A stretch of DNA of 64,000 nt, from the NCBI RefSeq assembly GCF_029213205.1, contig NZ_JARGNH010000001.1:372001-436000 (forward strand). The letters run 5' to 3'. The DNA is from Pseudooceanicola sp. Lineage in GTDB: Bacteria > Pseudomonadota > Alphaproteobacteria > Rhodobacterales > Rhodobacteraceae. This document shows, piece after piece, positions 1 through 64,000 of this stretch. Position numbers and translations under genes: made by a program. The notes under the pieces were generated by a model that did no database searches, had not been told where the DNA came from, and was given only the letters and a program-made list of their open reading frames with translations. Within the stretch, counting starts at the first letter, position 1. Each line of letters starts with the position of its first letter.

Positions 1-736
1 GCGACACCCCGCCCGCCAGCGCGATTTCCTTGATCAGCAGGTAGAATCGGTTGCGGGTCAGATGGCCCAGCGCCCCATGCGAGGGGAACAGGAACCGCGA
101 CACCGGCTTGCCCTTGATCCGGGCGGTTTCCTCTTCGATGTCGCGGATCGCCAGCCAGTCGGTCAGCGCCTGCCGTGACGGGGTCGAGAGCGGCACCATC
201 CGTTCCTTGTCGCCCTTGCCGCGGATCAGCAGCATCCGCGGATCGCCGCGCGCCGCGGTGACCGGCAGCGACACCAGTTCGGTGACCCGCATCCCGGTGG
301 CATAGAGCAGTTCGACCAGGCAGGTGTTGCGCAGCCTGTCGGCATCGCTGCGGCCATGGTCGCGGGCGGCGGTGAGCAGCTGATCGACCTCTTCGACACT
401 CAGGGTCTTGGGCAGGCGCTTGTCACGGCCGGGGCCCCGGATCTGGATCGCCGGGTTGTCGCTGCGCCAGCCCTCTTCAAAGGCAAAGCGATAGAGCTGC
501 TTGATCGCCGACAATCGCCGGGCACGGGTGGCGCGGGAAAATCCCTGGGCGTCACAATGCACCAGATAGGCCTCGACGTCGTCGCGGCTGGCGCTGGTGA
601 AATCGCGCCCCTTGCTGGCAAGCCAGGCGGTCACATCCTTGAGGTCGCGGCCATAGGCCAGAAGGGTGTTGCGCGCGGCGCCGAGCTCGGCGGCCTGGGC
701 CTCAAGAAATGCGGAAATCCAGCGGCTGTCCGACAT
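1..736 (-). CDS. xerD: Tyrosine recombinase XerD, C-terminus cut by window edge
   Basis: Site-specific tyrosine recombinase that, in the XerC/XerD family, resolves chromosome dimers at dif. About 245 residues are visible, starting at an ATG at 736. The N-terminal SAM-like core-binding domain (roughly residues 1-90) is followed by the start of the catalytic domain, including the first catalytic arginine in LLYATGMRVTEL and the beta-hairpin lysine in GKGDKERMVPL. The HxLRH and tyrosine motifs lie beyond base 1. The gene starts 2 bases after the stop of the upstream secreted-protein gene, so they are probably cotranscribed. XerD rather than XerC is inferred from overall resemblance and neighbourhood; a XerC assignment cannot be fully excluded. 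Confidence 0.88.
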   Translation of the reverse strand, partial: MSDSRWISAFLEAQAAELGAARNTLLAYGRDLKDVTAWLASKGRDFTSASRDDVEAYLVHCDAQGFSRATRARRLSAIKQLYRFAFEEGWRSDNPAIQIRGPGRDKRLPKTLSVEEVDQLLTAARDHGRSDADRLRNTCLVELLYATGMRVTELVSLPVTAARGDPRMLLIRGKGDKERMVPLSTPSRQALTDWLAIRDIEEETARIKGKPVSRFLFPSHGALGHLTRNRFYLLIKEIALAGGVS

Positions 737-738
737 CG

Positions 739-2292
739 CTAGCCCCTCCGGTCCAGGATCAGCAATTGCAGCGCCGCACGCCGGGCGCTGTCCTCAAGCC
801 CGACGGCACGCAGGGTGGTCAGGGCGCGGGCGGCGTCCTTGACCTCGCCTTCGGCGGCGCGGGCATAGAGTTCCATCGCCTGCAGGATCAATTCGCCGAG
901 TCGCTTTTGCGCGATCATTGCGCCCGGGGCCGGATCCGGGCTGGCCCCGGCGACAAAGGCCCCGGCGACGGCGCGGGCATTGGCGGAATAGGCCATCTCG
1001 GGCTGCACCTGGCCGCGGGCGAGGGTGGCGAGAAATGCCTCTTCGCGGTCCAGGGGTGGCATCCGCGCCGCCGCCGCCTCATAGGCCGGAGACAGCATCG
1101 CGATCCGAAAGGCAGTGCGCTGCGCCGGGCGGCTGGGCAGCACCAGCCGCGACAGCGCCGCGCCGTAGAGCCGGGCAAAGGGCACCTGCAACCCGGCCTC
1201 GCGCATCGCCGCCCATGCGGCGGTGACGGTGTCAGCAATCGCGGCGGGGTTGCCGTTCTGCATTGCCGCATCAAAGGCCTGCACCGCCGCCACCCGGTCC
1301 CAGATCCCGCCCGAGGCGGCGGGGCGGCGATCAGTATAGACCGCCAGCAGGCGCGATTCCGATAGCGCCCCGGTTCGCGCCAACCGCTCGACCGCCTCAA
1401 GCTCGGCCTTCCAGCCCGAGACGTTACGCAGATCGGAAATCGCATAGGCGCGGGGCAGGGTGGCGGTGGCCAGAGGCTGGCCGATCGCCTCTTGCAAGCG
1501 AAAGATCAGCGGCGTGACCCGGGCCGGCGGCGCCAGCGGCGGGATGTCCTCGATCAATTCGGGTTGCAGGAACAGCTCTAGCAAGGTGGCGGTGCGGGCG
1601 TCGAATTCGCCCAGGGCATGCATGGTGCTGTAGGTGACCATCGCCGCGTTCCAATCGCCCATCCGCGCCAGGCAATAGATCCGCGCGGCAAAATCCGGCG
1701 CCAGATCCGGGCGGTGGACCATCCGGGCACAGCTGTCGCCCTCGCTTCCCGCCAGAACCGAGAGGTCGAAATAGCGTTTGAACAGCTCCGGGTGGCTTTC
1801 GGCACCGGCATGATCGACCAGTGCCAGTGCCGGGTCGACCGCGCCGAGCGCGATCAGCGCGTCGATCCGCGCCAGCAGCAGCACCGGCTCGTTGCCTTCG
1901 CCCTCGATTGGCCGGGCTTCGGCCAGCAGCAGCGAATATAGCAAGGACTGCATCGCGGGCATCGATTCCAGATCGAGCCGACTGAGCAGCCGCAGCAGGC
2001 TGTCGGAGTCCGACCCCTGCCAGAGGTCGACGGGCAGGCCGGTGACGCTGGCCGGGATCAGGCCGACCGGGCCGTCGCCGATTTGATCCAGGGGGCGCAC
2101 ATCGACCTGCGGCACATCGGCCCTGGCGGTGGTCGGCGGCTCGTTCAGCGGCGAGGGTTTCGGCGGAATCAGTGCTGTCAGCGAATCTGACCGGTCCAGC
2201 CATTCGATCGCCGACATCGGCGCCTGCGCGCTGACAGGCAGGGCCATCGCGATCACAAACGCGGCGGCAAGGGCGTTCCGGTCACTCCACAT
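739..2292 (-). CDS. Conserved secreted/periplasmic helical protein, function unknown
   Basis: A 517-residue protein with an N-terminal signal peptide (hydrophobic AAAFVIAMALPVSA, likely cleavage after AQA near residue 24). The mature part is rich in alanine, leucine and short helical repeats reminiscent of TPR/SEL1-like solenoids, but no named domain is recognised. It follows the 49-residue membrane-protein gene with an 11-base overlap and precedes xerD by 2 bases, forming a minus-strand operon divergent from aroK. No function is proposed; a periplasmic scaffold role would be inference only. Confidence 0.75.
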   Translation of the reverse strand: MWSDRNALAAAFVIAMALPVSAQAPMSAIEWLDRSDSLTALIPPKPSPLNEPPTTARADVPQVDVRPLDQIGDGPVGLIPASVTGLPVDLWQGSDSDSLLRLLSRLDLESMPAMQSLLYSLLLAEARPIEGEGNEPVLLLARIDALIALGAVDPALALVDHAGAESHPELFKRYFDLSVLAGSEGDSCARMVHRPDLAPDFAARIYCLARMGDWNAAMVTYSTMHALGEFDARTATLLELFLQPELIEDIPPLAPPARVTPLIFRLQEAIGQPLATATLPRAYAISDLRNVSGWKAELEAVERLARTGALSESRLLAVYTDRRPAASGGIWDRVAAVQAFDAAMQNGNPAAIADTVTAAWAAMREAGLQVPFARLYGAALSRLVLPSRPAQRTAFRIAMLSPAYEAAAARMPPLDREEAFLATLARGQVQPEMAYSANARAVAGAFVAGASPDPAPGAMIAQKRLGELILQAMELYARAAEGEVKDAARALTTLRAVGLEDSARRAALQLLILDRRG

Positions 2293-2431
2293 CCAAGGTC
2301 ACAGGCACCCGTATCTCGGTCGGTGGCGGGCTGAACTCAACGCCAAACAAGGGGCCGAGAAATGCATAGGCCACAAGGGCCACGCCCAGGAGAATCGCCA
2401 GGAAAAAGAGCCACCTGATTACAAAGAACAT
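2282..2431 (-). CDS. 49-residue single-pass membrane protein
   Basis: Starts at ATG 2431. One strongly hydrophobic segment (about residues 4-30, WLFFLAILLGVALVAYAFLG) is followed by a short polar proline-containing tail, so it should sit in the inner membrane with a short periplasmic or cytoplasmic end. Its stop overlaps the start of the downstream 517-residue secreted protein gene, which argues that it is real and translationally coupled. It is the first gene of the operon divergent from aroK. Function unknown. Confidence 0.6.
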   Translation of the reverse strand: MFFVIRWLFFLAILLGVALVAYAFLGPLFGVEFSPPPTEIRVPVTLDVE

Positions 2432-2562
2432 ATTTGCCTGCCTGCTATTCGGATCATGCCAGTGCGCTTTTTTACGTCTTATAACTGGCAATTTACACGA
2501 TATCACGTCATTCAGAAAATTGCGCGAAGAATTGAGCGGCAACAAGCCGAGGCAGCAGATCA

Positions 2563-3108
2563 ATGGCCTATGATTTGAAGAAAACCGTCGTGCTGGTGGG
2601 CATGATGGGGGCGGGGAAAACCGCTGTCGGCCGGGCGCTGGCGGCGACGCTGGACGTGCCGTTCCTTGATTCCGACGCCGAAATCGAGACCGCCGCGAAA
2701 ATGTCGATTGCCGAGATTTTCGCCCGCGACGGAGAGCCGTTCTTTCGTGCCCGCGAGGCGCAGGTGATTGCCCGGCTGCTGGATGATACCCCGGGCATCC
2801 TGTCCACTGGCGGCGGTGCCTATATGCAGCCTGGCGTCCGCGCGGTGATCCATGACAAGGGGGTTGCGGTCTGGCTGGACGCCGATCTCGACCTGCTCTG
2901 GACCCGGGTGCGCTATCGCAACACCCGGCCTTTGCTGCGGACCCCAAACCCGCGCGCCACCCTGGCCGAGCTTTACCAGGCGCGCGTGCCTGTCTATGGG
3001 CTGGCGGAGTTGAGCGTGCGGGCCGACAAATCCTATTCGCTGCAGGATATGGCCGATCGGGTAATCGCCGCCCTGTTGACCCGTTCCGACGTGTTGGAGA
3101 AGAAATGA
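2563..3108 (+). CDS. aroK: Shikimate kinase
   Basis: Phosphorylates shikimate to shikimate 3-phosphate with ATP, the fifth step of the cytoplasmic chorismate pathway. The 181-residue protein has Walker A GMMGAGKT at residues 13-20, the shikimate-binding DSD region near 36-38, the STGGGAY motif near 82, and the LID region RNTRPLL. Length matches the family. Its stop overlaps the aroB start as ATGA, so the two are translationally coupled. A 131-base divergent intergenic region upstream, relatively AT-rich, should hold the promoter. Confidence 0.96.
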   Translation: MAYDLKKTVVLVGMMGAGKTAVGRALAATLDVPFLDSDAEIETAAKMSIAEIFARDGEPFFRAREAQVIARLLDDTPGILSTGGGAYMQPGVRAVIHDKGVAVWLDADLDLLWTRVRYRNTRPLLRTPNPRATLAELYQARVPVYGLAELSVRADKSYSLQDMADRVIAALLTRSDVLEKK

Positions 3109-4220
3109 CCGAAACCGTTCACGTGCCGCTGGGCGATCGCGCCTATGATATTCATGTCGGCCCCGGCCTGCTGGCCGAGGCCGGGGCGCGGATTGCGCCG
3201 CTGCTACAGCGGCCCCGGGTGGCAGTGCTGACCGATGAAACCGTCGCGCCGCTGCATCTGGACGGGTTGCGCGCCGGTCTTGAGTCGCAGGGGATCGCGA
3301 TGTCGGCGCTGGCCCTGCCGGCGGGCGAGGCGACCAAGAACTGGGCACAGCTGGCCCGGGCGGTGGAATGGCTGCTGGATGAACGGGTGGAACGCCGCGA
3401 CGTGGTGTTGGCGCTTGGCGGCGGGGTGATTGGTGATCTGACCGGATTCGCGGCGGCGATCCTGCGCCGCGGGGTGCGCTTTGTGCAGGTTCCGACGACC
3501 CTGCTGGCGCAGGTCGACAGCTCGGTCGGTGGCAAGACCGGGATCAACACCCGCCACGGCAAGAACCTGGTCGGCGCCTTTCATCAGCCGTCGCTGGTGC
3601 TTTGTGACACCGATATCCTGGCCACCCTGCCGCCGCGCGACTTTCTGGCAGGCTATGGCGAGGTGGTGAAATACGGGCTGCTGGGCGATGCCGATTTCTA
3701 TGGCTGGCTCGAGGCCCATGGCCCGGCGCTGGCGGCCGGAGATCTGGCGGCACGGGGACATGCGGTGCGCCGGTCCTGCGAGATGAAGGCCGAGATCGTC
3801 GCCCGCGACGAGACCGAGCAGGGCGACCGGGCGCTCTTGAACCTCGGCCACACCTTCTGTCACGCGCTCGAGGCCGCGACCGGCTATGACGGGGCCCGGT
3901 TGCTGCATGGCGAAGGCGTGGCGATCGGCTGTCTGCTGGCGCTCGACCTCTCGGCCCGGCTCGGGTTGTGCCCGCAAGAGGACCCGTCGCGCTTTGCCGC
4001 GCATCTGCGGCTGATGGGGGCGAAATCCAGCCTTGCCGATATCCCCGGCGATCTGCCATCCGCCGAGGCGCTGCTCGATCTGATGGGCCAGGATAAAAAG
4101 GTGCTGGACGGGCAGTTGCGCTTTGTCCTGACCCGCGGCATTGGCCGCGCCTTTGTGACCTCGGACGTGCCGCGCGACACGGTGCTGGTGCTGCTGAACG
4201 AGGCGCTGGAAGGGCGCTAG
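3105..4220 (+). CDS. aroB: 3-dehydroquinate synthase
   Basis: Converts DAHP to 3-dehydroquinate, the second step of the shikimate pathway, using NAD and a metal ion. At 371 residues it has family length. Visible motifs are the NAD-binding GGGVIGDLTGF, the active-site VDSSVGGKTGIN, the metal-ligand region NLGHTFCHALE and HGEGVAIG. The start ATG overlaps the aroK stop by four bases, the usual aroKB pairing in proteobacteria. Confidence 0.97.
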   Translation: MTETVHVPLGDRAYDIHVGPGLLAEAGARIAPLLQRPRVAVLTDETVAPLHLDGLRAGLESQGIAMSALALPAGEATKNWAQLARAVEWLLDERVERRDVVLALGGGVIGDLTGFAAAILRRGVRFVQVPTTLLAQVDSSVGGKTGINTRHGKNLVGAFHQPSLVLCDTDILATLPPRDFLAGYGEVVKYGLLGDADFYGWLEAHGPALAAGDLAARGHAVRRSCEMKAEIVARDETEQGDRALLNLGHTFCHALEAATGYDGARLLHGEGVAIGCLLALDLSARLGLCPQEDPSRFAAHLRLMGAKSSLADIPGDLPSAEALLDLMGQDKKVLDGQLRFVLTRGIGRAFVTSDVPRDTVLVLLNEALEGR

Positions 4221-4298
4221 GCCGCAGGGCTTGCCAAGCGCCGGATGGCGTTGGAACATCGCCACCGGCACGGCCAAGCAGATGAGGAGACAGCCAGG

Positions 4299-4805
4299 AT
4301 GATCACCCCGACCTATTGCGTGACCATGGCGCGTTACAACGCCTGGCAGAACCGCGAAGTTGCCCGCGCGATGGAAACCCTGACCGACGCCGAGCTGACC
4401 CGTGACCGGGGCGCCTTTTTCGGCTCGATCCTGGCCACCTGCAATCACCTGCTCTGGGGCGACCGGCTGTGGATGTCGCGCTTTGACGGCGGCGAAGGTC
4501 CTGGTGACTGCGCGCCGCGCGGGCTTGATCTGACGCCGACGGCGGCGGTCTGGTATGCTGAACGGTTTCGCACCGACGGCCGCATCCTGCTCTGGGCGGA
4601 ACAGCTGCGGGCGATTGACCTGACCGGCGATCTGAAATGGGTTTCCGGCGCGCTGGGGCGTCCGGCGCAGAAGTCGATGGGCCTGGTCATCACCCATATG
4701 TTCAACCACCAGATCCACCATCGCGGCCAGATCCACGCAATGCTGACCGCCGCCGGAGCCAAGACCGCCGATACCGATCTCATCCTGATGTCGGATCAGG
4801 ACTGA
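4299..4805 (+). CDS. DinB-family four-helix-bundle protein
   Basis: A 168-residue DinB/YfiT-like protein. These fold as four-helix bundles with three histidine metal ligands and are often thiol transferases; the substrate here is unknown. The ligands visible are the His in CNHLLWGDRLW and the pair in HMFNHQIHHRGQIH. I start it at ATG 4299, which follows a GGAGA sequence, rather than at ATG 4245, whose extra residues look non-coding. It stands alone downstream of aroB and upstream of acuI. Confidence 0.85.
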   Translation: MITPTYCVTMARYNAWQNREVARAMETLTDAELTRDRGAFFGSILATCNHLLWGDRLWMSRFDGGEGPGDCAPRGLDLTPTAAVWYAERFRTDGRILLWAEQLRAIDLTGDLKWVSGALGRPAQKSMGLVITHMFNHQIHHRGQIHAMLTAAGAKTADTDLILMSDQD

Positions 4806-4850
4806 CCCGAACTTCGCTACGCAAGCCTCTTAATGCAAAAGGAGAATATC

Positions 4851-5846
4851 ATGTTCAACGCATTGGTCCTGGAACAGGACGACGACGGCAAGGCCTCCGC
4901 ACAGATCAAACAGCTGAGCGAGTCCGATCTGCCCGAGGCCGAGGTGACGGTGGCGGTCGACTATTCCACGGTGAATTACAAGGACGGGCTGTGCCTGTCG
5001 CCAAAAGGTGGCGGGCTTGTCCGCAAGTATCCGCATGTCGGCGGCATTGATTTCTCTGGCACTGTCGAGGCGTCGGATGATGCGCGGTACAAGCCCGGCG
5101 ACAAGGTGGTGCTGACCGGCTGGCGCGTCGGTGAGGCGCATTGGGGCGGCTATAGCCAAAAGGCGCGGGTCAAGGCCGACTGGCTGGTGCCGCTGCCCGA
5201 GGGGCTGAGCACCCGCGAGGCGATGGCGGTGGGCACCGCCGGCCTGACCGCGATGCTGGCGGTGATGGCGCTGGAGGATCACGGGCTGACCCCGGGCCAT
5301 GGTCCGGTGCTGGTGACCGGCGCGGCCGGCGGTGTCGGTTCGGTCGCCACCGCGATCCTGGCCAACCTCGGCTACGAGGTGGCCGCCGTCACCGGGCGCC
5401 CGGAGCAGGAGGCCTACTTGCGTGAGCTGGGGGCGAGCCAGATCGTGGCGCGCGAGGAGCTGACCGAGGTCACCCGCAAACCGCTGGAGAGCGAGCAATG
5501 GGCCGGCTGCGTCGATGCGGTGGCGGGCGCCATGCTGGGCCGGGTGCTCAAGCAGATGAAATACGGCAGCTCGGTCGCCGCCATCGGCCTGGCCGGGGGC
5601 GCGGCGATCGACGGGGCGCTGATCACGCCGTTCATCCTGCGGGCGGTGAACCTGCTGGGCATCGACAGCGTGATGCAGCCCTATGACAACCGGCTGCGCG
5701 CCTGGCAGCGGATCGCCAAGGATTTGCCGATGGGCAAGCTTGAGGCAATGGTGCAGCCCGCGACCCTGGCGGATTTGCCGGGTCTGGGCCGCGATATCCT
5801 GGCCGGGCAGGTCAAGGGCCGGGTGCTGGTCGACGTCAACGGCTGA
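4851..5846 (+). CDS. acuI: Acrylyl-CoA reductase (NADPH), AcuI/YhdH family
   Basis: Zinc-free medium-chain dehydrogenase that reduces acryloyl-CoA to propionyl-CoA with NADPH. In marine Rhodobacteraceae it detoxifies acryloyl-CoA from DMSP or 3-hydroxypropionate metabolism. The 331-residue protein has the quinone-oxidoreductase N-terminal GroES-like domain (VNYKDGL), then a Rossmann domain with TGAAGGVGS and the C-terminal LLGIDSV segment typical of YhdH/AcuI. The start ATG 4851 has an AGGAGA ribosome site. None of the other DMSP genes (dmdA, dddL, acuR, acuK) is next to it. Confidence 0.9.
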   Translation: MFNALVLEQDDDGKASAQIKQLSESDLPEAEVTVAVDYSTVNYKDGLCLSPKGGGLVRKYPHVGGIDFSGTVEASDDARYKPGDKVVLTGWRVGEAHWGGYSQKARVKADWLVPLPEGLSTREAMAVGTAGLTAMLAVMALEDHGLTPGHGPVLVTGAAGGVGSVATAILANLGYEVAAVTGRPEQEAYLRELGASQIVAREELTEVTRKPLESEQWAGCVDAVAGAMLGRVLKQMKYGSSVAAIGLAGGAAIDGALITPFILRAVNLLGIDSVMQPYDNRLRAWQRIAKDLPMGKLEAMVQPATLADLPGLGRDILAGQVKGRVLVDVNG

Positions 5847-5989
5847 GGCGCAGAGGCGGGCAGGGCGCGGCCTGGTAGTCTGGGCCAGAAAATCCGCGGC
5901 TGGGCCAGAAAATTCGGGACAGCGGATCTGAAAGTGATCCGATGACAGGTCATGGTGCGTATCAAATCCAATCATGACCTGAGATGCCA

Positions 5990-7423
5990 ATGACCGACTT
6001 GCCCGCCAACCGCCCACGGCCCATTCTGTTCTGGTTCCGTCGCGACCTGCGGCTGGGGGATAATCCCGGCTTGCTGGCCGCGGCGCGCGCCGGTCAGCCG
6101 GTGATCCCAGTGTTCATCCGCGATGCGGCGGTGGAGATGCTTGGCGCCGCGCCGCGCTGGCGGTTGCAGCAGGGGCTGGCGGCGCTGTCCGAGGCGCTGG
6201 CGGCGCGCGGGTCACGGTTGATCCTGCGCGCCGGTCCTGCGGCAGAGGTGCTGGCCGAGCTGGCGGGCGAAACCGGTGCCGGGGCGGTGCATTGGACCCG
6301 GCTTTATGATCCCGAGGCCCGCGCCCGCGACGCGCGGGTGTCGACGCGGTTGCAGGATTGCGGCATTGCGGCACGCGAGTTTGGCGGCCATTTGCTGTTT
6401 GAACCGGACAGCGTTCGCACCTCGCAGGGCGGCGCGTTCAAGGTCTTCACCCCGTTCTGGCGCGCGGTGCAGAACCGCGCGTTGCCAGAGCCAGGTGCCG
6501 CGCCGGATCTGACCGCCCCCGCGGCTTGGCCGGAGTCTGACCGGCTGGCCGATTGGCGGCTGGATCACGACATGCAGCGCGGTGCGGCGGTTGTGGCACG
6601 CTACGAGCAGGCGGGTGAGGCGGCGGCACTGACCCGGATCGCACGGTTTCTTGCGGCCGATCTCGCCGATTATGAAACCGGGCGCGACCGGGTCGCCGAA
6701 ACAGCCACTTCCGGCATGTCCGCGCATCTCAGCCTGGGTGAAGTGTCACCGCTGACCCTGTGGCATCGCGCCCTTGCCGCCCGCGCCGAGCCCGGTGGCG
6801 AAGCCTTTCGACGGCAATTGGTCTGGCGCGAATTCGCCTATCACCTGATGGCGCAGGATCCGCGCCTGCTCGAGTCCGCCTGGCGGCCGGGCTGGGACCA
6901 TTTCCCGTGGCGGCGCGACGCGCGTGCAGGGACGGTCTTGGCCTGGCAACAGGGCCGCACCGGCGCGCCCTTCGTCGATGCCGCGATGCGCGAAATGTAT
7001 GTGACCGGGCACATGCACAACCGCGCCCGGATGATCGTCGCCAGCTATCTGACCAAGCATCTGCTGTGTGACTGGCGGATCGGGCAGCGCTGGTTCGAAC
7101 ATTGTCTGGCGGATTGGGATCCGGCGGCCAATGCGCTTGGCTGGCAATGGGTGGCCGGCAGCGGGCCGGATGCGGCGCCGTTCTTTCGGGTCTTTAACCC
7201 GGCGCTCCAGGCAGAAAAATTTGATCCCGATGGGCAGTATCGCCGCCGCTGGATCGCCGAGGGACAGGCGCATCCACCGGCCACGGCGCTGGCCTTTTTC
7301 GACGCCATTCCCAAATCCTGGGGCCTGCGCGCGGATGCCGATTATCCGGCGCCGATTGTCAATCTGAAACAGGGCCGGGCCGACGCATTGGCCGCCTACA
7401 AAGAGTTCAACGCCGGGTTGTGA
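5990..7423 (+). CDS. phrB: Deoxyribodipyrimidine photolyase (class I CPD photolyase)
   Basis: Repairs UV-induced cyclobutane pyrimidine dimers using blue light. The roughly 477-residue protein has the N-terminal antenna-binding Rossmann domain (LFWFRRDLRLGDNPGL) and the C-terminal FAD-binding helical domain, with the family signatures MHNRARMIVASYLTKHLL and DWDPAANALGWQWVAG. Tryptophans of the electron-transfer chain (WREF, WQW) are present. ATG 5990 has a weak GAG upstream; ATG 5984, in frame, is also possible. It is followed by trgA. Confidence 0.93.
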   Translation: MTDLPANRPRPILFWFRRDLRLGDNPGLLAAARAGQPVIPVFIRDAAVEMLGAAPRWRLQQGLAALSEALAARGSRLILRAGPAAEVLAELAGETGAGAVHWTRLYDPEARARDARVSTRLQDCGIAAREFGGHLLFEPDSVRTSQGGAFKVFTPFWRAVQNRALPEPGAAPDLTAPAAWPESDRLADWRLDHDMQRGAAVVARYEQAGEAAALTRIARFLAADLADYETGRDRVAETATSGMSAHLSLGEVSPLTLWHRALAARAEPGGEAFRRQLVWREFAYHLMAQDPRLLESAWRPGWDHFPWRRDARAGTVLAWQQGRTGAPFVDAAMREMYVTGHMHNRARMIVASYLTKHLLCDWRIGQRWFEHCLADWDPAANALGWQWVAGSGPDAAPFFRVFNPALQAEKFDPDGQYRRRWIAEGQAHPPATALAFFDAIPKSWGLRADADYPAPIVNLKQGRADALAAYKEFNAGL

Positions 7424-7545
7424 CCCGCCTACGCCGACCATCCGCCCCGGCGAACACGGAAATTTGACCTCAGCCCTTGCGCCGCGTCATTCGCTGGCGG
7501 TATTTGTTGAAGCAATCCGGACCATTGCGACAAGGCCGCCAACAC

Positions 7546-8001
7546 ATGCTGACAATGCCCAAGCTGATCGCCGCCGTGATCGTTGCGTTCATCGGCTGGG
7601 TGGTGTCCGGACTGGTCAAGGTCGAGATACTGGCGGTTCACGACAGCTATAATTTTGGCTGGTTGGTGCCGCTCAGCATTCTGCTCGGCTTTCTCTGCGG
7701 CTGGCAGGTTCTGGGCCGCCGAGCCACTGGCACGCTCGGGGTTGTGACGGCTGCGAGTATCGGGCTGACGGCGGTGGCGGCGATGGTGTTCTGGGTGCTG
7801 CTGCTGATGACCAGCAACGAGATGCTGCGCCTTGCGATTGGCCGCCGCTTTGACGGGCTTGGCGATGCCTTGTCAGCGATGGTGCCGGTGGCGCGCGATT
7901 ACGGGCAATACCTGGTGACCAAGACCATTATCTGGACGCTGGCGATCGGCGGCATGATCGCCGGTGTTGTGGCCGACTGGGCAGCACGGCGCTGGAGATA
8001 G
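7546..8001 (+). CDS. trgA: TrgA-family membrane protein (tellurite resistance)
   Basis: About 151 residues with four hydrophobic segments (roughly residues 8-26, 38-55, 62-85 and 125-143), so an inner-membrane protein. TrgA was defined with trgB and cysK in the Rhodobacter sphaeroides tellurite-resistance locus, and the same order is present here. The mechanism is not established. ATG 7546 or 7555 could be the start; neither has a strong ribosome site. The stop lies 4 bases before trgB, indicating cotranscription. Confidence 0.8.
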   Translation: MLTMPKLIAAVIVAFIGWVVSGLVKVEILAVHDSYNFGWLVPLSILLGFLCGWQVLGRRATGTLGVVTAASIGLTAVAAMVFWVLLLMTSNEMLRLAIGRRFDGLGDALSAMVPVARDYGQYLVTKTIIWTLAIGGMIAGVVADWAARRWR

Positions 8002-8005
8002 CGCA

Positions 8006-9121
8006 ATGCCCGACATCTTTGTTTATGGCACGTTGCGGCATGTCCCACTGCTGAACCAGATTGCTGGCGAGGTGCCGCTGACCCGTCCCGGGGCGCTCTC
8101 TGGCTATCGGGTGGCGACGACGCTGGGCGCCGATCATCCGATGATCGTGGCCGAGTCCGGCGCCCGCGCCGAGGGGTTGATTTGCAGCCTCAGCGACGCC
8201 GGTTTTGCCCGCCTCGATTGGTATGAAAAAATCTACGATTTCCGGATCCATCCGGTGCAGGTTGCCGGCCCCGAGGGCGACCAGCCGGCGCTGGTCTGGT
8301 TTCCCGGGACGCAGAGCGGAGTGCCTGGCGCGCCCTGGCAGCTGGCTGACTGGGTGGCAGGCTGGGGCGATCTGGCGCTGATTGCGGCGGGCGAGGCGAT
8401 GGAGTCTTATGGCGCGCGGCCGCCCGACCAGATCGGGCACTATTGGCAGGGCTATCAGTTTCGCGCGGCTTCGGCACTGCGGGCGCAGGCTGCGCCGGCG
8501 CCGAAACGCGGATCCGCGCTGCTGGCGGCAGAGGTCGAGGTGTTGTCCACGCAGATCAGCCACGCGGGCTATTTCATCACCCGCACCGACCGGCTGCGGC
8601 ATCCGACCTATGCCGGCGGCCTCAGCCCGGTGATCGAGCGTGAAACCTATCTCTGCGGCGACGCCTGTGTGGTGCTGCCCTATGATCCGCAGAGTGACCG
8701 GGTGCTGCTGACCGAACAATTCCGCATGGGCCCGTTTCGCCGCGGCGCGCGTTACCCTTGGGTGATCGAACCGGTCGCCGGGCGCATTGATGCCGGGGAA
8801 ACGGCTGAGGACTCCGCCCGCCGTGAGTGCCTGGAAGAGGCCGGTGTGACGCCGGACGCGCTGCTGCCGGTGGCGAATTATTATTCCAGCAGCGGTTCGA
8901 CCAGCGAATACATCTATACCTTTGTCGGGCTTTGTGATCTCTCCGCGCGCCCCGAGGGCGGTGGCGGGCTGGAGCATGAGGGCGAGGATATCCGGACGCT
9001 TCTTCTGTCATTTGACGCTGCCATGGACCTTGTTTCCAGCGGCGAGGCCGAGGATGGGCCGTTGATCCTGCTTCTGCTCTGGCTGCAACGTGAACGTCCC
9101 CGATTGCGCGCCACGGCTTGA
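8006..9121 (+). CDS. trgB: TrgB: gamma-glutamylcyclotransferase-like plus NUDIX hydrolase
   Basis: A 371-residue two-domain protein. Residues 1-150 resemble the AIG2/gamma-glutamylcyclotransferase fold (VYGTLRHVPLL near the start, YEKIYDF further on). The second half is a NUDIX domain of the ADP-ribose/nucleoside-diphosphate-sugar type with a complete NUDIX box starting at GRIDAGE and ending RECLEEAGV. TrgB in R. sphaeroides contributes to tellurite resistance, but its substrate is not defined. ATG 8006 has a GGAGATAG site. It is coupled to trgA and followed by cysK after 77 bases. Confidence 0.85.
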   Translation: MPDIFVYGTLRHVPLLNQIAGEVPLTRPGALSGYRVATTLGADHPMIVAESGARAEGLICSLSDAGFARLDWYEKIYDFRIHPVQVAGPEGDQPALVWFPGTQSGVPGAPWQLADWVAGWGDLALIAAGEAMESYGARPPDQIGHYWQGYQFRAASALRAQAAPAPKRGSALLAAEVEVLSTQISHAGYFITRTDRLRHPTYAGGLSPVIERETYLCGDACVVLPYDPQSDRVLLTEQFRMGPFRRGARYPWVIEPVAGRIDAGETAEDSARRECLEEAGVTPDALLPVANYYSSSGSTSEYIYTFVGLCDLSARPEGGGGLEHEGEDIRTLLLSFDAAMDLVSSGEAEDGPLILLLLWLQRERPRLRATA

Positions 9122-9198
9122 GTCCCCACAGTGGGGCGTCTAAGTCTTGGCAAGGTCAATCCGTTGACCTGCGCGCCCGTGAATGCAGGAGTAAGATC

Positions 9199-10227
9199 AT
9201 GTTTATTGCCCAGGACCTGGCCCAGGCCGTTGGCCAGACACCGCTGATCCGCCTGCGCAAGGCGAGCGAGGCCACCGGCTGCACCATCCTTGGCAAGGCC
9301 GAGTTCATGAACCCGGGCCAATCGGTCAAGGACCGAGCGGCATTGTGGATCATCCGCGATGCCGTGGCCAAAGGCAAGTTGGAGCCGGGCGGCACCATCG
9401 TTGAGGGCACCGCCGGTAACACCGGCATCGGGCTGGCGCTGGTCGGCGCCTCGATGGGGTTCAAGACCGTCATCGTGATCCCCGAGACCCAGAGCCAGGA
9501 AAAGAAGGACATGCTGCGCCTGGCCGGGGCCGAATTGGTGCAGGTGCCCGCCGCGCCCTACAAGAACCCCAACAATTATGTGCGCTATTCCGAACGGCTG
9601 GCGGCCGAGCTGGCCAAGACCGAACCGCATGGCGCGATCTGGGCCAACCAGTTCGACAATACCGCCAACCGTCAGGCGCATATCGACAGCACCGGGCCCG
9701 AGATCTGGGAACAGACCGGCGGCAAGGTCGACGGCTTTGTCGCCTCGGTCGGATCCGGCGGCACCCTGGTTGGCTGCGCCGAAATCCTGCAGCCGAAAGG
9801 CGTCAAGGTGGCGCTGGCCGATCCGATGGGCGCGGCGCTTTACAGCTATTATACCAGTGGCGAATTCAAATCCGAAGGCGACAGCATCACCGAGGGCATC
9901 GGCCAGGGCCGGATCACCGCCAATCTTGAGGGCTTCACCCCGGATTTCGCCTATCAGATCCCGGATTCCGAGGCGCTGCCCTATGTCTTTGACCTGCTCA
10001 GCGACGAGGGGCTGTGCCTGGGCGGATCGACTGCGATCAACGTGGCCGGGGCGGTGCGGCTGGCCCGCGACCTGGGGCCGGAGCATACCATCGTGACGAT
10101 CTTGTGTGATTACGGCAATCGCTATCAGTCGAAATTGTTCAACCCCGGATTCCTGCGCAGCAAAGGCCTGCCGACCCCTGGCTGGCTGACTGACTCGCCG
10201 CGCTCGATACCCGGCGTATTCTCGTAA
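9199..10227 (+). CDS. cysK: Cysteine synthase A (O-acetylserine sulfhydrylase)
   Basis: PLP enzyme that makes L-cysteine from O-acetylserine and sulfide in the cytoplasm. The 342-residue protein has the PLP lysine at residue 44 in NPGQSVKDRAA, the substrate loop EGTAGNTG, the phosphate-binding GSGGT, and the conserved C-terminal ILCDYGNRYQSKLFNP. ATG 9199 follows an AGGAG site. Adjacency to trgAB fits the reported link between cysteine metabolism and tellurite resistance in Rhodobacter. Confidence 0.95.
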   Translation: MFIAQDLAQAVGQTPLIRLRKASEATGCTILGKAEFMNPGQSVKDRAALWIIRDAVAKGKLEPGGTIVEGTAGNTGIGLALVGASMGFKTVIVIPETQSQEKKDMLRLAGAELVQVPAAPYKNPNNYVRYSERLAAELAKTEPHGAIWANQFDNTANRQAHIDSTGPEIWEQTGGKVDGFVASVGSGGTLVGCAEILQPKGVKVALADPMGAALYSYYTSGEFKSEGDSITEGIGQGRITANLEGFTPDFAYQIPDSEALPYVFDLLSDEGLCLGGSTAINVAGAVRLARDLGPEHTIVTILCDYGNRYQSKLFNPGFLRSKGLPTPGWLTDSPRSIPGVFS

Positions 10228-10231
10228 CCAG

Positions 10232-12709
10232 ATGGCGCGATATCTTCGCCTTGTGCATCTCCTTGCCCTCGCTTTGCTGCTGGCGGGCAGCTTTCTGCCG
10301 GGGGCACAGGCGCAGGCACAGCCGGTGGCGGGCGAGGCCCTCGATTACGAACAATGGGTGACCACCGCCAAACGCGCCGAGGAAGCGGTCGACGCCGCCG
10401 CCGCCTCGGATGAGGCGCTGGAGACCCTGAGAAGCGAGCTGGTCAAATGGCGCGAGGCCTTTGACGCCGCCCGGTCGACCAATGCTGCGGCACTTGAGAC
10501 CGTGCGCGCCCAGTTGGCGGCACTTGGCCCGGTGCCCGAGGACGGTTCCGCCGAGGCGCCGGAGATTGCATCGCAGCGCAAGGAGCTGAACAGCAAGCTG
10601 ACCGAGCTTGAGGCGCCGCGCCGCGCCGCCGATGTCGCCTGGAGCCGGGCCGACGCGTTGATCCGCGCCATCGACCGGATCCTGCGGGAACGGCAAACCG
10701 ACAAATTGCTGGAAATCGGACCCTCGCCACTGAACCCGATCAACTGGCCCGGTGCCGTCACGGCGCTGGGGGATGGGGTCACCCGGATCGTCAATGAAAT
10801 CACCACCGCGTGGAGCAATCCGGTGGTCCGCGCCGAGGCCCGGGCCAACCTGCCGATGACCCTGCTGCTGCTGGCCGTCGCCGCGATTCTGCTGGGCCGG
10901 GGCCGGTACTGGACCGAAAAACTGACGCAGCGGGTGCAGGGGCGCGAACGCACGGCCGAACGGTTCTTGCTCGGCTTTCTCAGCTCGCTCGCGCAGATTG
11001 TGCTGCCGGTCGCCGGGATGATGGCGCTGACCGCGGCGGGGTTTTCCTCGGGTCTGCCGGGGCCGCGCAGCACCCTGATCCTGCAAGTCCTGCCGGGGGC
11101 GATGGTCGCCTTTGCTGTCGCCCGCTGGGTCGGCACCCGGATGTTCCCGGGCAGCGACGTCATCAACCCGCCTTTGGCGTTGGAACCGCAGCGCCGGTTC
11201 GAGGGCCGGATCCACGCCTCGATCCTCGGCCTGATCCTGGCGGTCTATGTGCTGCTGCGCGAATTCGGCCAGGCCGAGAGCTGGGCGCCTGCCACTCTGA
11301 ACACCATCTTGTTCCCGCTGTTCGTTCTGGCCGGGCTGATGCTGGTCCGGGTGTCGCAGCTGCTGCGCCTGCACGGGCTGAACATCGCCAAGCAGGATGG
11401 CGAGCAGAGCTTTCGCTTGCGGCTGATCAATCTGCTGGCGCGCGGCATTGTGGTGCTGGCAATCGCCGGTCCGGTGCTGGCCGGGGTCGGCTATTTCAAC
11501 GCCGGATACGCGATTGTCTTCCCGGTGATCTTTTCGCTGCAGGCCATCGGCGTGGTGATGATCCTGCAACGGGTCTCGACCGAGCTCTACGTGCTGATCA
11601 CCCGCAACCGCGACGACGCGCGTGACGCGCTGCCGCCGGTGCTGGCGGGCTTTGCGCTCTCGGTGTTGTCCGTCCCGGTCTTTGCGCTGATCTGGGGCGC
11701 ACGGCCCACCGATCTGACCGAATTGTGGGAACGGTTCCGGGCCGGATTCACCGTTGGCAGTGCCCGGATCTCGCCAACCGATTTCCTGACCTTCGTGGTC
11801 GTCTTCGGGCTCGGCTTCGTGCTGACCCGGCTGGTGCAGGGCACCCTGCGCTCAACCATCCTGCCGAAGACCCGGATGGACACCGGCGCGCGCAATGCGG
11901 TGGTCTCGGGCCTTGGCTATGTCGGGATATTCCTGGCCGCGATTGTCGCCATCTCCTCGGCCGGGATCGACCTCAGCTCGCTCGCGATTGTCGCCGGGGC
12001 GCTGTCGGTCGGCATCGGCTTTGGCCTGCAGAACATCGTGTCGAACTTTGTTTCGGGCATCATCCTGCTGATCGAACGCCCGGTCAGCGAGGGTGACTGG
12101 ATCGAGGTCGGTGGCAATATGGGATATGTGCGCGCGATCTCGGTGCGCTCTACCCGGATCGAGACCTTTGATCGCCGTGACGTGATTGTGCCGAATGCCG
12201 ATCTGATCTCGGGCGCGGTGACCAACTGGACCCGCGGCAATCTGATCGGGCGGCTGACGCTGGCGGTCGGGGTGGCCTATGGTACCGACACCCGCCGGGT
12301 CGAAACCATCCTGCGCGAAATCGCCGAGGCACAGCCGGTGGTGCTGCTGAAGCCGCCGCCCTTTGTGCTGTTCAAGGGCTTTGGCGCCTCATCCTTGGAT
12401 TTCGAGGTCCGCGCGGTGCTGCGTGATGTGACCCAGATCGTCGCGGTGCAATCCGAGATGAACCACCAGATCGCCGAACGCTTTGCCGCCGAAGGCATCG
12501 AGATTCCGTTCCCGCAACAGGACCTGTGGCTGCGCAATCCCGAAACCCTGACCGGTCGGCAGCCACCACGACCGGCGCCGTCACCGCCGATCAGCGAGCC
12601 GGTGCAGACCTCGGACTTGCCACCGCAAGGGGCAGGGCGCGCGCATCTGCGGGCCGAGGACCTCGATATCGCGCCGGGGCCTCTGCATGAGGGCGAGGAC
12701 AACAAATAG
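10232..12709 (+). CDS. DUF3772 / MscS-type mechanosensitive channel
   Basis: An 825-residue inner-membrane protein. A signal peptide ending near AQAQA (residue 30) leads to a periplasmic DUF3772-type coiled-coil region (to about residue 200), then about ten hydrophobic segments and the MscS pore and beta domain with GIGFGLQNIVSNFVSG and LIERPVSEGDWIEVG. The C-terminal tail is proline-rich and acidic. This layout matches large MscK/MscM-like channels that protect against hypo-osmotic shock. It begins 4 bases after cysK, so it may be cotranscribed with it. Confidence 0.92.
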   Translation: MARYLRLVHLLALALLLAGSFLPGAQAQAQPVAGEALDYEQWVTTAKRAEEAVDAAAASDEALETLRSELVKWREAFDAARSTNAAALETVRAQLAALGPVPEDGSAEAPEIASQRKELNSKLTELEAPRRAADVAWSRADALIRAIDRILRERQTDKLLEIGPSPLNPINWPGAVTALGDGVTRIVNEITTAWSNPVVRAEARANLPMTLLLLAVAAILLGRGRYWTEKLTQRVQGRERTAERFLLGFLSSLAQIVLPVAGMMALTAAGFSSGLPGPRSTLILQVLPGAMVAFAVARWVGTRMFPGSDVINPPLALEPQRRFEGRIHASILGLILAVYVLLREFGQAESWAPATLNTILFPLFVLAGLMLVRVSQLLRLHGLNIAKQDGEQSFRLRLINLLARGIVVLAIAGPVLAGVGYFNAGYAIVFPVIFSLQAIGVVMILQRVSTELYVLITRNRDDARDALPPVLAGFALSVLSVPVFALIWGARPTDLTELWERFRAGFTVGSARISPTDFLTFVVVFGLGFVLTRLVQGTLRSTILPKTRMDTGARNAVVSGLGYVGIFLAAIVAISSAGIDLSSLAIVAGALSVGIGFGLQNIVSNFVSGIILLIERPVSEGDWIEVGGNMGYVRAISVRSTRIETFDRRDVIVPNADLISGAVTNWTRGNLIGRLTLAVGVAYGTDTRRVETILREIAEAQPVVLLKPPPFVLFKGFGASSLDFEVRAVLRDVTQIVAVQSEMNHQIAERFAAEGIEIPFPQQDLWLRNPETLTGRQPPRPAPSPPISEPVQTSDLPPQGAGRAHLRAEDLDIAPGPLHEGEDNK

Positions 12710-12873
12710 GCCGTGCGCGGTTTCGTGACGATCACCAAGAATGAAACCACGGGCACAGAGAACCGCCGGGTCAAAATACACATCTCTTTATCTGAATATA
12801 TCTGCCCGCCATTTGCGCCAGATCAAACCCGGGCCGGGTTCCCCACGATAGCCTCCGCTCAGGAGGATCGCCC

Positions 12874-13092
12874 ATGCGCCATGCCATTCCCGTTCTCATC
12901 GGCCTCACCCTCGGCGGCGGGCTGTCGCTCTGGCTGCTGCCGGATCTGTTCATCCTCGGGCTGCTGATCGGCGGTGTGACCGGCGGCATCATCGCGCGGC
13001 GTCGCTTCGGCGCGCCCGAACCCAGCGAACCGGGCGAATGGTATGACATGAATGAACAGGGCTACGACAACCCCAGCGGCAGCGACGATTGA
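12874..13092 (+). CDS. 72-residue small membrane protein
   Basis: Two adjacent hydrophobic stretches (about residues 5-40, glycine- and leucine-rich, ending at the positively charged IARRRFG) and a polar acidic tail. The start ATG follows AGGAGGATCGCCC, a strong ribosome site. It lies between the MscS-type channel and a secreted peptidoglycan-binding protein, all on the same strand. No family is recognised; possibly a membrane hairpin protein. Confidence 0.6.
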   Translation: MRHAIPVLIGLTLGGGLSLWLLPDLFILGLLIGGVTGGIIARRRFGAPEPSEPGEWYDMNEQGYDNPSGSDD

Positions 13093-13131
13093 GCGGGCTG
13101 GACCCGATGATCACCGACAGGAGATAAAGTA

Positions 13132-14106
13132 ATGACCACACGCACCCGTTTGAGCCTGCGGAGCGGCCTGGCCCTGCTGTTCGCTCTGACCGCGCCGCTG
13201 ACCGCGCTTGGCCAGACCGACAGCGACCGTGCCGCCTGGGACTGCGATGGCAGCATCTGCGTGCAGCGCGAAGAGGTGAGGCTGGGCCAGTTGCATGGCA
13301 GCTTCGAGTATGGCGCCAATGTCAGCGCCTCAAGGGATGCGGCGCGGATCAAGGTGCTGGAGGCACAGCAATACCAGGCCTATGATTTCAACGTGCCATC
13401 GCCGATGAAGATCTACGCCCGTTCGTATCGTGATGAAAACTGGATCCCGTCGGATTGGCCGCGCGATATTGGCATTCAGAGTGGCGGCCCGGGGGTCGAT
13501 CTTTATCGGTCGATCGACGGCAATTCCTGGGAAAAGATCTCGCAGGGCGATCTTTCGCCGGCCGGTGCCTATCTGCGGGTTGTGGTGGTGCAGAGCCGCG
13601 CCGGGTCGACGGCTTATCGGACCTTCTACCCGGCGCGCTGGTGGGTCGACATCTCTTATCGCAAGGTGCGCCCCGACGACGGCTGGACTGATGCGGGTCC
13701 CGACCTGCCGGGACCGGCGCCGATTGGGGGCGCCGGCGACCATTTCACCCCGGTGCTGCCGGATCCTGCGGCTGACCCGGCCGACGGCACCCAGGCCGAA
13801 TGCGGTCCTGGCATGGAATGCCTGCCGGATGGCGGCCAGGTGGCGGTTCCGGTTGCCGACGACACGCCGGTCACTGCCAAACCCGACCCGCGCGACGGTG
13901 GCGCCCTGGCCCGAATGGTGCAGCGCGAGTTGCTGCGCGTCGATTGCTATGACCTGGAGGTCGATGGCATCTGGGGTCCGGGGTCGATCCGGGCGATGAC
14001 CAATTACAACCGCTGGTTCGGCAGCAGCTGGCCGGTGGATCACGCCAGCGCCGATGCCTTGGAAGAATTGCTCGGCGCCCGCGCCCCGGTCTGCGGCGTG
14101 GATTGA
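13132..14106 (+). CDS. Secreted protein with C-terminal peptidoglycan-binding-like domain
   Basis: A 324-residue exported protein: signal peptide ending near ALG/Q (residue 28), an unassigned beta-rich N-terminal half with conserved tryptophans, a proline/aspartate-rich linker around residues 185-245, and a PG_binding_1-like terminal domain (MVQRELLRVDCYDLEVDG then WGPGSIRAM). Such domains bind cell-wall peptidoglycan in the periplasm. Cysteine pairs in the mature part suggest disulfides. It is the last host protein-coding gene before the tRNA and prophage. Confidence 0.7.
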   Translation: MTTRTRLSLRSGLALLFALTAPLTALGQTDSDRAAWDCDGSICVQREEVRLGQLHGSFEYGANVSASRDAARIKVLEAQQYQAYDFNVPSPMKIYARSYRDENWIPSDWPRDIGIQSGGPGVDLYRSIDGNSWEKISQGDLSPAGAYLRVVVVQSRAGSTAYRTFYPARWWVDISYRKVRPDDGWTDAGPDLPGPAPIGGAGDHFTPVLPDPAADPADGTQAECGPGMECLPDGGQVAVPVADDTPVTAKPDPRDGGALARMVQRELLRVDCYDLEVDGIWGPGSIRAMTNYNRWFGSSWPVDHASADALEELLGARAPVCGVD

Positions 14107-14183
14107 ACCGCATCCAGAGCGTCAAACATCCGCGCCTTTCCCTCTTGCAGGGGGCGCGGAGATCGCGTTAATGAGGCCGGACC

Positions 14184-14273
14184 GGAGAGGTGGCCGAGTG
14201 GTCGAAGGCGCACGCCTGGAAAGTGTGTAGGCGGGAGACCGTCTCCAGGGTTCGAATCCCTGTCTCTCCGCCA
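14184..14273 (+). tRNA. tRNA-Ser (anticodon GGA)
   Basis: Complete class II tRNA with a long variable arm, encoded CCA (14271-14273), the D-loop GTGGCCGAGTGGTCGAAGG and T-arm GGTTCGAATCC. The anticodon loop CTGGAAA gives anticodon GGA at 14218-14220, reading UCC/UCU. The acceptor stem GGAGAG pairs with CTCTCC. The first prophage sequences follow directly, so the tRNA marks the host side of the left junction. Confidence 0.95.
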
Positions 14274-14583
14274 CCCAGCCATTTGGGATCCTTCTCCAAA
14301 CGGGCTGCGGTCTAAAAAATCCCGTTATATTTGAAGGTTATAGCGCCAGCACGGTTTTGCGTAGGACGCTGTCAGGCCCCATCTTACCCTACCATCCCAC
14401 TCTCTCGCCCCAATATTCTCCGGACCTGTTGACCATGCATTTTTCAATACGGTTTCAATAACTTGCTGGAACTGAATCAAAAAAATGTCCCGCTTTTGGG
14501 GATTCAGACACAAGTCACGCGAACGGTCCCGGCGACTCGCATCTAAATCTTTGACCCCGCAGCGCTCATTTTGCTTTTGTGAA
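14274..14583. other. Non-coding interval containing the prophage left junction
   Basis: About 310 bases after the tRNA without a convincing gene. It is less GC-rich than the host DNA to the left. Open frames here carry no ribosome site and run into the terminator at 14586-14625. The attachment site (attL) of the serine recombinase should lie in this interval or at the tRNA 3' end, but the partner attR is outside the window, so the crossover cannot be placed. Confidence 0.5.
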
Positions 14584-14585
14584 AA

Positions 14586-14625
14586 TAAAAAAAGCCGTTC
14601 CAAATCATCGGATTGGAACGGCTTT
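14586..14625 (-). terminator. Intrinsic terminator of the integration/lysogeny operon
   Basis: A 13-bp perfect stem (14591-14603 with 14613-14625, core GCCGTTCC/GGAACGGC), 9-base loop, followed on the minus strand by a T-rich tract (14593 down to 14586). It lies 21 bases past the stop of the last gene of the minus-strand operon and reads in the correct direction to end it. Confidence 0.88.
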
Positions 14626-14646
14626 GTGGCAAGGGTGTGCCGAGCG

Positions 14647-15036
14647 CTAGCTGCCTTCATAGCCAAGCGCGGACCGCTGCTCGGCCCAAACCGGCGTCAT
14701 AGGATCGAGCAGCTCCGTCATGCCCACGGACGGTGGATTTCCGTCCAGGATCGCTTCGATGATGTCCGGTGCCAGCAAAGTGAGCCGCATGACGCGCGTC
14801 AGATATGATGGCGAGATCTTCTCGTACTCCGCCAATTCGGCGATCGTTCCCATATCGCCATCCTCAAGGATTTGGCGCCACCGATAGGCGCGGGCCACCG
14901 CCTTGATCAGCGTGTAGTCAGGGCTCCGATTGTTCGTACCGGGCGGAAGCTGCACCTCTTTCCGACCGCCGCGCTTGGCCACGCGGAATGGAATGGTGAC
15001 GGTCACGGTATCTGGGATAGTGGGTTTCTTGCTCAT
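14647..15036 (-). CDS. ParB/HTH-like prophage protein, recombinase-associated
   Basis: A 129-residue basic protein with a helix-turn-helix-like region around residues 64-90 (AELAEYEKISPSYLTRVMRL) that resembles the DNA-binding part of ParB/KorB-type proteins. Its ATG overlaps the recombinase stop (ATGA), so it is translationally coupled to the serine recombinase and is a candidate DNA-binding accessory factor for integration or excision. That role is inferred from position and the HTH only. Confidence 0.65.
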   Translation of the reverse strand: MSKKPTIPDTVTVTIPFRVAKRGGRKEVQLPPGTNNRSPDYTLIKAVARAYRWRQILEDGDMGTIAELAEYEKISPSYLTRVMRLTLLAPDIIEAILDGNPPSVGMTELLDPMTPVWAEQRSALGYEGS

Positions 15037-16349
15037 GCAGCGGCATCCTTATCTTCCGGGCTTTGCAGCAGTTCTTGGGCCAACTCCGTGAGCCCATCGA
15101 TACGCATCCGGACGCTGATGGCGTCGGTGCCAATGTCGACCCGCTTAACGGTCAGCGCGATGATACGTGTCTGCTCGGCCGGGAAGAGTTCATCCCAAAG
15201 CGGATCGAATTGCTGCAGAGCTATGCGCGCATCCTCGAGGGTGATGTCGCGACAATGGCTTTTCGCGGCGTCCCACGCACCGGCGATGATTTCGGGCTGG
15301 CGAAACACCGCACGGACCTGGTCGATCACGGCGGTCTCGATCTCACCGGCCGTGACGCGGCCAATCGGGCAGGATCCAGCGCCGTGCTTTAGGATCGACT
15401 GGCTGACATAGTAGCGATAAAGCTTGCCCCGCTTTCTCGTGTGGGTTGGTGAGAATGCCGCCCCATCGGGGCCGTAGATCAATCCCTTGAGCAGTGCTGG
15501 CGTCTCGGCGCGCGTATTCGCTGCCCGCTTATGTGGACTCTCCTGCAGGATGGTATGAACCTTGTCCCAGATAACGCGGTCAAGGATTGCCTCATGTTCC
15601 CCGGGATAGCTTTCGCCCTTGTGGACTGCTTCGCCGATATAGGCGCGGTTGTTCAGCAGCCGATAGAGGTACTTCTTATCGATCCGATTTCCATTTGGCG
15701 TTAAGAGCCCACGCTGATCGATTTGGTGCGCCAGTTCCGTCGCGGAGCCGATTTCCACGAAACGGCTGAAAATCCAACGAATATGCTCAGCCTTCTTCTC
15801 ATCGACTATGAGCTTGCGATTTTCGACGCGGTAACCGTAGGGCGGCACGCCGCCCATCCAGATGCCCTTCTTGCGGCTGGCGGAAAACTTGTCACGGATG
15901 CGTTCCGCGGTCACTTCACGTTCGAATTGCGCAAAAGACAACAGGATGTTGAGGGTCAAGCGCCCCATGGACGTCGTCGTGTTGAACTGCTGGGTAACGG
16001 ATACAAAGGTGACGCCGGTCCGGTCGAACACCTCAACCAGCTTTGCAAAGTCAGCCAGCGAGCGGCTGAGGCGGTCGATCTTGTAGACCACGACCACGTC
16101 AATCAAGCCGTCCTCGATGTCTTGCATCAGCGCTTTAAGGCCCGGCCGCTCCAGAGTGCCGCCGGACACACCGCCGTCATCATATTGGTCACGGAGCACC
16201 ACCCAGCCTTCAGACCGCTGACTGGCGATGTAGGCCTCGCAGGCTTCGCGCTGGGCATGGAGCGAGTTGAATTCCTGCTCGAGCCCTTCCTCGCTGGATT
16301 TGCGGGTGTAGATGGCGCAGCGCAGTTTGCGCAGGATTGGTTGGTTCAT
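15033..16349 (-). CDS. Serine recombinase / integrase
   Basis: A 438-residue recombinase of the resolvase/invertase superfamily with an N-terminal catalytic domain (YTRKSSEEG; catalytic Ser18 of the YxRxS motif; DRLSR arginines near 93-96), then a recombinase domain (KGIWMGGVPPYGYR) and a zinc-ribbon-like region. Long serine recombinases integrate phages by strand exchange with two-base overlaps. I start it at ATG 16349, which overlaps the DUF2924 stop; upstream in-frame sequence to 16457 is inside DUF2924. It is the only integrase visible for this prophage. Confidence 0.93.
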   Translation of the reverse strand: MNQPILRKLRCAIYTRKSSEEGLEQEFNSLHAQREACEAYIASQRSEGWVVLRDQYDDGGVSGGTLERPGLKALMQDIEDGLIDVVVVYKIDRLSRSLADFAKLVEVFDRTGVTFVSVTQQFNTTTSMGRLTLNILLSFAQFEREVTAERIRDKFSASRKKGIWMGGVPPYGYRVENRKLIVDEKKAEHIRWIFSRFVEIGSATELAHQIDQRGLLTPNGNRIDKKYLYRLLNNRAYIGEAVHKGESYPGEHEAILDRVIWDKVHTILQESPHKRAANTRAETPALLKGLIYGPDGAAFSPTHTRKRGKLYRYYVSQSILKHGAGSCPIGRVTAGEIETAVIDQVRAVFRQPEIIAGAWDAAKSHCRDITLEDARIALQQFDPLWDELFPAEQTRIIALTVKRVDIGTDAISVRMRIDGLTELAQELLQSPEDKDAAA

Positions 16350-16798
16350 GTCCGCCCCCGATAGTTCTTCAGGCCAAAGAAGACCCAGCCATTCCAGCGC
16401 GTGCCGGTGATGGCGCGGGCGATGGCGGACAGCGACTTGTACGGGCGCCCCTGCCATTCATACCCATCGACCGTCACCGTGACGAGATGCTCGACCCCCT
16501 GCCATTCGCGGAGCAGTCTTGTGCCCACGATCGGCTTGATATCGGCACGGATGCGACTTTTCAGGCGATCTCCGCCATCGAGCTCGTCGCCCAGCTTCGC
16601 CAGTCGTTTGAGGGTCTGGGGTTTCAGGCCACCATAGGTCAGTTCCTGAATGCGATAAGCCAGCCGGCTTTCCAGGTAACGCCGGTTGAAGGGCGGTGGC
16701 ATAGTGCCGAACAACTCGCGCCATTGTTTGCGCAAGGCCGGCGTTGGCGTGGTTTTCAACGCGGCGATGCGCGCGGGAATTGGATCATGCTTATTCAT
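16346..16798 (-). CDS. DUF2924 family protein, recombinase-linked
   Basis: A 150-residue protein with the DUF2924 hallmarks: LRKQWRELFGTMPPPFNRRYLESRLAYRIQ (beginning near residue 22) and a C-terminal TVTVDGYEWQGRPYKSLSAIA followed by TGTRWNGWVFFGL. DUF2924 genes are repeatedly found immediately before serine recombinases in alphaproteobacterial prophages, as here with ATGA overlap. The C-terminal portion resembles a small DNA-binding SH3/AP2-like fold, which is inference. Likely partner or directionality factor of the recombinase. Confidence 0.85.
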   Translation of the reverse strand: MNKHDPIPARIAALKTTPTPALRKQWRELFGTMPPPFNRRYLESRLAYRIQELTYGGLKPQTLKRLAKLGDELDGGDRLKSRIRADIKPIVGTRLLREWQGVEHLVTVTVDGYEWQGRPYKSLSAIARAITGTRWNGWVFFGLKNYRGRT

Positions 16799-17045
16799 GC
16801 GAGTTGCTTTCGAGTTTGAGTGGCAAGTCGGAACTGCGCTGTCTCAATGCGCCGGCGTTCATCTCCATCTTTTCGGATGGGTTTTTGCCGGTGGGCACAT
16901 TGGGCCGAGCGAGGGCGAGCGCCAGCAAACTGCAAATCTCAGCCAGACGCTCTTGGGCAGTCATATGGTTGGGGTGTAGTGCGTTGGGCCGTTTCAATGG
17001 GTGGCGTAAGGCATCCCTGTGCAACGCCGGGTTCAAAGCGTTCAT
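16791..17045 (-). CDS. Small recombinase-operon protein A (paralogue of the upstream gene)
   Basis: An 84-residue protein starting at ATG 17045 with an AAAGGAAG ribosome site; its stop overlaps the DUF2924 start by 8 bases. Residues about 20-50 (NALHPNHMTAQERLAEICSL, then LALALARP) match a segment of the gene just upstream (NALHPDRMTVEERRTELRSL, then LALSLFRL). The shared core looks like a single amphipathic helix with a conserved MT-x-x-ER start. No named family is recognised to me; similar micro-proteins occur near alphaproteobacterial serine recombinases, as far as I recall. Confidence 0.6.
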   Translation of the reverse strand: MNALNPALHRDALRHPLKRPNALHPNHMTAQERLAEICSLLALALARPNVPTGKNPSEKMEMNAGALRQRSSDLPLKLESNSHE

Positions 17046-17269
17046 TTTGCTTCCTTTCTGCTTGGATCTGCATGAACGCTCTGGCGAGCTGAGTTGTGTA
17101 GCGAACTTTCTCCATAAATATCAATATTTTGCTGACTTTCGCTTTGATGCAGCCGGAAAAGGCTAAGAGCCAACAAGCTGCGAAGCTCGGTGCGGCGTTC
17201 CTCGACGGTCATGCGGTCAGGGTGCAAAGCATTAGGCCCGGAAATCGGGGAAATATGAGTGCGGCTCAT
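17042..17269 (-). CDS. Small recombinase-operon protein B (tandem paralogue)
   Basis: About 75 residues from ATG 17269 (an upstream in-frame ATG at 17317 is possible but lacks a ribosome site; an AAAGG lies before 17269). It contains NALHPDRMTVEERRTELRSL followed by LALSLFRL, the same core as the next gene downstream, and ends with an ATGA overlap into it. The remaining C-terminal half is polar and unlike its paralogue. Together they suggest a tandem duplication of a helix-only module. Function unknown. Confidence 0.55.
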   Translation of the reverse strand: MSRTHISPISGPNALHPDRMTVEERRTELRSLLALSLFRLHQSESQQNIDIYGESSLHNSARQSVHADPSRKEAK

Positions 17270-17396
17270 TGGGGTGCCTTTCGATTTGACACCCATGAAA
17301 AATCGTCCGCAGATCATTTAATCAATGAAAAACAATGCACTAAGGAAGCCGTGCGCAAAGCTGCGGCGCTGGTCGGGTTTGCGTCGTTTCTCGTGA

Positions 17397-18131
17397 TCAG
17401 TGTCGTGTCGGCCGTCTAACGATGGAATCGGTTTCCAATTTGAGCGTTGCTCGCCAAAGCGGCGTTTTGCTGAAAACACTGTCCTGCGTTCGAAATGATT
17501 TTTCAGGGCGCGTTTCCTGAAGCATGCCCGTCCAGACAAGGGGGCGCAGGACCTGCATATACAGGGCGCCCATGGTCTCGTCGTAGCGCGGTAGTGGTGA
17601 CGGCTGCGGATCACCATACAACACCTGCCGCAACTCAGCGCCGGTCACACCTGCCTCCGCCTCAACATTGATGACGTTCAAAAACACGTCCCAGCTCCCT
17701 GGAAGGCGATTATCCGGCAGGCGTGACCAAGCGGCGTGGTCGATCTCAAAGAGATAGAATGGGGTGATTATTCCAAAGAGGCGCCCAGGCTGCGCTCCCA
17801 GTTCGGACCCAGCCTTGGTCAGCTTGAACTGTCCTTTGTAATGCCGACCCATTCTTAACGTCGTCAGAAGGAAATGAATATCGACGAGCGGCATGAAATC
17901 CTGCTCGTTCAGCACCTTATTGACAGCGAACAAGTCCGCCTCGCTGAGGCCAGGCCAGTCGAATTGCGATGCAGCCCAATGAACGAAAGTGCGCTTGAAG
18001 CCTTTTGAGGCAGTAAGGCCGATGGACCCGTGTTCCGAAAGATAGTCAAAGGTTTTCAGGAAGCCGCGTAAAAGCGGTGAGAAAGCCAGCGCTGGTTCGT
18101 CGTCAGATATGTGTCGAAATTCGATCATCAT
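17397..18131 (-). CDS. Unknown prophage protein, winged-helix-like, next to RecD-like helicase
   Basis: A 244-residue soluble protein with no family I can name. Segments such as GSIGLTASKGFKRTFVHWAA and LLTTLRMGRHYKGQFKLTKAG look like two winged-helix-type wings ending in 'LT.(A/S/K)G', a pattern seen in HTH proteins. The start (ATG 18131 or 18128) follows AGAGGGG, and the gene begins 6 bases after the RecD-like gene, so it is in the same operon. A 127-base gap with no clear gene separates it from the micro-proteins downstream. Confidence 0.65.
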   Translation of the reverse strand: MMIEFRHISDDEPALAFSPLLRGFLKTFDYLSEHGSIGLTASKGFKRTFVHWAASQFDWPGLSEADLFAVNKVLNEQDFMPLVDIHFLLTTLRMGRHYKGQFKLTKAGSELGAQPGRLFGIITPFYLFEIDHAAWSRLPDNRLPGSWDVFLNVINVEAEAGVTGAELRQVLYGDPQPSPLPRYDETMGALYMQVLRPLVWTGMLQETRPEKSFRTQDSVFSKTPLWRATLKLETDSIVRRPTRH

Positions 18132-18137
18132 GCCCCT

Positions 18138-20306
18138 CTATATCAGCCATTCATCGAGTTTCGACCAGCGCCGTCGCCCCGACACATTCTTGATTGCGAT
18201 CGCCACCGCCTTTTTCTGGCCAACCAAAACTACGAGTTTTTTGCCGCGCGTGACGCCGGTGTAGATCAGGTTACGCTGCAGCATGGCGTAATGCTGGGTC
18301 ATCACTGGGATGACCACGACGGGGTATTCGGAGCCCTGGCTCTTGTGGATGGTCGCGGCGTAGGCGGGCACCAGCGTGTCTAGTTCGCCGAAGACAAACG
18401 TGACGGTGCGACCGTCAAAATCCACCGCGACCTCGCCCTCATCAAGATCGACATCTTCGATCATGCCTATGTCGCCGTTATAGACGTCTTTGTCGTAATC
18501 GTTCTCGATCTGCATGACCTTGTCACCAGAGGCAAAGGTCCAACCGAAACGCTCCACTTTTTTCTCTCCGGCAGGATTCAGCGCGGCCTGCAGTTCTATG
18601 TTGAGGGAACGCGCGCCCACACCACCACGGTTCATAGGGCAGAGAACCTGGACATCCTTGATTGGATCGAACCCGAATTTGCGTGGGATGCGTTTGGCGA
18701 CGAGTTCCACAATGCGCGGCACAGCTTGTTCCGGATCGGCGGCCGGCACAAAATAGAAATCTGCATCGCCATCAGGGGGAGCCAGATCAGGCAGCCGGCC
18801 GGCGTTGATCGCGTGTGCGGTTGTGATGATCTGGCTCTTTGCGGCTTGCCTGAACACCTCTGTCAAGCGGACCACTGGAACAGCACCGGACTCGATAATG
18901 TCGGCCAGGACTTGACCGGGACCGACGGAGGGCAGTTGGTCAATGTCGCCCACAATCAAGAGCGCTGCATGGCTTGGAACGGCTTTCATCAACGATTGCA
19001 TGAGCAACACGTCGACCATGGAGCTTTCATCGACGACGAGCAGGTCGCACTCGAGCGGGTTTTCAAGGTCACGCTTGAACCCGAACGCCTTGGGGTCGAA
19101 CTCAAGAAGTCGGTGGATAGTCTTTGCCTCCATGCCCGTGGCCTCCGTCATCCGCTTGGCTGCACGGCCAGTAGGGGCGCAGAGCAACAGTTTTACGTGC
19201 TTCGCCGCGAGGATGCGCAAGATCGAGTTCACGATCGTGGTCTTGCCCACGCCTGGCCCGCCCGTGATCACCATGACCTTCGACTTCAGTGCCAGCCGGA
19301 CGGCCTCTGCTTGGCTTTCAGCAAGGGAAAGTCCTGTTTTCTGTTCGATCCATGGAAGCGCCTTGTCGGCATCGATATCTGGCCACGGTAGGCTGCCCGC
19401 GCAGATACGCTTTAGCTGCTCCGCAATGCCGCGCTCTGCCAGATAGAGGCCGGTCAGGAAAATGCAGTCCACGTCACCAACACAATCGGCTGTCACAGTT
19501 TCCTCAGCAAGTTCCTCGGCGAGCGCGCTTTCGATCAAAGGCGCCGGGACCTCGAGCAGTTTGCCCGCGAGGCCGATCAAGTCTGCGCGAGGGAGGCCAC
19601 AATGCCCATCGCCCATGGCCTCCGTCAACGCGAAGGAAATTCCCGCCCGGACCCGGATCATCGCCGTCTTCTCGATCCCAAGTTTCTCTGCGATCAAATC
19701 CGCCGTCCGAAACCCGATCCCTCGAATGTCTTTAGCGAGGCGGTAAGGGTTCTCGCTCATCACCTGGACGGCATCTGTGCCGTAGGTCTTGAAGATGCGC
19801 ACTGCACGTGCGGTTCCCACGCCATGTTCGTGCAGGAACACCATTATTTCGCGGATCACCTTTTGGTCTGCCCATCCGGCGGTGATTTTGTCGGCGCGTT
19901 TCGGGCCGATACCCTCCACTTCACGAAGGCGTTCTGGCTCAGCTTCGATGATGTCGAAGACGTCCTTCCCGAAAATTTTCACGAGGCGCTTGGCGTAGAC
20001 GGGTCCAATGCCGCGGATCATGCCGGAGCCGAGGTATTTCTCAATGCCGTCCAGAGTGGACGGTGCATGCGTTTTCAGGAAGTGTGCCTTGAACTGAAGG
20101 CCGTGGTTGCGATCATTGATCCAGGTGCCGGAGGCCGTGACCCACTCACCGGCAGAAATCATTGCTGCATGCCCCACAGTCGTGACGAGATCACGATGGC
20201 CACGCGCTTTGACGCGCAGAACGCAGAACCCGCTCTCCGTACTGTGGAAGGTTACGCGTTCCACCAGGCCAGCAAGGACCTCAGTCGTGCCCGCCCCATC
20301 GTTCAC
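18138..20306 (-). CDS. RecD2-like ATP-dependent DNA helicase
   Basis: A 722-residue SF1B helicase. It has an N-terminal OB-like domain, two helix-hairpin-helix repeats (IRGIGPVYAKRLV near 98 and VEGIGPKRADKITAG near 130), Walker A GGPGVGKTT at about residues 349-357, Walker B LLVVDESSMVD near 430, and C-terminal UvrD-like motifs (AYAATIHKSQGSEYP). This is the RecD2/TraA-type architecture without RecBC partners: 5'-3' DNA unwinding. Position inside the repressor operon, overlapping the preceding gene by ATGA, means it is expressed with the lysogeny genes rather than the lytic replication genes. Confidence 0.92.
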   Translation of the reverse strand: MNDGAGTTEVLAGLVERVTFHSTESGFCVLRVKARGHRDLVTTVGHAAMISAGEWVTASGTWINDRNHGLQFKAHFLKTHAPSTLDGIEKYLGSGMIRGIGPVYAKRLVKIFGKDVFDIIEAEPERLREVEGIGPKRADKITAGWADQKVIREIMVFLHEHGVGTARAVRIFKTYGTDAVQVMSENPYRLAKDIRGIGFRTADLIAEKLGIEKTAMIRVRAGISFALTEAMGDGHCGLPRADLIGLAGKLLEVPAPLIESALAEELAEETVTADCVGDVDCIFLTGLYLAERGIAEQLKRICAGSLPWPDIDADKALPWIEQKTGLSLAESQAEAVRLALKSKVMVITGGPGVGKTTIVNSILRILAAKHVKLLLCAPTGRAAKRMTEATGMEAKTIHRLLEFDPKAFGFKRDLENPLECDLLVVDESSMVDVLLMQSLMKAVPSHAALLIVGDIDQLPSVGPGQVLADIIESGAVPVVRLTEVFRQAAKSQIITTAHAINAGRLPDLAPPDGDADFYFVPAADPEQAVPRIVELVAKRIPRKFGFDPIKDVQVLCPMNRGGVGARSLNIELQAALNPAGEKKVERFGWTFASGDKVMQIENDYDKDVYNGDIGMIEDVDLDEGEVAVDFDGRTVTFVFGELDTLVPAYAATIHKSQGSEYPVVVIPVMTQHYAMLQRNLIYTGVTRGKKLVVLVGQKKAVAIAIKNVSGRRRWSKLDEWLI

Positions 20307-20548
20307 TCAACAGCCTTGATTGGCGATGTCCGTTTGCGCGCCGTATTGGCCATTGCTTCATCGAATTTTGAGCGAGGAAGATTGACCAATGCAAACCGCT
20401 TTTTCTGCCAGGGGCGGTCTTCATCCAGCGCCTCGATCACGAGTTCCACGTTTTGTTCATTGATGAAGATTTCGACAGTGAGATCGGCATCTTCGAAATC
20501 GACTTCGTGTCGTCGGCCATTGTTTCCGCGAATGATGACATGGGTCAT
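20303..20548 (-). CDS. 81-residue hypothetical protein between repressor and helicase
   Basis: Starts at ATG 20548, preceded by GGGAGGTGTGAAC. An N-terminal beta-strand-rich half with acidic character (HEVDFEDADLTVEIFIN) is followed by a basic C-terminal half. It overlaps the helicase start by four bases and begins 2 bases after the repressor stop, so the three are one transcription unit. No domain recognised. Confidence 0.6.
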   Translation of the reverse strand: MTHVIIRGNNGRRHEVDFEDADLTVEIFINEQNVELVIEALDEDRPWQKKRFALVNLPRSKFDEAMANTARKRTSPIKAVE

Positions 20549-20550
20549 GT

Positions 20551-21228
20551 TCACACCTCCCGAGCGAACCAGCGAATCCGTCCAATGATATCAACCTCAT
20601 CAGCGGTGCGTTCATACTCAGGGTAATGCTTGTTGTCGGAGATGACACGCACTGCCGGCGGGTCGCTGTTCGGCACGTGTTGTAGGCGCTTGGCGACGAG
20701 CCCCATGCCGTCATCGAGCACAAAGATGCCGGGAGGATTGGGAGAGCGCCTTGTCATGTCGACCAGAACCGTGTCGCCATCGAATAATGTCGGCTCCATG
20801 CTGTCGCCTTCGACGGTCATTATGCGCAACTGGGATGGCGAGGCTTTCAGCCCCTGTTTGATCCAGGACCTCCGGAAGTGGTAGGCGCGGCCTGGGGCTT
20901 CGTGCTCATCTAAGACCACAGCGCCTCCGCCCATGGACGGTCGGACGCCAGCATGTGCGATGGCGACGAAGCTGTCGTCAGGGTTTTCGATGAAAGGGGA
21001 CGCGCCTTCCACGCTTCCAATCCCATGAATGAGCCAGTCCAGCTCTACCTTCAGCACCCGGGAGACTTCCGCGAGACGGTCCAGCCCTGGGCGCGTCGAG
21101 CGCCCGCGCAGTATGTCATAGACAAAGGACCGGTTCACACCGGCCATTTCAGCAACATGCGCGGGGCTGAGCCCTAGCTGGTTCGCGCGAGCCTGCAGGC
21201 GATCCGCAAGCGTGTGGTGTTCGGTCAT
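20551..21228 (-). CDS. Phage repressor: HTH plus S24 (LexA/CI-like) peptidase domain
   Basis: A 225-residue transcription regulator. Residues 7-65 form a Cro/CI-type HTH (LSPAHVAEMAGVNRSFVYD); residues 90-220 form the S24 autocleavage domain with catalytic Ser143 in GDSMEPT and catalytic Lys180 in GLVAKRL. An Ala-Gly pair (residues 93-94, AHAGVRP) could be the RecA-stimulated cleavage site. ATG 21228 is chosen because GGGGAT precedes it and upstream residues from 21288 would overlie the operator. As the first gene of the leftward operon it probably maintains lysogeny and represses the divergent gene at 21337. Confidence 0.92.
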   Translation of the reverse strand: MTEHHTLADRLQARANQLGLSPAHVAEMAGVNRSFVYDILRGRSTRPGLDRLAEVSRVLKVELDWLIHGIGSVEGASPFIENPDDSFVAIAHAGVRPSMGGGAVVLDEHEAPGRAYHFRRSWIKQGLKASPSQLRIMTVEGDSMEPTLFDGDTVLVDMTRRSPNPPGIFVLDDGMGLVAKRLQHVPNSDPPAVRVISDNKHYPEYERTADEVDIIGRIRWFAREV

Positions 21229-21247
21229 GTTATCCCCAGACGGATGT

Positions 21248-21288
21248 GGATTAGATAGGATAAGATTGGATTGATCCGACTTCGTCAA
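21248..21288 (-). promoter_or_regulatory. Repressor promoter overlaid by three consecutive decamer repeats
   Basis: On the minus strand a TTGACG box (21288-21283) is separated by 17 bases from TCTTAT (21265-21260), a sigma70-like promoter for the repressor. Overlying it on the plus strand are three head-to-tail decamers, GGATTAGATA (21248-21257), GGATAAGATT (21258-21267) and GGATTGATCC (21268-21277). Their exact 10-bp period places them on one face of the helix, as expected for cooperative repressor binding. That the S24 protein binds them is inference. Confidence 0.6.
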
Positions 21289-21336
21289 GGGGGTAGAACA
21301 AATTTAGAACATTTGGCGAGGGGAATCGGAGGAAAG

Positions 21337-22017
21337 ATGGAAATTGAAAAAGCATATTTTGCACTCTCCGAGATCCTTGAACGCTGGTCGATTGCAGAAG
21401 ATGACCTGATCTATCTTGCGGAAAACGACGAGGTGCGCCTCTCCATACGTGTGTTTGGGCTGCCGCTGGAGTTTGGTGATTTCGAAGAGGACGTGGACGG
21501 GCGACCATTCCGCATCCCGACAGATCGCTTGTCGTTCAGCGGTGTTGTGGACCTGCATGCGCGTGATGTCTTTCAGCTGTTTCGGTGTGGCGAGGCGCAC
21601 ATAGTAGAGTTCCGGTCTGTTCAGTCCGACTATGCGTCACTCTGGGGCTCTGTCGATGCCGTCTATGTTGTGATCGGCGACCTTTTGATGCGGCGTGATG
21701 AGCGCGATCGCTATGAAATCATGAAGGGATTCTCTACAGGTGGCCGCCTGGAGGAGCCGACATTCATCGTATCGCGCGACTATTCTGAGGTGCGCTGCAA
21801 TGGCCACCGGTTTCAGCTTGGTCCCATTCAGGCCGCCGTCGTTCGTTCCCTACATCGAGCGGCTCAAGCCGGGCAGCCTTGGCAGAATGGCAAGAACATT
21901 CTGTCAGAAGCGCGCTCGCGAAGCCTGCGGATGTCGGATGTCTTCAAGTCGAAGGATAACTGGCGTGAGTTGATTCGCTCTGATCGTCGAGGCAACTACA
22001 GGCTCAACATCGAATGA
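21337..22017 (+). CDS. Divergent prophage protein with C-terminal winged-helix-like domain
   Basis: A 226-residue protein starting at ATG 21337 after a CGGAGGAAAG ribosome site. The first 150 residues are an unassigned alpha/beta region. The last 75 (YSEVRCNGHRFQLGPIQAAV, then SLHRAAQ, ending NYRLNI) resemble a winged helix of the response-regulator C-terminal type. It is transcribed divergently from the repressor and is the first gene of the rightward arm, the position of early regulators, so it may be an antirepressor or activator; this is positional inference. Confidence 0.65.
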   Translation: MEIEKAYFALSEILERWSIAEDDLIYLAENDEVRLSIRVFGLPLEFGDFEEDVDGRPFRIPTDRLSFSGVVDLHARDVFQLFRCGEAHIVEFRSVQSDYASLWGSVDAVYVVIGDLLMRRDERDRYEIMKGFSTGGRLEEPTFIVSRDYSEVRCNGHRFQLGPIQAAVVRSLHRAAQAGQPWQNGKNILSEARSRSLRMSDVFKSKDNWRELIRSDRRGNYRLNIE

Positions 22018-22040
22018 TTCGATCTTCGGCCCCTCACGGT

Positions 22041-22168
22041 GGGGGATCGGAAGGGGATATGCTGGGGGATAGAGGGGTATGGTCATCCCCCTCTTTGCAT
22101 TTTGGGCGTTGAATTTAAGGGATCCGTCATCCCCTTTCACATCCCCCATCGATCCTGACGACATCCCA
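22041..22168. repeat. Cluster of GGGGAT inverted repeats upstream of the AlpA-like gene
   Basis: Within 130 non-coding bases GGGGAT-type words occur as GGGGGAT (22041), GGGGAT (22053), GGGGGAT (22064), GGGGTAT (22074) and then in the opposite orientation as ATCCCCC (22085), ATCCCC (22129), ATCCCCC (22141) and ATCCCA (22163). The first group points one way, the second the other. It lies between the early regulator and an HTH protein, so it is a candidate operator or binding array. Confidence 0.5.
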
Positions 22169-22215
22169 CAGATCAATTTTGCATCTTGGCTCCAAGAACT
22201 GAACTGGAGACCACG

Positions 22216-22425
22216 ATGCACGATAAGATTTGCTTCACGCAAAAGGAGCTCGCCCGACGTTGGACGTTGTCTCATCGCACACTTGAGAGGTGGCGGTGGG
22301 AGGGCAAGGGACCTGCCTTCATGAAAATCGGGGGGCGCGTCGTCTATCGGCTGGAAGACATCCTCAATCATGAGAAAGAGCAACTGCAGCTGAGTAACTG
22401 CATCCGCACCCCGAGGGTGTCGTGA
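22216..22425 (+). CDS. AlpA/HTH_17-like DNA-binding protein
   Basis: A 69-residue protein starting at ATG 22216 after GGAGA. The pattern FTQKELARRWTLSHRTLERW followed by GPAFMKIGGRVVYRLEDI is the MerR-like winged helix of the AlpA/excisionase family (HTH_17). Such proteins act as excisionases or early regulators. Its stop overlaps the next start (TGATG). No other excisionase candidate is obvious for the serine recombinase. Confidence 0.8.
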   Translation: MHDKICFTQKELARRWTLSHRTLERWRWEGKGPAFMKIGGRVVYRLEDILNHEKEQLQLSNCIRTPRVS

Positions 22426-22733
22426 TGTCTGTGGCTGTCTCTGAAATCACGCTGATGGCGTGGGTTGACGTCGCCGAGCCTGGCGCGCGCCTCGTCTATC
22501 ACCGCGGCTTTCTGGTGGTCGATACGACGCCCAATGTCTCGACGCTCGGGAAACCCGCGATCGAGGATCTGCGTGCCACGGCAAACGCAGCGTACCGGCT
22601 TTCTGAGCTCGGCCGCATACACCTTGTTCAGGAACGCCTTGGCCCGGACCGGTTCGCCTATCTCGCCATCGCTCGCCCGCACAAGGGCACCGTTCCATCC
22701 GCTTCAGTGAAGCAGCTGGCGGCAGCTGCCTGA
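22425..22733 (+). CDS. Hypothetical prophage protein (102 residues)
   Basis: ATG 22425 overlaps the preceding stop as TGATG. The sequence is a soluble alpha/beta protein with no named domain (VYHRGFLVVDTTPNVS, GRIHLVQERLGPDRFAYLAIARP). Codon use matches its neighbours and it lies in the tightly packed early operon, so it is probably expressed. Function unknown. Confidence 0.6.
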   Translation: MSVAVSEITLMAWVDVAEPGARLVYHRGFLVVDTTPNVSTLGKPAIEDLRATANAAYRLSELGRIHLVQERLGPDRFAYLAIARPHKGTVPSASVKQLAAAA

Positions 22734-22757
22734 CCCATCCCCCGAAAAGGAGCCCCT

Positions 22758-23246
22758 ATGACTTATCCCGAAAACACCCCGAGCGTGAACGACATGCTCA
22801 ATATGGCGACTGGCGATCTGGCGCAGATGCCGGCCGAGTTGCTGGCCGCGCTTCAAGGCGAGCTTGATCACGCGAGCAAACAGTTGAAGGCCGCGACAGC
22901 TCGGTTCAGCGCCGCTCTTGAGGTGCGCTACGCCACCCGCGCTGCCGAGGCGCGTCGGGCCTGCGGTAAGGATACCGGCACGGTGCGCCTCGCTGATGGC
23001 GATTACACGGTGGTGGCAGACCTGCCGAAGCGCGTCGACTGGGACCAGGAAAAGCTTGCGCAGATCGCCCGGAACATTGCTGACAGCGGCGACGACCCGG
23101 CCGAGTTCATCGACACCAAGCTGTCTGTCTCGGAGCGCAAGTATGGGGCGCTGCCTGAGGCCTGGCGCAAGGGCTTCGAGCCTGCGCGCACGGTGAAAGT
23201 GGGCGCGCTGAAGGTCTCTCTGGAGCCAGCGGAGGCGCGGAAATGA
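22758..23246 (+). CDS. Early-region phage protein, helical N-terminus
   Basis: A 162-residue protein after an AAAGGAG ribosome site. The N-terminal half is helical, possibly coiled (LLAALQGELDHASKQLKAAT), and the C-terminal half is alpha/beta with GTVRLADGDYTVVADLPKRV. Its stop overlaps the next gene start. Genes of this type sit upstream of Sak4-like recombinases in alphaproteobacterial phages as far as I recall, but no function is known to me. Confidence 0.6.
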   Translation: MTYPENTPSVNDMLNMATGDLAQMPAELLAALQGELDHASKQLKAATARFSAALEVRYATRAAEARRACGKDTGTVRLADGDYTVVADLPKRVDWDQEKLAQIARNIADSGDDPAEFIDTKLSVSERKYGALPEAWRKGFEPARTVKVGALKVSLEPAEARK

Positions 23247-24133
23247 CCGCGCTCGCCCCAATCCCCTTGGCCGGTGAGAACCTTCCCGGCTTGATTGATC
23301 GTGCCGCCACGATGTTGGCCAGCGCCAAGACAGCGGCGGAAGTGCTCGAGGCCCGTGAAGCCGCCGGTTTGGCCTATGATGTGGCCAAACGGGCCGCGCG
23401 GCTCAAAAACGCAAAAGCCGCCCATGATGATCTCGTCGCTGCTGCCCACCGCGCGCAGGCTGACGCCCTCGAAATTGAAGCAGCTGCCAAGCGGCGTCTC
23501 GCCGACGAGTATGATGCGGCGCAGGAGCGTGGTGACGTCGCCGGACATGGCGGCGGTCGGAATTTCAAGGTTGGTGACCCCAACGTTGAAACGCAGTCCG
23601 GTGGCCCAAATCGTGTTGGCGGCGACAACGCGATCGTCACCACGGCCGATCTCGGTCTGCGCCGCGACCAAGTTCACGATGCGCGCCTGATCCGCGACGC
23701 CGAATCTGCCGACCCTGGCTTGGTGCGCCGCACCCTGGATGAACGCCTCGAACGTGGCGAGGAACCAACGCGTTCTGCGGTGCGCCGCGCGGCAGAGGAT
23801 CGGCTGCAGCGCTCTCTCGATCGGCTGCAGCGCATCCAGGAAAGCGTCCGTCGCCTCGAGAAAGATCGCCCACCACCCCTGACGCCGGAAATGCGGGCGC
23901 GCCAGATCGCGGTGTTTGGGACGCAAGAGGATCGCGCGATCTGCGGTCGGATCGAAGAGATCATTGAGCGCATCGATGAGCAGCCAAGCCCCGCCGAAGC
24001 GGTGCGCCGTGTTCCACCCGCGTCTCGCCATGCCGTTGATACCGTGCCGATCCGGCGCGCGGCGGCCTGGCTCACCGACTTTAGCACCCTTTACGAACAG
24101 GAGGTCCAGAATGGGACATATGCGACTGAATGA
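23243..24133 (+). CDS. Early-region phage protein with long helical N-terminal region
   Basis: A 296-residue, alanine- and charge-rich protein. Residues 25-95 are predicted to be a long helix or coiled coil (AAEVLEAREAAGLAYDVAKR), followed by a glycine/asparagine-rich linker and a second basic helical segment. It resembles phage proteins that carry ParB-like or replication-accessory helical regions, without a motif I can name. It overlaps both neighbours by a few bases, the last 23 bases overlapping the next gene. Confidence 0.55.
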   Translation: MTALAPIPLAGENLPGLIDRAATMLASAKTAAEVLEAREAAGLAYDVAKRAARLKNAKAAHDDLVAAAHRAQADALEIEAAAKRRLADEYDAAQERGDVAGHGGGRNFKVGDPNVETQSGGPNRVGGDNAIVTTADLGLRRDQVHDARLIRDAESADPGLVRRTLDERLERGEEPTRSAVRRAAEDRLQRSLDRLQRIQESVRRLEKDRPPPLTPEMRARQIAVFGTQEDRAICGRIEEIIERIDEQPSPAEAVRRVPPASRHAVDTVPIRRAAAWLTDFSTLYEQEVQNGTYATE

Positions 24134-24608
24134 TGTTGTCGCCGAGATTGTTGGCGAGGTGATCGCGGGTCGCGCGATCAACAAGCGGCAGGCAGCGGTC
24201 AACCGTTGGGACGATATCGATGCAGATGGCCAGTATCTCGCTGGCATCGATGGCGTTGTCACGAGGATCGACACAAGGGCTCGCCGCCTGAAACTCCGGG
24301 CTGAGCAAGCGGCGGCACCAGAACAGACGGAATTACCGTTTTCGCTGCCCGCGGCCGTTGCCATGGATCTCGAGGGCACGACGCTGGTCTCGACACGCCA
24401 GTTGACGCGCGCCGAATTTGTTCGGGCCATCGAGATCCGCCACCAGCAGATCGCCAACGATAGCGCGGCATTGCGCGAATGGCGTGAAGCATTGCGTCAG
24501 GCCGATCAGTTCTGGGCTGAAAACACGACATGGCGCTTTGGCGACTGTCTCGATGCAATCCTGACCCATAACGGGTTGTCCGGTCCTGACGGTGAGGTGC
24601 TGTCATGA
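24111..24608 (+). CDS. Hypothetical early phage protein (165 residues)
   Basis: The start ATG 24111 has the very strong ribosome site AGGAGGTCC, inside the end of the previous gene. The protein is alpha-helical with a conserved-looking C-terminal part (WREALRQADQFWAENTTWRFG). Its stop overlaps the Sak4-like gene start. No family recognised; operon position suggests a role in DNA metabolism. Confidence 0.6.
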   Translation: MGHMRLNDVVAEIVGEVIAGRAINKRQAAVNRWDDIDADGQYLAGIDGVVTRIDTRARRLKLRAEQAAAPEQTELPFSLPAAVAMDLEGTTLVSTRQLTRAEFVRAIEIRHQQIANDSAALREWREALRQADQFWAENTTWRFGDCLDAILTHNGLSGPDGEVLS

Positions 24609-25498
24609 TTGGCACGCTCCCCATCATCACCGCCGATCAGCGCATGGCGGAATCCCGTGGCATCAAAGGCGTCATTTTCGGACCCTCTGGCATTGGGAAA
24701 ACCAGCCTGCTCTGGACGCTCCGGAACTCAACCACCTTGTTCTTTGATCTCGAAGCCGGTGATCTGGCCATCGAGGGGCTTGCGGTGGATGCGATCCGGC
24801 CGCGCACCTGGACGGAATGCCGGGATTTCGCGGTTTTCATCGGCGGGCCGAACCCGGCACTGCGCGACGATCAGGTGTACAGCGCCGCGCATTATGCGGC
24901 CGTTTGCAAGAAGTTCGGCGACCCTGCGGCGCTCGATCAATACGACACGGTGTTCGTCGACTCGATCACTGTCGCTGGTCGGCTCTGTTTTCAATGGTGC
25001 AAGGGACAGCCCGAGGCGCATTCAGAAAAAACCGGCAAGCCCGATGTGCGCGGGGCCTATGGCCTGCATGGCCGTGAGATGATCGCCTGGCTGACCCACC
25101 TGCAGCACACCCGCGGCAAGAACATCTGGTTCGTAGGCATCCTTGATCAGAAGCTCGACGACTTCAATCGCAAGGTCTTCGTGCCGCAGATCGATGGCAG
25201 CAAGACCGGGCTCGAACTGCCGGGGATCGTCGATCAGGTCATCACCATGGCCGAGATCAAGGGCGACGGTGATCAGCTGCAACGCGGCTTTGTTTGTCAA
25301 ACTCTGAACCCTTGGGGCTACCCGGCCAAGGACCGCTCGGGTCGTCTCGATCTAATCGAACCGCCGCATCTGGGTCAGCTGATGGACAAGATCCGCGGGC
25401 CCCTCGTGCCTGCCGAACGCCGGCTGACCTACCAGTCACCTCAGCTTCCGAAGCCGTCCCCTGCGACGGCTGACACACCCAACGTTTCCTCAAACTGA
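24605..25498 (+). CDS. Sak4-like RecA-fold ATPase (phage recombinase)
   Basis: A 297-residue AAA/RecA-fold protein with Walker A FGPSGIGKT at residues 25-33, an acidic residue after the second strand (FFDLEAGDL), and Walker B YDTVFVDS near 113-120. Single-domain RecA-like proteins of this kind (Sak4, AAA_24) promote single-strand annealing in phages and usually act with a single-stranded-DNA-binding protein, for which the next gene is a candidate. The C-terminal 40 residues are proline/serine-rich. The Sak4 assignment is by motif layout and gene context. Confidence 0.8.
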   Translation: MIGTLPIITADQRMAESRGIKGVIFGPSGIGKTSLLWTLRNSTTLFFDLEAGDLAIEGLAVDAIRPRTWTECRDFAVFIGGPNPALRDDQVYSAAHYAAVCKKFGDPAALDQYDTVFVDSITVAGRLCFQWCKGQPEAHSEKTGKPDVRGAYGLHGREMIAWLTHLQHTRGKNIWFVGILDQKLDDFNRKVFVPQIDGSKTGLELPGIVDQVITMAEIKGDGDQLQRGFVCQTLNPWGYPAKDRSGRLDLIEPPHLGQLMDKIRGPLVPAERRLTYQSPQLPKPSPATADTPNVSSN

Positions 25499-25511
25499 AA
25501 GGACCCGAGCC

Positions 25512-26156
25512 ATGTCTCTCTGGAACGATTTCAACGACGCGCAGTCAAATTCCAACGTCATCCCCAAAGGCACGCTGGCCAAGGTGCGCCTGACGATCCG
25601 TCCGGGCGGGTTTGATGACCCTGCCCAGGGCTGGACGGGCGGCTATGCCAAACGCGGCAATACTGGCGCCGTCTACCTCGATGCCGAATACACCGTCCTC
25701 GTCGGACAATACGCCAAGCGCAAGATTTGGTCGATGATCGGGCTCTACAGCCCCAATGGTCCCAACTGGGCCAATATGGGGCGCAGCCTGGTGCGTGGCA
25801 TCCTGAACTCCGCAAGGGGACTTTCCGACAAGGACAAATCCCCTGAAGCACAGGCTCGGCGCCGGATCAACGGCTTTGCCGATCTGGACGGGCTGGAATT
25901 TGTCGCGCGGATCGATGTCGGCACGGACACCAACGGAGATGAGAAAAACGAAATCCGCAGCGCCGTGACGCCCGATCATCGGGATTATGCGCAAGTCATG
26001 GGGGCCGCAGCTCCATCTTATGCCGCGCCTCATCCCCAGCAGGGTCATGCTCCGTCGACGCCGAACTATAGTGCGCCCACGCATCAGGCCCAGCCACAGC
26101 AGCCGCAACACGCACCGGCGCCCGGGTTTACCGGCCGCCCGAGCTGGGCTGAGTGA
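25512..26156 (+). CDS. Putative single-stranded-DNA-binding partner of the Sak4-like protein
   Basis: A 214-residue protein: a beta-rich N-terminal domain of about 150 residues (GTLAKVRLTIRPGGFDD, AVYLDAEYTVLVGQYAKRKI) followed by a proline/glutamine/histidine-rich low-complexity tail ending in RPSWAE. A folded OB-like domain plus flexible tail is the organisation of SSB proteins, and phage Sak4 genes are often followed by one. No SSB signature is visible, so the function is inference; DUF669-like proteins are an alternative. Confidence 0.5.
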   Translation: MSLWNDFNDAQSNSNVIPKGTLAKVRLTIRPGGFDDPAQGWTGGYAKRGNTGAVYLDAEYTVLVGQYAKRKIWSMIGLYSPNGPNWANMGRSLVRGILNSARGLSDKDKSPEAQARRRINGFADLDGLEFVARIDVGTDTNGDEKNEIRSAVTPDHRDYAQVMGAAAPSYAAPHPQQGHAPSTPNYSAPTHQAQPQQPQHAPAPGFTGRPSWAE

Positions 26157-26166
26157 GGCTAAACCC

Positions 26167-27864
26167 ATGCGTTTGCGTCCCCGCCAGAAACTCTTCGTCG
26201 AGCGCAGCCTTGCTGCGCTCGCCACCCGAGCCAACACGCTCGGCATCGCCCCAACCGGGGCAGGCAAAACGATTATGCTTTCGGCGGTCGCGGGCGAAAG
26301 CATCCGCGACACTGACGCCAAGGCCTGCGTACTCGCCCATCGCGACGAGTTGACGACGCAGAACCGCGAGAAGTTTGGCCGAGTGAACCCAGCGATCACA
26401 ACCTCGGTTCTGGATGCCACAACCAAGTCCTGGGGCGGTCAGGTCACCTTCGCCATGGTCCCGACGCTGACGCGCGAGGGCAACCTTGCCGCCATGCCTA
26501 AACTGGACCTTCTGGTCGTGGATGAGGCCCACCACGCGGTGGCCGACAGTTATCGCCGCATCATTGACCATGTGCGCGACGCCAACCCTGATGCCTGGAT
26601 CTTCGGTGTGACGGCCACACCGAACCGGGGCGACAAGAAGGGGCTGCGGGCGGTCTTCGACAATGTCGCCGACCAGGTTCGGCTGGGCGAGTTGATCGCC
26701 TCGGGTCACCTGGTGCCACCGCGGACCTTTGTTATCGACGTGGGCGTGCAGGACAAGCTCAAGGCCGTGCGCAAGAGCGTGTCGGACTTCGACATGGCGG
26801 AAGTGGCCGAGATCATGGACCGCGCGCCGATCACTGATGAGGTGATCCGCCATTGGCAAGAAAAGGCGGCCGGCCGCCCGACAGTCGTGTTCTGCTCCAC
26901 CGTGGCGCATGCGGCGCATGTGGCTGAGGCCTTCAATGCGGCCGGCATCCCGACGGGGCTGATCCACGGCGATCTGCCCGGCGAGGAACGGCGTAACATT
27001 CTGGCGGCCTTCGCCTCAGGCGAAATCCGGGTCATCACAAACGTGGCCGTGCTCACGGAAGGATGGGATCATCCGCCCACCTCCTGCGTCGTGCTGCTGC
27101 GCCCCAGTTCCTACAAATCAACCATGATCCAGATGGTGGGCCGGGGCCTACGCACGGTCGATCCGGCCGAGTTCCCGGGTGTGGTCAAAACCGACTGTAT
27201 CGTTTTGGATTTTGGCACCTCGAGCCTGACCCATGGCACGCTGGAGCAGGATGTCGATCTCGACGGCACTTCCGGCACCGGTGAAGCCCCGACAAAAACC
27301 TGCCCCGCATGCGCGGCGGAAATCCCGCTTGCCTGCCAGGAGTGTCCAATTTGCGGGGAAGTGCTGGTCGACGAAGAGGATGAAGCTGAAACCCACGAGA
27401 GCCCGCTCGGTGGGGCATTGTCCGGATTTGTCATGACGGAAATCGACCTCCTGAAGCGTTCGAGCTTCGAATGGGTCGATCTCTTTGGGTCGGAGGATGC
27501 GCTGATGGCAACGGGCTTCACGGCCTGGGGCGGCATCTTCTGGATGGAGGGGCTTTGGTATGCCGTTGGCGGCGGTAAGGGCGAGCCGCCCCAGCTCCTC
27601 GGTGTCGGGGAACGCGCCATCTGTCTCGCCCAGGCCGATGACTGGCTCAACGATCACGAGACCGACGAAAGTGCCTTCAAGACGCGCGGTTGGCTGAACC
27701 AGCCCGCCACCGAAAAGCAGCTGCAGTACCTCACGCCCGCGGCGCGAAGCGATTTCGGCCTCACCCGCTACAAGGCCTCGGCGCTCATGACCTTCGGTTT
27801 CAACAAGCGGGCGATCCGGCAGTTGATCCTGAGTGCGGGTCCCACCGCACGGGAGGCGGCGTGA
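26167..27864 (+). CDS. SF2 DEAD/DEAH-box helicase with zinc-ribbon
   Basis: A 565-residue helicase: Walker A APTGAGKT (residues 28-35), DEAH box VVDEAH (about 117-122), motif III VTATPNR (148-154), and motif VI QMVGRGLR in the second RecA-like domain. A four-cysteine zinc ribbon (CPACAAEIP, then CQECPICGE) sits near residues 380-398, followed by an unassigned C-terminal domain. It resembles UvrB/ComFA-type phage helicases used in replication or recombination. ATG 26167 is chosen; longer in-frame sequence back to 25987 lies inside the previous gene. Confidence 0.9.
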   Translation: MRLRPRQKLFVERSLAALATRANTLGIAPTGAGKTIMLSAVAGESIRDTDAKACVLAHRDELTTQNREKFGRVNPAITTSVLDATTKSWGGQVTFAMVPTLTREGNLAAMPKLDLLVVDEAHHAVADSYRRIIDHVRDANPDAWIFGVTATPNRGDKKGLRAVFDNVADQVRLGELIASGHLVPPRTFVIDVGVQDKLKAVRKSVSDFDMAEVAEIMDRAPITDEVIRHWQEKAAGRPTVVFCSTVAHAAHVAEAFNAAGIPTGLIHGDLPGEERRNILAAFASGEIRVITNVAVLTEGWDHPPTSCVVLLRPSSYKSTMIQMVGRGLRTVDPAEFPGVVKTDCIVLDFGTSSLTHGTLEQDVDLDGTSGTGEAPTKTCPACAAEIPLACQECPICGEVLVDEEDEAETHESPLGGALSGFVMTEIDLLKRSSFEWVDLFGSEDALMATGFTAWGGIFWMEGLWYAVGGGKGEPPQLLGVGERAICLAQADDWLNDHETDESAFKTRGWLNQPATEKQLQYLTPAARSDFGLTRYKASALMTFGFNKRAIRQLILSAGPTAREAA

Positions 27865-28286
27865 TCCATGTCGCATCATCCACGCCCGCGCCCCCGCTGG
27901 CTGCTGATTGCACGGATCGCCAGCGTCTTTGGCATCCGCGGTTTCAGCCCTGCGCGATCTGCCTGCGCCCGGCACAGGGGTTCGGCTTCTTCGATCCCAA
28001 CAAGCGGCGCCCACGGGACTACCGCTGGTTCTGCTCGATGCCCTGCCAAGGGCTTTACGCAACTCGTTTCAAGAAAGGACGGATCATGATCGGCATGACC
28101 GAGGAAGAGCGGCTCGCGATCGCTCTGGTGATGAAGCGCCTCGGCCAGACCATGGAGGATATTGGCTGGCAAAAACGCCTTTGTGATCTGTCTGAGACCG
28201 ATGTGAGCGCCCTGATCGAGAACATCCTCGAGGGCTACGGTGCAGAAATGTCGCGCATCGCCAAGTCGCAGGAGGTGCCGTTTTGA
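27861..28286 (+). CDS. DUF6511-like zinc-binding phage protein
   Basis: A 141-residue protein using GTG 27861, which overlaps the helicase stop as GTGA. Two cysteine pairs, CAICLRPAQGFGFFDP and CSMPC about 20 residues later, form a probable zinc-binding site followed by a helical C-terminal domain (MTEEERLAIALVMKRLGQTM). This matches my recollection of the DUF6511 family in alphaproteobacterial phages. It is translationally coupled to both neighbours, so probably part of the replication or recombination module. Confidence 0.7.
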   Translation: MIHVASSTPAPPLAADCTDRQRLWHPRFQPCAICLRPAQGFGFFDPNKRRPRDYRWFCSMPCQGLYATRFKKGRIMIGMTEEERLAIALVMKRLGQTMEDIGWQKRLCDLSETDVSALIENILEGYGAEMSRIAKSQEVPF

Positions 28287-29053
28287 CCCTCGACTTCAAT
28301 CACAAACCCAGCTTCGCAGAACGCGTGAACGACGCCGTCGATAGCGCCCTCATCGCTGAAAACGCCACTCGGACACCACGTGACTATCTTGGCGGATCCC
28401 GCCTTGGCCATGCCTGTGAACGGGCCCTGCAGTTCGAGTTCACGGCCACGCCGAAGGACGATGGCCAGGATTTTTCAGGCCAGGTTCTGCGCATTTTCGC
28501 CATTGGTCACGAGTTGGAGGAGCTTGCCATCCGCTGGCTGCGCGGTGCGGGGTTCGATCTCTACACCCAAAAGGGCAACCGACCCGATGGCGGCCAGTTC
28601 GGGTTCGAAGTCGCGGGCGGTCGCATACGGGGCCATGTCGATGGCATAATCGCCGCTGGCCCCGAGGGCTTTGGTCTCGCCGTTCCTGCTCTCTGGGAAT
28701 GCAAGACGATGAACGCCAAGAACTGGCGTGCCTGCGTCAAGGACGGTGTTGCGAAATCAAAGCCCGTCTACGCCGCCCAGATCGCCGTCTATCAGGCCTA
28801 TATGGAGGCGCAGGTGCCGGGGATTTCCGCGAACCCGGCCGTGTTCACCGCGATCAACAAAGATACGGCTGAGCTTTACCACGAGCTTGTGCCCTTCGAT
28901 GCCGAGCTGGCGCAGCGCATGTCCGATCGCGGGGTGCGCATCCTGCGCGCCACGGATGCGGGCGAGTTGCTGCCCCGCGTCGCCGCCAATCGCGACTTCT
29001 TCGAATGCCGGTTCTGCTCCTGGGCTGAGCGCTGTTGGGGCCTGCCGACATGA
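28283..29053 (+). CDS. Cas4/RecB-like PD-(D/E)XK exonuclease
   Basis: A 256-residue nuclease with Asp120 (GHVDGII), Glu139-x-Lys141 (WECKTMN) and Gln166 followed by Tyr170 (QIAVYQAYM), i.e. PD-(D/E)XK motifs II-IV. Cys45 (GHAC) plus Cys242, Cys245 and Cys251 (ECRFCSWAERC) have the spacing C-n-C-x2-C-x5-C of the iron-sulfur cluster in Cas4 and AddB. This predicts a DNA exonuclease making ends for the Sak4-like recombinase. Coupled by ATGA overlaps on both sides. Confidence 0.88.
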   Translation: MTLDFNHKPSFAERVNDAVDSALIAENATRTPRDYLGGSRLGHACERALQFEFTATPKDDGQDFSGQVLRIFAIGHELEELAIRWLRGAGFDLYTQKGNRPDGGQFGFEVAGGRIRGHVDGIIAAGPEGFGLAVPALWECKTMNAKNWRACVKDGVAKSKPVYAAQIAVYQAYMEAQVPGISANPAVFTAINKDTAELYHELVPFDAELAQRMSDRGVRILRATDAGELLPRVAANRDFFECRFCSWAERCWGLPT

Positions 29054-31440
29054 CGGACGCCCCGAAGGACCCGCCCAAAAACGACGACACAGCGAAGGAT
29101 GCCGCAATGGCTCACGATCATGATGACCGCCCAGAGACGCCGGAGCCATCGAAGGAAAACCTTATCCATTTCAACCCATGGCGGGATTTCAATGACGCGA
29201 CGCCCATGGAGGATGTGTTTGGCGACGAGCCAGATCCAGAACAGATCGGCCAGTTCATGGAGGTGGTCTTTGGCTATTGCGACGGGCTGATCCCGGTCCG
29301 GAGCTTCATCGACAAGGGCCAGGGCATCGATGGCCGCCCCCATAACATCTGGATCAAGGCCAGCGGTGCTGTCACCGAAAAGATGGCGACCTTTGCCAAT
29401 TGGGCCTCGCGCGAGGGCGCCGCGGTCTATGTGATCCCTGGCACTGTTGCCACCAGCGGCCAGGCCAAGGCGGCCGACATCCTGCAAATGCAGACTGTGG
29501 TGGTCGACATCGACACAGGTGATATCGCCGCCAAGCGTGCCCACCTGGAGCGACACCTCGGCCCGCCGACAATGGTCGTGGAAAGCGGTGGCATCACGCC
29601 AGAGGGCCAGCGCAAGGCCCATGTCTGGTGGAAACTCACGGAGCCCGCCGAAGGCAGTGACATTGCGCGCGTGACGCGCCTGCGGGGCGATATTGCCGCC
29701 AAGGTCGGGGGCGACATGCATTTCCGCTCCGCCCACCAGCCGATCCGGGTGGCAGGCTCGGTCTATTACAAAAACAGCCTGAAGACCCAGGTTCAGATCG
29801 TGGAGTTAAACGCTGACCGCGAGCGCGATCTGGCCGAGTTCATCGAGGCCGTGGCCGACATGCCACCCGCCCCGGGCGTGAATCTCGCGCCGGACTTCAC
29901 CACGCCGGACAAACCACGTACCGATGAGGTGCTGGTCACGCCGGTGCGCGAGGGCGGTCAGGATGACTGGTCGCGCTTCGAGGGCGCCTCAGCCGCCATC
30001 GGTTACTTCATTCGCATGGTGCACGACGGCCGCCTCTCGAAGGATGAGGGTTGGGAGGCGATCTGCGGCTACAACGCGGCGATGCTGCGCCCCCAGTGGC
30101 CGGTGGAACGGCTCAAGCGCGAGTCCGAACGCCTCTGGGCCCTCCATGTCGAAAAGCATGGCCCTCCTGTCATCAGGCTCGACAGCGCAGCACCTGCCCC
30201 TGACGAAATGCCCACCTTCACCCTTGGCGCGCTCTTGGATGACACGAGCCCCATGCCGGCGGATATCATCGCGCCGCGCGTACTGACGCCTGGCGGGCTC
30301 TTGGTGCTGGGCGGCGCACCCAAGGTGGGCAAGAGTGACCTGCTGATCTCCTGGCTCGTGCACATGGCCGCTGGCCAGCCCTTCCTCGGCTTCACGCCGC
30401 CGCGGGCGCTGCGCATCTTCTATCTGCAGGCGGAGATCCAGTATCATTACCTGCGCGAGCGGATGAAGCAGATCAGCCTGCCACCGAAGGTTCTGGCCGG
30501 CGCGCGAGACAATCTGGTGGCAACACCAAAGCTGAATCTTCTGCTCGATGCTGAGGGCAGTGTCCGTGTGGCCGATGCTATTCGCCGGTCCTTTTTAGAT
30601 GCGCCGGTTGACATCATTTGCATCGACCCGATCCGGAACCTCTTTGATGGCGGTCCCGAGGGCGGTGGCGAAAACGACAACAGCGCAATGATGTTTTTCC
30701 TGAAGGACCGGGTCGAGGTTCTGCGCGATCACATCAATCCGGACTGCGGTGTCATTCTCGCTCACCACACGAAGAAGCTCAGCAAACAGCAGGTGAAAGA
30801 CGACCCGTTTCTGGCGCTCTCCGGCGCCAGCGCCCTGCGTGGGTTCTACACCTCCGGCTTGATCTTGCACCGCCCCGACGAGGAAAGCCCTCAGCGCAAG
30901 CTGGAGATTGAACTGCGCAATGGTCCGGCCTTGGCCGCCAAACTGATCGACAAGGTCAAGGGCGAATGGGTTGAGATCAACCCGATGAACGAGCGGCTTG
31001 TGCGGGCTGAGATGGGCGCGAGGCAAGATGCTGAACGCGACCGAAAGCGCGACGTCATCCTGGCAATTCTCTTGGCCGAAGCCGCCAATGGCAACCTTTA
31101 TACTTCGACCCAGTTTCGCGAAAAATTTGAGAACCAGCTCGGGCTTGGTAGCCAGTCGACTATTCGTGACCGGATCAATGTGCTGACCACGAAAGGGTAC
31201 ATCCGTTTCGTGCGTGACGGCACGCCCTTTGGCCACCCAATCGTGCGCTCACGGTTCGGGTATCTCTGCGTCGAGGGCATGATTTTCGGCGGCGAGGATC
31301 GCGTCGATCCAGACACGGGCGAAGTTCTTTCGGGGACGAAACCGGTCCTGCCAAGCCACTACAAATCGCCGTCAAACGGCATCTGTCTCGAGGTCGATGA
31401 CCCCGCAGAATGGCCAATCACGGAGGATGAAAATGACTGA
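29050..31440 (+). CDS. Primase-polymerase / RepA-like helicase fusion
   Basis: A 796-residue two-part protein. The N-terminal part (about 60-270) has prim-pol features: Asp153-x-Asp155 in VVVDIDTGD and His191 in AHVWWKL, as in RepB-type primases. The C-terminal part (about 385-650) is a RecA-fold hexameric helicase with Walker A GGAPKVGKS at 421-429 and Walker B VDIICIDPI. A winged-helix-like tail follows. Such fusions start and unwind plasmid and phage origins. The ATG 29050 overlaps the exonuclease stop. The repeat field downstream may be its origin. Confidence 0.85.
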   Translation: MTDAPKDPPKNDDTAKDAAMAHDHDDRPETPEPSKENLIHFNPWRDFNDATPMEDVFGDEPDPEQIGQFMEVVFGYCDGLIPVRSFIDKGQGIDGRPHNIWIKASGAVTEKMATFANWASREGAAVYVIPGTVATSGQAKAADILQMQTVVVDIDTGDIAAKRAHLERHLGPPTMVVESGGITPEGQRKAHVWWKLTEPAEGSDIARVTRLRGDIAAKVGGDMHFRSAHQPIRVAGSVYYKNSLKTQVQIVELNADRERDLAEFIEAVADMPPAPGVNLAPDFTTPDKPRTDEVLVTPVREGGQDDWSRFEGASAAIGYFIRMVHDGRLSKDEGWEAICGYNAAMLRPQWPVERLKRESERLWALHVEKHGPPVIRLDSAAPAPDEMPTFTLGALLDDTSPMPADIIAPRVLTPGGLLVLGGAPKVGKSDLLISWLVHMAAGQPFLGFTPPRALRIFYLQAEIQYHYLRERMKQISLPPKVLAGARDNLVATPKLNLLLDAEGSVRVADAIRRSFLDAPVDIICIDPIRNLFDGGPEGGGENDNSAMMFFLKDRVEVLRDHINPDCGVILAHHTKKLSKQQVKDDPFLALSGASALRGFYTSGLILHRPDEESPQRKLEIELRNGPALAAKLIDKVKGEWVEINPMNERLVRAEMGARQDAERDRKRDVILAILLAEAANGNLYTSTQFREKFENQLGLGSQSTIRDRINVLTTKGYIRFVRDGTPFGHPIVRSRFGYLCVEGMIFGGEDRVDPDTGEVLSGTKPVLPSHYKSPSNGICLEVDDPAEWPITEDEND

Positions 31441-31458
31441 TTTTTTCACCCCTGCGCG

Positions 31459-31631
31459 TTGTTCGTCCTCAGGACAAACATGTTCGACCTCCGACGTTGT
31501 TCGTCCTGAAGTCAATAAAATCAATGGCTTGACTGAGGTCGAGGACAAACATGTCTGTCCTCTTGTTCGACCTCTGTTTGTCCTGAAAATGAAAGCAATT
31601 GCAATGAGTTACCTGAAAATGAGGACGAACA
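31459..31631. repeat. Iteron-like field of TGTTYGWCCT repeats in both orientations
   Basis: Eight close copies of a 10-base word (TGTTYG[TA]CCT) occur in 172 bases. Plus-strand copies start at 31460, 31481, 31498, 31564 and 31575; reverse copies (AGGACAAACA or AGGACGAACA) start at 31471, 31542 and 31622. A weaker copy (TGTCTGTCCT) is at 31552. The first pair makes an imperfect palindrome around 31470. The field begins 18 bases after the primase-helicase stop. Iterons beside a replication-protein gene are typical of origins; here this is inferred. Confidence 0.7.
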
Positions 31632-31651
31632 ATGGAAGCCTATATATTATA

Positions 31652-31688
31652 TATAGGGAGGCGGACCTGTCCGTCCCGCCTCCCTATA
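31652..31688. repeat. Long perfect hairpin next to an AT tract
   Basis: Arms 31652-31664 and 31676-31688 form a 13-bp perfect stem (TATAGGGAGGCGG and its complement) with an 11-base loop. It directly follows an alternating A/T tract (31641-31655) and the iteron field. No T-run follows on either side, so it is not a standard terminator. Candidate unwinding or initiation structure of an origin. Confidence 0.6.
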
Positions 31689-31752
31689 CCAAGATAATAT
31701 CCGCGCGTAGCTCTCGACTGTGGTCATTTCCGAAGCCGATCGGAGGTGCCCA

Positions 31753-32079
31753 ATGACGATCACACAACGGGTCGTGCATACAATCGACTTCGACGTGGTT
31801 CCAATGCCGGGCACTGCACTCCTGCACGAAGGGCAACGCTATGTGGTGACCGGGTCCGACCTGCACCGCCGCAAGGATGGTGAGCTCGTCCCAATCATTT
31901 ACTGGCAAAGCCACTGCGCGGAATGCGGCGCACCGTTCGAATGTTGGAGCGGCATGCGGTCTGGCACACTGAACCGCCGGTGCCGCCTGCACCACGCGCC
32001 GGGCAAGGCTGTCACTGCAGCCGGCAAGAAGCACGCTTCCAATCACCTGCGCAAATACGGCACGCGCCGGAAACGCTGA
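31753..32079 (+). CDS. Small cysteine-containing phage protein
   Basis: A 108-residue protein starting at ATG 31753 after GGAGGTGCCC. The motif CAECGAPFECWS followed by RRCRLHH suggests a zinc-binding site, and the C-terminus is strongly basic (GTRRKR), so it may bind nucleic acid. It is the first gene after the iteron and hairpin region. No family recognised. Confidence 0.6.
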   Translation: MTITQRVVHTIDFDVVPMPGTALLHEGQRYVVTGSDLHRRKDGELVPIIYWQSHCAECGAPFECWSGMRSGTLNRRCRLHHAPGKAVTAAGKKHASNHLRKYGTRRKR

Positions 32080-32169
32080 CAGACCATCCGACGACGGCGG
32101 CCCGCACCGCCAAGCACATGACCACCGTCGTCTTCCACCCGAGCAGCCCACCAGAAAAGGAGACCACCC

Positions 32170-32706
32170 ATGGCTGACCTGACTCTCGCCAGCGCCAATC
32201 CCGGCGCAACCCCGAAAATGCCGTTACCGGGAGAACCGAACCAAACGATCCTCGCCCTCGATCTGGGCACCACGACCGGCTGGGCCATCCGAGGCTTCGA
32301 CGGACTGATCACAAGCGGCACCGTCAGCTTCAAGCCGGGCCGATACGACGGCGGCGGCATGCGCTACCTGCGGTTCACCAACTGGCTGACCGAGATCGAT
32401 CGCCTGTCGGGTCCGATTGAGGCGATCTACTTCGAAGAGGTCCGTCGCCATGCCGGAACCGATGCGGCACACGTCTTTGGCGGCCTCATGGCCAGCTTGA
32501 CCAGCTGGGCTGAGTTGCGGGGCATCCCGTATCAGGGTGTCCCGGTAGGCACGATCAAGAAACACGCAACCGGAAAGGGTAACGCGCCGAAACAGGCGAT
32601 GATTGACGCTGCTCGGGCGCGTGGCTTCAACCCGACCGACGACAACGAGGCTGATGCCATCGCCATCCTGCATTGGGCAATTGAAACGAATGGAGGTTTG
32701 GCATGA
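32170..32706 (+). CDS. RuvC-like Holliday-junction resolvase
   Basis: A 178-residue RNase H-fold nuclease. Catalytic acidic positions are visible in LALDLGTTTGWAI (first Asp), YFEEV (Glu) and TDDNEADAIA (C-terminal Asp pair), the layout of RuvC and phage crossover-junction endonucleases. It should resolve recombination intermediates before packaging, complementing the upstream recombinase, nuclease and helicase genes. Ribosome site AAGGAG precedes ATG 32170. Confidence 0.85.
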   Translation: MADLTLASANPGATPKMPLPGEPNQTILALDLGTTTGWAIRGFDGLITSGTVSFKPGRYDGGGMRYLRFTNWLTEIDRLSGPIEAIYFEEVRRHAGTDAAHVFGGLMASLTSWAELRGIPYQGVPVGTIKKHATGKGNAPKQAMIDAARARGFNPTDDNEADAIAILHWAIETNGGLA

Positions 32707-33227
32707 TCGATTTCAATGCAGAATGGCGCGTAATTCCAGAATGGCCGGAATATGAAGTCTCCGAGGATGGCTATGTTCGGCGCAGGCTTGCAGGAAAGGG
32801 TACGCGCGCTGGTCGCCCGCTCAAGCCATGGAAAAACTCACAGAACCAGTATCAGTACGTTCAGCTGTGGCGAAAAAATCGAAAGAAGAGCATTCCAGTT
32901 CATCGACTTGTCGCAATGGCATTTCTCGGAAATCCACCCACGAAACGTCACGTGGTTGCCCATTGTGACGGCAGTCGTGGCGGCAACCACCCATGGAACC
33001 TGCGATGGGCGACGCAGCGCGAGAACATGGCTGATACGGTCCAGCATGGCACGCACAATCGTGGCTCAAGGAATGGGCAGTCAAAGCTCGATGAAGTCTG
33101 CGTGCTCGCAATTCGACGAATGCACGTCATGGGGATCCCACGGCGTGAAGCAGCTACCGGTTTCGGTGTATCCCGCCAAACCGTTGATGACATCATCAAC
33201 GGCAAGCGATGGGGGCATTTCCAATGA
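32703..33227 (+). CDS. HNH endonuclease with NUMOD4-like N-terminus
   Basis: A 174-residue protein: N-terminal NUMOD4-like motif (WRVIPEWPEYEVSEDGYVRR), an HNH-type core (VHRLVAMAFLG, VVAHCDGSRGGNHPWNLRWA), and a C-terminal HTH (MGIPRREAATGFGVSRQTV). This is the architecture of free-standing homing endonucleases. It overlaps the RuvC-like stop (ATGA) and the following start (ATGA), so if it is a mobile insertion it has been neatly integrated into the operon. Confidence 0.88.
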   Translation: MIDFNAEWRVIPEWPEYEVSEDGYVRRRLAGKGTRAGRPLKPWKNSQNQYQYVQLWRKNRKKSIPVHRLVAMAFLGNPPTKRHVVAHCDGSRGGNHPWNLRWATQRENMADTVQHGTHNRGSRNGQSKLDEVCVLAIRRMHVMGIPRREAATGFGVSRQTVDDIINGKRWGHFQ

Positions 33228-33436
33228 CCGGCATGCGGTTTACCCCCAAAAGTTTCGGCGGCCATCGCCGTGACCCAGAACAGGTCAAGCGCGATGGGTG
33301 GCATGACCAGCACATGCTTGCAGTCTCGCTTGACGATCATCGACTGACTTGGCCAGAACGCGAACTGGTTCGCCAGCTGGGCGAGAAGCTTTATGGCAAG
33401 CTGCCAGCCGTGAGGGAGGTGCGCCATGGCCGATGA
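33224..33436 (+). CDS. 70-residue hypothetical phage protein
   Basis: Starts at ATG 33224 overlapping the HNH stop. It is basic with a helical C-terminal half (TWPERELVRQLGEKLYGKLP) and overlaps the next gene by 11 bases. No domain recognised. The DUF6362-like gene after it is often preceded by a protein of this sort in related phages as I recall it, but that is weak. Confidence 0.5.
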   Translation: MTGMRFTPKSFGGHRRDPEQVKRDGWHDQHMLAVSLDDHRLTWPERELVRQLGEKLYGKLPAVREVRHGR

Positions 33437-33851
33437 ATGGACACGGGCGATGGTGGCCGACCGGCTGGACCTCGCGGCAGACGTCATGCGGTCCATGCCG
33501 CCTGTTCGACCGCAGGGCTATGTCAGCGCTTGGCCGGAATACGTCTCAACCTTCGCCGATCAAGTCGAGCAAGAACCGCGGATGAAAAAGCCGCTCCCAT
33601 CGCCACGGATGATCACGCAGGCCGACGAGGCGATGCTCTGGTTGCGGTGGGTCGACAAGGACATCGGCCAGATCCTCTGGGCGCGCGCTAACCGCGACGC
33701 CTGGAAGAAAATCAGCTGGCACCATGGCATCAGCCGGTCAGCTGCCAACCGGCGGCACGAGTATGGGCTGGCCGTGATCGTCTGGAGGCTCAACGGCCGG
33801 ACCGTGCCGCGCAAGCGATCCATGGAGTTCGTGATTGAGCAGACGGTGTGA
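33426..33851 (+). CDS. DUF6362-like protein with helix-turn-helix
   Basis: A 141-residue protein. The C-terminal half contains an HTH-like region (IGQILWARANRDAWKKISWH, then GISRSAANRRHEYGLAVI) resembling small terminase subunits and phage DUF6362 proteins. N-terminal 60 residues are variable. It is the last gene of the DNA-metabolism operon before the toxin-antitoxin pair. The DUF number is recalled, not checked. Confidence 0.6.
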   Translation: MADEWTRAMVADRLDLAADVMRSMPPVRPQGYVSAWPEYVSTFADQVEQEPRMKKPLPSPRMITQADEAMLWLRWVDKDIGQILWARANRDAWKKISWHHGISRSAANRRHEYGLAVIVWRLNGRTVPRKRSMEFVIEQTV

Positions 33852-33888
33852 CGCTGGGCGCCGTGCTGGGCTGGCGCGGCGCCTGACC

Positions 33889-33917
33889 TTGCATCCATCG
33901 CTCAAATTTCGTATATA
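33889..33917 (+). promoter_or_regulatory. Sigma70-type promoter for the Doc toxin-antitoxin pair
   Basis: TTGCAT (33889-33894), a 17-base spacer and TATATA (33912-33917) give a good promoter 26 bases upstream of the antitoxin ATG. A short direct repeat CGTAT (33910 and 33922) overlaps the -10 and might be an autoregulatory site. It implies that the pair can be expressed independently of the early operon. Confidence 0.6.
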
Positions 33918-33943
33918 CCGACGTATTCACGAGGAGGCCTGTC

Positions 33944-34168
33944 ATGTTCGAAACCCGCATCCGCAAAGTCGGCAACTCAGCCGTGGTTACGCTGTCGGCT
34001 GAGATGCTGGCAGCGCTTGATGCCCGCGAAGGGGACACAGTCTACCTAGTGCGTGGCGACGATGGCAGCCTGAAGATCACGCTGCAGAACCCTGAGTTGG
34101 CCGCAGCTCTCGCTGCAGCGCAAATCGTCATGGACGAAAACCGTGACATGCTGCAGGCGCTTGCGTGA
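33944..34168 (+). CDS. AbrB/MazE-fold antitoxin of a Doc-type toxin
   Basis: A 74-residue SpoVT/AbrB-type DNA-binding protein (RKVGNSAVVTLSAEML, REGDTVYLVRGDDGSLKI) of the Doc-partner antitoxin family. The C-terminal helix (AAQIVMDENRDMLQALA) probably wraps the toxin active site. GAGGAGG precedes the start. It overlaps the toxin start by four bases, the usual antitoxin-first coupling. Confidence 0.85.
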   Translation: MFETRIRKVGNSAVVTLSAEMLAALDAREGDTVYLVRGDDGSLKITLQNPELAAALAAAQIVMDENRDMLQALA

Positions 34169-34557
34169 GCGAGCCGGTATGGGTGCCGTTGCAGGCGGTT
34201 CTGATCATCCATGATCGCCAAATCGCGCGCCACGGTGGTGCGTCAGGCATGCGCGACATCCAGCTTCTCGAGGCCGCGATGGAGCGTCCCCGCAACAAGG
34301 CGGTCTATGGCGAGCCGAGCCTTGAGGAAATTGCCGCGGCTTATGCGTTTGGGATTGCGAAGGCGCATGCCTTTGTTGATGGCAACAAGAGGACAGCCTT
34401 TGTCACGTCCGCCACGTTTCTGCGTTTGAATGGCTTCGGCTTGCGCCCAGACCCGCTAGACGGCGTGAGGTCAATGGAGGACTTGGCCTCCGGCGTGATT
34501 TCCGAAGAAACCTTCGCAGCTTGGCTTTCGAAGTTGATGATCCCTGTCGCCGGTTGA
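34165..34557 (+). CDS. doc: Doc/Fic-family toxin
   Basis: A 130-residue Fic-fold kinase of the Doc family with the signature HAFVDGNKRTAF (HxFx[D/N]GNKR). Doc of phage P1 phosphorylates EF-Tu and arrests translation; here the catalytic His and Lys/Arg are intact, so it should be active. It uses GTG 34165, overlapping the antitoxin stop. In a prophage it probably stabilises the element or blocks superinfecting phages. Confidence 0.9.
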   Translation: MSEPVWVPLQAVLIIHDRQIARHGGASGMRDIQLLEAAMERPRNKAVYGEPSLEEIAAAYAFGIAKAHAFVDGNKRTAFVTSATFLRLNGFGLRPDPLDGVRSMEDLASGVISEETFAAWLSKLMIPVAG

Positions 34558-34588
34558 ACTTCGGTATACCTGTCAACCCCTTTCGGTC

Positions 34589-34614
34589 CAGCGGGACATT
34601 TTTCAGCGGGACAT
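34589..34614 (+). repeat. Tandem CAGCGGGACAT repeats (upstream pair)
   Basis: Two copies of the 11-base word CAGCGGGACAT at 34589-34599 and 34604-34614 in the gap after doc. Related copies occur downstream of the next gene, so the repeats bracket it. Confidence 0.55.
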
Positions 34615-34691
34615 CGGAAGGCGAGACATCCACCGAGCGAGAGGCTAAATAACGGATATACTCGGTGTCGTGTGCGTGGGAGGCAGGGTCC

Positions 34692-35225
34692 GTGAATGTC
34701 ATCATCCGCGACCTCGATCAGACCCGAATCCACTTCGAAGCCGCTGTCGCCCGACTGGGTGAACAGGCAGCGACACGGGCCTTCAATCGTGCGCTGAACA
34801 GCGAGGGTAACAAGGTCCGCACCCAGGTGCGGCGCGCCCTTCGGCAACAAACAGGCGCGAAGGCCGCGCTCATCAACCGCGAGACACGCTCGATCCGATC
34901 GACGTTCTCTAACCTGACCTACACGATCGAGGCCCGCGGCGACTATCTGGGCCTGTCGCATTTCAGCCCACGGCAGTTTGCCTACGGTGTGCGCGCCAAG
35001 CCCTGGGGGCGGTGGCAACGGTTCGACAGCGCCTTCCTCGTTGGCTCGCTTGCCAACAACGCCTTCGTTCGAGAGGGGAGCGACCGGCTGCCGATAAGGA
35101 AAATGTTCGGCCCAGCCATCCCGAAAGAGATGGTGCAGGACGCAACACGCGACGCATTTGAGGCCGCGCAACCCGATGTGCTGGCCGAGGCGACGCGCCA
35201 AATTGAGCAGCTTTTGGACGTGTGA
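34692..35225 (+). CDS. Minor tail protein Z-like (prophage tail protein)
   Basis: A 177-residue protein resembling the GPZ/minor tail Z family (LGEQAATRAFNRALNSEGNK, RALRQQTGAKAALINRETRS). I start it at GTG 34692, preceded by GGAGG; GTG 34665 is also open. Lambda Z joins tail to head. It lies far upstream of the tail cluster, between the Doc pair and a methyltransferase, and is bracketed by short repeats, so it may be a displaced or foreign copy. Because the tail itself is P2-like, a lambda-type Z protein is unexpected. Confidence 0.6.
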   Translation: MNVIIRDLDQTRIHFEAAVARLGEQAATRAFNRALNSEGNKVRTQVRRALRQQTGAKAALINRETRSIRSTFSNLTYTIEARGDYLGLSHFSPRQFAYGVRAKPWGRWQRFDSAFLVGSLANNAFVREGSDRLPIRKMFGPAIPKEMVQDATRDAFEAAQPDVLAEATRQIEQLLDV

Positions 35226-35231
35226 CGGCCG

Positions 35232-35290
35232 AGCGGGACAAAAAAGTCGAGTCTTTGCAATGGCAACAAGAAAAGAAAACAGCGGGACAT
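35232..35290 (+). repeat. CAGCGGGACAT repeats (downstream pair)
   Basis: AGCGGGACA at 35232-35240 and CAGCGGGACAT at 35280-35290, same orientation as the upstream pair at 34589-34614. The best-matched pair across the gene is CAGCGGGACATTT at 34589 and 35280. Confidence 0.5.
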
Positions 35291-35676
35291 TTATTTGTTG
35301 GACCGCGAGTCTTGGCCGCGATAAAACACTTGCAAGGGCCAAATCAGCGTGCTGACAGGCCACGGCAGAGACAGGCAGGGGACCCCTTGGGTCCCTTCCT
35401 GGAGAAAGTTCGATGCGGGGCCGCCGCCTCGCGATATTTAAGCGTTTTTTCTCGTTTCAAATACCCATTTCGCTTCGTTTCAAAGAGGGTCCGCCTCAAT
35501 GAAATCAGGGCTTTAGGCCCCGAATTGGCGAAATGCACCCCCCTGAAATCCACTTCGTTTCGCGCAGGTTGAGCCCCGTTCACACTCGCCAAACCCCAAT
35601 AAAACATGGACGTTTCGCTTTGCGCTAAACGAAATGACCCCCTGCGGATCGTTTCGGTTCAGCGGCGCGTTGGCAC
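35291..35676. other. Probably non-coding, CGTTTC-rich interval
   Basis: No convincing gene between the tail protein and the methyltransferase. Sequence composition changes to lower G+C with recurring CGTTTC (starts 35453, 35476, 35556, 35611 and 35650) and an imperfect TTTCG/CGAAA hairpin at about 35613-35634. Open frames through it have atypical arginine/phenylalanine-rich composition. Confidence 0.45.
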
Positions 35677-35694
35677 ATGCCCGACAGGATCCCG

Positions 35695-37008
35695 ATGACA
35701 GCCCAATCCAAAATCACCCCGCAGGCCTGGCCTGCGGCGCAGGTCGCGATGTGGCAGGTGGCCGACTTGGTCCCCTACGCGAAAAACGCTCGCCAGCACC
35801 CGCCGGAGCAGATCGACCAGATCGCGGCGTCGATGGAGCGGTTCGGGTTCACCATCCCGATGCTGGTGGCCGAGGATGGCACGATCATCGCAGGCCACGG
35901 CCGGTTGATGGCTGCCGCCCAGTTGGGGCTGGCCGAAGTGCCGGTGATGGTGGCGCGCGGCTGGTCCGAAGAGGACCGGCGGCTTTACACACTCGCCGAC
36001 AACCGATTGGCAGAAATCGCCGAGTGGGACCCCGAGATGCTGCGCATCGAGATCGGGGAGCTGCGGGAAGATTTCGGGATCGAGGACATGTCGCTGATCG
36101 GCTTCAGCGCCGAGGACCTGGCCGAGATCCTGCCGGACGCGCTGATCGACACCACCGGCGGCCTGACGGATCCGGACGATGTGCCGGAAGTGCCTGAGGC
36201 CCCGGTCACGCGCCCTGGCGATGTCTGGCTCCTGGGTAAACACCGGCTGCTCTGCGGCGACAGCACGGTCGCGACCGACGTGCAGAAGGTGCTGGGCGAC
36301 GTGAAAGCGGATCTGTGCTTTTGCGATCCGCCCTACAACGTGGACTACGCCGGCGGCGTCGGCGCCGAAAAGGCGGGCAAAGGCCGTCGGATCAAGAACG
36401 ACGCCTTGGGCGATGCCTTCGGGCAGTTCCTCTACGATGCCTGCCTGCTGATCAATGCGCACACCGATGGCGCGGTCTATATCTGCATGTCGTCGAGCGA
36501 GTTGCAGACGCTACAATCCGCATTCAAATCCGCCGGTGGCCATTGGTCGACCTTCATCATCTGGGCGAAGGACCGCTTCACCCTGGGCCGCGCCGATTAC
36601 CAGCGGCAGTACGAGCCGATCCTCTACGGCTGGCCCGAGGGCGTGAAGCGTCACTGGTGCGGGGATCGCGACCAGGGCGATGTCTGGAACATCGAGCGAC
36701 CGCACAAGAATGATCTGCATCCGACGATGAAGCCGGTGTCCTTGGTTGAACGCGCGATCCGGAACTCGAGCCGAAAGGGCGATCTGGTGTTCGATCCCTT
36801 CGGTGGCAGTGGCACGACGCTCATCGCTGCCGAAAAGACCGGTCGCCACGCGTCGCTGATCGAGCTCGATCCGAAATACGTCGATGTCATCGTCCGCCGT
36901 TGGCAGGAGTTCACGGGTGAAACCGCGGTGTTGGAAAGCAGCGGGCAGAGTTTTAACGATCTACACTCGGGTGAGGCTGTGCCGATTGATGCCGAAACCG
37001 GGGTCTGA
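35695..37008 (+). CDS. ParB-like / DNA methyltransferase fusion
   Basis: A 437-residue protein (from ATG 35695; ATG 35677 also possible). Residues 20-90 are a ParB N-terminal domain (PYAKNARQHPPEQIDQIAAS, AGHGRLMAA). The C-terminal half is an N4/N6 methyltransferase with catalytic DPPY at 211-214 and the AdoMet-binding DPFGGSGTT near 375. Order DPPY before FGGSGTT is the beta-class. No restriction enzyme gene is adjacent, so it is an orphan, likely protecting phage DNA from host restriction or marking replication. Confidence 0.92.
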   Translation: MTAQSKITPQAWPAAQVAMWQVADLVPYAKNARQHPPEQIDQIAASMERFGFTIPMLVAEDGTIIAGHGRLMAAAQLGLAEVPVMVARGWSEEDRRLYTLADNRLAEIAEWDPEMLRIEIGELREDFGIEDMSLIGFSAEDLAEILPDALIDTTGGLTDPDDVPEVPEAPVTRPGDVWLLGKHRLLCGDSTVATDVQKVLGDVKADLCFCDPPYNVDYAGGVGAEKAGKGRRIKNDALGDAFGQFLYDACLLINAHTDGAVYICMSSSELQTLQSAFKSAGGHWSTFIIWAKDRFTLGRADYQRQYEPILYGWPEGVKRHWCGDRDQGDVWNIERPHKNDLHPTMKPVSLVERAIRNSSRKGDLVFDPFGGSGTTLIAAEKTGRHASLIELDPKYVDVIVRRWQEFTGETAVLESSGQSFNDLHSGEAVPIDAETGV

Positions 37009-37075
37009 CGCGGCTACGCCATTGACACTCCATGGGAAAACCGCGCTGATGGGCGTTCACCCAGAGGAGCGATGT

Positions 37076-37480
37076 GTGGCGCAAGTGCAGAAGAAACTGA
37101 GGCGGATGGCGGTCGGCAGTGCGGTGACAACCGTTCTGGCGGTGATCATCGCCGTGCTCACCCTAGCACCGATGCCGTCTGGCGGCCCTGCGGGGTCGGA
37201 CAAGATTTACCACGTCCTGGCCTTCGCCTGCCTCGCGTTCCCGCTGCCCCTCGTGCGGCCACGGCTGGCACTCTGGGTTGTTTTGGCCGTCACCGCCTAC
37301 GGCGGTATGATCGAGATGATCCAACCCTTATTCGGCAGGCAGGCCGAATGGGCCGACCTTATTGCAGACGGGATTGGCGCTACCTTGGGTGCGAGTGTTG
37401 CGTCAGCTTGGCCTATGGCTTCGCAGGACCGGCGGAGGGTACGAAAGGGACGACCCTATGACCGCGGCATGGCTCGCTGA
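37076..37480 (+). CDS. VanZ-like membrane protein
   Basis: A 134-residue membrane protein. I choose GTG 37076 because GAGGAG stands seven bases upstream; ATG 37049 in frame has no ribosome site. Three hydrophobic segments (about residues 12-32, 48-62, 66-84) and the VanZ signature GGMIEMIQPLFGRQAEWADLIAD are present. VanZ proteins confer low-level teicoplanin resistance in Gram-positives; in Gram-negatives their role is unknown. Its gene is convergent with the reverse-strand island. Confidence 0.78.
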   Translation: MAQVQKKLRRMAVGSAVTTVLAVIIAVLTLAPMPSGGPAGSDKIYHVLAFACLAFPLPLVRPRLALWVVLAVTAYGGMIEMIQPLFGRQAEWADLIADGIGATLGASVASAWPMASQDRRRVRKGRPYDRGMAR

Positions 37481-37559
37481 GGATGCCGCACTTATGGGCG
37501 ACGGCTTCAAGTCATCGCGTTCGAGGTCGAAATAAGCGGCGCGAGCGAGGCGGAGTCGA

Positions 37560-37829
37560 TCAAGATAATCGATAAACCCGCCCACGCTGATCCTCCTTCT
37601 CGGAGGTGATGGTCAGCCCCAGCTTTTTCTTGAGGGCGCCGGACATGGCACCTCTGCAGGTATGTGAAAGCCAGCCCGTGGCCTCGGCCAGTTCCTCGAT
37701 AGTGGCGCCTTCGGGCCGCGACAGCATGTCCATCATGATCTGCTGTTTGGTGACCCTTTGGGCTTTGGGGGCCGAGGTGTCTTGATCTTCGGGCGTCTCG
37801 GGGTTCGTGGTCTTTGCGGCCTTGGCCAT
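37560..37829 (-). CDS. DUF3489 family protein
   Basis: An 89-residue protein: a polar 30-residue leader then a DUF3489 winged-helix-like domain (RVTKQQIMMDMLSRPEGATI, then EELAEATGWLSHTCRGAMSG, AxxKKLGLTIT, GRVYRLS). ATG 37829 follows GGAGA. DUF3489 proteins are frequent in alphaproteobacterial mobile DNA and probably bind DNA, but no target is known. Last gene of a five-gene reverse-strand island. Confidence 0.85.
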   Translation of the reverse strand: MAKAAKTTNPETPEDQDTSAPKAQRVTKQQIMMDMLSRPEGATIEELAEATGWLSHTCRGAMSGALKKKLGLTITSEKEDQRGRVYRLS

Positions 37830-37881
37830 GGTCTTCTCCGGCAGTTCGGCGTGGCAGCATGCGACGCCTTCTACTGCCGAA

Positions 37882-37902
37882 AGCCCGCCGCGCGGGCGGG
37901 CT
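37882..37902. terminator. GC-rich hairpin between island genes, terminator-like without T-run
   Basis: Arms 37882-37889 and 37895-37902 (AGCCCGCC with GGCGGGCT), five-base loop. It follows the stop of the gene ending at 37922. No T-tract follows, so at best an attenuator. Confidence 0.35.
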
Positions 37903-37921
37903 GGCTCGGTCTCGCGCAGGA

Positions 37922-38323
37922 TCAGTGCTGCTCGTCCATGGTGGCGGTGACGGCGAAATGCTGAACCCAGCCCGCGAGGTAAGGCAGCCCAGCAGGAATT
38001 CCGTCGCTGCGCTCTGTTGCGCGGCTGATGCGCCAGTCCTGCCATTTGGCAATGGCGGCGGCGATGGCGACTTCGCAATCTGGTGCACCGCACTGCAGGG
38101 CGCCAACGACCTCGTCCGCGAAATGCCGCCCCGAGCGGCTATCGAGGAAGTCGCGGATGCCGAGCATCTCCTCCTCGGAGGTGGCGTTGACGGCTTGGGC
38201 GATCAGGCGGCTGGCGAGGACCCAGACCTCGCTGGTGCGCCGGTCGCGCTCCGGGCAGGTGGTCAGGGTTCCGAAGAACCCGTAATCGGTGTTGCGGCTG
38301 GGAAGGACGGTGGCGTTGGTCAT
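37922..38323 (-). CDS. Reverse-strand island protein 2, unknown
   Basis: A 133-residue soluble protein of no recognised family. Features are an alpha-helical middle (SEVWVLASRLIAQAVNATSE, MLGIRDFLDS) and a C-terminal segment with tryptophans (AKWQDWRIS, AGWVQHF). Similar proteins occur in Rhodobacterales plasmids and prophages as I recall. It lies 15 bases after the upstream gene's stop, suggesting cotranscription. Confidence 0.6.
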   Translation of the reverse strand: MTNATVLPSRNTDYGFFGTLTTCPERDRRTSEVWVLASRLIAQAVNATSEEEMLGIRDFLDSRSGRHFADEVVGALQCGAPDCEVAIAAAIAKWQDWRISRATERSDGIPAGLPYLAGWVQHFAVTATMDEQH

Positions 38324-38338
38324 TGTTTTGTCCTCGCT

Positions 38339-38686
38339 TCAGGCCGCTGTTGCGGTTTCGAGGGTTTCGATGTGCTTGCGCAGCGTTGCGGCTTCCTCGC
38401 TCGCGGCATCGGCCCAGAAGGCGGTGCGGGCATCGCAGGCGGCGGCGAGCCGTTCTGCGTCCTCGTGGGTGAAGCGGTTGACCTTGTGTGCGCTGCCATG
38501 GCCGCTGCAGATCGCGCGGTGCTTCTTGCCCTCGGGCGTCAAGGTGAAGGTCAGCGGCCCGAAATCGTCGATGACGATCCAGTTATGTGAGGCGATCGTG
38601 GTGCAGCCGGTTGGGGCTAACAGGCGGTCATTCTCATCTGCGCGGGTGCGAAAGTCTGCGATCAAGGCAGTGGCGGGGTTGGTCAT
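38339..38686 (-). CDS. Reverse-strand island protein 3, unknown
   Basis: A 115-residue protein from ATG 38686 with GGAG upstream. The sequence has a beta-rich centre (WIVIDDFGPLTFTLTPEGKK) and a helical C-terminus (THEDAERLAAACDARTAFW). No family recognised. Part of the small-gene island. Confidence 0.6.
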   Translation of the reverse strand: MTNPATALIADFRTRADENDRLLAPTGCTTIASHNWIVIDDFGPLTFTLTPEGKKHRAICSGHGSAHKVNRFTHEDAERLAAACDARTAFWADAASEEAATLRKHIETLETATAA

Positions 38687-38788
38687 GGCGGGCTCCGTGG
38701 GCTGAGTTGCGTCTCGTTTTGTGAGGTCAGAGTCGCTCCACTGCGCAAGAAAGTGTAGCAAAATCAGAGTTCTAATATTGCTATTGGA

Positions 38789-39073
38789 TCATTCGGCGTG
38801 GTCCGTAAAATCGACCCAGCCACCATCCTGCCATATGTAGAGATGTGAGAGCTCGCAGGTCGGTCGTGGCAGGATGCGGGGCGCACGGGGCGGATCGAAA
38901 CAGTCCAGCGTGTCGGCACGAACTTGGCGGATTTCCTGCGCAGCAAGGATGTCCTCGGGCGTCCAAGGCGCCAGCGCGGGCAGCATGTGGGCGGGGTAGC
39001 CGTCAAAATGCACGTATATGTGAGCCCATTCCTCGGGTCCGATCTGGATCGCGATCTGTGCGCGGGTGCTCAT
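38789..39073 (-). CDS. Reverse-strand island protein 4, YdgP/antirestriction-like small protein family
   Basis: A 94-residue protein from ATG 39073. It begins MSTRAQIAIQIGPEEWAHIY and continues VHFDGYPAHML: a 'S/T-R-x-x-I ... HxDGYP' pattern common to small proteins of mobile DNA of unknown function. The family name in the call is a guess by resemblance and should be treated as uncertain. It is followed after 102 bases by the next island gene. Confidence 0.55.
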   Translation of the reverse strand: MSTRAQIAIQIGPEEWAHIYVHFDGYPAHMLPALAPWTPEDILAAQEIRQVRADTLDCFDPPRAPRILPRPTCELSHLYIWQDGGWVDFTDHAE

Positions 39074-39084
39074 GTTTGGGTCCC

Positions 39085-39267
39085 TCAGTTCTGCTGGTCG
39101 ATCATGGCGAGGATAGCGACGGCCATGCCGCCGAGGAATTCGCTGCGGCGAAAGACAATCTCGTCGATGTGGTTGGCGTCGGTGATGGCCGGATCGACCG
39201 CCAGGTCGGCTGCCATATGCGGCAGGAGTTTGCTGGCGGCGGCGTTGTAGCATTCGGCGATGGTCAT
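39085..39267 (-). CDS. Reverse-strand island protein 1, 60 residues
   Basis: Starts at ATG 39267 after AAGGACC. Short helical protein (MTIAECYNAAASKLLPHMAA; FLGGMAVAILAMIDQQ). First gene of the island, 11 bases before the next. No domain recognised; the C-terminal hydrophobic stretch may be amphipathic. Confidence 0.5.
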   Translation of the reverse strand: MTIAECYNAAASKLLPHMAADLAVDPAITDANHIDEIVFRRSEFLGGMAVAILAMIDQQN

Positions 39268-39307
39268 GGGCGAGGTCCTTGGGTGCGTCGTTTGCGTCAA
39301 GGAATCT

Positions 39308-39339
39308 TTGCTCTTACGCCTGAGTATATCCACTATAAT
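39308..39339 (+). promoter_or_regulatory. Candidate promoter for the late (packaging/head) operon
   Basis: A consensus -10 TATAAT at 39334-39339 lies 30 bases before the ATG at 39370. The nearest -35-like sequences are TTGCTC at 39308 (20-base spacer) or TTACGC at 39314 (14-base), both poor, so activation by a phage late regulator is possible. The region is also the divergent start of the reverse-strand island. Confidence 0.45.
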
Positions 39340-39369
39340 CGTAGCAATTACATGGCTTTAGAGGGACTC

Positions 39370-39582
39370 ATGGCGCAATCAAGACGCGGCTCGCTGATCG
39401 AGGCTGTGGCCAACACGGTGGTGGGTTACGCGTTGGCGGTTGCCACACAGTTCGCCGTGTTTCCGGCCTTTGGGTTGCGCGTCGGCGTGGTCGAGAACCT
39501 TGGTCTTGGGCTGATCTTTACGGCCGTGTCGCTCGCCCGTGGATACGTCCTTCGCCGCCTATTCGAACGCTGGAGGCTCTGA
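39370..39582 (+). CDS. Small two-helix membrane protein before terminase
   Basis: A 70-residue protein from ATG 39370 (GAGGGACTC upstream) with hydrophobic helices around residues 12-32 and 38-58 and a basic C-terminus (RRLFERWRL). Comparable small membrane proteins occur just before the small terminase gene in alphaproteobacterial phages (DUF7220-like, by recollection). Function unknown. Confidence 0.65.
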   Translation: MAQSRRGSLIEAVANTVVGYALAVATQFAVFPAFGLRVGVVENLGLGLIFTAVSLARGYVLRRLFERWRL

Positions 39583-39585
39583 CCC

Positions 39586-40083
39586 ATGTCCGACGGCAAA
39601 CCCCGAGGCCAAACCATCACGGTGGCGCAAGCGGCAGCCCTGCTGGGGCGGTCCGAACGATGGGTTCAGGGGCTGGTCAAATCCGGCTACATGGATCGCG
39701 CGCAGCGCGGGGAATACACGCTGGTTGGCGTCATTCGCGGGGCGCTGGCCTATTACGAAGACCAGCTCTCAAAAAACAACAAGGCCGCGGTGGCCAGCCG
39801 GGCCACGGAAGCGCGCACGCGTGAAATTGAACTCAGGATCCAGGAACGCAGCCGGGAACTGATCCCGATGGAGGATGCAAAGGCCGTGGTGGGCGAGATC
39901 GCGGCGCTGGTGCGGGCAGAGCTAGCCGGTCTCGCGGCGCGCTACACGCGCGATATGGAGGCGCGGCGCGCGCTCGAAGAGGTGATCGATGGCGCGCTTG
40001 AACGTATTGCAGGGGCGGCCGACAAAGCAGGCGCAGCTCTGGTCGCTGGCAGCGGCGATCTGGAGGCCGAGCGAGAAACGTGA
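39586..40083 (+). CDS. Terminase small subunit, Nu1-like
   Basis: A 165-residue protein with an N-terminal winged HTH (TITVAQAAALLGRSERWVQG) as in lambda Nu1, then a helical region (ATEARTREIELRIQERSREL). Nu1 binds cos sites and recruits the large subunit. It immediately precedes and overlaps the GpA-type terminase by 95 bases, as expected for the packaging enzyme. Confidence 0.85.
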   Translation: MSDGKPRGQTITVAQAAALLGRSERWVQGLVKSGYMDRAQRGEYTLVGVIRGALAYYEDQLSKNNKAAVASRATEARTREIELRIQERSRELIPMEDAKAVVGEIAALVRAELAGLAARYTRDMEARRALEEVIDGALERIAGAADKAGAALVAGSGDLEAERET

Positions 40084-42052
40084 CCCGGCCCCTTGGGCGG
40101 CCGTACATCGGATTTATCCAGAAACCGCCGGCATTCCCGGTCCCCGTGATCCGGGGCTGACGCCCTACATGATCCCATGGTCTGCGGCCGTGCATCGCGG
40201 CGGCTACCGTCGGGTGGTGGCGGTGACCTCGGCTCAGTCGGGCAAGACCGACAGCATGTTGGACATCATCGGCGCGCGGCTCGATCAGCGCCCGGCGCCA
40301 ATCCTCTATGTGGGACCGACGAAGGAGTTTCTGACCGACCAGTTCGAACCGCGGCTGATGGCGCTGCTGGATGAGGCCGACACGCTGGCCAACAAGGTGG
40401 TGCGCGGCCGCCGAATGAAGAAGACGCTGAAACATGTGGCTGGCGTCCGACTACGATTGGCGCATGCGGGCTCCTCCACGGCCCTCAAATCCGATCCGGC
40501 CGCACTGGCGCTGATCGACGAATACGATGAGATGATGGCCAATGTGAAAGGCCAAGGCGATGTTCTGGGCCTCGTGGAGGCCCGGGGCGAGACCTATGCC
40601 GATTTTGTCACCGCAATCACCAGCACACCGGCGCGGGGTCTCGTGGAAATCGAACCGGATGACACGAGTGGGCTTGAGTTCTGGGCGCGCTCGGCGCCCG
40701 ACGATCTTGAAAGCCCGATCTGGAAGCTCTGGCAGGAGGGCACGCGGCATCACTGGGCCTGGCCGTGTCGGCATTGCCAAGAGTTTTTCATCCCGCGCTT
40801 CAAGCAGCTGCGCTGGCCAGACCGCGCGACGCCTGCGCAGGCCAAACAAGCGGCCACGCTCGAATGCCCCCGCTGTGGCGGCCAGCACACTGAGGCCGAC
40901 AAGGTCTGGATGAACGCACGCGGCACGATGGTGGCGCCGGGGCAAACTGTCACGCTGAAGGACGATGCGCCCCATGTGACGGGCGCCCCCGCCGACAGTT
41001 CGACCTTGTCGATGTGGACATCGGGGCTCTGTTCGCCATTTGTCACCTGGGGGCAGCGGGCCGAAACCTATCTGACGGCGCTGCAGTCTGGCGATCACGA
41101 CCGCATCCAGACAGCGATGAATGCAGGCTTCGGCGAATGCTACGCCATGACGGCCTCGGGCGATGTGCCCGACTGGCAAGAAATCATGGAGCGCCGCCAG
41201 CCGTATCGGCCGGGAGACGTTCCCGCCGGGGGCTTGCGCCTCGTGATGGGCGTCGACGTGCAGAAGTTCAGCCTGGTCTATGTGATCCGGGCCTTCGGGG
41301 CGCGGGGGACGTCTTGGCTGATTGATAATGGCCAACTCTATGGCCCCACAGAGGATGACGACGTCTGGTCCGCGCTGGCGGATTTGATGCTGACGCCCGT
41401 GGGCGGGATGCATATCGAGAAGGTGTTTGTGGATTCAGGCTTCCGGCCGGACAAGCCGGAGCTCGGGAATGAACATAAGGTCTACGAGTTCTGCCGTCGC
41501 CACAGCTGGCTCTGCGCGCCGACCAAGGGCAAGGACATCCAGAGCCCGCCATACCGCGTGTCAAAAATCGAGGTGAAGCCCGACGGCAAAAAGGCGCTCT
41601 ATTCCATCGACCTTGTGACGCTCTCGACGGACTTCTTCAAATCGCTGGTGATGTCGCGGATCCGCACGCCGGCCGATCAGCCGGGGGCGTTTCATGTCCA
41701 TGAAGCGGTCTCGGAGGATTACTGTAAACAACTGACCTCGGAGGCGCGGGTGGTGGTCGAGGGCAAGCCTGTCTGGGTGAAACGCTCGCGTAACAACCAC
41801 TTTCTCGATTGCGAGGCGCTCTGCGCGGCCATTGGCTACACGCTGAACGTCCAGCGGATCCCGGAAGGGATCGAACGCAAGACTTCGATCGAGGCGGCCG
41901 TGCCCGACGTGCATGACCCAACCCGGGTGACAGCACCTGAGCCTGATACATCAAAGGCGCCGCCGCCGGCATCGCGCTCCTCCCCAGGTCGCGGCGACAG
42001 CGGCGCTCTGCGCGGGCGGTTTGCCCGCCATGGCAGCAGGCTGAATGGATAA
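39989..42052 (+). CDS. Terminase large subunit, GpA family
   Basis: A 687-residue packaging motor of the lambda gpA type: ATPase region with SAQSGKTDS Walker A-like near 80-90 and ALALIDEYDEM Walker B-like, a CxxC zinc pair (CRHCQEFF, CPRCGGQH) near 255-295, and the endonuclease domain (GVDVQKFSLVYVIRAFG, FVDSGFRPDKPE). ATG 39989 lies within the Nu1-like gene. A cos- or headful mode cannot be told from the sequence alone; lambda relatives use cos. Confidence 0.93.
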   Translation: MARLNVLQGRPTKQAQLWSLAAAIWRPSEKRDPAPWAAVHRIYPETAGIPGPRDPGLTPYMIPWSAAVHRGGYRRVVAVTSAQSGKTDSMLDIIGARLDQRPAPILYVGPTKEFLTDQFEPRLMALLDEADTLANKVVRGRRMKKTLKHVAGVRLRLAHAGSSTALKSDPAALALIDEYDEMMANVKGQGDVLGLVEARGETYADFVTAITSTPARGLVEIEPDDTSGLEFWARSAPDDLESPIWKLWQEGTRHHWAWPCRHCQEFFIPRFKQLRWPDRATPAQAKQAATLECPRCGGQHTEADKVWMNARGTMVAPGQTVTLKDDAPHVTGAPADSSTLSMWTSGLCSPFVTWGQRAETYLTALQSGDHDRIQTAMNAGFGECYAMTASGDVPDWQEIMERRQPYRPGDVPAGGLRLVMGVDVQKFSLVYVIRAFGARGTSWLIDNGQLYGPTEDDDVWSALADLMLTPVGGMHIEKVFVDSGFRPDKPELGNEHKVYEFCRRHSWLCAPTKGKDIQSPPYRVSKIEVKPDGKKALYSIDLVTLSTDFFKSLVMSRIRTPADQPGAFHVHEAVSEDYCKQLTSEARVVVEGKPVWVKRSRNNHFLDCEALCAAIGYTLNVQRIPEGIERKTSIEAAVPDVHDPTRVTAPEPDTSKAPPPASRSSPGRGDSGALRGRFARHGSRLNG

Positions 42053-42057
42053 CGCAC

Positions 42058-43668
42058 ATGTCCGTGATCGCAAAGCTCAAAGGCCTGCTGGCCGAGGCGC
42101 TGCCTCCGGCGGCGGGGCCGGAAGGGATGAGCCTCCCCAGACCCTCCGGCAAATACATGCGCGGTGGACGGGGCGTGACCTTCGCCGGTTGGAAGCCCGC
42201 CTTGCGGGAAGCCCAAGATGATATCGGCGAGGCCTGGGATGACGCGGCCGCTCGGGTCAATGACCTCCTGCACAACAGCGGCTGGCTGGCCGGCGCGCTG
42301 GAGCAATGCGTGGCCAATACGGTGGGCACAGGGCTGCAGCTGAAGGCGCTGCCGGAGAATGAGACCTTTGGCATGACACCAGTGGAGGCCTCGGACTGGG
42401 CCAAGACGGTGGAGCGCCGCTTCGAGCTTTGGGCGCGAAATGCCCAAGAATGCGATATCCAGGGCCTTCGGACCTTCGGGCAAATGCAGGCGGCGGCTTT
42501 CCGCTCCTGGCTCATCACCGGCGAAATCCTCGCCGAGCTGCCCTGGCGCAAGCGGCCTTGGAACCGATACGGCACCAAGGTGCGCCTGCTGCCGCCGCAG
42601 CGGCTCTCGCGCAAGACGGAAAGCATGCGGCGGCTGATCAACGGGGTCTATACGGATGCCGATGGCATGCCGGTGGGTTACCGCGCCATTCGCAAGGACC
42701 TGTTCAAACACGACGTGGAATATGACGTGCGTGCCCGCGATGCCGCGGGACGGCCGCGGGTGATCCACATCTTCGAGGGCGCACCCGGCACACATCGGGG
42801 CATTTCTCCTCTGGTGCCGGCACTGCAGGTGGCCCGTCAGTTTGACCAATTGGCCGATGCCACGCTGATGGCGGCAATCGTTCAGACGCTCTTTGCCGTG
42901 ACGATCACCTCGGACGAGCCGACGGAACAGGTGTTGCAGGGCCTGCTGACGCCGCAGGAACAGGCGCAGATGCTGGCGCAGGGCATCTCGCCGATGGAGG
43001 CCTATATCGAGATGGTCGCAGGTTATTATGACGGCAGCACGCTGGATGTGGGGATCAACGGGCGGCTTGCACACCTCTTTCCGGGCCAGGAATTGAAGTT
43101 CCACACGAGCAATCATCCGTCATCGGACTACGCGGCCTTCTCGATGCATCTCTTGCGCGAGCTCGCACGGTGCCTGGGGCTGACCTATGAAAGCGCCACG
43201 GGTGACAATGTCGGCGCCACCTATTCGTCGCTGCAAGCCGCGACGACAGAGATTTTTGCCATCACCAAGGCGCGACGGCGCAACATCATGGCGCCATTCT
43301 GCCAGCCGATCTACGAGGCCTGGCTGGAAGAAGAGATCGAGGCGGGCAGCCTGCCATTTCCGGGTGGCATTGCCGGGTTTCTGGCCAATCGTACGGCGGC
43401 GTGCCGCGCAGAGTGGCGCGGCGATCCACGTCCCCAAGCCGATGATCTCAAGAAGGCCAAGGCCCATGAGGTCTGGAAGCGGCTCGGTGTCATGTCGGAC
43501 GCGATGATCTGCACCGATCTTGGGGCGGATGTGGACGATGTCTACCAGCAACTGGCGCAAGAAAAGGCGCTTCGGGCGGAATACGGCCTGCCTGAGCCGC
43601 AGATGATGGGGGCGCAGGGCGGTGGGCCGAGTGCGGCAGACGACACAAACGACGAGTTGGAGTCATGA
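42058..43668 (+). CDS. Portal protein, lambda gpB family
   Basis: A 536-residue phage portal protein. Characteristic features are the N-terminal WDDAAARVNDLLHNSGWLAG, the central GISPLVPALQVARQFDQLAD, and the wing region. Portal dodecamers form the DNA entry vertex of the head. It starts 5 bases after terminase and overlaps the next gene by four bases. Confidence 0.93.
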   Translation: MSVIAKLKGLLAEALPPAAGPEGMSLPRPSGKYMRGGRGVTFAGWKPALREAQDDIGEAWDDAAARVNDLLHNSGWLAGALEQCVANTVGTGLQLKALPENETFGMTPVEASDWAKTVERRFELWARNAQECDIQGLRTFGQMQAAAFRSWLITGEILAELPWRKRPWNRYGTKVRLLPPQRLSRKTESMRRLINGVYTDADGMPVGYRAIRKDLFKHDVEYDVRARDAAGRPRVIHIFEGAPGTHRGISPLVPALQVARQFDQLADATLMAAIVQTLFAVTITSDEPTEQVLQGLLTPQEQAQMLAQGISPMEAYIEMVAGYYDGSTLDVGINGRLAHLFPGQELKFHTSNHPSSDYAAFSMHLLRELARCLGLTYESATGDNVGATYSSLQAATTEIFAITKARRRNIMAPFCQPIYEAWLEEEIEAGSLPFPGGIAGFLANRTAACRAEWRGDPRPQADDLKKAKAHEVWKRLGVMSDAMICTDLGADVDDVYQQLAQEKALRAEYGLPEPQMMGAQGGGPSAADDTNDELES

Positions 43669-43925
43669 CGATCAGCATCGATGAAGCGGATCCGTGCTCC
43701 GCCGCGGCCAGCCTTCGCCAAGTCTATGTGAGTCTGGTGGCCGGCGAAGCCGCCATGGAGGTGCGGTTCCGCGCCGGATCAAACGGCGTCGAACGGGCGG
43801 TCACCTACCACCGGGCGCATCCCGACCGGCTTTTGGCGGTCATTCGCGGCTTTGAGGAACAATGCGCCCAGCTGCAGGGCCGCGGTCCGCGGCGCTTTGC
43901 ACTTGGTACAGGAGGGGTGAGGTGA
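43665..43925 (+). CDS. gpW-like head-tail joining protein
   Basis: An 86-residue protein that resembles lambda gpW in length and position (SLRQVYVSLVAGEAAMEVRF; HRAHPDRLLAVIRGFEEQC). gpW stabilises DNA in the head and joins the tail. It overlaps portal (ATGA) and protease (GTGA). Confidence 0.7.
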   Translation: MTISIDEADPCSAAASLRQVYVSLVAGEAAMEVRFRAGSNGVERAVTYHRAHPDRLLAVIRGFEEQCAQLQGRGPRRFALGTGGVR

Positions 43926-45259
43926 CGGAACCGCCCGATATAAAACGAGCTGCGGCAGGCCCGTCTCTCGCGCAGATCGCAGGACGCGTGCTGAACCGCC
44001 CGCTGCTCCTACACCCGGACAAGGCCGATCTCATCCTGCATGTGCTGCAGGGACGGATTGGGATTGAGCCGCTGCAAGCCGTCACGCCGGAGACCAACCG
44101 GTTTGTCGGCACATACCGCCGTGACAATGGCAGCGTCGGTTCCATGCGCGTGGAAAACGGGGTCGCTATCCTGCCGATCGTCGGCAGTCTGGTGAACCGT
44201 GGTGCCTGGATCGGCGCCAGTTCGGGGCTCGTGTCTTATGAGGGGATTGCAGCACAGTTGCGCGAGGCGGAAGCTGATCCGGATGTGCGAGCGGTGCTCT
44301 TGGATATCGACAGCCCCGGCGGCGAGGCAACGGGCATGTTTGTCACGGCCAAGCTGGTCAGTACGGTCAACAAGACCAAGCCGGTCGTGGCTTTTGTCAA
44401 CGATGTGGCGGCCTCGGCTGCTTATGGCATCGCCAGCGCGGCGCGCAACATCATCGTTTCGCCCACCTCCATGGTCGGCTCGATCGGCGTGGTCCTGACC
44501 CATCTCGATCGCTCGGGTGAGCTCGAGGACCGTGGCGTGAAGCCCACGTTGATCCATGCCGGGGCGCATAAGGTCGATGGTCACCCGTTTGGGCCGCTGT
44601 CAGACGCCGTCCGCGCCGATCTGCAGGCCGAGGTCATGAAAATCTACGACCAGTTCGTTGGCCTCGTGGCCGAGGGTCGCACAGGTCGGATCAGTTCTGA
44701 GGCCATCCGGGCGACGGAAGCCCGCACCTATCTTGGCGCCGATGCGATCGCCCAAGGCCTCGCCGATCGCATGGCGAGCCTTGAGGATGTGATCGCCGCG
44801 CTGTCGCAACCGCCCTCCGGGGCAAGCCCCCAGAGAAAGGGAGGAAACATGACCAAAACGACCCAAGCCGAGGCGCCCGCGAGTGACGTCTCTGCCATCA
44901 GCCCCGCTGATCTGCAGGCAGCTGTCGATGCATCGCGGACGGAAGCCCATGCGGCAGGCGTCACTGCCGGTAAGGCGGAGGCCACAGCGCGGATAAAATC
45001 CATTCTGACCGCACCGGAAACGGAAGGCCGTGAGGCCCAGGCACTCGTGTTGGCGCTCGAGACCGAAATGACGGCAGCTGACTCGGCCAAGGTTCTGGCA
45101 GCCTCGCCGAAAGCCAGTGCAGCGACGTCCATCGCCGACCGAGCCGCCCAAGAGACGGAACTCGGGGCCGAAACCCCGGCCGATCACCGCAACCGATCTG
45201 AACGCAATGCGGCTGGGTGGGCAAAAGCCATCACCCAAGCCAATGCGCGCTTCAGCTGA
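43922..45259 (+). CDS. Head maturation protease, S49/SppA family, with scaffold-like C-terminus
   Basis: A 445-residue protein from GTG 43922 (GGAGGGG upstream). The protease domain (about 70-300) has the S49 motifs: ILLDIDSPGGEA-type strand, Ser165 in AASAAYGIAS, and a likely catalytic Lys217 in AHKVDGH. Residues 310-445 are alanine/glutamate-rich and helical, typical of capsid scaffold. An internal ribosome site and ATG at 44849 would give the scaffold alone, as in lambda C/Nu3. Confidence 0.9.
   Translation: MTEPPDIKRAAAGPSLAQIAGRVLNRPLLLHPDKADLILHVLQGRIGIEPLQAVTPETNRFVGTYRRDNGSVGSMRVENGVAILPIVGSLVNRGAWIGASSGLVSYEGIAAQLREAEADPDVRAVLLDIDSPGGEATGMFVTAKLVSTVNKTKPVVAFVNDVAASAAYGIASAARNIIVSPTSMVGSIGVVLTHLDRSGELEDRGVKPTLIHAGAHKVDGHPFGPLSDAVRADLQAEVMKIYDQFVGLVAEGRTGRISSEAIRATEARTYLGADAIAQGLADRMASLEDVIAALSQPPSGASPQRKGGNMTKTTQAEAPASDVSAISPADLQAAVDASRTEAHAAGVTAGKAEATARIKSILTAPETEGREAQALVLALETEMTAADSAKVLAASPKASAATSIADRAAQETELGAETPADHRNRSERNAAGWAKAITQANARFS
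44849..45259 (+). CDS. Nested scaffold protein (Nu3-like), internal start in protease gene
   Basis: In-frame ATG 44849 (Met310 of the protease) preceded by GGGAGGAAAC, one of the best ribosome sites in the head operon. The 136-residue product is helical and rich in Ala, Glu and Thr without hydrophobic core residues, as expected of a phage scaffold. Same layout as lambda C and Nu3. Not proven by sequence alone, but the position exactly at the domain border is persuasive. Confidence 0.75.
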   Translation: MTKTTQAEAPASDVSAISPADLQAAVDASRTEAHAAGVTAGKAEATARIKSILTAPETEGREAQALVLALETEMTAADSAKVLAASPKASAATSIADRAAQETELGAETPADHRNRSERNAAGWAKAITQANARFS

Positions 45260-45275
45260 AGAGGAGAGGCAGTCC

Positions 45276-45647
45276 ATGACCGTTCTCATTGAAGGCCGGC
45301 ATCCCGGCGAATTGCTGATGACCGAGGCCAATGGCCAGCGCTCGCGGGAAAACATAACCATCGCCAGCGGCGCCGGTATCATCGCGCCGGGCACGGTGCT
45401 CGGAAAAATCACCGCCAGTGGCAAATATCTGGCCAGTGCCGTGGGGGCGACCGATGGCAGTCAGACCGCCGTGGCCATCGCGCTCTACGGCTGTGATGCA
45501 ACGGCCAGTGATGTTGGCATTGCCGCCATAACCCGCGATGCCGAGGTCAACGGCAAGATTTTGACCTACCATCCTGACCGTGATCAGGTAGCAGAAAAGG
45601 CCGCGGCTCAAGCTGACTTGGCGGCTGTCGGCATTATTGTGCGGTAA
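45276..45647 (+). CDS. Head decoration protein, lambda gpD-like
   Basis: A 123-residue beta-rich protein (HPGELLMTEANGQRSRENIT; GTVLGKITASGKYLA; GKILTYHPDRDQVAEKAAAQ, then ADLAAVGIIVR) of the HDPD family that stabilises capsids as trimers. ATG 45276 with GAGGAGAGG upstream; in-frame sequence to 45117 is inside the protease gene. Confidence 0.85.
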   Translation: MTVLIEGRHPGELLMTEANGQRSRENITIASGAGIIAPGTVLGKITASGKYLASAVGATDGSQTAVAIALYGCDATASDVGIAAITRDAEVNGKILTYHPDRDQVAEKAAAQADLAAVGIIVR

Positions 45648-45761
45648 CCACCGCCAACGCTGCCAAACTCAATTCTGAAATCTGATCTCCTGCGCCCTTG
45701 GGCCGCGGGGTGATCTCGCGTGGCCAGTCGCTGGCGCGCCGACGCAATAGAAGGACCTCCC

Positions 45762-46793
45762 ATGTCGATCCTCAATATCTTCAGTCAGGACGCCTTCAGC
45801 GTCATGCGCCTCACGGACGCGCTTCGTGAGATCAAATACACCCCATCCCGCATCGGCCAGATGGGTCTGTTCCAGACCACCAGCATCGACACACTCGATA
45901 TCGCCATCGAGAAGGACAAAGAGCAAAACCGCATGCTGGTCTCCGCCAGCCCCCGTGGTGGGCCTGGCCAGACCTTCGATAAATCAAAGCGCGCGGTACG
46001 CATGCTCAAGGTGCCGCATTTCCAAGTGGACGATGCCATCTACGCCGACGAGGTGCAGCAGGTCCGCGCCTTCGGCCAGGAGGTGGCCGTTGAGCGGCTA
46101 CAGCAGAAGATCGCGGACCGTGCGGCGGAGGCAAGCCAGTTCTTCGCACTGACCGAGGAATACCACCGGCTGAACATCCTCAAGACCGGCCAGCTGCTCG
46201 ATGCCGATGGCTCGGTATTGTTCGACTATTTCACCGAGTTTGGCGAAAGCCAGCAGGCTGTGGTCGATTTTGACCTCGACAATGCCAGCGCCGCAGACGG
46301 CGCGCTCCGTAAGAAATGCGCCGGCGTCATCCGTCAAATGGCAGGCATTCTGGACGGGCTGCCTTACACAGGCATCATGGCGCTTTGTGGGGACGCCTTC
46401 TTTGACGATTTGATCGCCCACCAAGAGGTCCGCGAGACCTACAAGGGCTATGCCGACGCCGCCTCGCTCAGGAACGCCTATATCAACTCGGGCAGCTCCG
46501 GGATCTACGGGGCCTTCGAGTTCGGTGGCATCAGCTGGATGAACTACCGCGGCGGTCAGAATGTCGGCATCGACACCGATAAGTGCCACCTCGTGCCCTC
46601 GGGCGTGCCGGGGCTCTTCCGCACTGTCTATGCGCCGGCGGACTACATCGAGACGGTGAACACGCCCGGCCAGCGGCTCTATGGCAAGCAGTGGGAAATG
46701 CAGAACGGCAAGGGTGTGAACCTCGAGTTCCAGATGAACGCGCTGCATTACTGCACGCGCCCGCGGGTGCTCATCCCGGGCAAGCGGACGTGA
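45762..46793 (+). CDS. Major capsid protein, lambda gpE family
   Basis: A 343-residue protein, close to the 341 residues of lambda gpE, with a HK97-type fold expected. Recognisable segments are FTTSIDT-like TTSIDTLDIAIEKDKEQN, PHFQVDDAIYADEVQQVRAF, and LVPSGVPGLFRTVYAPADY. ATG 45762 follows AAGGACC. It forms the icosahedral shell together with the decoration protein just upstream. Confidence 0.93.
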   Translation: MSILNIFSQDAFSVMRLTDALREIKYTPSRIGQMGLFQTTSIDTLDIAIEKDKEQNRMLVSASPRGGPGQTFDKSKRAVRMLKVPHFQVDDAIYADEVQQVRAFGQEVAVERLQQKIADRAAEASQFFALTEEYHRLNILKTGQLLDADGSVLFDYFTEFGESQQAVVDFDLDNASAADGALRKKCAGVIRQMAGILDGLPYTGIMALCGDAFFDDLIAHQEVRETYKGYADAASLRNAYINSGSSGIYGAFEFGGISWMNYRGGQNVGIDTDKCHLVPSGVPGLFRTVYAPADYIETVNTPGQRLYGKQWEMQNGKGVNLEFQMNALHYCTRPRVLIPGKRT

Positions 46794-46815
46794 TGGTTCC
46801 AGATTTTGCAGGACG

Positions 46816-46844
46816 TTGACGCTGGCTGATCTGTGTATTATATT
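46816..46844 (+). promoter_or_regulatory. Promoter of the HI1419-type toxin gene
   Basis: TTGACG (46816-46821), 17-base spacer, TATATT (46839-46844). The toxin ATG starts at 46851, six bases past the -10, so the transcript would begin at or near the A of the ATG, and no ribosome site is present upstream. This predicts a leaderless message. Confidence 0.65.
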
Positions 46845-46850
46845 CCACAG

Positions 46851-47153
46851 ATGTTCGAGGTTAGGCAGACAAAAGTGTTCATCAGTTGGGTTACGGGGCT
46901 GAAAGATCAGCGCGCCGTAGCCCGGGTTGATGTTCGGCTTCGTCGTTTAGCACTGGGCAATATGGGAGATGTCAAATCTCTCGGCGACGGCGTGAGCGAA
47001 ATCCGGATCGATTACGGACCAGGATATCGCTTGTATTTCACCAAGCAAGGGGACCGGATCGTCGTCCTCCTCTGCGGTGGAGACAAAAAGCGTCAGAGCG
47101 CAGATATCGAACGTGCCAAGAAGATGGCAAAGGAGCTGAGCGATGGCAATTGA
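46851..47153 (+). CDS. RelE-fold toxin, HI1419-type
   Basis: A 100-residue RelE/HigB-like mRNA-cleaving toxin of the HI1419 family (FEVRQTKVFISWVTGLKDQR; GPGYRLYFTKQGDRIVVLLC; GGDKKRQSADIERAKK). It uses ATG 46851 because it follows the family N-terminus; no ribosome site precedes it. It overlaps the antitoxin by 11 bases. Located between the capsid and head-tail joining genes. Confidence 0.85.
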   Translation: MFEVRQTKVFISWVTGLKDQRAVARVDVRLRRLALGNMGDVKSLGDGVSEIRIDYGPGYRLYFTKQGDRIVVLLCGGDKKRQSADIERAKKMAKELSDGN

Positions 47154-47439
47154 GACAACTGTATGGGATCCGGTCGATCGTCTCGAGACACTAGAGGCGC
47201 AAGAGGCTTATCTCGAGGCCGCTTTTGAGGATGGTGATCCCGACTTGATCGTGGCTGCGATTGGCGACATCGCCCGGGCGCGAGGCATGACTGAAATCGC
47301 GAGCAAAGCGAACGTCAGCCGTGAAGTCATGTACAAGTCTTTCCGCTCAGGTGGCAACCCAACCCTGAGCACCTTGTCCCAAGTTGCAGAGGCTTTGGGG
47401 TACAAATTGAATTTGCAGCGACAGATGCCAGCCAACTGA
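47143..47439 (+). CDS. HTH antitoxin, HI1420-type
   Basis: A 98-residue Xre-like DNA-binding antitoxin (AYLEAAFEDGDPDLIVAAIG; RARGMTEIASKANVSREVMY; TLSTLSQVAEALGYKL), the standard partner of HI1419-type toxins. The toxin is first here, as usual for this family. It likely also represses the promoter at 46816. Confidence 0.87.
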   Translation: MAIETTVWDPVDRLETLEAQEAYLEAAFEDGDPDLIVAAIGDIARARGMTEIASKANVSREVMYKSFRSGGNPTLSTLSQVAEALGYKLNLQRQMPAN

Positions 47440-47494
47440 TCCAGTCCATTCAAGGATCTCGGCCGAAGGCATTAGCCTTGGTAAGGATCTCCGG

Positions 47495-47911
47495 ATGAGC
47501 TGGTCGTTCTATGAATTGGATGCCGCATTGTCAGATGCGGCATCTTCTGTTTTCGCCGAACCGGCCCTTCTGCGCCCTCGTGTGTCCACACAATACGCAG
47601 AACGCAGCGCCGACTCTGATCGCGCAGCGACAGTGACCTATGGCATCTTCTCGGCAGGCCCCGCGAAAGACGACCTGGGTGGCCAGGCACGGGGCGGGCA
47701 AATGTCGGGCACGACCAAGCTTTCGACTGCCGCTACCGAGTTCTGGATCGCCAAACCGCAGATCGATCAGCTGCCCTGGCTGCCGATCACCGGCGATGTC
47801 GTCATTCTGACGGCCCGCAATAGCCAGCCGATCTATGCAATCTCTCGGGTTGCGACCTCGGATCTGGGCGATTTGACCCTGATGCTTGTTCGAGAGGATG
47901 AAACTTCATGA
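47495..47911 (+). CDS. Head-tail connector-region protein
   Basis: A 138-residue protein of unassigned family, beta-rich in the C-terminal half (PWLPITGDVVILTARNSQPI). Position after the capsid and before baseplate V is that of head-tail adaptor or completion proteins such as FII of lambda or L of P2. ATG 47495 follows AAGGA. It overlaps the next gene (ATGA). Confidence 0.55.
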   Translation: MSWSFYELDAALSDAASSVFAEPALLRPRVSTQYAERSADSDRAATVTYGIFSAGPAKDDLGGQARGGQMSGTTKLSTAATEFWIAKPQIDQLPWLPITGDVVILTARNSQPIYAISRVATSDLGDLTLMLVREDETS

Positions 47912-48720
47912 GCCTGACGCGACTTGTCATGCGATTGGCCGCGGCTCGCGCGTTGCGCGGCCGCACCCTTGCTGGCGCCCGGGTGTTCGACAGCGCGGTG
48001 GATCCAATCGATCAGACCATCGCCGAAAACCGTCAGCCGCTTCTGGTGCTGACGACGGATGAACATGAGACTGACATCACCGGCCGCGATCTCGCAGGCG
48101 ACCATCAGCGCTGCGATCTGGTCATCGAACTTGCGATCGCCGCGCGTGTCGAGGTGCCGGCCCGTGACGGTCAAGGCGGGCAAATTACCATTGCCATTCC
48201 GCATACGGATGAAGGGCTGGAACTGACGCTCGACATAATGGAGCATCAGGTTGTCACCGCGCTCACCCGCGATAACAGTGCCTGGTCGCGCGCCTGGATG
48301 AAACTGGTTCCCCGCGTGACCCGGCGGCTTTCACGACGAGGGGCCTCGTCAGAAAACGGCGTACGTTTCGCGGCCCGACAACTGGTTTTGACCTGCGATT
48401 TGGTCGACACGCCCGCGATAGGGGCAGCCATCCCGCCAGGCACCGCCTGGGGCGAGGTCCTCGCGCTGATGGAATCTGACCAGAATTTGGCGCCGATTGC
48501 GGCCATGCTACGCGAGCAGATCGAGGGTGAAACTGTCCCCGATTGGGCGCGCACGGCGCAGATGCTGGGTGTGCCGCTAGAGGTCATGGATCAACTGGGT
48601 GTTTTGCCCACGCTCGATGCCCAAGGTGATCCCGTGACTATGGATGCGGTCATCTTCGATGAAGAAGGCGAGCGCATCACGGTGATAGATTCGCCGATGG
48701 CCGCGGCAGAGGAGTCATGA
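47908..48720 (+). CDS. Conserved prophage structural-region protein
   Basis: A 270-residue protein with an N-terminal alpha/beta half (DSAVDPIDQTIAENRQPLLV, DHQRCDLVIELAIAARVEV) similar in layout to tail-terminator proteins, and a helical C-terminal half. Function not known to me; order (capsid, adaptor, this, baseplate V) suggests a tail-completion role. Ends 1 base before gpV. Confidence 0.5.
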   Translation: MSLTRLVMRLAAARALRGRTLAGARVFDSAVDPIDQTIAENRQPLLVLTTDEHETDITGRDLAGDHQRCDLVIELAIAARVEVPARDGQGGQITIAIPHTDEGLELTLDIMEHQVVTALTRDNSAWSRAWMKLVPRVTRRLSRRGASSENGVRFAARQLVLTCDLVDTPAIGAAIPPGTAWGEVLALMESDQNLAPIAAMLREQIEGETVPDWARTAQMLGVPLEVMDQLGVLPTLDAQGDPVTMDAVIFDEEGERITVIDSPMAAAEES

Positions 48721-48721
48721 C

Positions 48722-49261
48722 ATGGCGATCCGCGAATTGGTGGAATTGGCCGCGCGCATCTCGGAACTGGAGCGCCGCTTCTCGGGTATGATGCGGCACG
48801 GCACCGTGGCTGAAGTCGACACTAGCACCCAACGGATCCGGCTCGACTTTGGCCCTGCACATGGGACTTCGGGGCGGTTTCTCTCTCCGTGGATCCCGTA
48901 TGCGCAGTTCTCTGGCGCCTTGCGGGTTCACACACCACCCAGCGTTGGCCAGCAGTTCACCGCGATGTCGCCGAACGGGGATTTCCAGCAGGCGGTCGCC
49001 GTGCCGCTGACCCATTCGAATGCCAACCCATCGCCTTCGACGGCGGCGGACCAGAATGTGGTGCGTTTTGGCGATGTCACGCTGACCTTGGCCGAAGATA
49101 GTCTCGAGGTCGCCGTCGGGGGCGTTCGTTTCAAGGTTGACGGCGCCAACGTTGAAATCACCGGCGGCCAAGTCCGTCATAACGGTAAGAATATAGGCGA
49201 CAGCCACATCCACAGCGGCGTGCGCTCCGGCCCTTCGAGCACCGGCACGCCTGCGAACTGA
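48722..49261 (+). CDS. Baseplate assembly protein V (spike)
   Basis: A 179-residue gpV homologue: N-terminal OB-like region (MMRHGTVAEVDTSTQRIRLD, GRFLSPWIPYAQFSG), beta-helix region (GDVTLTLAEDSLEVAVGGV), and a C-terminal tip with HxH (SHIHSGVRSG) that in P2 gpV coordinates iron. Forms the membrane-piercing spike of the contractile tail. Confidence 0.9.
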   Translation: MAIRELVELAARISELERRFSGMMRHGTVAEVDTSTQRIRLDFGPAHGTSGRFLSPWIPYAQFSGALRVHTPPSVGQQFTAMSPNGDFQQAVAVPLTHSNANPSPSTAADQNVVRFGDVTLTLAEDSLEVAVGGVRFKVDGANVEITGGQVRHNGKNIGDSHIHSGVRSGPSSTGTPAN

Positions 49262-49274
49262 CAAGGACGACTCC

Positions 49275-49487
49275 ATGCCACGCTACGCTATCACCGAAAC
49301 CGCCGGCCGCTTTGTCGCGGGCCAAACCAACACGGGCGTCGGTACGATCCTCACCCTCACCGAAAAACAGGCCGAACACGAGGTTCGCCTCGGCTCGCTG
49401 CGGGCGCTGGATGTCAAACCAGCCGCCAAACAGACCAAGCCTGCAAAGCCTGTGTCGAAATCTGACACCCCCGAGGCCACGATGTAA
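49275..49487 (+). CDS. Small phage protein between V and W
   Basis: A 70-residue protein: a beta-rich N-terminal 45 residues (ITETAGRFVAGQTNTGVGTI) followed by a lysine/proline-rich tail. A similar fold-like 'RFVAG...G..LTLT..QA....GS' pattern recurs in the 56-residue protein at 54695. Perhaps a small tail-attached protein. No family known. Confidence 0.5.
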   Translation: MPRYAITETAGRFVAGQTNTGVGTILTLTEKQAEHEVRLGSLRALDVKPAAKQTKPAKPVSKSDTPEATM

Positions 49488-49496
49488 CACTGGACC

Positions 49497-49922
49497 ATGG
49501 TAAGCCGTTCCCCCAATCCGTCAGTCGGGCTGAATGCCGCGACGGGCCGCATCCTTGAGGGCTGGCCGCATGTGGTGCAAAGCCTGCAGGATATCTTCAC
49601 CACACGGTTTGGCAGCCGGGTGATGCGCGAATGGTATGGATCCTTCGTGCCGCATCTGATGGGGCGCACGATCAGTCCAAACGAGGTGACGCCCTTTTTC
49701 GCGGCGGTGACCTCGGCCATTGAGCAGTTCGAGCCGCGCTACCGGGTGACGCGCATTCAGGTCGTCGAGGTCACACGCGCGGGCACCTTGCACGTCTTTC
49801 TCGACGGCGAATATCGGCCCCGGGCTATGTTTGGCGATTATACCGTAGAGGGCGCGCGGCGCATCGATGCCTACGCCAATCCCAATGGCGTCCTGATTGA
49901 GACCCGTGAGGCCTCGGCATGA
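49497..49922 (+). CDS. Baseplate wedge protein W (gp25-like)
   Basis: A 141-residue gpW/gp25-family protein (SLQDIFTTRFGSRVMREWYG; AVTSAIEQFEPRYRVTRIQV). It initiates wedge assembly in contractile tails. Overlaps gpJ by ATGA. Confidence 0.88.
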   Translation: MVSRSPNPSVGLNAATGRILEGWPHVVQSLQDIFTTRFGSRVMREWYGSFVPHLMGRTISPNEVTPFFAAVTSAIEQFEPRYRVTRIQVVEVTRAGTLHVFLDGEYRPRAMFGDYTVEGARRIDAYANPNGVLIETREASA

Positions 49923-50806
49923 GCCGTTTCACTGCCATCAATCTGGCCGGTCTGCCGCCGCCGGATGTGATCGAGACGTTGGACTACGAAACCATCGTCA
50001 GAGACATGCGCGATGATCTCGTCGCGCGGTTTCCCGACATTGCCGGCGTCATTGATCTCGAAAGCGAACCCGCGCGCAAGCTGATCGAGGCCTTTGCCTA
50101 TCGGGAACTGCTCCTGCGCGCGCGGATCAATGATGCCGCCCGCTCGGTTATGCTGGCGTCATCCTACGGCAGCAACCTCGACCATCTGGCAGCCCTCTTT
50201 GCCACGGCCCGAATGCAGATTGAGGACGATACCGGCGCGCTGGTTGCTGAAGACGATGCGCGCCTGCGGCGCCGGGTGCAACTCGCGCCTGATGCCTTTT
50301 CGGTCGCAGGGCCAGAGGGGGCATATGTCTATCACGCCCTTATTGCCGCCCCATGGGCGCGAGATGCCACCGCGATCATGACGACGCCGGGCCGGGTCCG
50401 CGTCACGATGTTGCGCGCAGGCGATGACCCTGTACCAAGCTTCGAAGAACGCGAAACCGTCCGGCTGGCGCTCATCGACAATGACGTCCGGCCGCTCACG
50501 GACATGGTTGAGGTGCTGGGACCTGCCGTACATCCGGTCACCATCAACGCGACGCTGACGCTTTATCCCGGTCCAGACGGCAACCTGGTGCGCGATCGTG
50601 CGGTCACCGCACTGACCTCGTGGGTGGAAACGAACCGGATGCTGGGCATGAATCTGCGCCGCTCGGCGATCTTCTCAAAACTGCAGCAGGAAGGCGTGCA
50701 TTCTGTGGATTTGATTTCACCTGCCGCGGACCTCGTTCTGGGGCCGACCGAGGTCTACGCCGTCGAGGCCATCAACATAACGGTCGCGGATCTGCGCGAC
50801 GCGTAG
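49919..50806 (+). CDS. Baseplate protein J
   Basis: A 295-residue Baseplate_J homologue (LVARFPDIAGVIDLESEPAR; ASSYGSNLDHLAALFATARM; GPEGAYVYHALIAAPWARDA; GRVRVTMLR). Component of the wedge. Its stop lies two bases before the convergent AbrB gene. Confidence 0.9.
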   Translation: MSRFTAINLAGLPPPDVIETLDYETIVRDMRDDLVARFPDIAGVIDLESEPARKLIEAFAYRELLLRARINDAARSVMLASSYGSNLDHLAALFATARMQIEDDTGALVAEDDARLRRRVQLAPDAFSVAGPEGAYVYHALIAAPWARDATAIMTTPGRVRVTMLRAGDDPVPSFEERETVRLALIDNDVRPLTDMVEVLGPAVHPVTINATLTLYPGPDGNLVRDRAVTALTSWVETNRMLGMNLRRSAIFSKLQQEGVHSVDLISPAADLVLGPTEVYAVEAINITVADLRDA

Positions 50807-50807
50807 A

Positions 50808-51008
50808 TCACCTTTCACGGAAATCGCGGGCTGATGCGCCTGTCGCTATTCCTTTCAGCTCGTCTAGGCTTGAGACGGGAAGAATAAGCACACCACCCGG
50901 CTTGGGCAGGAAAATAAAATCTTGGCCAGGAACCCATCCCAGTCGCGCACATAGATCGCGTGGCAGCGTGATTTTAAAGTCCGGTGACAGCGTTGTTGAA
51001 GTCGTCAT
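50808..51008 (-). CDS. Orphan AbrB-type antitoxin, reverse strand in baseplate region
   Basis: A 66-residue SpoVT/AbrB-type protein (MTTSTTLSPDFKITLPRDLC; GVLILPVSSLDELKGIATGA) resembling VapB-type antitoxins of PIN toxins, including the terminal RDFRER. ATG 51008 follows AAGGGGG. No toxin gene is adjacent: downstream on the same strand is the 3' end of gpJ. It is the only reverse-strand gene in the late operon, which suggests an independent moron. Confidence 0.75.
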   Translation of the reverse strand: MTTSTTLSPDFKITLPRDLCARLGWVPGQDFIFLPKPGGVLILPVSSLDELKGIATGASARDFRER

Positions 51009-51102
51009 GGCCAAGCCCCCTTGTCATTGAGTTTAGCTCTGCAGGACACCAACAGAAAAGCAGAGAAAGCCGACCCAAATCGAAATAACTGAAGGCGGCA
51101 CA

Positions 51103-52362
51103 ATGGCACAAGAAACCCTGCTGCCCGACAACCGGACTTCCTTCGAGGAGGCCGCTGACCTCACCGGGGCGTGCATCGCTGACCTGCCGATCGGCCTGCG
51201 CAAGCTCGTCCAGCCAGCGGTGGTGCCAGCACCCCATCTGCCCTGGCTCGCCTGGGGCCTGTCGGTCGATCTCTGGGACAAGGATTGGCCGGAGGAGAAA
51301 AAACGCGCGCGGACGGCCCGATCGCTGCCGTTTCATGCGATCAAGGGCACACAAACCGCCATAGCTGAGGCCCTTGCCGTCATGGGGGCGGAAGCGAGGC
51401 GCTTCATCGTGCCGCCGGCGAAAACCTATCTGTCAAAGGCACTGACAGAGACGGAACGCGCAGCCTATCTCGACCGCTTCGCGCAGTTGAGGGTCTATCC
51501 CTTCATCGCACGGGGTGTTTCCGGCCGGAACACCCGGTTTCTGTCGACGCCGGAGGGGCCTGGCACGGCGTTCGCGGGGCCAAACAACCCGGTCTCGATT
51601 GCTGAGACCAAATATATCCGAACGGCCAAACTCTATGACCGTGGCGCAGAAACCGATCTGATGGTTCGCACGATGACCCCAGAACGCGTTGGGGACTTCA
51701 ACGCGATTGAGTACGACGAGGTGGTGGTGGCGCCCAAGCCCACTGCGGCCATTCATCTCGGCGATAGGCCGAAAGCGCAGGCATTTCTGATCGACGACAT
51801 GGGAGTGCGCCAGCGGATCGTCCGTATCCCGCGCGACGAGACTTACAGCTATCGGCTGGGGCGGGAGCAATACACAACCGTCCTGCCCAAAGGCGATCTC
51901 ATCGATGTTCGCCCGCAGCAGGTCGCCGAGACGCATGCGGCACAAGCGACGTCCTTGTTCCCGGGGGCCGCGGGGCAGCGAGTCTCTGGCGCCTGCCTGC
52001 CTGAAACAATTGCCTGGCGGCATCTCTATGACCGCTGGCACATCCATGATCCGGGCCGCGTGCTCGATGAGCGCAAGCGGTCAACCCATCTGGGCTACAC
52101 CCGCCTTGGAATGCCGCCCTATACGGCCGAAGTGCTGACCCGCATCAAGGGGAAGCGCCATCCGCGGACCGCGGGCCGGTTCGTCAATGGCTATGTCGTG
52201 GCCGCCAGCACCAAGCCCGTCGCCGATGCGCGTGCGGCGGTGATGGTTGCCAAATCACTCCGGGACAAGGTCCTGATCAACACAAAGACCTGGCGCGTGC
52301 CGCGACCGGGCGACCGCCGCGCTGTGGGGGATATCACGCTCGGCGCATTGACAGAGGTTTGA
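51103..52362 (+). CDS. Tail protein I family
   Basis: A 419-residue protein whose first 200 residues are the P2 gpI type (GLRKLVQPAVVPAPHLPWLA, WGLSVDLWDKDWPEEKKRAR; HAIKGTQTAIAEALAVMGAE). The family usually has about 180 residues; the extra C-terminal domain (basic, beta-rich) is unassigned and may connect to the DUF4815 protein that follows 3 bases later. Confidence 0.85.
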   Translation: MAQETLLPDNRTSFEEAADLTGACIADLPIGLRKLVQPAVVPAPHLPWLAWGLSVDLWDKDWPEEKKRARTARSLPFHAIKGTQTAIAEALAVMGAEARRFIVPPAKTYLSKALTETERAAYLDRFAQLRVYPFIARGVSGRNTRFLSTPEGPGTAFAGPNNPVSIAETKYIRTAKLYDRGAETDLMVRTMTPERVGDFNAIEYDEVVVAPKPTAAIHLGDRPKAQAFLIDDMGVRQRIVRIPRDETYSYRLGREQYTTVLPKGDLIDVRPQQVAETHAAQATSLFPGAAGQRVSGACLPETIAWRHLYDRWHIHDPGRVLDERKRSTHLGYTRLGMPPYTAEVLTRIKGKRHPRTAGRFVNGYVVAASTKPVADARAAVMVAKSLRDKVLINTKTWRVPRPGDRRAVGDITLGALTEV

Positions 52363-52365
52363 GGC

Positions 52366-54672
52366 ATGGAACGCACCGTCATCTACCGCGATCGGCAGGA
52401 ACTGCAATCCGCCGATCTCAACAATATGCAGGATTTTGGCCGCGCCTCGATGGACCATATCGTTCGCGATGCACTTGAGGCCGGCAAAGCCTATTCCGGC
52501 TTCTCGGCCACGAAAACCGCGGCCACGGAACTCACGCTGTCGGCAGGCCGGCTTTATGCTGGCGGGGCCGTTTATGCGCGCGGTGAGGACATCATCGTTG
52601 ATCTCTTCAACGTGCTGCCCTTGGTGACCCGGAAACGCGTGGCAATTGTGAGCTTCGGCCAGGAGGTCGAGACGGACGTCCAGCCGCGGGATTTTCTGAT
52701 CGACGCGCAGACCGGTACCACCGAGCCGCAATCTGTGGCCATGGAAAGCCTGCGCCGCGCTGAAATATCCACCGTGGCTGGCACCGAGGGTCCGGACCCG
52801 AGCTATCCGGCGACAGATGCCAATGTCACGGTCATCGCGTATGTTCTTTTGGATACGTCCGGCGTGGTGGCCATTGAGCAGTGGCAGGCCACACAGCTGC
52901 CGAACCTGCGCAATGTCGCCAACCGCACGATTGCCCTGGAAAACTGGCGCGGTCAGATCAGCGGTCAAGTGGATACGCTGCGCACGGACCTGTCTGCGCT
53001 GGCTGATCGCCTGGCAGGCTATGCCACCAAAGCCGAGATCGTCGAACTTACGGAACAGCTCGATGAGTTGCGCACAGAGGTCTATGCGCCGGGGGCGTAC
53101 ATCTACTACGGCACCAACCACTTCCTGACGGCAGAGGGCTCGAACGTCGATCACCCGGATTTCGATGCGGTGGTCGAGGAAGGCATTCGCTTCCCGCGGG
53201 CGGGCTCGGAAACCTCCGAACTGGCGCTTCTGAACCCCAACAACGTCTATGTCGCCAATGCCAGCGGCTTCGTGCTGCCCAAATATGCTCATGGCGTCCG
53301 GCTTGATTTGACGGGCTACGCTTCTGAAACGCGGCTGGCTCAATATACCTTCGAGACCACAGAAATCCGTCAACTTACGCGCGCCCGCACGCGGCGGCGC
53401 TATGGCAATTCCATGGTGGTCTGCACCAACAGTCGCTGGTGGCGCCAGGGCACCTATGATCTCGCAGGCAATATTTTCCGCCGGGATGGCGAGACCTGGG
53501 AGGTCACCAATGGTGTGCCGGACCGCATGCCCAATGGTGCGCGGGTGCCCAATGGCAATGTGCATTGGATCCGGGTGCGCCGCTTCTGGATCGATACCTA
53601 TGAGGAGCAATACTGGGACCGGGTCACCACGACGGCCACGATCAATGGCCAGCAGGTGGCACAGACCTTTCTGAACTCACAAGACGGCTGGCTCAGCCAG
53701 GTGGGGCTTTATTTCTCGCGCAAGGCTGCGGCGGGCGATGTGACGGTTCTGGTCACTGAGACCGCCTTCGGTATGCCGGACCTGTCCCGGGTCATTTCTC
53801 GCACGACCCTACCGGTCCTCGATATTCAGGTGGGGGCGATTTCCACGGAAGTTGGCCTGCCGTCGCTGGTGGAAACCAAGCTGCCGATCACGCCAACCTT
53901 CCTGACGGCGGGACGGCGCTACGCCATCGTTCTGGTGACCACCGGCGATCATTACGTGGCCATGACCAATACCGACAACGGGGTGGTGCAAGGCACCTTC
54001 TTCGTCTCGACCGACGGCGCCTTTTTTGCGGGCAATCTTGTCGATGACATGAAGATGCGGCTTTACTTCGCGCGCTTCGAGCGCACGCGGCTTTCGGTCG
54101 AGTTGACGGCTCTGCAGCTGGCGGGCGGCATTCTCGATCTCGACGTGCTGCACCCGGGCGTGACGCCGCCGGCCTGTCGCACCGATATCGAGGTGCAGGT
54201 GAATGGGGCCTGGGTAGCGCTTGATGGTGAGGCGAATGGGCCGGACCTTTCGGGCCTGCCCGCACTTCTGCCGCTCCGATTGACGCTCACGGGCACCACC
54301 GACCTGATGCCGGGCTTTGGATTGACCGGATCGCAAGCGGTGGCGACGCGCCCGAAAACGGCCTTCACCTGGGTGTCAGACGCCCGCACGCTCGGCTCGC
54401 CCACAACCAGCGTCAAGGTGGTCACCGATCTGCAGCATTTTGAAGAGGCAAACCATGACTGCACCATCACCTTGCTGACCGGGACGGGCTTGACCGGTGC
54501 CGAGGCGGCTGATGTGGTTGAGGATGTGGTCTTGGCCGATGGCACGGTGCGGCGGACATCAATTTTCAATGTGACCTCGGTCAGCACTTACGCGGTCAAG
54601 ATTGTGGGCTCGACGGTCAGCGCGGCACTGCCGTTCCTCGTCAGTGAGCTGATCGAATACGCGCAAAGCTGA
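52366..54672 (+). CDS. DUF4815 tail-fibre/baseplate protein
   Basis: A 768-residue protein beginning with the DUF4815 pattern (YRDRQELQSADLNNMQDFGR, GRLYAGGAVYARGEDI) found in phage adsorption proteins. A helical stretch near 195-250 could be coiled coil, followed by beta-rich repeats. It takes the place of the P2 gpH fibre and probably recognises or links to the receptor-binding fibre downstream. Confidence 0.8.
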   Translation: MERTVIYRDRQELQSADLNNMQDFGRASMDHIVRDALEAGKAYSGFSATKTAATELTLSAGRLYAGGAVYARGEDIIVDLFNVLPLVTRKRVAIVSFGQEVETDVQPRDFLIDAQTGTTEPQSVAMESLRRAEISTVAGTEGPDPSYPATDANVTVIAYVLLDTSGVVAIEQWQATQLPNLRNVANRTIALENWRGQISGQVDTLRTDLSALADRLAGYATKAEIVELTEQLDELRTEVYAPGAYIYYGTNHFLTAEGSNVDHPDFDAVVEEGIRFPRAGSETSELALLNPNNVYVANASGFVLPKYAHGVRLDLTGYASETRLAQYTFETTEIRQLTRARTRRRYGNSMVVCTNSRWWRQGTYDLAGNIFRRDGETWEVTNGVPDRMPNGARVPNGNVHWIRVRRFWIDTYEEQYWDRVTTTATINGQQVAQTFLNSQDGWLSQVGLYFSRKAAAGDVTVLVTETAFGMPDLSRVISRTTLPVLDIQVGAISTEVGLPSLVETKLPITPTFLTAGRRYAIVLVTTGDHYVAMTNTDNGVVQGTFFVSTDGAFFAGNLVDDMKMRLYFARFERTRLSVELTALQLAGGILDLDVLHPGVTPPACRTDIEVQVNGAWVALDGEANGPDLSGLPALLPLRLTLTGTTDLMPGFGLTGSQAVATRPKTAFTWVSDARTLGSPTTSVKVVTDLQHFEEANHDCTITLLTGTGLTGAEAADVVEDVVLADGTVRRTSIFNVTSVSTYAVKIVGSTVSAALPFLVSELIEYAQS

Positions 54673-54694
54673 TCCCATCAAGGAAAATCAACCC

Positions 54695-54865
54695 ATGGCC
54701 TCCAAACCGACCCATTACCGGGTGACGGTGAACCGTCCCCTTGAATTCGCTGGCGCCCGGTTTCGGCCGGGTGCGCGCTATACGGTGACAGCCTCAATTT
54801 ATGACGGCCTACAGGCCGATTACCCCGAGGCTATCGCCACATCCGAGCCGCTGAAGAAAGGCTGA
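54695..54865 (+). CDS. 56-residue phage protein between DUF4815 and fibre
   Basis: ATG 54695 after AGGA. Beta-rich short protein (RVTVNRPLEFAGARFRPGAR, DGLQADYPEAI) ending 4 bases before the next gene. It is similar in size and 'R-F-x-G/P-G' pattern to the small protein at 49275. Its tight spacing and codon use indicate a real gene. Function unknown. Confidence 0.6.
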   Translation: MASKPTHYRVTVNRPLEFAGARFRPGARYTVTASIYDGLQADYPEAIATSEPLKKG

Positions 54866-54869
54866 CGCC

Positions 54870-55676
54870 ATGCTGCGGTTCGAAGACCTACGCGTGCGCG
54901 ACAATCAGGATCTCGATCGGGATTTTTTCAACCGGCGCTATCGCCTTATTGCGGAAAGCCTCGCGGAACTGAATACGCAGCTCGCGCAGATCGGCACGGC
55001 GACCGACAATCTGGTCACGCTCGGGCTGACCCGGGTGAATGAGGTCCTGGGGCCTGCGCTGGCAACAGCATCTGCGGCCGCAGAAAACGGGTTTCTGGTG
55101 GCCACCTCGGCGACGCCGCTCACACTCGCAGTCGGACTCGAGACCAGTTTTGAGATCGATGACACGCCGGCGCGCGCGCTCTTTGCGCCCACGCCCTATG
55201 TGGTGATCTCCCGGGGCGGTATAGACAGCCTGAATGATTGGGCGGTGTTTCGGGTGGCCACTTATGCCCGCGAAAACGGCGGGCTCGCAGGTGAGGTTGT
55301 CGCCATTCACGGCGAGATCGGCGCGGCCCAACACGATGACTGGGTAATTTCTGCAAGCGCTGGCCTGGCCTCGTCGCTGATTGAGGCGGCCGCCAATGTG
55401 GCGAATACGCTGCTTTTGGCCCAGCAGGCGGCGCAAGACGCTGCCGATGCAGCGGCAGTCGCTGAAAGCGTTCTGGCAAACGGCCCGGTCTCCTCGGTGA
55501 ACGGGCAAACCGGCACGGTGGCGCTCGGGATCGGCGATATTCCAACGCTCACGGCTCAGCTCGCCAGCAAGGCTGCCAGCAGCCATGGGCACACAATTGC
55601 CCAAGTCTCCAACCTGCAAAGCACGCTTGATAGCCTGCAGGCACAGATCACCACGGTGGATGGCGGATCCTACTGA
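54870..55676 (+). CDS. Tail-fibre-like protein
   Basis: A 268-residue protein. N-terminal helical region (RYRLIAESLAELNTQLAQIG), alanine-rich coiled-coil-like stretch near 170-205 (QAAQDAADAAAVAESVLANG), then the fibre motif VSSVNGQTGTVALGIGDIPT and SSHGHTIAQVSNLQSTLDSL. Typical of phage fibre shafts; the receptor-binding end must be in this or the DUF4815 protein. No separate chaperone is seen. Confidence 0.7.
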   Translation: MLRFEDLRVRDNQDLDRDFFNRRYRLIAESLAELNTQLAQIGTATDNLVTLGLTRVNEVLGPALATASAAAENGFLVATSATPLTLAVGLETSFEIDDTPARALFAPTPYVVISRGGIDSLNDWAVFRVATYARENGGLAGEVVAIHGEIGAAQHDDWVISASAGLASSLIEAAANVANTLLLAQQAAQDAADAAAVAESVLANGPVSSVNGQTGTVALGIGDIPTLTAQLASKAASSHGHTIAQVSNLQSTLDSLQAQITTVDGGSY

Positions 55677-55716
55677 CCCGTGCCGTTTGCCCTGACAAAT
55701 TCAAGGAGGGACAGCC

Positions 55717-56964
55717 ATGTCCGACCCGACTTTCGGGATTTCGATCACGCGGATCGACAATGAGCCGCGCCCACCGGTCTGGAGCGATATGTCGTTGGTC
55801 GGCATTATCGGCATTGCACCGGATGCGGACGCATCGGTCTTTCCCGCCGACACGCCGGTGTTTCTCTATTCCGATGATGCGGCCAAGCTGACCGCGCTCG
55901 GGGACGCCGGCACTCTCAAAGACGCGCTGGCGCTCTTGAATGCGCAGCTTGGCGAATTCCAGGTCGCCGCCAAGGTGGTCCTGGTTCGCGTCGAAGAGGG
56001 CGCCGATCCCGCGGCGACGATTGCCAATGTCGTGGGCGACGGCGCGCTGACGGGGCTTTCGGCCTTTTTGCGCGCAGGGCCCGAGATTGGTATGATCCCG
56101 CGGCTTCTTTGCGCGCCGGGGTTCACCAGCCAGCGCACGGGGGCCGAGGCCAACCCGGTTTGCGCCGCGCTGCCGCCGATCTGCGAAAAGCTCCTCGCCC
56201 ATGCGGTGGTCGATGGCCCGGCCACCTCCGAGCAAGATGCGATCGACTGGCGCGAGACCATTTCCTCGTCCCGCCTCATTCCCGTCGATCCGGCGGTGAA
56301 GGTTTACGACAATGGCTTGAGTGTAGTCCAACCCGCATCGCCTGCCATTATCGGCATTGGCGTGCGCCGTGACCACGAAAAGCAGGGCCGACCCTTCCAC
56401 TCCTGGGCCAACCAGGCGGTACAGGGGATTGTTGGCCCCTCGCGCCCGATCAACTTTTCACTGACGGATGGCGCGACCGAAGGTCAACGCTTGCTGTCCG
56501 CCAATATCGGTGTGCTCCTGCGCGGCGAAATGGGCGTTGAAAGCGCCATCGGCCAGGGTGGGTTCATTTTCGTGGGCACCGACAATGCCGGAGAAGATGA
56601 TCTCTGGCGGTTTTACAATGTCACGCGTGGGCGGGACTTCATTCACCTGATGCTGCTCCGGACCCTGCGGTTCTATCTCGGCCGCTTCAACGTCACCGGC
56701 CAAACCATCCAGGCCATCCTGAACACGATGGAAACGGGGCTTCGGAACCTCAAGGCCGATGGCGACATCCTCGGCTTCGAGCTGAAGTTCACCCGCGATC
56801 AGAACACACCCGAGGAACTGCGCCAAGGCCGGTTCACCGTCAGCTTTGCGGCCGAAGAGGCCCCGGTGCTGCGCTACCTCGGCATTCAATCTGCCCGCTA
56901 TCGCCCGGCGCTGGACGCGCTGCTCGATGATCTGCTTGCGCAGGTCGGCACGATCACCGGCTGA
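55717..56964 (+). CDS. Contractile tail sheath protein (FI)
   Basis: A 415-residue sheath homologue (GISITRIDNEPRPPVWSDMS at the start; YGWPRH-like SRPINFSLTDGATEGQRLLS; IGQGGFIFVGTDNAGEDDLW). The C-terminal domain interlocks sheath subunits. Length and order before the tube protein fit P2 FI. Confidence 0.93.
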   Translation: MSDPTFGISITRIDNEPRPPVWSDMSLVGIIGIAPDADASVFPADTPVFLYSDDAAKLTALGDAGTLKDALALLNAQLGEFQVAAKVVLVRVEEGADPAATIANVVGDGALTGLSAFLRAGPEIGMIPRLLCAPGFTSQRTGAEANPVCAALPPICEKLLAHAVVDGPATSEQDAIDWRETISSSRLIPVDPAVKVYDNGLSVVQPASPAIIGIGVRRDHEKQGRPFHSWANQAVQGIVGPSRPINFSLTDGATEGQRLLSANIGVLLRGEMGVESAIGQGGFIFVGTDNAGEDDLWRFYNVTRGRDFIHLMLLRTLRFYLGRFNVTGQTIQAILNTMETGLRNLKADGDILGFELKFTRDQNTPEELRQGRFTVSFAAEEAPVLRYLGIQSARYRPALDALLDDLLAQVGTITG

Positions 56965-56975
56965 GAGGACCCATC

Positions 56976-57512
56976 ATGAGCAATATCTACATCATGGAAG
57001 CCGCAAACCTTTTTTGCGGCGATGAGGACCCGACGGCCTCGAAGCACCTGACGCTGACCGAACTGCAGCTGCCTAATCTGCAGGAAAGCTTTCAGGATTA
57101 TCACCCGGGCGGCTCGCGCGTACAGATCGAGGTGGCCGTCGGCATTCAGAAGCTCGAGGCCAGTTTCAAACTGGCCGGCTGGGACCCGGACCTGCTGACA
57201 CAGTTTGGGCTGGGGGTCGCCTCGCGCAAGAAATTCACCGCCTATGGCTCGATCCGCTCGAAACGCACGGGCGAGGCCATCGAGGCGAAAGCCGTGCTTG
57301 AAGGCCGGCTCGGCGCGGCAAACCCCGAGGCCTTCCAGCGTGGCGAAATGCAGGGGTTCGATTATTCGATCTCTGAAATCCTGCATTACGAGCTGCATTT
57401 TGGCGGGGTCGAGAAACTCTACTGGGACTTTTTCACCGCCGATTGGCGCGTGGATGGCACCTCCCAGAACGCCGATGAACGCAACATCCTGCGCATTCCC
57501 AACGGATTTTGA
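56976..57512 (+). CDS. Tail tube protein (FII)
   Basis: A 178-residue P2 FII-type tube protein (SNIYIMEAANLFCGDEDPTA; LTELQLPNLQESFQDYHPGG; GAKKDF-like ASRKKFTAYGSI). Begins 11 bases after the sheath stop. Forms the inner tube. Confidence 0.93.
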   Translation: MSNIYIMEAANLFCGDEDPTASKHLTLTELQLPNLQESFQDYHPGGSRVQIEVAVGIQKLEASFKLAGWDPDLLTQFGLGVASRKKFTAYGSIRSKRTGEAIEAKAVLEGRLGAANPEAFQRGEMQGFDYSISEILHYELHFGGVEKLYWDFFTADWRVDGTSQNADERNILRIPNGF

Positions 57513-57520
57513 GGGGACCC

Positions 57521-57838
57521 ATGGCACAGCATCGCAATAAACGACTGCCGCTCACGGTATCCATCACCCTGGGGGATCAGACCCTGACTGAGGTCAGTGT
57601 CAAGAAGCCAAAAGTGAAGGACCTCAAGACCCTGCAGGATGCGCTGGCCGGGATCGAGGATCAGCTGGAACAGGGCATTCTCATGGCTGCCGTTCTGACC
57701 GATCTGCCGCGCGAGGCGATCGAAGAGATGGATACGGACGACTTTACCGCGATCTCCGAGGTGATCGCCGGTTTTTTCCCAAAGGGCACGGCATCCGCGA
57801 CTGGCGCGCCGTCACAGCCGAAACCGCCCACTGGCTGA
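57521..57838 (+). CDS. Tail assembly chaperone E, zero-frame product
   Basis: A 105-residue helical protein of the gpE/G-type chaperone group (PLTVSITLGDQTLTEVSVKK; AVLTDLPREAIEEMDTDDFT). It coats the tape measure before tube assembly. The zero-frame protein terminates at 57838, but a slippery heptamer at 57772 allows a longer product. Confidence 0.85.
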   Translation: MAQHRNKRLPLTVSITLGDQTLTEVSVKKPKVKDLKTLQDALAGIEDQLEQGILMAAVLTDLPREAIEEMDTDDFTAISEVIAGFFPKGTASATGAPSQPKPPTG

Positions 57839-57936
57839 ATACGCCGATCACGGACCTGATGGACATGGACTGGTCGGAACTGGTGCTCTGGCATGCCGAG
57901 GCCCGTCGTTTGGCACGCGCCGCAATTCTCAAGTGA
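57521..57936 (+). CDS. Tail assembly chaperone E-E' made by -1 frameshift
   Basis: At 57772-57778 the zero-frame codons GGT-TTT-TTC contain T-TTT-TTC, a canonical -1 slippery heptamer. Slippage enters a frame open from CCC (57778) to TGA 57934, giving a 138-residue product with a 52-residue tail (including WLNTPITDLMDMDWSELVLW) resembling P2 E'. The tail region ends 10 bases before the tape-measure start. Confidence 0.85.
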
Positions 57937-57946
57937 GCCTGACCCC

Positions 57947-60385
57947 ATGGCAACGCTGACCTCACAACTGGTGATCGAGCTTCTCGATCGCGTGACAAGC
58001 CCTGCGCGTCAGGCCGCCAGTGCGCTCGCCGGCATTTCCACCCGCATTCGGGAAAACAACGGTCTGCCGATGACCTTTGGCGACCGGCTGAATGCTGCGA
58101 TCACGCGCAACAACCGATCTCTTGCTGCTGCACGGGGTGGCTTGGTCGACGCGGCCGCCAGTTTCTATGCGCTGCGCGAGGCCATCGGCGGACCGATTGC
58201 GGCAGCCTCCGAGTTTGAAAGCGCCATGGCCGATGTGCGAAAGGTGGTGGATTTTCCAACGCCGGAAGGGTTCGCGCAGTTCCAACAGGATCTCTTCGCT
58301 CTGTCGCGGGACATTCCTATCGCAGTGACAGGACTCGCCGAGATTGCCGCGGCTGCAGGCCAAGCCGGAATTGCGGGGCAAGACCTCATTCGCTTCACGA
58401 ATGCCGCCGCGCGGATTGGGGTGGCGTTCGACATCAGTGCCGATCAGGCGGGCGCCTCCATGGCCAACCTGATGACGGCTCTGGGGCTGACGATCGATGA
58501 GACGGTTTCCCTGGCAGATGCCATGAACCATCTTTCCAACAGTCAGGCCTCGAGTGCCGCTGATATTCTCGATGTGGTGCGCCGTGTTGGGGCGCAAGCG
58601 ACGCTCTTCGGGTTTTCGGCAGAAGAGACCTCGGCCTTTGCCTCGGCGATGCTCGCTGCAGGCGCGCAAAGCGAGGTGGCAGCGACAAGCTTTCGGAATA
58701 TGGGCGCGGCCTTGACACGCGGGTCTGCGGCAACGCGCGCACAACGGGAGGCGTTTCAAGAGCTTGGGCTTGATGCAGAAGCCGTCGCGCGGCGCATGCA
58801 AGAAGACGCGGTCGGCACGACGCTCGATGTGCTGCGCCGCATCAGCCAGATCCCACGCGAACAGCAGGCGGCGATTTCGAGCCAGCTTTTTGGAAATGAA
58901 GCGCGCGCTTTGGGGCCGCTCCTGACCAACCTCGGTCTCGTAGAAGACACGCTTGGCATGGTGGGCGATCGCGCGAATTATGCAGGCTCTGCCTTTGCCG
59001 AGTTCGAGGCCCGCAACAACACGTTTCAGGCCAATATGCAGCGGTTCCAGAACGTGCTGACCGAGCTGCAGGTCAACATTGGCAATGCTCTTATGCCTGC
59101 GATCACGTCGCTGGCAGAGGCGATCACCCCGCTGATCCTGCGGATCTCGGAACTGGCTGCGGCCTATCCGGAGGTGACGCTTGCCGTCGTGGGCGCCACC
59201 GCGGCGGTCATCGCTTTCAAAGGCGCGATGTCGGCGCTGCAGTTTGCCGGGCTCTTGGGCCGCGGCGGTGTGCTCTCGATGATTGCGGCGGGTTACAACA
59301 TGATCGGACGCGCAGCCATCGGTGCACGAGCCGCCGCAACGGAAATGATCGGGTTGCAGTCGGCCTTGGCGGCGATGGGCGGACAGACCCTTGGGACCTT
59401 GGGGCGGCTTCGTGCGGGCCTGAGCGGCATTGCGCTGGCAGTGCCCGGTGTCGGGGCGCTGTCCTCTGGCATTGCCGCCATCGGGACGGCGGTGGCGACG
59501 ATTTCGGCGCCGGTCTGGGCGACTTTTGCGGCAGTGGCAGCCGCCGTTGCTGCAGCTGGCTTCACGATCTACCGCTATTGGGACCGCATCACAGCAACCT
59601 TGTCTGGCGTCGGCCAAGCGATCTCCGAGCGCTTGCAGGGCCCGCTGGATTGGCTTGGCGAAAAGCTCAGCTTTCTGACGCCGATCACCGATGCGATTTC
59701 GAACGCCTTCTCTGGGCTGGGATCAGCCCTCGGGGCAGCGGTGGATGCCATCACCGGTTTTTTCAGTTCGGGGCTTTTCGAGCAGGAAGTGCTCTCGGAA
59801 GAAGAGCAGGCCCGCATTGCACAGAATGCAGCCAATCTGACCGGCCGGATCATTGATGGTTTTGCCGGGCTTGTGACCGGTCTTTACGACAAGGGGCTTG
59901 AGGCAATTCAGGCGCTTTGGGACGGGATGGTCGCCAAGTTCGAAGAGCTGATCGCCTGGATCCGGGGTATCCCAAGCCGCATTGTCGAAGCGATCGGCAA
60001 TATTGACCTCTCGAACATAATCCGCTGGCCCTCGATGCCGGCTTGGCTTGGCGGTGGCGGTGACGCGCCAGTCGTGGCGGTGGATGAATTTTCCGGTGTC
60101 GATGGCACGCGGGCGGCCGGTGGACCCATCTCGCGCGGCGGCACCTATTTGGTCGGCGAGCGCGGGCCGGAACTCATCACCGCCAATCGCAATGGCTATA
60201 TAAACCCGGCGGGAAGCATGAGCGGTGCAGGCGCGATGGAGATTTCGGTCAATGCGCCGATCACAATCACGCGCGCGACGGCGGATCCCCAGCAGCTTGC
60301 GGCAGAAATTACCCGCCAGCTGCGCGATCAAATCCGTGAAGCCTTCCGGGGTGTTTACGCCGATACTGGGCTGAGGTTTGCCTGA
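57947..60385 (+). CDS. Tape measure protein
   Basis: An 812-residue TP901-core-type tape measure: long helical N-terminal region, SEFESAMADVRKVVDFPTPE, alternating hydrophobic helices near 390-560, and a glycine-rich C-terminus (GGTYLVGERGPELITANRNG) typical of the family. It sets tail length. ATG 57947; in-frame sequence to 57893 belongs to the E' region. Confidence 0.9.
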   Translation: MATLTSQLVIELLDRVTSPARQAASALAGISTRIRENNGLPMTFGDRLNAAITRNNRSLAAARGGLVDAAASFYALREAIGGPIAAASEFESAMADVRKVVDFPTPEGFAQFQQDLFALSRDIPIAVTGLAEIAAAAGQAGIAGQDLIRFTNAAARIGVAFDISADQAGASMANLMTALGLTIDETVSLADAMNHLSNSQASSAADILDVVRRVGAQATLFGFSAEETSAFASAMLAAGAQSEVAATSFRNMGAALTRGSAATRAQREAFQELGLDAEAVARRMQEDAVGTTLDVLRRISQIPREQQAAISSQLFGNEARALGPLLTNLGLVEDTLGMVGDRANYAGSAFAEFEARNNTFQANMQRFQNVLTELQVNIGNALMPAITSLAEAITPLILRISELAAAYPEVTLAVVGATAAVIAFKGAMSALQFAGLLGRGGVLSMIAAGYNMIGRAAIGARAAATEMIGLQSALAAMGGQTLGTLGRLRAGLSGIALAVPGVGALSSGIAAIGTAVATISAPVWATFAAVAAAVAAAGFTIYRYWDRITATLSGVGQAISERLQGPLDWLGEKLSFLTPITDAISNAFSGLGSALGAAVDAITGFFSSGLFEQEVLSEEEQARIAQNAANLTGRIIDGFAGLVTGLYDKGLEAIQALWDGMVAKFEELIAWIRGIPSRIVEAIGNIDLSNIIRWPSMPAWLGGGGDAPVVAVDEFSGVDGTRAAGGPISRGGTYLVGERGPELITANRNGYINPAGSMSGAGAMEISVNAPITITRATADPQQLAAEITRQLRDQIREAFRGVYADTGLRFA

Positions 60386-60816
60386 TGCTGATGATGCTTG
60401 GTCCGGTCCAGTTCGAAATCCTGCCCTTCAACACCGATGGCTACAGCCATGGCACGGAGGCCAGCTTTGCCGAAAAGCCCGTGCTCGGGGCACGACCCAT
60501 CCTCGAATATGTGGGCGAAGGGCCAGAAAGCTGGAGCATCAAGGCGAGGCTGTATCCAGAAAAGTTTGGTGGCATGGGACAGCTGACGCTTCTATCGCAA
60601 GCCCGCGCCTCGGGCCGCCCGCAATACATGATGCGGGGTGATGGAGCACTGATGGGCTGGGTCAATATCCTCTCGGTGACCGAGCGCGCCTCCTATCTGG
60701 GACGTAATGGCGTCGGCAAGGTGATCGATGTCGACATCACGGTAAAACGCGCCAACGCGCCAAGCGCGGGGTCGTTCTTCTCTCTTCTGGCGGATGTGCT
60801 CCTATGGACCAGGTGA
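60385..60816 (+). CDS. Tail protein U
   Basis: A 143-residue P2 gpU-type protein (SHGTEASFAEKPVLGARPIL; EGPESWSIKARLYPEKFGG). gpU probably completes the tail and baseplate junction. Overlaps the tape-measure stop (TGATG). Confidence 0.85.
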   Translation: MLMMLGPVQFEILPFNTDGYSHGTEASFAEKPVLGARPILEYVGEGPESWSIKARLYPEKFGGMGQLTLLSQARASGRPQYMMRGDGALMGWVNILSVTERASYLGRNGVGKVIDVDITVKRANAPSAGSFFSLLADVLLWTR

Positions 60817-61031
60817 ACGAAACCGTGACCGTAGAAGGCGACGGGCTGACTGTGTCGACGATCGTGTGGCGCCGGTTCAAGCGGCCCATGCCGGGGCTCG
60901 TGGAGGCCATCTATGATTTGAACCCAGGGCTTGCCGATCTGGGCCAGACCCTGCCTGTGGGCACCAGCTTTGACATCCCCATTCCGATCCCGCGGGAGCA
61001 GCAGGTTCTCGATCCGATCAGGCTTTGGTAA
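60804..61031 (+). CDS. Tail protein X (LysM-like)
   Basis: A 75-residue gpX protein (LTVSTIVWRRFKRPMPGLVE; LNPGLADLGQTLPVGTSFDI), a LysM-like fold present in contractile baseplates. Overlaps gpU by 13 bases. Confidence 0.87.
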   Translation: MDQVNETVTVEGDGLTVSTIVWRRFKRPMPGLVEAIYDLNPGLADLGQTLPVGTSFDIPIPIPREQQVLDPIRLW

Positions 61032-61043
61032 GGAAGCCAGCCC

Positions 61044-62129
61044 ATGTCAAAGCGTGCGCTTTTCAATGTGACCGTGGCGGGCACGAATATCACCACGGCG
61101 TTTATGCCGGTCCTATTGGGCCTGCAAGTCTCGGACAAGGTCGGCACCCATACCGATAGTGCAGATCTCGAGATTGACGACACCGATGGGCGGATTGTCC
61201 TGCCCCAGATCGGTGCGCCTGTGTCGATTGCGCTCGGCTGGGACAGCGAAGGGCTGCGTGTTGTCTTTGAGGGCACCGTAGATGAGGTGAAATCATCCGG
61301 CACCCGCAGTGCCGGGCGGCGGCTTCGCATCACGGCCAAAGGCATGGATACGACAGGCCGGACCAAAGAAGGACAGCAGCGCCATTGGGATGGAGCGACG
61401 GTCGAGACGATCCTGCGCGAGGCGGCGGCACATGCCGGGATCACGCAGATCGAGGTCGATCCGGCGCTCAGGAACCTGACCCGTGGCTATTTCGAGATGC
61501 GCGACGAAAGCCTGATCGCCATGGGCGAGCGGCTCGCTCGTGAAATCGGTGGCAACTTCCGCGTCACTGGAGGGCGGATCGTGCTCTCAAAGCGCAATGC
61601 TGATTATGCGGCTGATATTGCAGCGACGTGGGGTCAGAACCTGCACAGCTGGGACATCGCCCCGAAACTCGGTCGCCCACAGTTCGGGGTAGTCCGTGGC
61701 CGCTGGTATGATTTGACAGCCGGGGCTTGGCAGGTTGTCGAGCGCGCAACAGGCGTCGATGTGCCAAGCATTTACGCCGATCGCTTCGCCCGGGCAGGCG
61801 AGCCGGAAGCCACCCAGCAGGGTGAGAGCGATGCCGCCACGACGGCTCGGGATGCGGGCGAAGGCACGGTCGTCATCGAGGGCAATACGGCGGCGGTGCC
61901 GGATGGGCTGTGCACCCTGTCGGGCACGCGGTCCGGCGTGGACGGGTCCTATCGCATTGAAGCGGTGACCCACACGCTGACGCGCGCAGGCGGCTTTGTC
62001 ACCACGCTGGAGCTGAAACAGCCCCAACTGGGCGCGGGTGCAGATGTGCGAACCGCAACCACCGCACCAGTGGCCCCGAGCGCGAACGTGCCGCCCATCA
62101 TCGATCCGGATGCAACCGGGCCGTTCTGA
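61044..62129 (+). CDS. Late control protein D (baseplate hub)
   Basis: A 361-residue gpD/gp27-like hub protein (VTVAGTNITTAFMPVLLGLQ; LEIDDTDGRIVLPQIGAPVS; SYRIEAVTHTLTRAGGFVTT). It links tube and spike. Last tail gene before lysis. Confidence 0.88.
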   Translation: MSKRALFNVTVAGTNITTAFMPVLLGLQVSDKVGTHTDSADLEIDDTDGRIVLPQIGAPVSIALGWDSEGLRVVFEGTVDEVKSSGTRSAGRRLRITAKGMDTTGRTKEGQQRHWDGATVETILREAAAHAGITQIEVDPALRNLTRGYFEMRDESLIAMGERLAREIGGNFRVTGGRIVLSKRNADYAADIAATWGQNLHSWDIAPKLGRPQFGVVRGRWYDLTAGAWQVVERATGVDVPSIYADRFARAGEPEATQQGESDAATTARDAGEGTVVIEGNTAAVPDGLCTLSGTRSGVDGSYRIEAVTHTLTRAGGFVTTLELKQPQLGAGADVRTATTAPVAPSANVPPIIDPDATGPF

Positions 62130-62147
62130 GACCAAGGAGGCAGGGAC

Positions 62148-62459
62148 ATGCCGGACAACAGCTTTATCGAAACCATCAACCACCTCTTTGGCGGGGCCAT
62201 CACCACCCTGATCGGCGCTTTCACCGGTCGGCTCATGTGGCATTCTGGGGAAGTGAAGCTGGGCAACCGCCGCTTCTTTGGCAAGGAGCTCCTCTGGGAA
62301 ATCCCAGTCGCCGTCGGCATGGCGCTCATTGGCGATGCGGCGGCAAATTACATCGGGCTGACCCAGCCGGTCTCAACCGGGTTCGTGGCCACGCTGGCCT
62401 ACCTCGGCCCCCGTGGCGCCGAAAGCCTGCTCTGCGCCTGGATTGGCCGCAAGAAATAA
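62148..62459 (+). CDS. Holin-like membrane protein
   Basis: A 103-residue protein with two or three hydrophobic segments (about 10-28, 48-68 and 78-96) in the position of a holin, just before the lysin. It resembles the LydA holin family (HLFGGAITTLIGAFTGRLMW, IPVAVGMALIGDAAANYIGL). Holin activity is inferred from position and topology. Confidence 0.65.
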   Translation: MPDNSFIETINHLFGGAITTLIGAFTGRLMWHSGEVKLGNRRFFGKELLWEIPVAVGMALIGDAAANYIGLTQPVSTGFVATLAYLGPRGAESLLCAWIGRKK

Positions 62460-62532
62460 CACCCGCCAAACATCGATCGCCTGAACTCACGCTGTCCCTT
62501 GGGGCAGCGTTTTCTTTTGCAAGGAGGCCAAT

Positions 62533-63465
62533 ATGACCCCTTTTGAAATCGCCCAATCGTATATCGGCACCACCGAGGGCCCGGGCCCTGAAGACAACCC
62601 GGCCATCATGGAAATGTATGCCTCGGTCGGCCACGACTGGGTGCAACATGACTCCGTGGCCTGGTGCGCGGCCTTCGTGGGCCACTGCTTGGAAAAGGCG
62701 GGGCTTCGCTCCACCCGACGTCTCAACGCGCGATCCTATCTCGATTGGGGCATTCCAGTTGATTTGACTGACGCCCATGAGGGCGACATCGTGGTCTTCT
62801 CTCGCGGTTCGAAATCCTGGCAGGGCCATGTCGGCTTCTTCGTGAAGGCGGCAGGCGCGACCATCGAGGTTCTGGGCGGCAACCAGTCCGATGCCGTCAA
62901 TATACAGCGCTATGCGAAATCGCGGCTGCTTGGCGTGCGACGCGCGGGCAATGTTACGCCGTCCGTGACGCTTTCGGTCCGCGAGGTGCAAGCGCGCCTG
63001 AAGGCGCTTGGCTATCACGAGGTGGGCCGCGTGGACGGTCAGATCGGGCCTCGCACCCGCGCGGCGATCTTGGCGTTCCGCGATGACAATGGTCTGCCGC
63101 TGGTGCCGATCATTGATGTGGCGCTGACGGAGGCCCTGGCCCGAGCAGAGCCCAGGTCGGTCCCGCCGGAACGGGCCGCGGGCGTACCCGAGAACAGCCG
63201 GATCGTCACGGCGGCAAATGCGCAAGTGGGGCTTGGTGTTCTGGGCGCTGCGGGTTCGGTGGCCGCGCAGATTACGCCGGCGCTGGTCCAAGCAGAGGAA
63301 GCGCGAGACACCGCTGAGCGGGTGCTGGATCTGGTAGGGCTTGCAGGCGCCGTGCAAGCGGCCTTGCCCTGGGTCGGAGCCGCCGTGTTCATCGGCGTTA
63401 TCTTCTACGCCCTGAAAGCCCGCAAGGCCCGTATCGAGGATCATCGCAGCGGGAAGACCCCGTGA
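62533..63465 (+). CDS. Endolysin: CHAP-like peptidase, peptidoglycan-binding domain, membrane anchor
   Basis: A 310-residue lysis protein. Residues 1-140 are a CHAP/NlpC-like peptidase of the TIGR02594 type (AWCAAFVGHCLEKAG with Cys45; GHVGFF with His99). A PG_binding_1 domain follows (VREVQARLKALGYHEVGRVD), then a linker and a C-terminal transmembrane helix (VGAAVFIGVIFYALKA), so the enzyme may be membrane-tethered. It overlaps the following gene start. Confidence 0.85.
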   Translation: MTPFEIAQSYIGTTEGPGPEDNPAIMEMYASVGHDWVQHDSVAWCAAFVGHCLEKAGLRSTRRLNARSYLDWGIPVDLTDAHEGDIVVFSRGSKSWQGHVGFFVKAAGATIEVLGGNQSDAVNIQRYAKSRLLGVRRAGNVTPSVTLSVREVQARLKALGYHEVGRVDGQIGPRTRAAILAFRDDNGLPLVPIIDVALTEALARAEPRSVPPERAAGVPENSRIVTAANAQVGLGVLGAAGSVAAQITPALVQAEEARDTAERVLDLVGLAGAVQAALPWVGAAVFIGVIFYALKARKARIEDHRSGKTP

Positions 63466-63695
63466 TGTGGGGCCTGATCGTTTCTATGTGCATGTCTATC
63501 GGCGGGGCTCCAGCCTGCGAGTCCGATATCTATCCCGTGGCCATGCGCACATTTGCCGACTGCGAGGACGCGGCGGTCATATCCCATGACCACATCCGGG
63601 CTGCTTTGGACGCTGACAATATCGTCGTCCTGACGCTCAACACCCGCTGTGTCACAACGGCAGGCCAGCCCATCTCAGCTGAGGGCGAGGAATGA
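63465..63695 (+). CDS. Small secreted protein in lysis cassette
   Basis: A 76-residue protein from ATG 63465 (TGATG overlap with lysin). A short hydrophobic N-terminus ending near GAPAC looks like a signal peptide, leaving a mature part with three cysteines. No family known; its position suggests a lysis accessory or antiholin-like role. Confidence 0.5.
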   Translation: MWGLIVSMCMSIGGAPACESDIYPVAMRTFADCEDAAVISHDHIRAALDADNIVVLTLNTRCVTTAGQPISAEGEE

Positions 63696-63949
63696 TCGCG
63701 ATCCTGACTGCCGTTTTTTCTGGGATCGGCCGCAAGGCCACACTTTGGGGTGCGATCGTCGTTGCGATTGGTACGGCCCTCTGGGTCGCGTTCCGGCGGG
63801 GTCGTCTGGAAGCGGAGGCCGAATTCCTGATCCGGCGGGCTGATGCCCGGATCCGCTCCCTGCAAACCGCGAAGGAGGTGTTCCATGATGTGCAAAACGC
63901 TGATCGCGCTGATCTTGAGCGCCGCCTTGACCGCTGGATGCGCGATTGA
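63692..63949 (+). CDS. Inner-membrane spanin (Rz-like)
   Basis: An 85-residue protein with an N-terminal transmembrane helix (residues about 17-34, LWGAIVVAIGTALWVAF) and a C-terminal helix of coiled-coil type (RRADARIRSLQTAKEVFHDV). This is the i-spanin organisation. The o-spanin gene overlaps its end. Confidence 0.75.
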   Translation: MIAILTAVFSGIGRKATLWGAIVVAIGTALWVAFRRGRLEAEAEFLIRRADARIRSLQTAKEVFHDVQNADRADLERRLDRWMRD

Positions 63950-64000
63950 TCCGACGCGGGATCGCGATGCCTGCGATTGGGCGGCTCCCATCAGACCCTC
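63885..64000 (+). CDS. Outer-membrane spanin lipoprotein (Rz1-like), cut by window edge
   Basis: ATG 63885 (or 63888) after a perfect AGGAGGTG site, in the +1 frame relative to Rz, within the Rz gene. The product begins MMCKTLIALILSAALTAGC, a lipoprotein signal with lipobox LTAGC, followed by AIDPTRDRDACDW. Rz1-type o-spanins are nested or overlapping with Rz in just this way. The 3' end lies beyond the window. Confidence 0.8.
   Translation, partial: MMCKTLIALILSAALTAGCAIDPTRDRDACDWAAPIRP

What the first reader, a model, noticed from the sequence alone, without database searches (positions are those of the whole stretch)
31459..31688. Iteron field plus hairpin: candidate phage replication origin
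The sequence shows at least eight copies of TGTTYG[TA]CCT in both orientations within 172 bases, then an alternating A/T tract and a 13-bp perfect hairpin, all directly after a prim-pol/helicase fusion. Iterons next to a replication protein plus an AT-rich unwinding tract are established origin architecture; the assignment as origin is inference. Alternating orientation is less usual than direct repeats and could reflect a dimer-binding site for the fusion protein's N-terminal part.
Basis: partly seen in the sequence, partly recalled or inferred. Interest (0 to 1): 0.75.

Follow-up and report, generated by a model that had tools for sequence, protein, structure and literature searches.

The report
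Swappable phage replication origin cassette
The repeats next to a prophage's primase-helicase gene look like its replication start site, and in relatives the repeat letters change together with the protein's DNA-reading domain while the layout is largely kept, giving a natural table of which residue goes with which base.

Summary
All 8 exact TGTTYGWCCT sites of the 64-kb window lie in 31460-31631 (0.34 expected), just 3' of an 801-aa fusion that resembles, in one chain, the RSF1010 RepB' primase and RepA helicase plus a winged helix.

Comparison with 388 fetched loci (213 unique) supports an origin and changes the picture. The window's repeat class occurs in 19 of 213 by rule, 22 with three hand-placed variants. 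The others fall into 15 further classes in the same place, with site positions largely kept where tested. Class-linked divergence is confined to about the last 130 residues of Rep; the primase-helicase body and the downstream RuvC show almost none. Single winged-helix residues track single repeat bases, e.g. type II base 4 G/A with residue 738 R versus K/N/Q, 78 of 78 loci. Type I loci carry an IHF-consensus site (74 of 84).

Binding and replication are inferred. Filed as a new variant of a known kind.

The parts
29035..31440 (+). Rep: AEP primase + RepA-type helicase + winged helix in one 801-aa chain (an ATG at 29050 is an alternative start)
   Evidence: ORF; AAA_25 E 8e-20; Foldseek hits 6zp9, 3h25/3h20 (RepB'), 1olo/1g8y (RepA)
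29233..29814 (+). AEP primase domain, about residues 67-260
   Evidence: model, Foldseek; D158, D160, H196 invariant in 84 sequences; reading these as AEP motifs is recalled knowledge
30238..30954 (+). RecA/RepA-type helicase core, about residues 402-640
   Evidence: PF13481 at 402-582, 1olo E 8e-4, invariant K433 S434. Much of this part of the model has pLDDT under 50
31015..31284 (+). C-terminal winged helix (about 661-750): helix 691-698, recognition helix 707-719, wing about 727-742
   Evidence: models (the latter pLDDT 86.4); class-linked divergence
31460..31469 (+). iteron 1
31471..31480 (-). iteron 2
31481..31490 (+). iteron 3
31498..31507 (+). iteron 4
31519..31531 (+). IHF-consensus site AATCAATGGCTTG
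   Evidence: exact WATCAANNNNTTR (consensus recalled)
31542..31551 (-). iteron 5
31552..31561 (+). degenerate iteron, 1 mismatch
31564..31573 (+). iteron 6
31575..31584 (+). iteron 7
31622..31631 (-). iteron 8, set apart from the main group
   Evidence: such a distant last site is listed in the class A and C loci shown and in part of class B
31639..31657 (.). A/T palindrome; its left arm (CCTATA) can also pair with the left arm of the next hairpin
31652..31688 (.). 13-bp perfect hairpin, possible primase start site or regulatory element
   Evidence: no terminator match here
31433..31756 (+). open frame across the whole array (107 aa); its ATG lies 8 nt before the end of rep and its stop overlaps an ATG at 31753
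   Evidence: relatives; no family match
32170..32706 (+). RuvC-like resolvase, conserved right neighbour
   Evidence: phrog_159 E 7e-32; found in 195 of 213 loci

Best explanation
The segment is the replication origin of a temperate phage. The C-terminal winged helix of the Rep fusion binds the mixed-orientation 10-bp repeats (inferred). IHF bends the spacer between the repeat groups (inferred from a consensus site). The RepA-type domain then opens the DNA, and the RepB'-like primase starts synthesis nearby, perhaps at the hairpin (weakest step, analogy only). About the last 130 codons of rep plus the array, and probably the hairpin, behave as an exchangeable specificity cassette between a constant primase-helicase body and a constant ruvC (shown by comparison). 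Within it, bases of the repeat co-vary with residues of the winged helix, several of them in the recognition helix and wing (shown as association; direct contact inferred).
For: Exact 8-mer repeats beyond shuffles (p<=0.01) in the first 260 nt after rep in 171 of 213 unique loci, against 1 of 179 control stretches. Same layout, different letters: type II classes average 5.0-9.0 of 10 modal sites against 1.6 at random; type I classes A, B, C average 7.3-7.6 of an 8-site series against 2.1 (largest 6) at random. Same-class minus different-class identity is 0.00-0.06 per 25-residue block over Rep 1-675 and 0.00-0.05 over RuvC, but 0.18-0.28 over Rep 676-800 (127 loci after dereplication at 95%, unassigned ones left out; 117 with RuvC). 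Residue-base tables: II-4 G with R738 64/64, A with K/N/Q 14/14; II-8 C with K/R707 10/10 and none of the 65 A or T loci; II-9 G with A707 8/8; I-2 G with V737 33/33, T with T737 50/50. Max-statistic p is 0.003 (II-4) and 0.010 (II-8, II-9, I-2); for II-9 the single best column is 708, beside 707. Exact IHF consensus in 74 of 84 type I loci, control 0 of 69. RepB' and RepA folds. The Wolbachia phage WOVitB homologue has repeats and an exact IHF consensus right after repA.
Against: No replication or binding data. Rep's 3' end and the array are adjacent, so part of the association could be linkage. 26 of 213 loci do not reach p<=0.05 for exact repeats, at least 15 of them class D. In the layout test class E averages 5.2 and X has 6, not above the random maximum of 6; classes D, N and O were not in it. 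IHF consensus is weak in type II (14/78 exact) and III (6/51). Not every base position has a significant partner: I-5 p 0.17, II-2 p 0.19, II-3 p 0.15, II-10 p 0.29, I-6 0.05, I-7 0.06; at II-10 an N-terminal column (0.60) even beats the best winged-helix one (0.53). For II-6 and II-7 the best columns (777, 747) lie outside the recognition helix and wing. Class E breaks the I-5/692 rule. The permutations ignore relatedness and are not corrected over the 12 positions tested.
Confidence: 0.82

Rival explanations
1. The array is a transcriptional operator: Rep (or another repressor) binds it to control the downstream ruvC operon or rep itself, and replication starts elsewhere.
For: Inverted repeats are typical of operators (recalled). 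A minus-strand promoter-like match lies at 31673-31646 (1 found, 0.2 expected). Iteron proteins often also autoregulate (recalled).
Against: The array is 3' of rep, not upstream; no exact copy lies elsewhere in the window; no plus-strand promoter match in 31300-32300. Eight sites with largely fixed geometry plus an IHF site is more than an operator needs. The co-varying domain belongs to a primase-helicase.
Confidence: 0.1
2. The association of winged helix and repeat class is only physical linkage: recombination moves the 3' end of rep and the next few hundred bases together, without direct recognition.
For: The two elements are adjacent; every winged-helix block is class-linked; at II-10 an N-terminal column scores higher than any winged-helix column.
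Against: The boundary falls before the winged helix (gap 0.02 at 626-650, 0.06 at 651-675, 0.22 at 676-700) and the association is almost gone in RuvC on the other side. Particular residues track particular bases across different classes (R738 in F, G, H, L, P versus K/N/Q in I, J, K), and at the six positions with p<=0.01 the best N-terminal column (0.28-0.53) is weaker than the best winged-helix one (0.63-0.80).
Confidence: 0.07
3. The sequence is selected mainly as a translated leader: ribosomes run from rep through the array to the next gene, and the hairpin acts as an attenuator or RNA element.
For: A frame (chosen per class) opening at the end of rep is stop-free for 300 nt in 165 of 213 loci (summed from the fractions; 5-11% expected per frame). 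In 98 of 178 it runs in frame into ruvC. In the window it ends on an ATG.
Against: Class B (0 of 20), P (0 of 2) and X (0 of 1) have no such frame but keep arrays. Substitutions are nearly flat over codon positions, e.g. class A 0.081/0.077/0.086, though third positions are somewhat higher in F and N. This explains the open frame but not repeats that track a DNA-binding domain; it may coexist with an origin.
Confidence: 0.15
4. The array is a partition or recombination site rather than an origin.
For: Such sites also use repeats and IHF (recalled).
Against: The co-varying partner is the winged helix of a primase-helicase, and the integrase is a serine recombinase at 15033-16457, far away. I did not search specifically for parA/parB.
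Confidence: 0.03

Closest known systems
SaPI / PICI rep-ori module
   Same: Origin of repeats directly 3' of the initiator gene; the C-terminal domain of the helicase recognises it (PMC7581432 passages); two iteron sets flank an AT-rich region in E. coli PICIs (PMC6092414 passages).
   Different: Here the helicase match is AAA_25/RepA-type, with no DUF927 or D5 match, and the element carries terminase, portal, capsid and tail genes. [quoted passage not shown]
RSF1010 (IncQ) RepA/RepB'/RepC with ssiA/ssiB
   Same: Same primase and helicase folds; iterons plus nearby hairpins (PMC4234260 section 18 part 1, PMC4538821 passages).
   Different: Three functions in one polypeptide; short mixed-orientation repeats; whether the hairpin is a primase site is untested.
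Phage P4 alpha protein and ori
   Same: One chain with primase, helicase and a winged helix that binds origin repeats (PMC4234260 section 18 part 1).
   Different: P4 has a Toprim primase (same source); here an AEP. P4 repeat details are recalled only.
PLE RepA / ori of Vibrio satellites
   Same: DNA-binding domain and origin co-vary and are swapped as a module while the rest of RepA is conserved (PMC8263062 passages).
   Different: RepA_N protein not predicted to be helicase or primase (PMC7145576 passages), two groups; here 16 classes and residue-base tables.
pRN1 ORF904 and phage BIP-1
   Same: AEP + helicase + C-terminal winged helix with the origin just downstream (PMC4234260 abstract, passages, section 18 part 1).
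   Different: SF3 helicase; origin is a stem-loop without iterons.
Lambda O / ori
   Same: Iterons read by the initiator, inside a translated region (PMC7466680 passages).
   Different: Here the array lies after the initiator gene, and the initiator carries its own primase and helicase domains.

Membership tests
Iteron-type replication origin | Cluster of short repeats beside a replication initiator gene | tested here: met
Iteron-type replication origin | Initiator binds the repeats | not testable with these tools
   Only co-variation is available
Iteron-type replication origin | Autonomous replication of the segment | not testable with these tools
   bench work needed
Iteron-type replication origin | AT-rich unwinding element | tested here: inconclusive
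Over the array the mean AT fraction per 20 nt is about 0.51-0.55 in type I against 0.31-0.44 at its sides; type II has peaks of 0.62 and 0.70
SaPI/PICI module | Origin repeats directly 3' of rep | tested here: met
SaPI/PICI module | DUF927 or D5-type (Primase_Cterm) helicase | tested here: not met
   Pfam gives AAA_25 only
SaPI/PICI module | Satellite that depends on a helper's virion genes (recalled) | tested here: not met
   terminase, portal, capsid, tail genes present
RSF1010 (IncQ) replicon | RepB'-like AEP and RepA-like helicase | tested here: met
RSF1010 (IncQ) replicon | Three separate proteins | tested here: not met
   single 801-aa ORF
RSF1010 (IncQ) replicon | ssi hairpins used by the primase | tested here: inconclusive
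   A hairpin is present; ssi sequences were not compared
P4 alpha family | Toprim primase | tested here: not met
   AEP fold, no Toprim match
PrimQH-type AEP fusion (PMC5862659 passages) | AEP + RepA-type ATPase + C-terminal winged helix | tested here: met
   The all3500 and InversePrim families also have AEP-RepA fusions, so this alone does not decide
PrimQH-type AEP fusion (PMC5862659 passages) | Primase-domain signature of that family | not tested
   no profile of it was at hand

The most novel reading that the evidence does not exclude
One phage family has diversified its origin into 16 repeat classes (29 distinct 10-bp consensus strings in types I and II, 23 of them fully determined) by swapping a winged-helix-plus-array cassette. 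Within it a largely additive residue-to-base recognition code for a replication initiator can be read from sequence, so that a phage's origin specificity could be predicted from its protein.
Probability: 0.5. Interest if true: 0.78.

Novelty: new variant of a known kind. Interest (0 to 1): 0.62.

Why it matters
How initiators choose their origins is usually known one pair at a time. Here a large natural set largely keeps the geometry and changes the letters, so the code can be tested with binding assays on existing proteins. It also gives a testable origin for a Wolbachia phage WO (WOVitB): the 12 passages I saw in one WO genomics paper that concern an origin of replication speak of the bacterial chromosome's, and none of the 12 titles listed by my search is about a WO origin. 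It raises the question of what drives the diversification: cross-interference, or origin-directed nucleases as in PLE (PMC8263062 passages).

Tried and rejected

Dropped before counts: of 388 loci, 1 had no match at the cut-off, 5 no stop, 6 internal stops, 155 identical, 8 short downstream. Class M had one locus, which fell out there. Repeat classes were seeded by eye from the DNA, and 18 loci were placed by hand.

What I say is not in print rests on searches in one open library only; of the papers found I saw listings, passages, and one section part.

Full report
What is there. The window holds what looks like a near-complete temperate prophage: tRNA-Ser at 14184, a large serine integrase, an S24-type repressor, terminase, portal, capsid and tail genes. 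Its closest genome relatives are mostly Rhodobacteraceae by record title. The rep gene 29035-31440 is followed by the reported repeats. All eight exact TGTTYGWCCT matches of the window lie in 31460-31631 against 0.34 expected, and no other cluster is seen among the 75 matches in the assembly. The hairpin is exact, and the stretch around it folds better as DNA than 200 of 200 shuffles.

Relatives. Four viral scans and one genome scan kept 80 loci each, out of 588-599 and 334 confirmed relatives. From 388 loci, 376 gave usable proteins and 213 were unique with at least 280 nt downstream. In 295 genomes of the family, 43 had a match at E<=0.001, including partial and weak ones.

The array is conserved, the letters are not. 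The window's repeat class is found in 19 of 213 loci by rule, 22 with three hand-placed variants. Exact 8-mer repeats beyond shuffles (p<=0.01) occur in 171 of 213 loci after rep, against 1 of 179 control stretches; 26 of 213 miss p<=0.05, at least 15 of them class D. Sixteen classes were named from the DNA alone. Where tested, positions are largely kept: type II classes average 5.0-9.0 of 10 modal sites (random 1.6), type I classes A, B and C average 7.3-7.6 of 8, E 5.2 and X 6 (random 2.1, largest 6). Classes D, N and O were not in that test; D shows mainly two copies of a palindrome.

The cassette. Comparing same-class with different-class pairs (127 loci), identity differs by 0.00-0.06 over Rep 1-675 and by 0.00-0.05 over RuvC (117 loci), but by 0.18-0.28 over Rep 676-800 (an earlier set of 98 gave the same picture for Rep). 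The exchanged unit is therefore the winged helix plus the array, flanked by constant genes.

Residue and base. In common register, type II base 4 is G with R738 in 64 of 64 and A with K, N or Q in 14 of 14; base 8 is C in 10 loci, all with K or R707, which occur in none of the 65 A or T loci (3 undetermined have Q); base 9 is G in 8 loci, all with A707, which occurs with no other base there. In type I, base 2 is G with V737 (33 of 33), T with T737 (50 of 50), and A with V in one locus. With distinct 10-mers as units (13 and 16, six containing an undetermined base), max-statistic p values over 140 columns are 0.003 for II-4, II-6 and II-7, 0.010 for I-2, II-8 and II-9 (best column there 708), 0.05-0.06 for I-6 and I-7, and 0.15-0.29 for I-5, II-2, II-3 and II-10. 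For II-6 and II-7 the best columns (777, 747) are outside the recognition helix and wing, though 715 and 718 also track II-6. The p values ignore relatedness and are not corrected over 12 positions, so the code is a strong lead, not a proof.

Other elements. The exact IHF consensus is in 74 of 84 type I loci, mostly at three offsets (+33, +57, +78; control 0 of 69), in 14 of 78 type II and 6 of 51 type III loci (controls 0 of 62 and 0 of 49); with one mismatch 82/84, 53/78 and 19/51 (controls 0/69, 3/62, 2/49). The TATATAT tract is in 2 of 84 type I loci. A three-part palindrome follows the array in many loci (57 of 84 type I, 36 of 76 type II; type III not countable this way), rarely in shuffles or controls; in the window it has no terminator match. 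I read it as a possible primase site by analogy with ssiA/ssiB (PMC4538821 passages; PMC4234260 section 18 part 1), with low confidence.

An unexpected open frame. A frame starting around the end of rep is free of stops for 300 nt in 165 of 213 loci (summed from the class fractions; the frame was chosen per class; 5-11% expected per frame). It reaches ruvC in frame in 98 of 178. Classes B, P and X lack it. Codon-phase substitution is nearly flat, so the peptide seems not to be selected; keeping ribosomes moving through an origin is one idea, untested.

Further afield. Only Wolbachia phage records matched Rep in the phage collection (9 of 50,697); in the plasmid collection four records matched. 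WOVitB has repeats and an exact IHF consensus right after repA (p 0.003); AcaML1 has repeats between its primase gene and a RuvC-like gene; Shinella, a close relative, has the class O repeat; Eleftheria is weak (p 0.013); WOVitA2 and WOMel show none.

Known kinds. SaPI and PICI origins, P4, RSF1010, pRN1, lambda and PLE each share part of this. PLE already shows a DNA-binding domain and origin swapped as a module. In the passages I saw, none describes this many specificities on one conserved layout with residue-base tables. I call it a new variant of a known kind. Binding, unwinding, priming and replication were not tested.

Noticed in passing
window 31433-31756: Open frame of 107 aa across the whole array, with GGAGG upstream of its ATG and a stop overlapping an ATG at 31753; relatives keep such a frame in 165 of 213 loci.
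   Followed up: partly
L389:5382-5640 (phage WOVitB): Repeats, an exact IHF consensus and a TA-rich palindrome right after repA: candidate origin of a Wolbachia phage WO.
   Followed up: partly
L394:6214-6355 (phage AcaML1): CCGTCAGAC-type repeats between the primase gene and a RuvC-like gene although the C-terminus of the primase does not look alike.
   Followed up: no
L391:4251-4565 (Eleftheria plasmid): A few AGTTGGC repeats and a similar three-part palindrome before a RuvC-like reading frame, beside a 56% identical helicase and C-terminal part.
   Followed up: no
window 31673-31646, minus strand: Promoter-like match lying on the A/T palindrome, pointing into the array.
   Followed up: no
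window 14184-16457: Large serine integrase near tRNA-Ser, where G+C content also drops; likely integration site.
   Followed up: no
window 34165-34557: Doc-like toxin family match (phrog_577) in the early region.
   Followed up: no
window 18138-20306, minus strand: RecD2-like helicase (exonuclease V family) inside the prophage.
   Followed up: no
genomes with two such prophages: Eight pairs with arrays picked by eye; same repeat class in two, so no sign that co-resident prophages must differ.
   Followed up: partly
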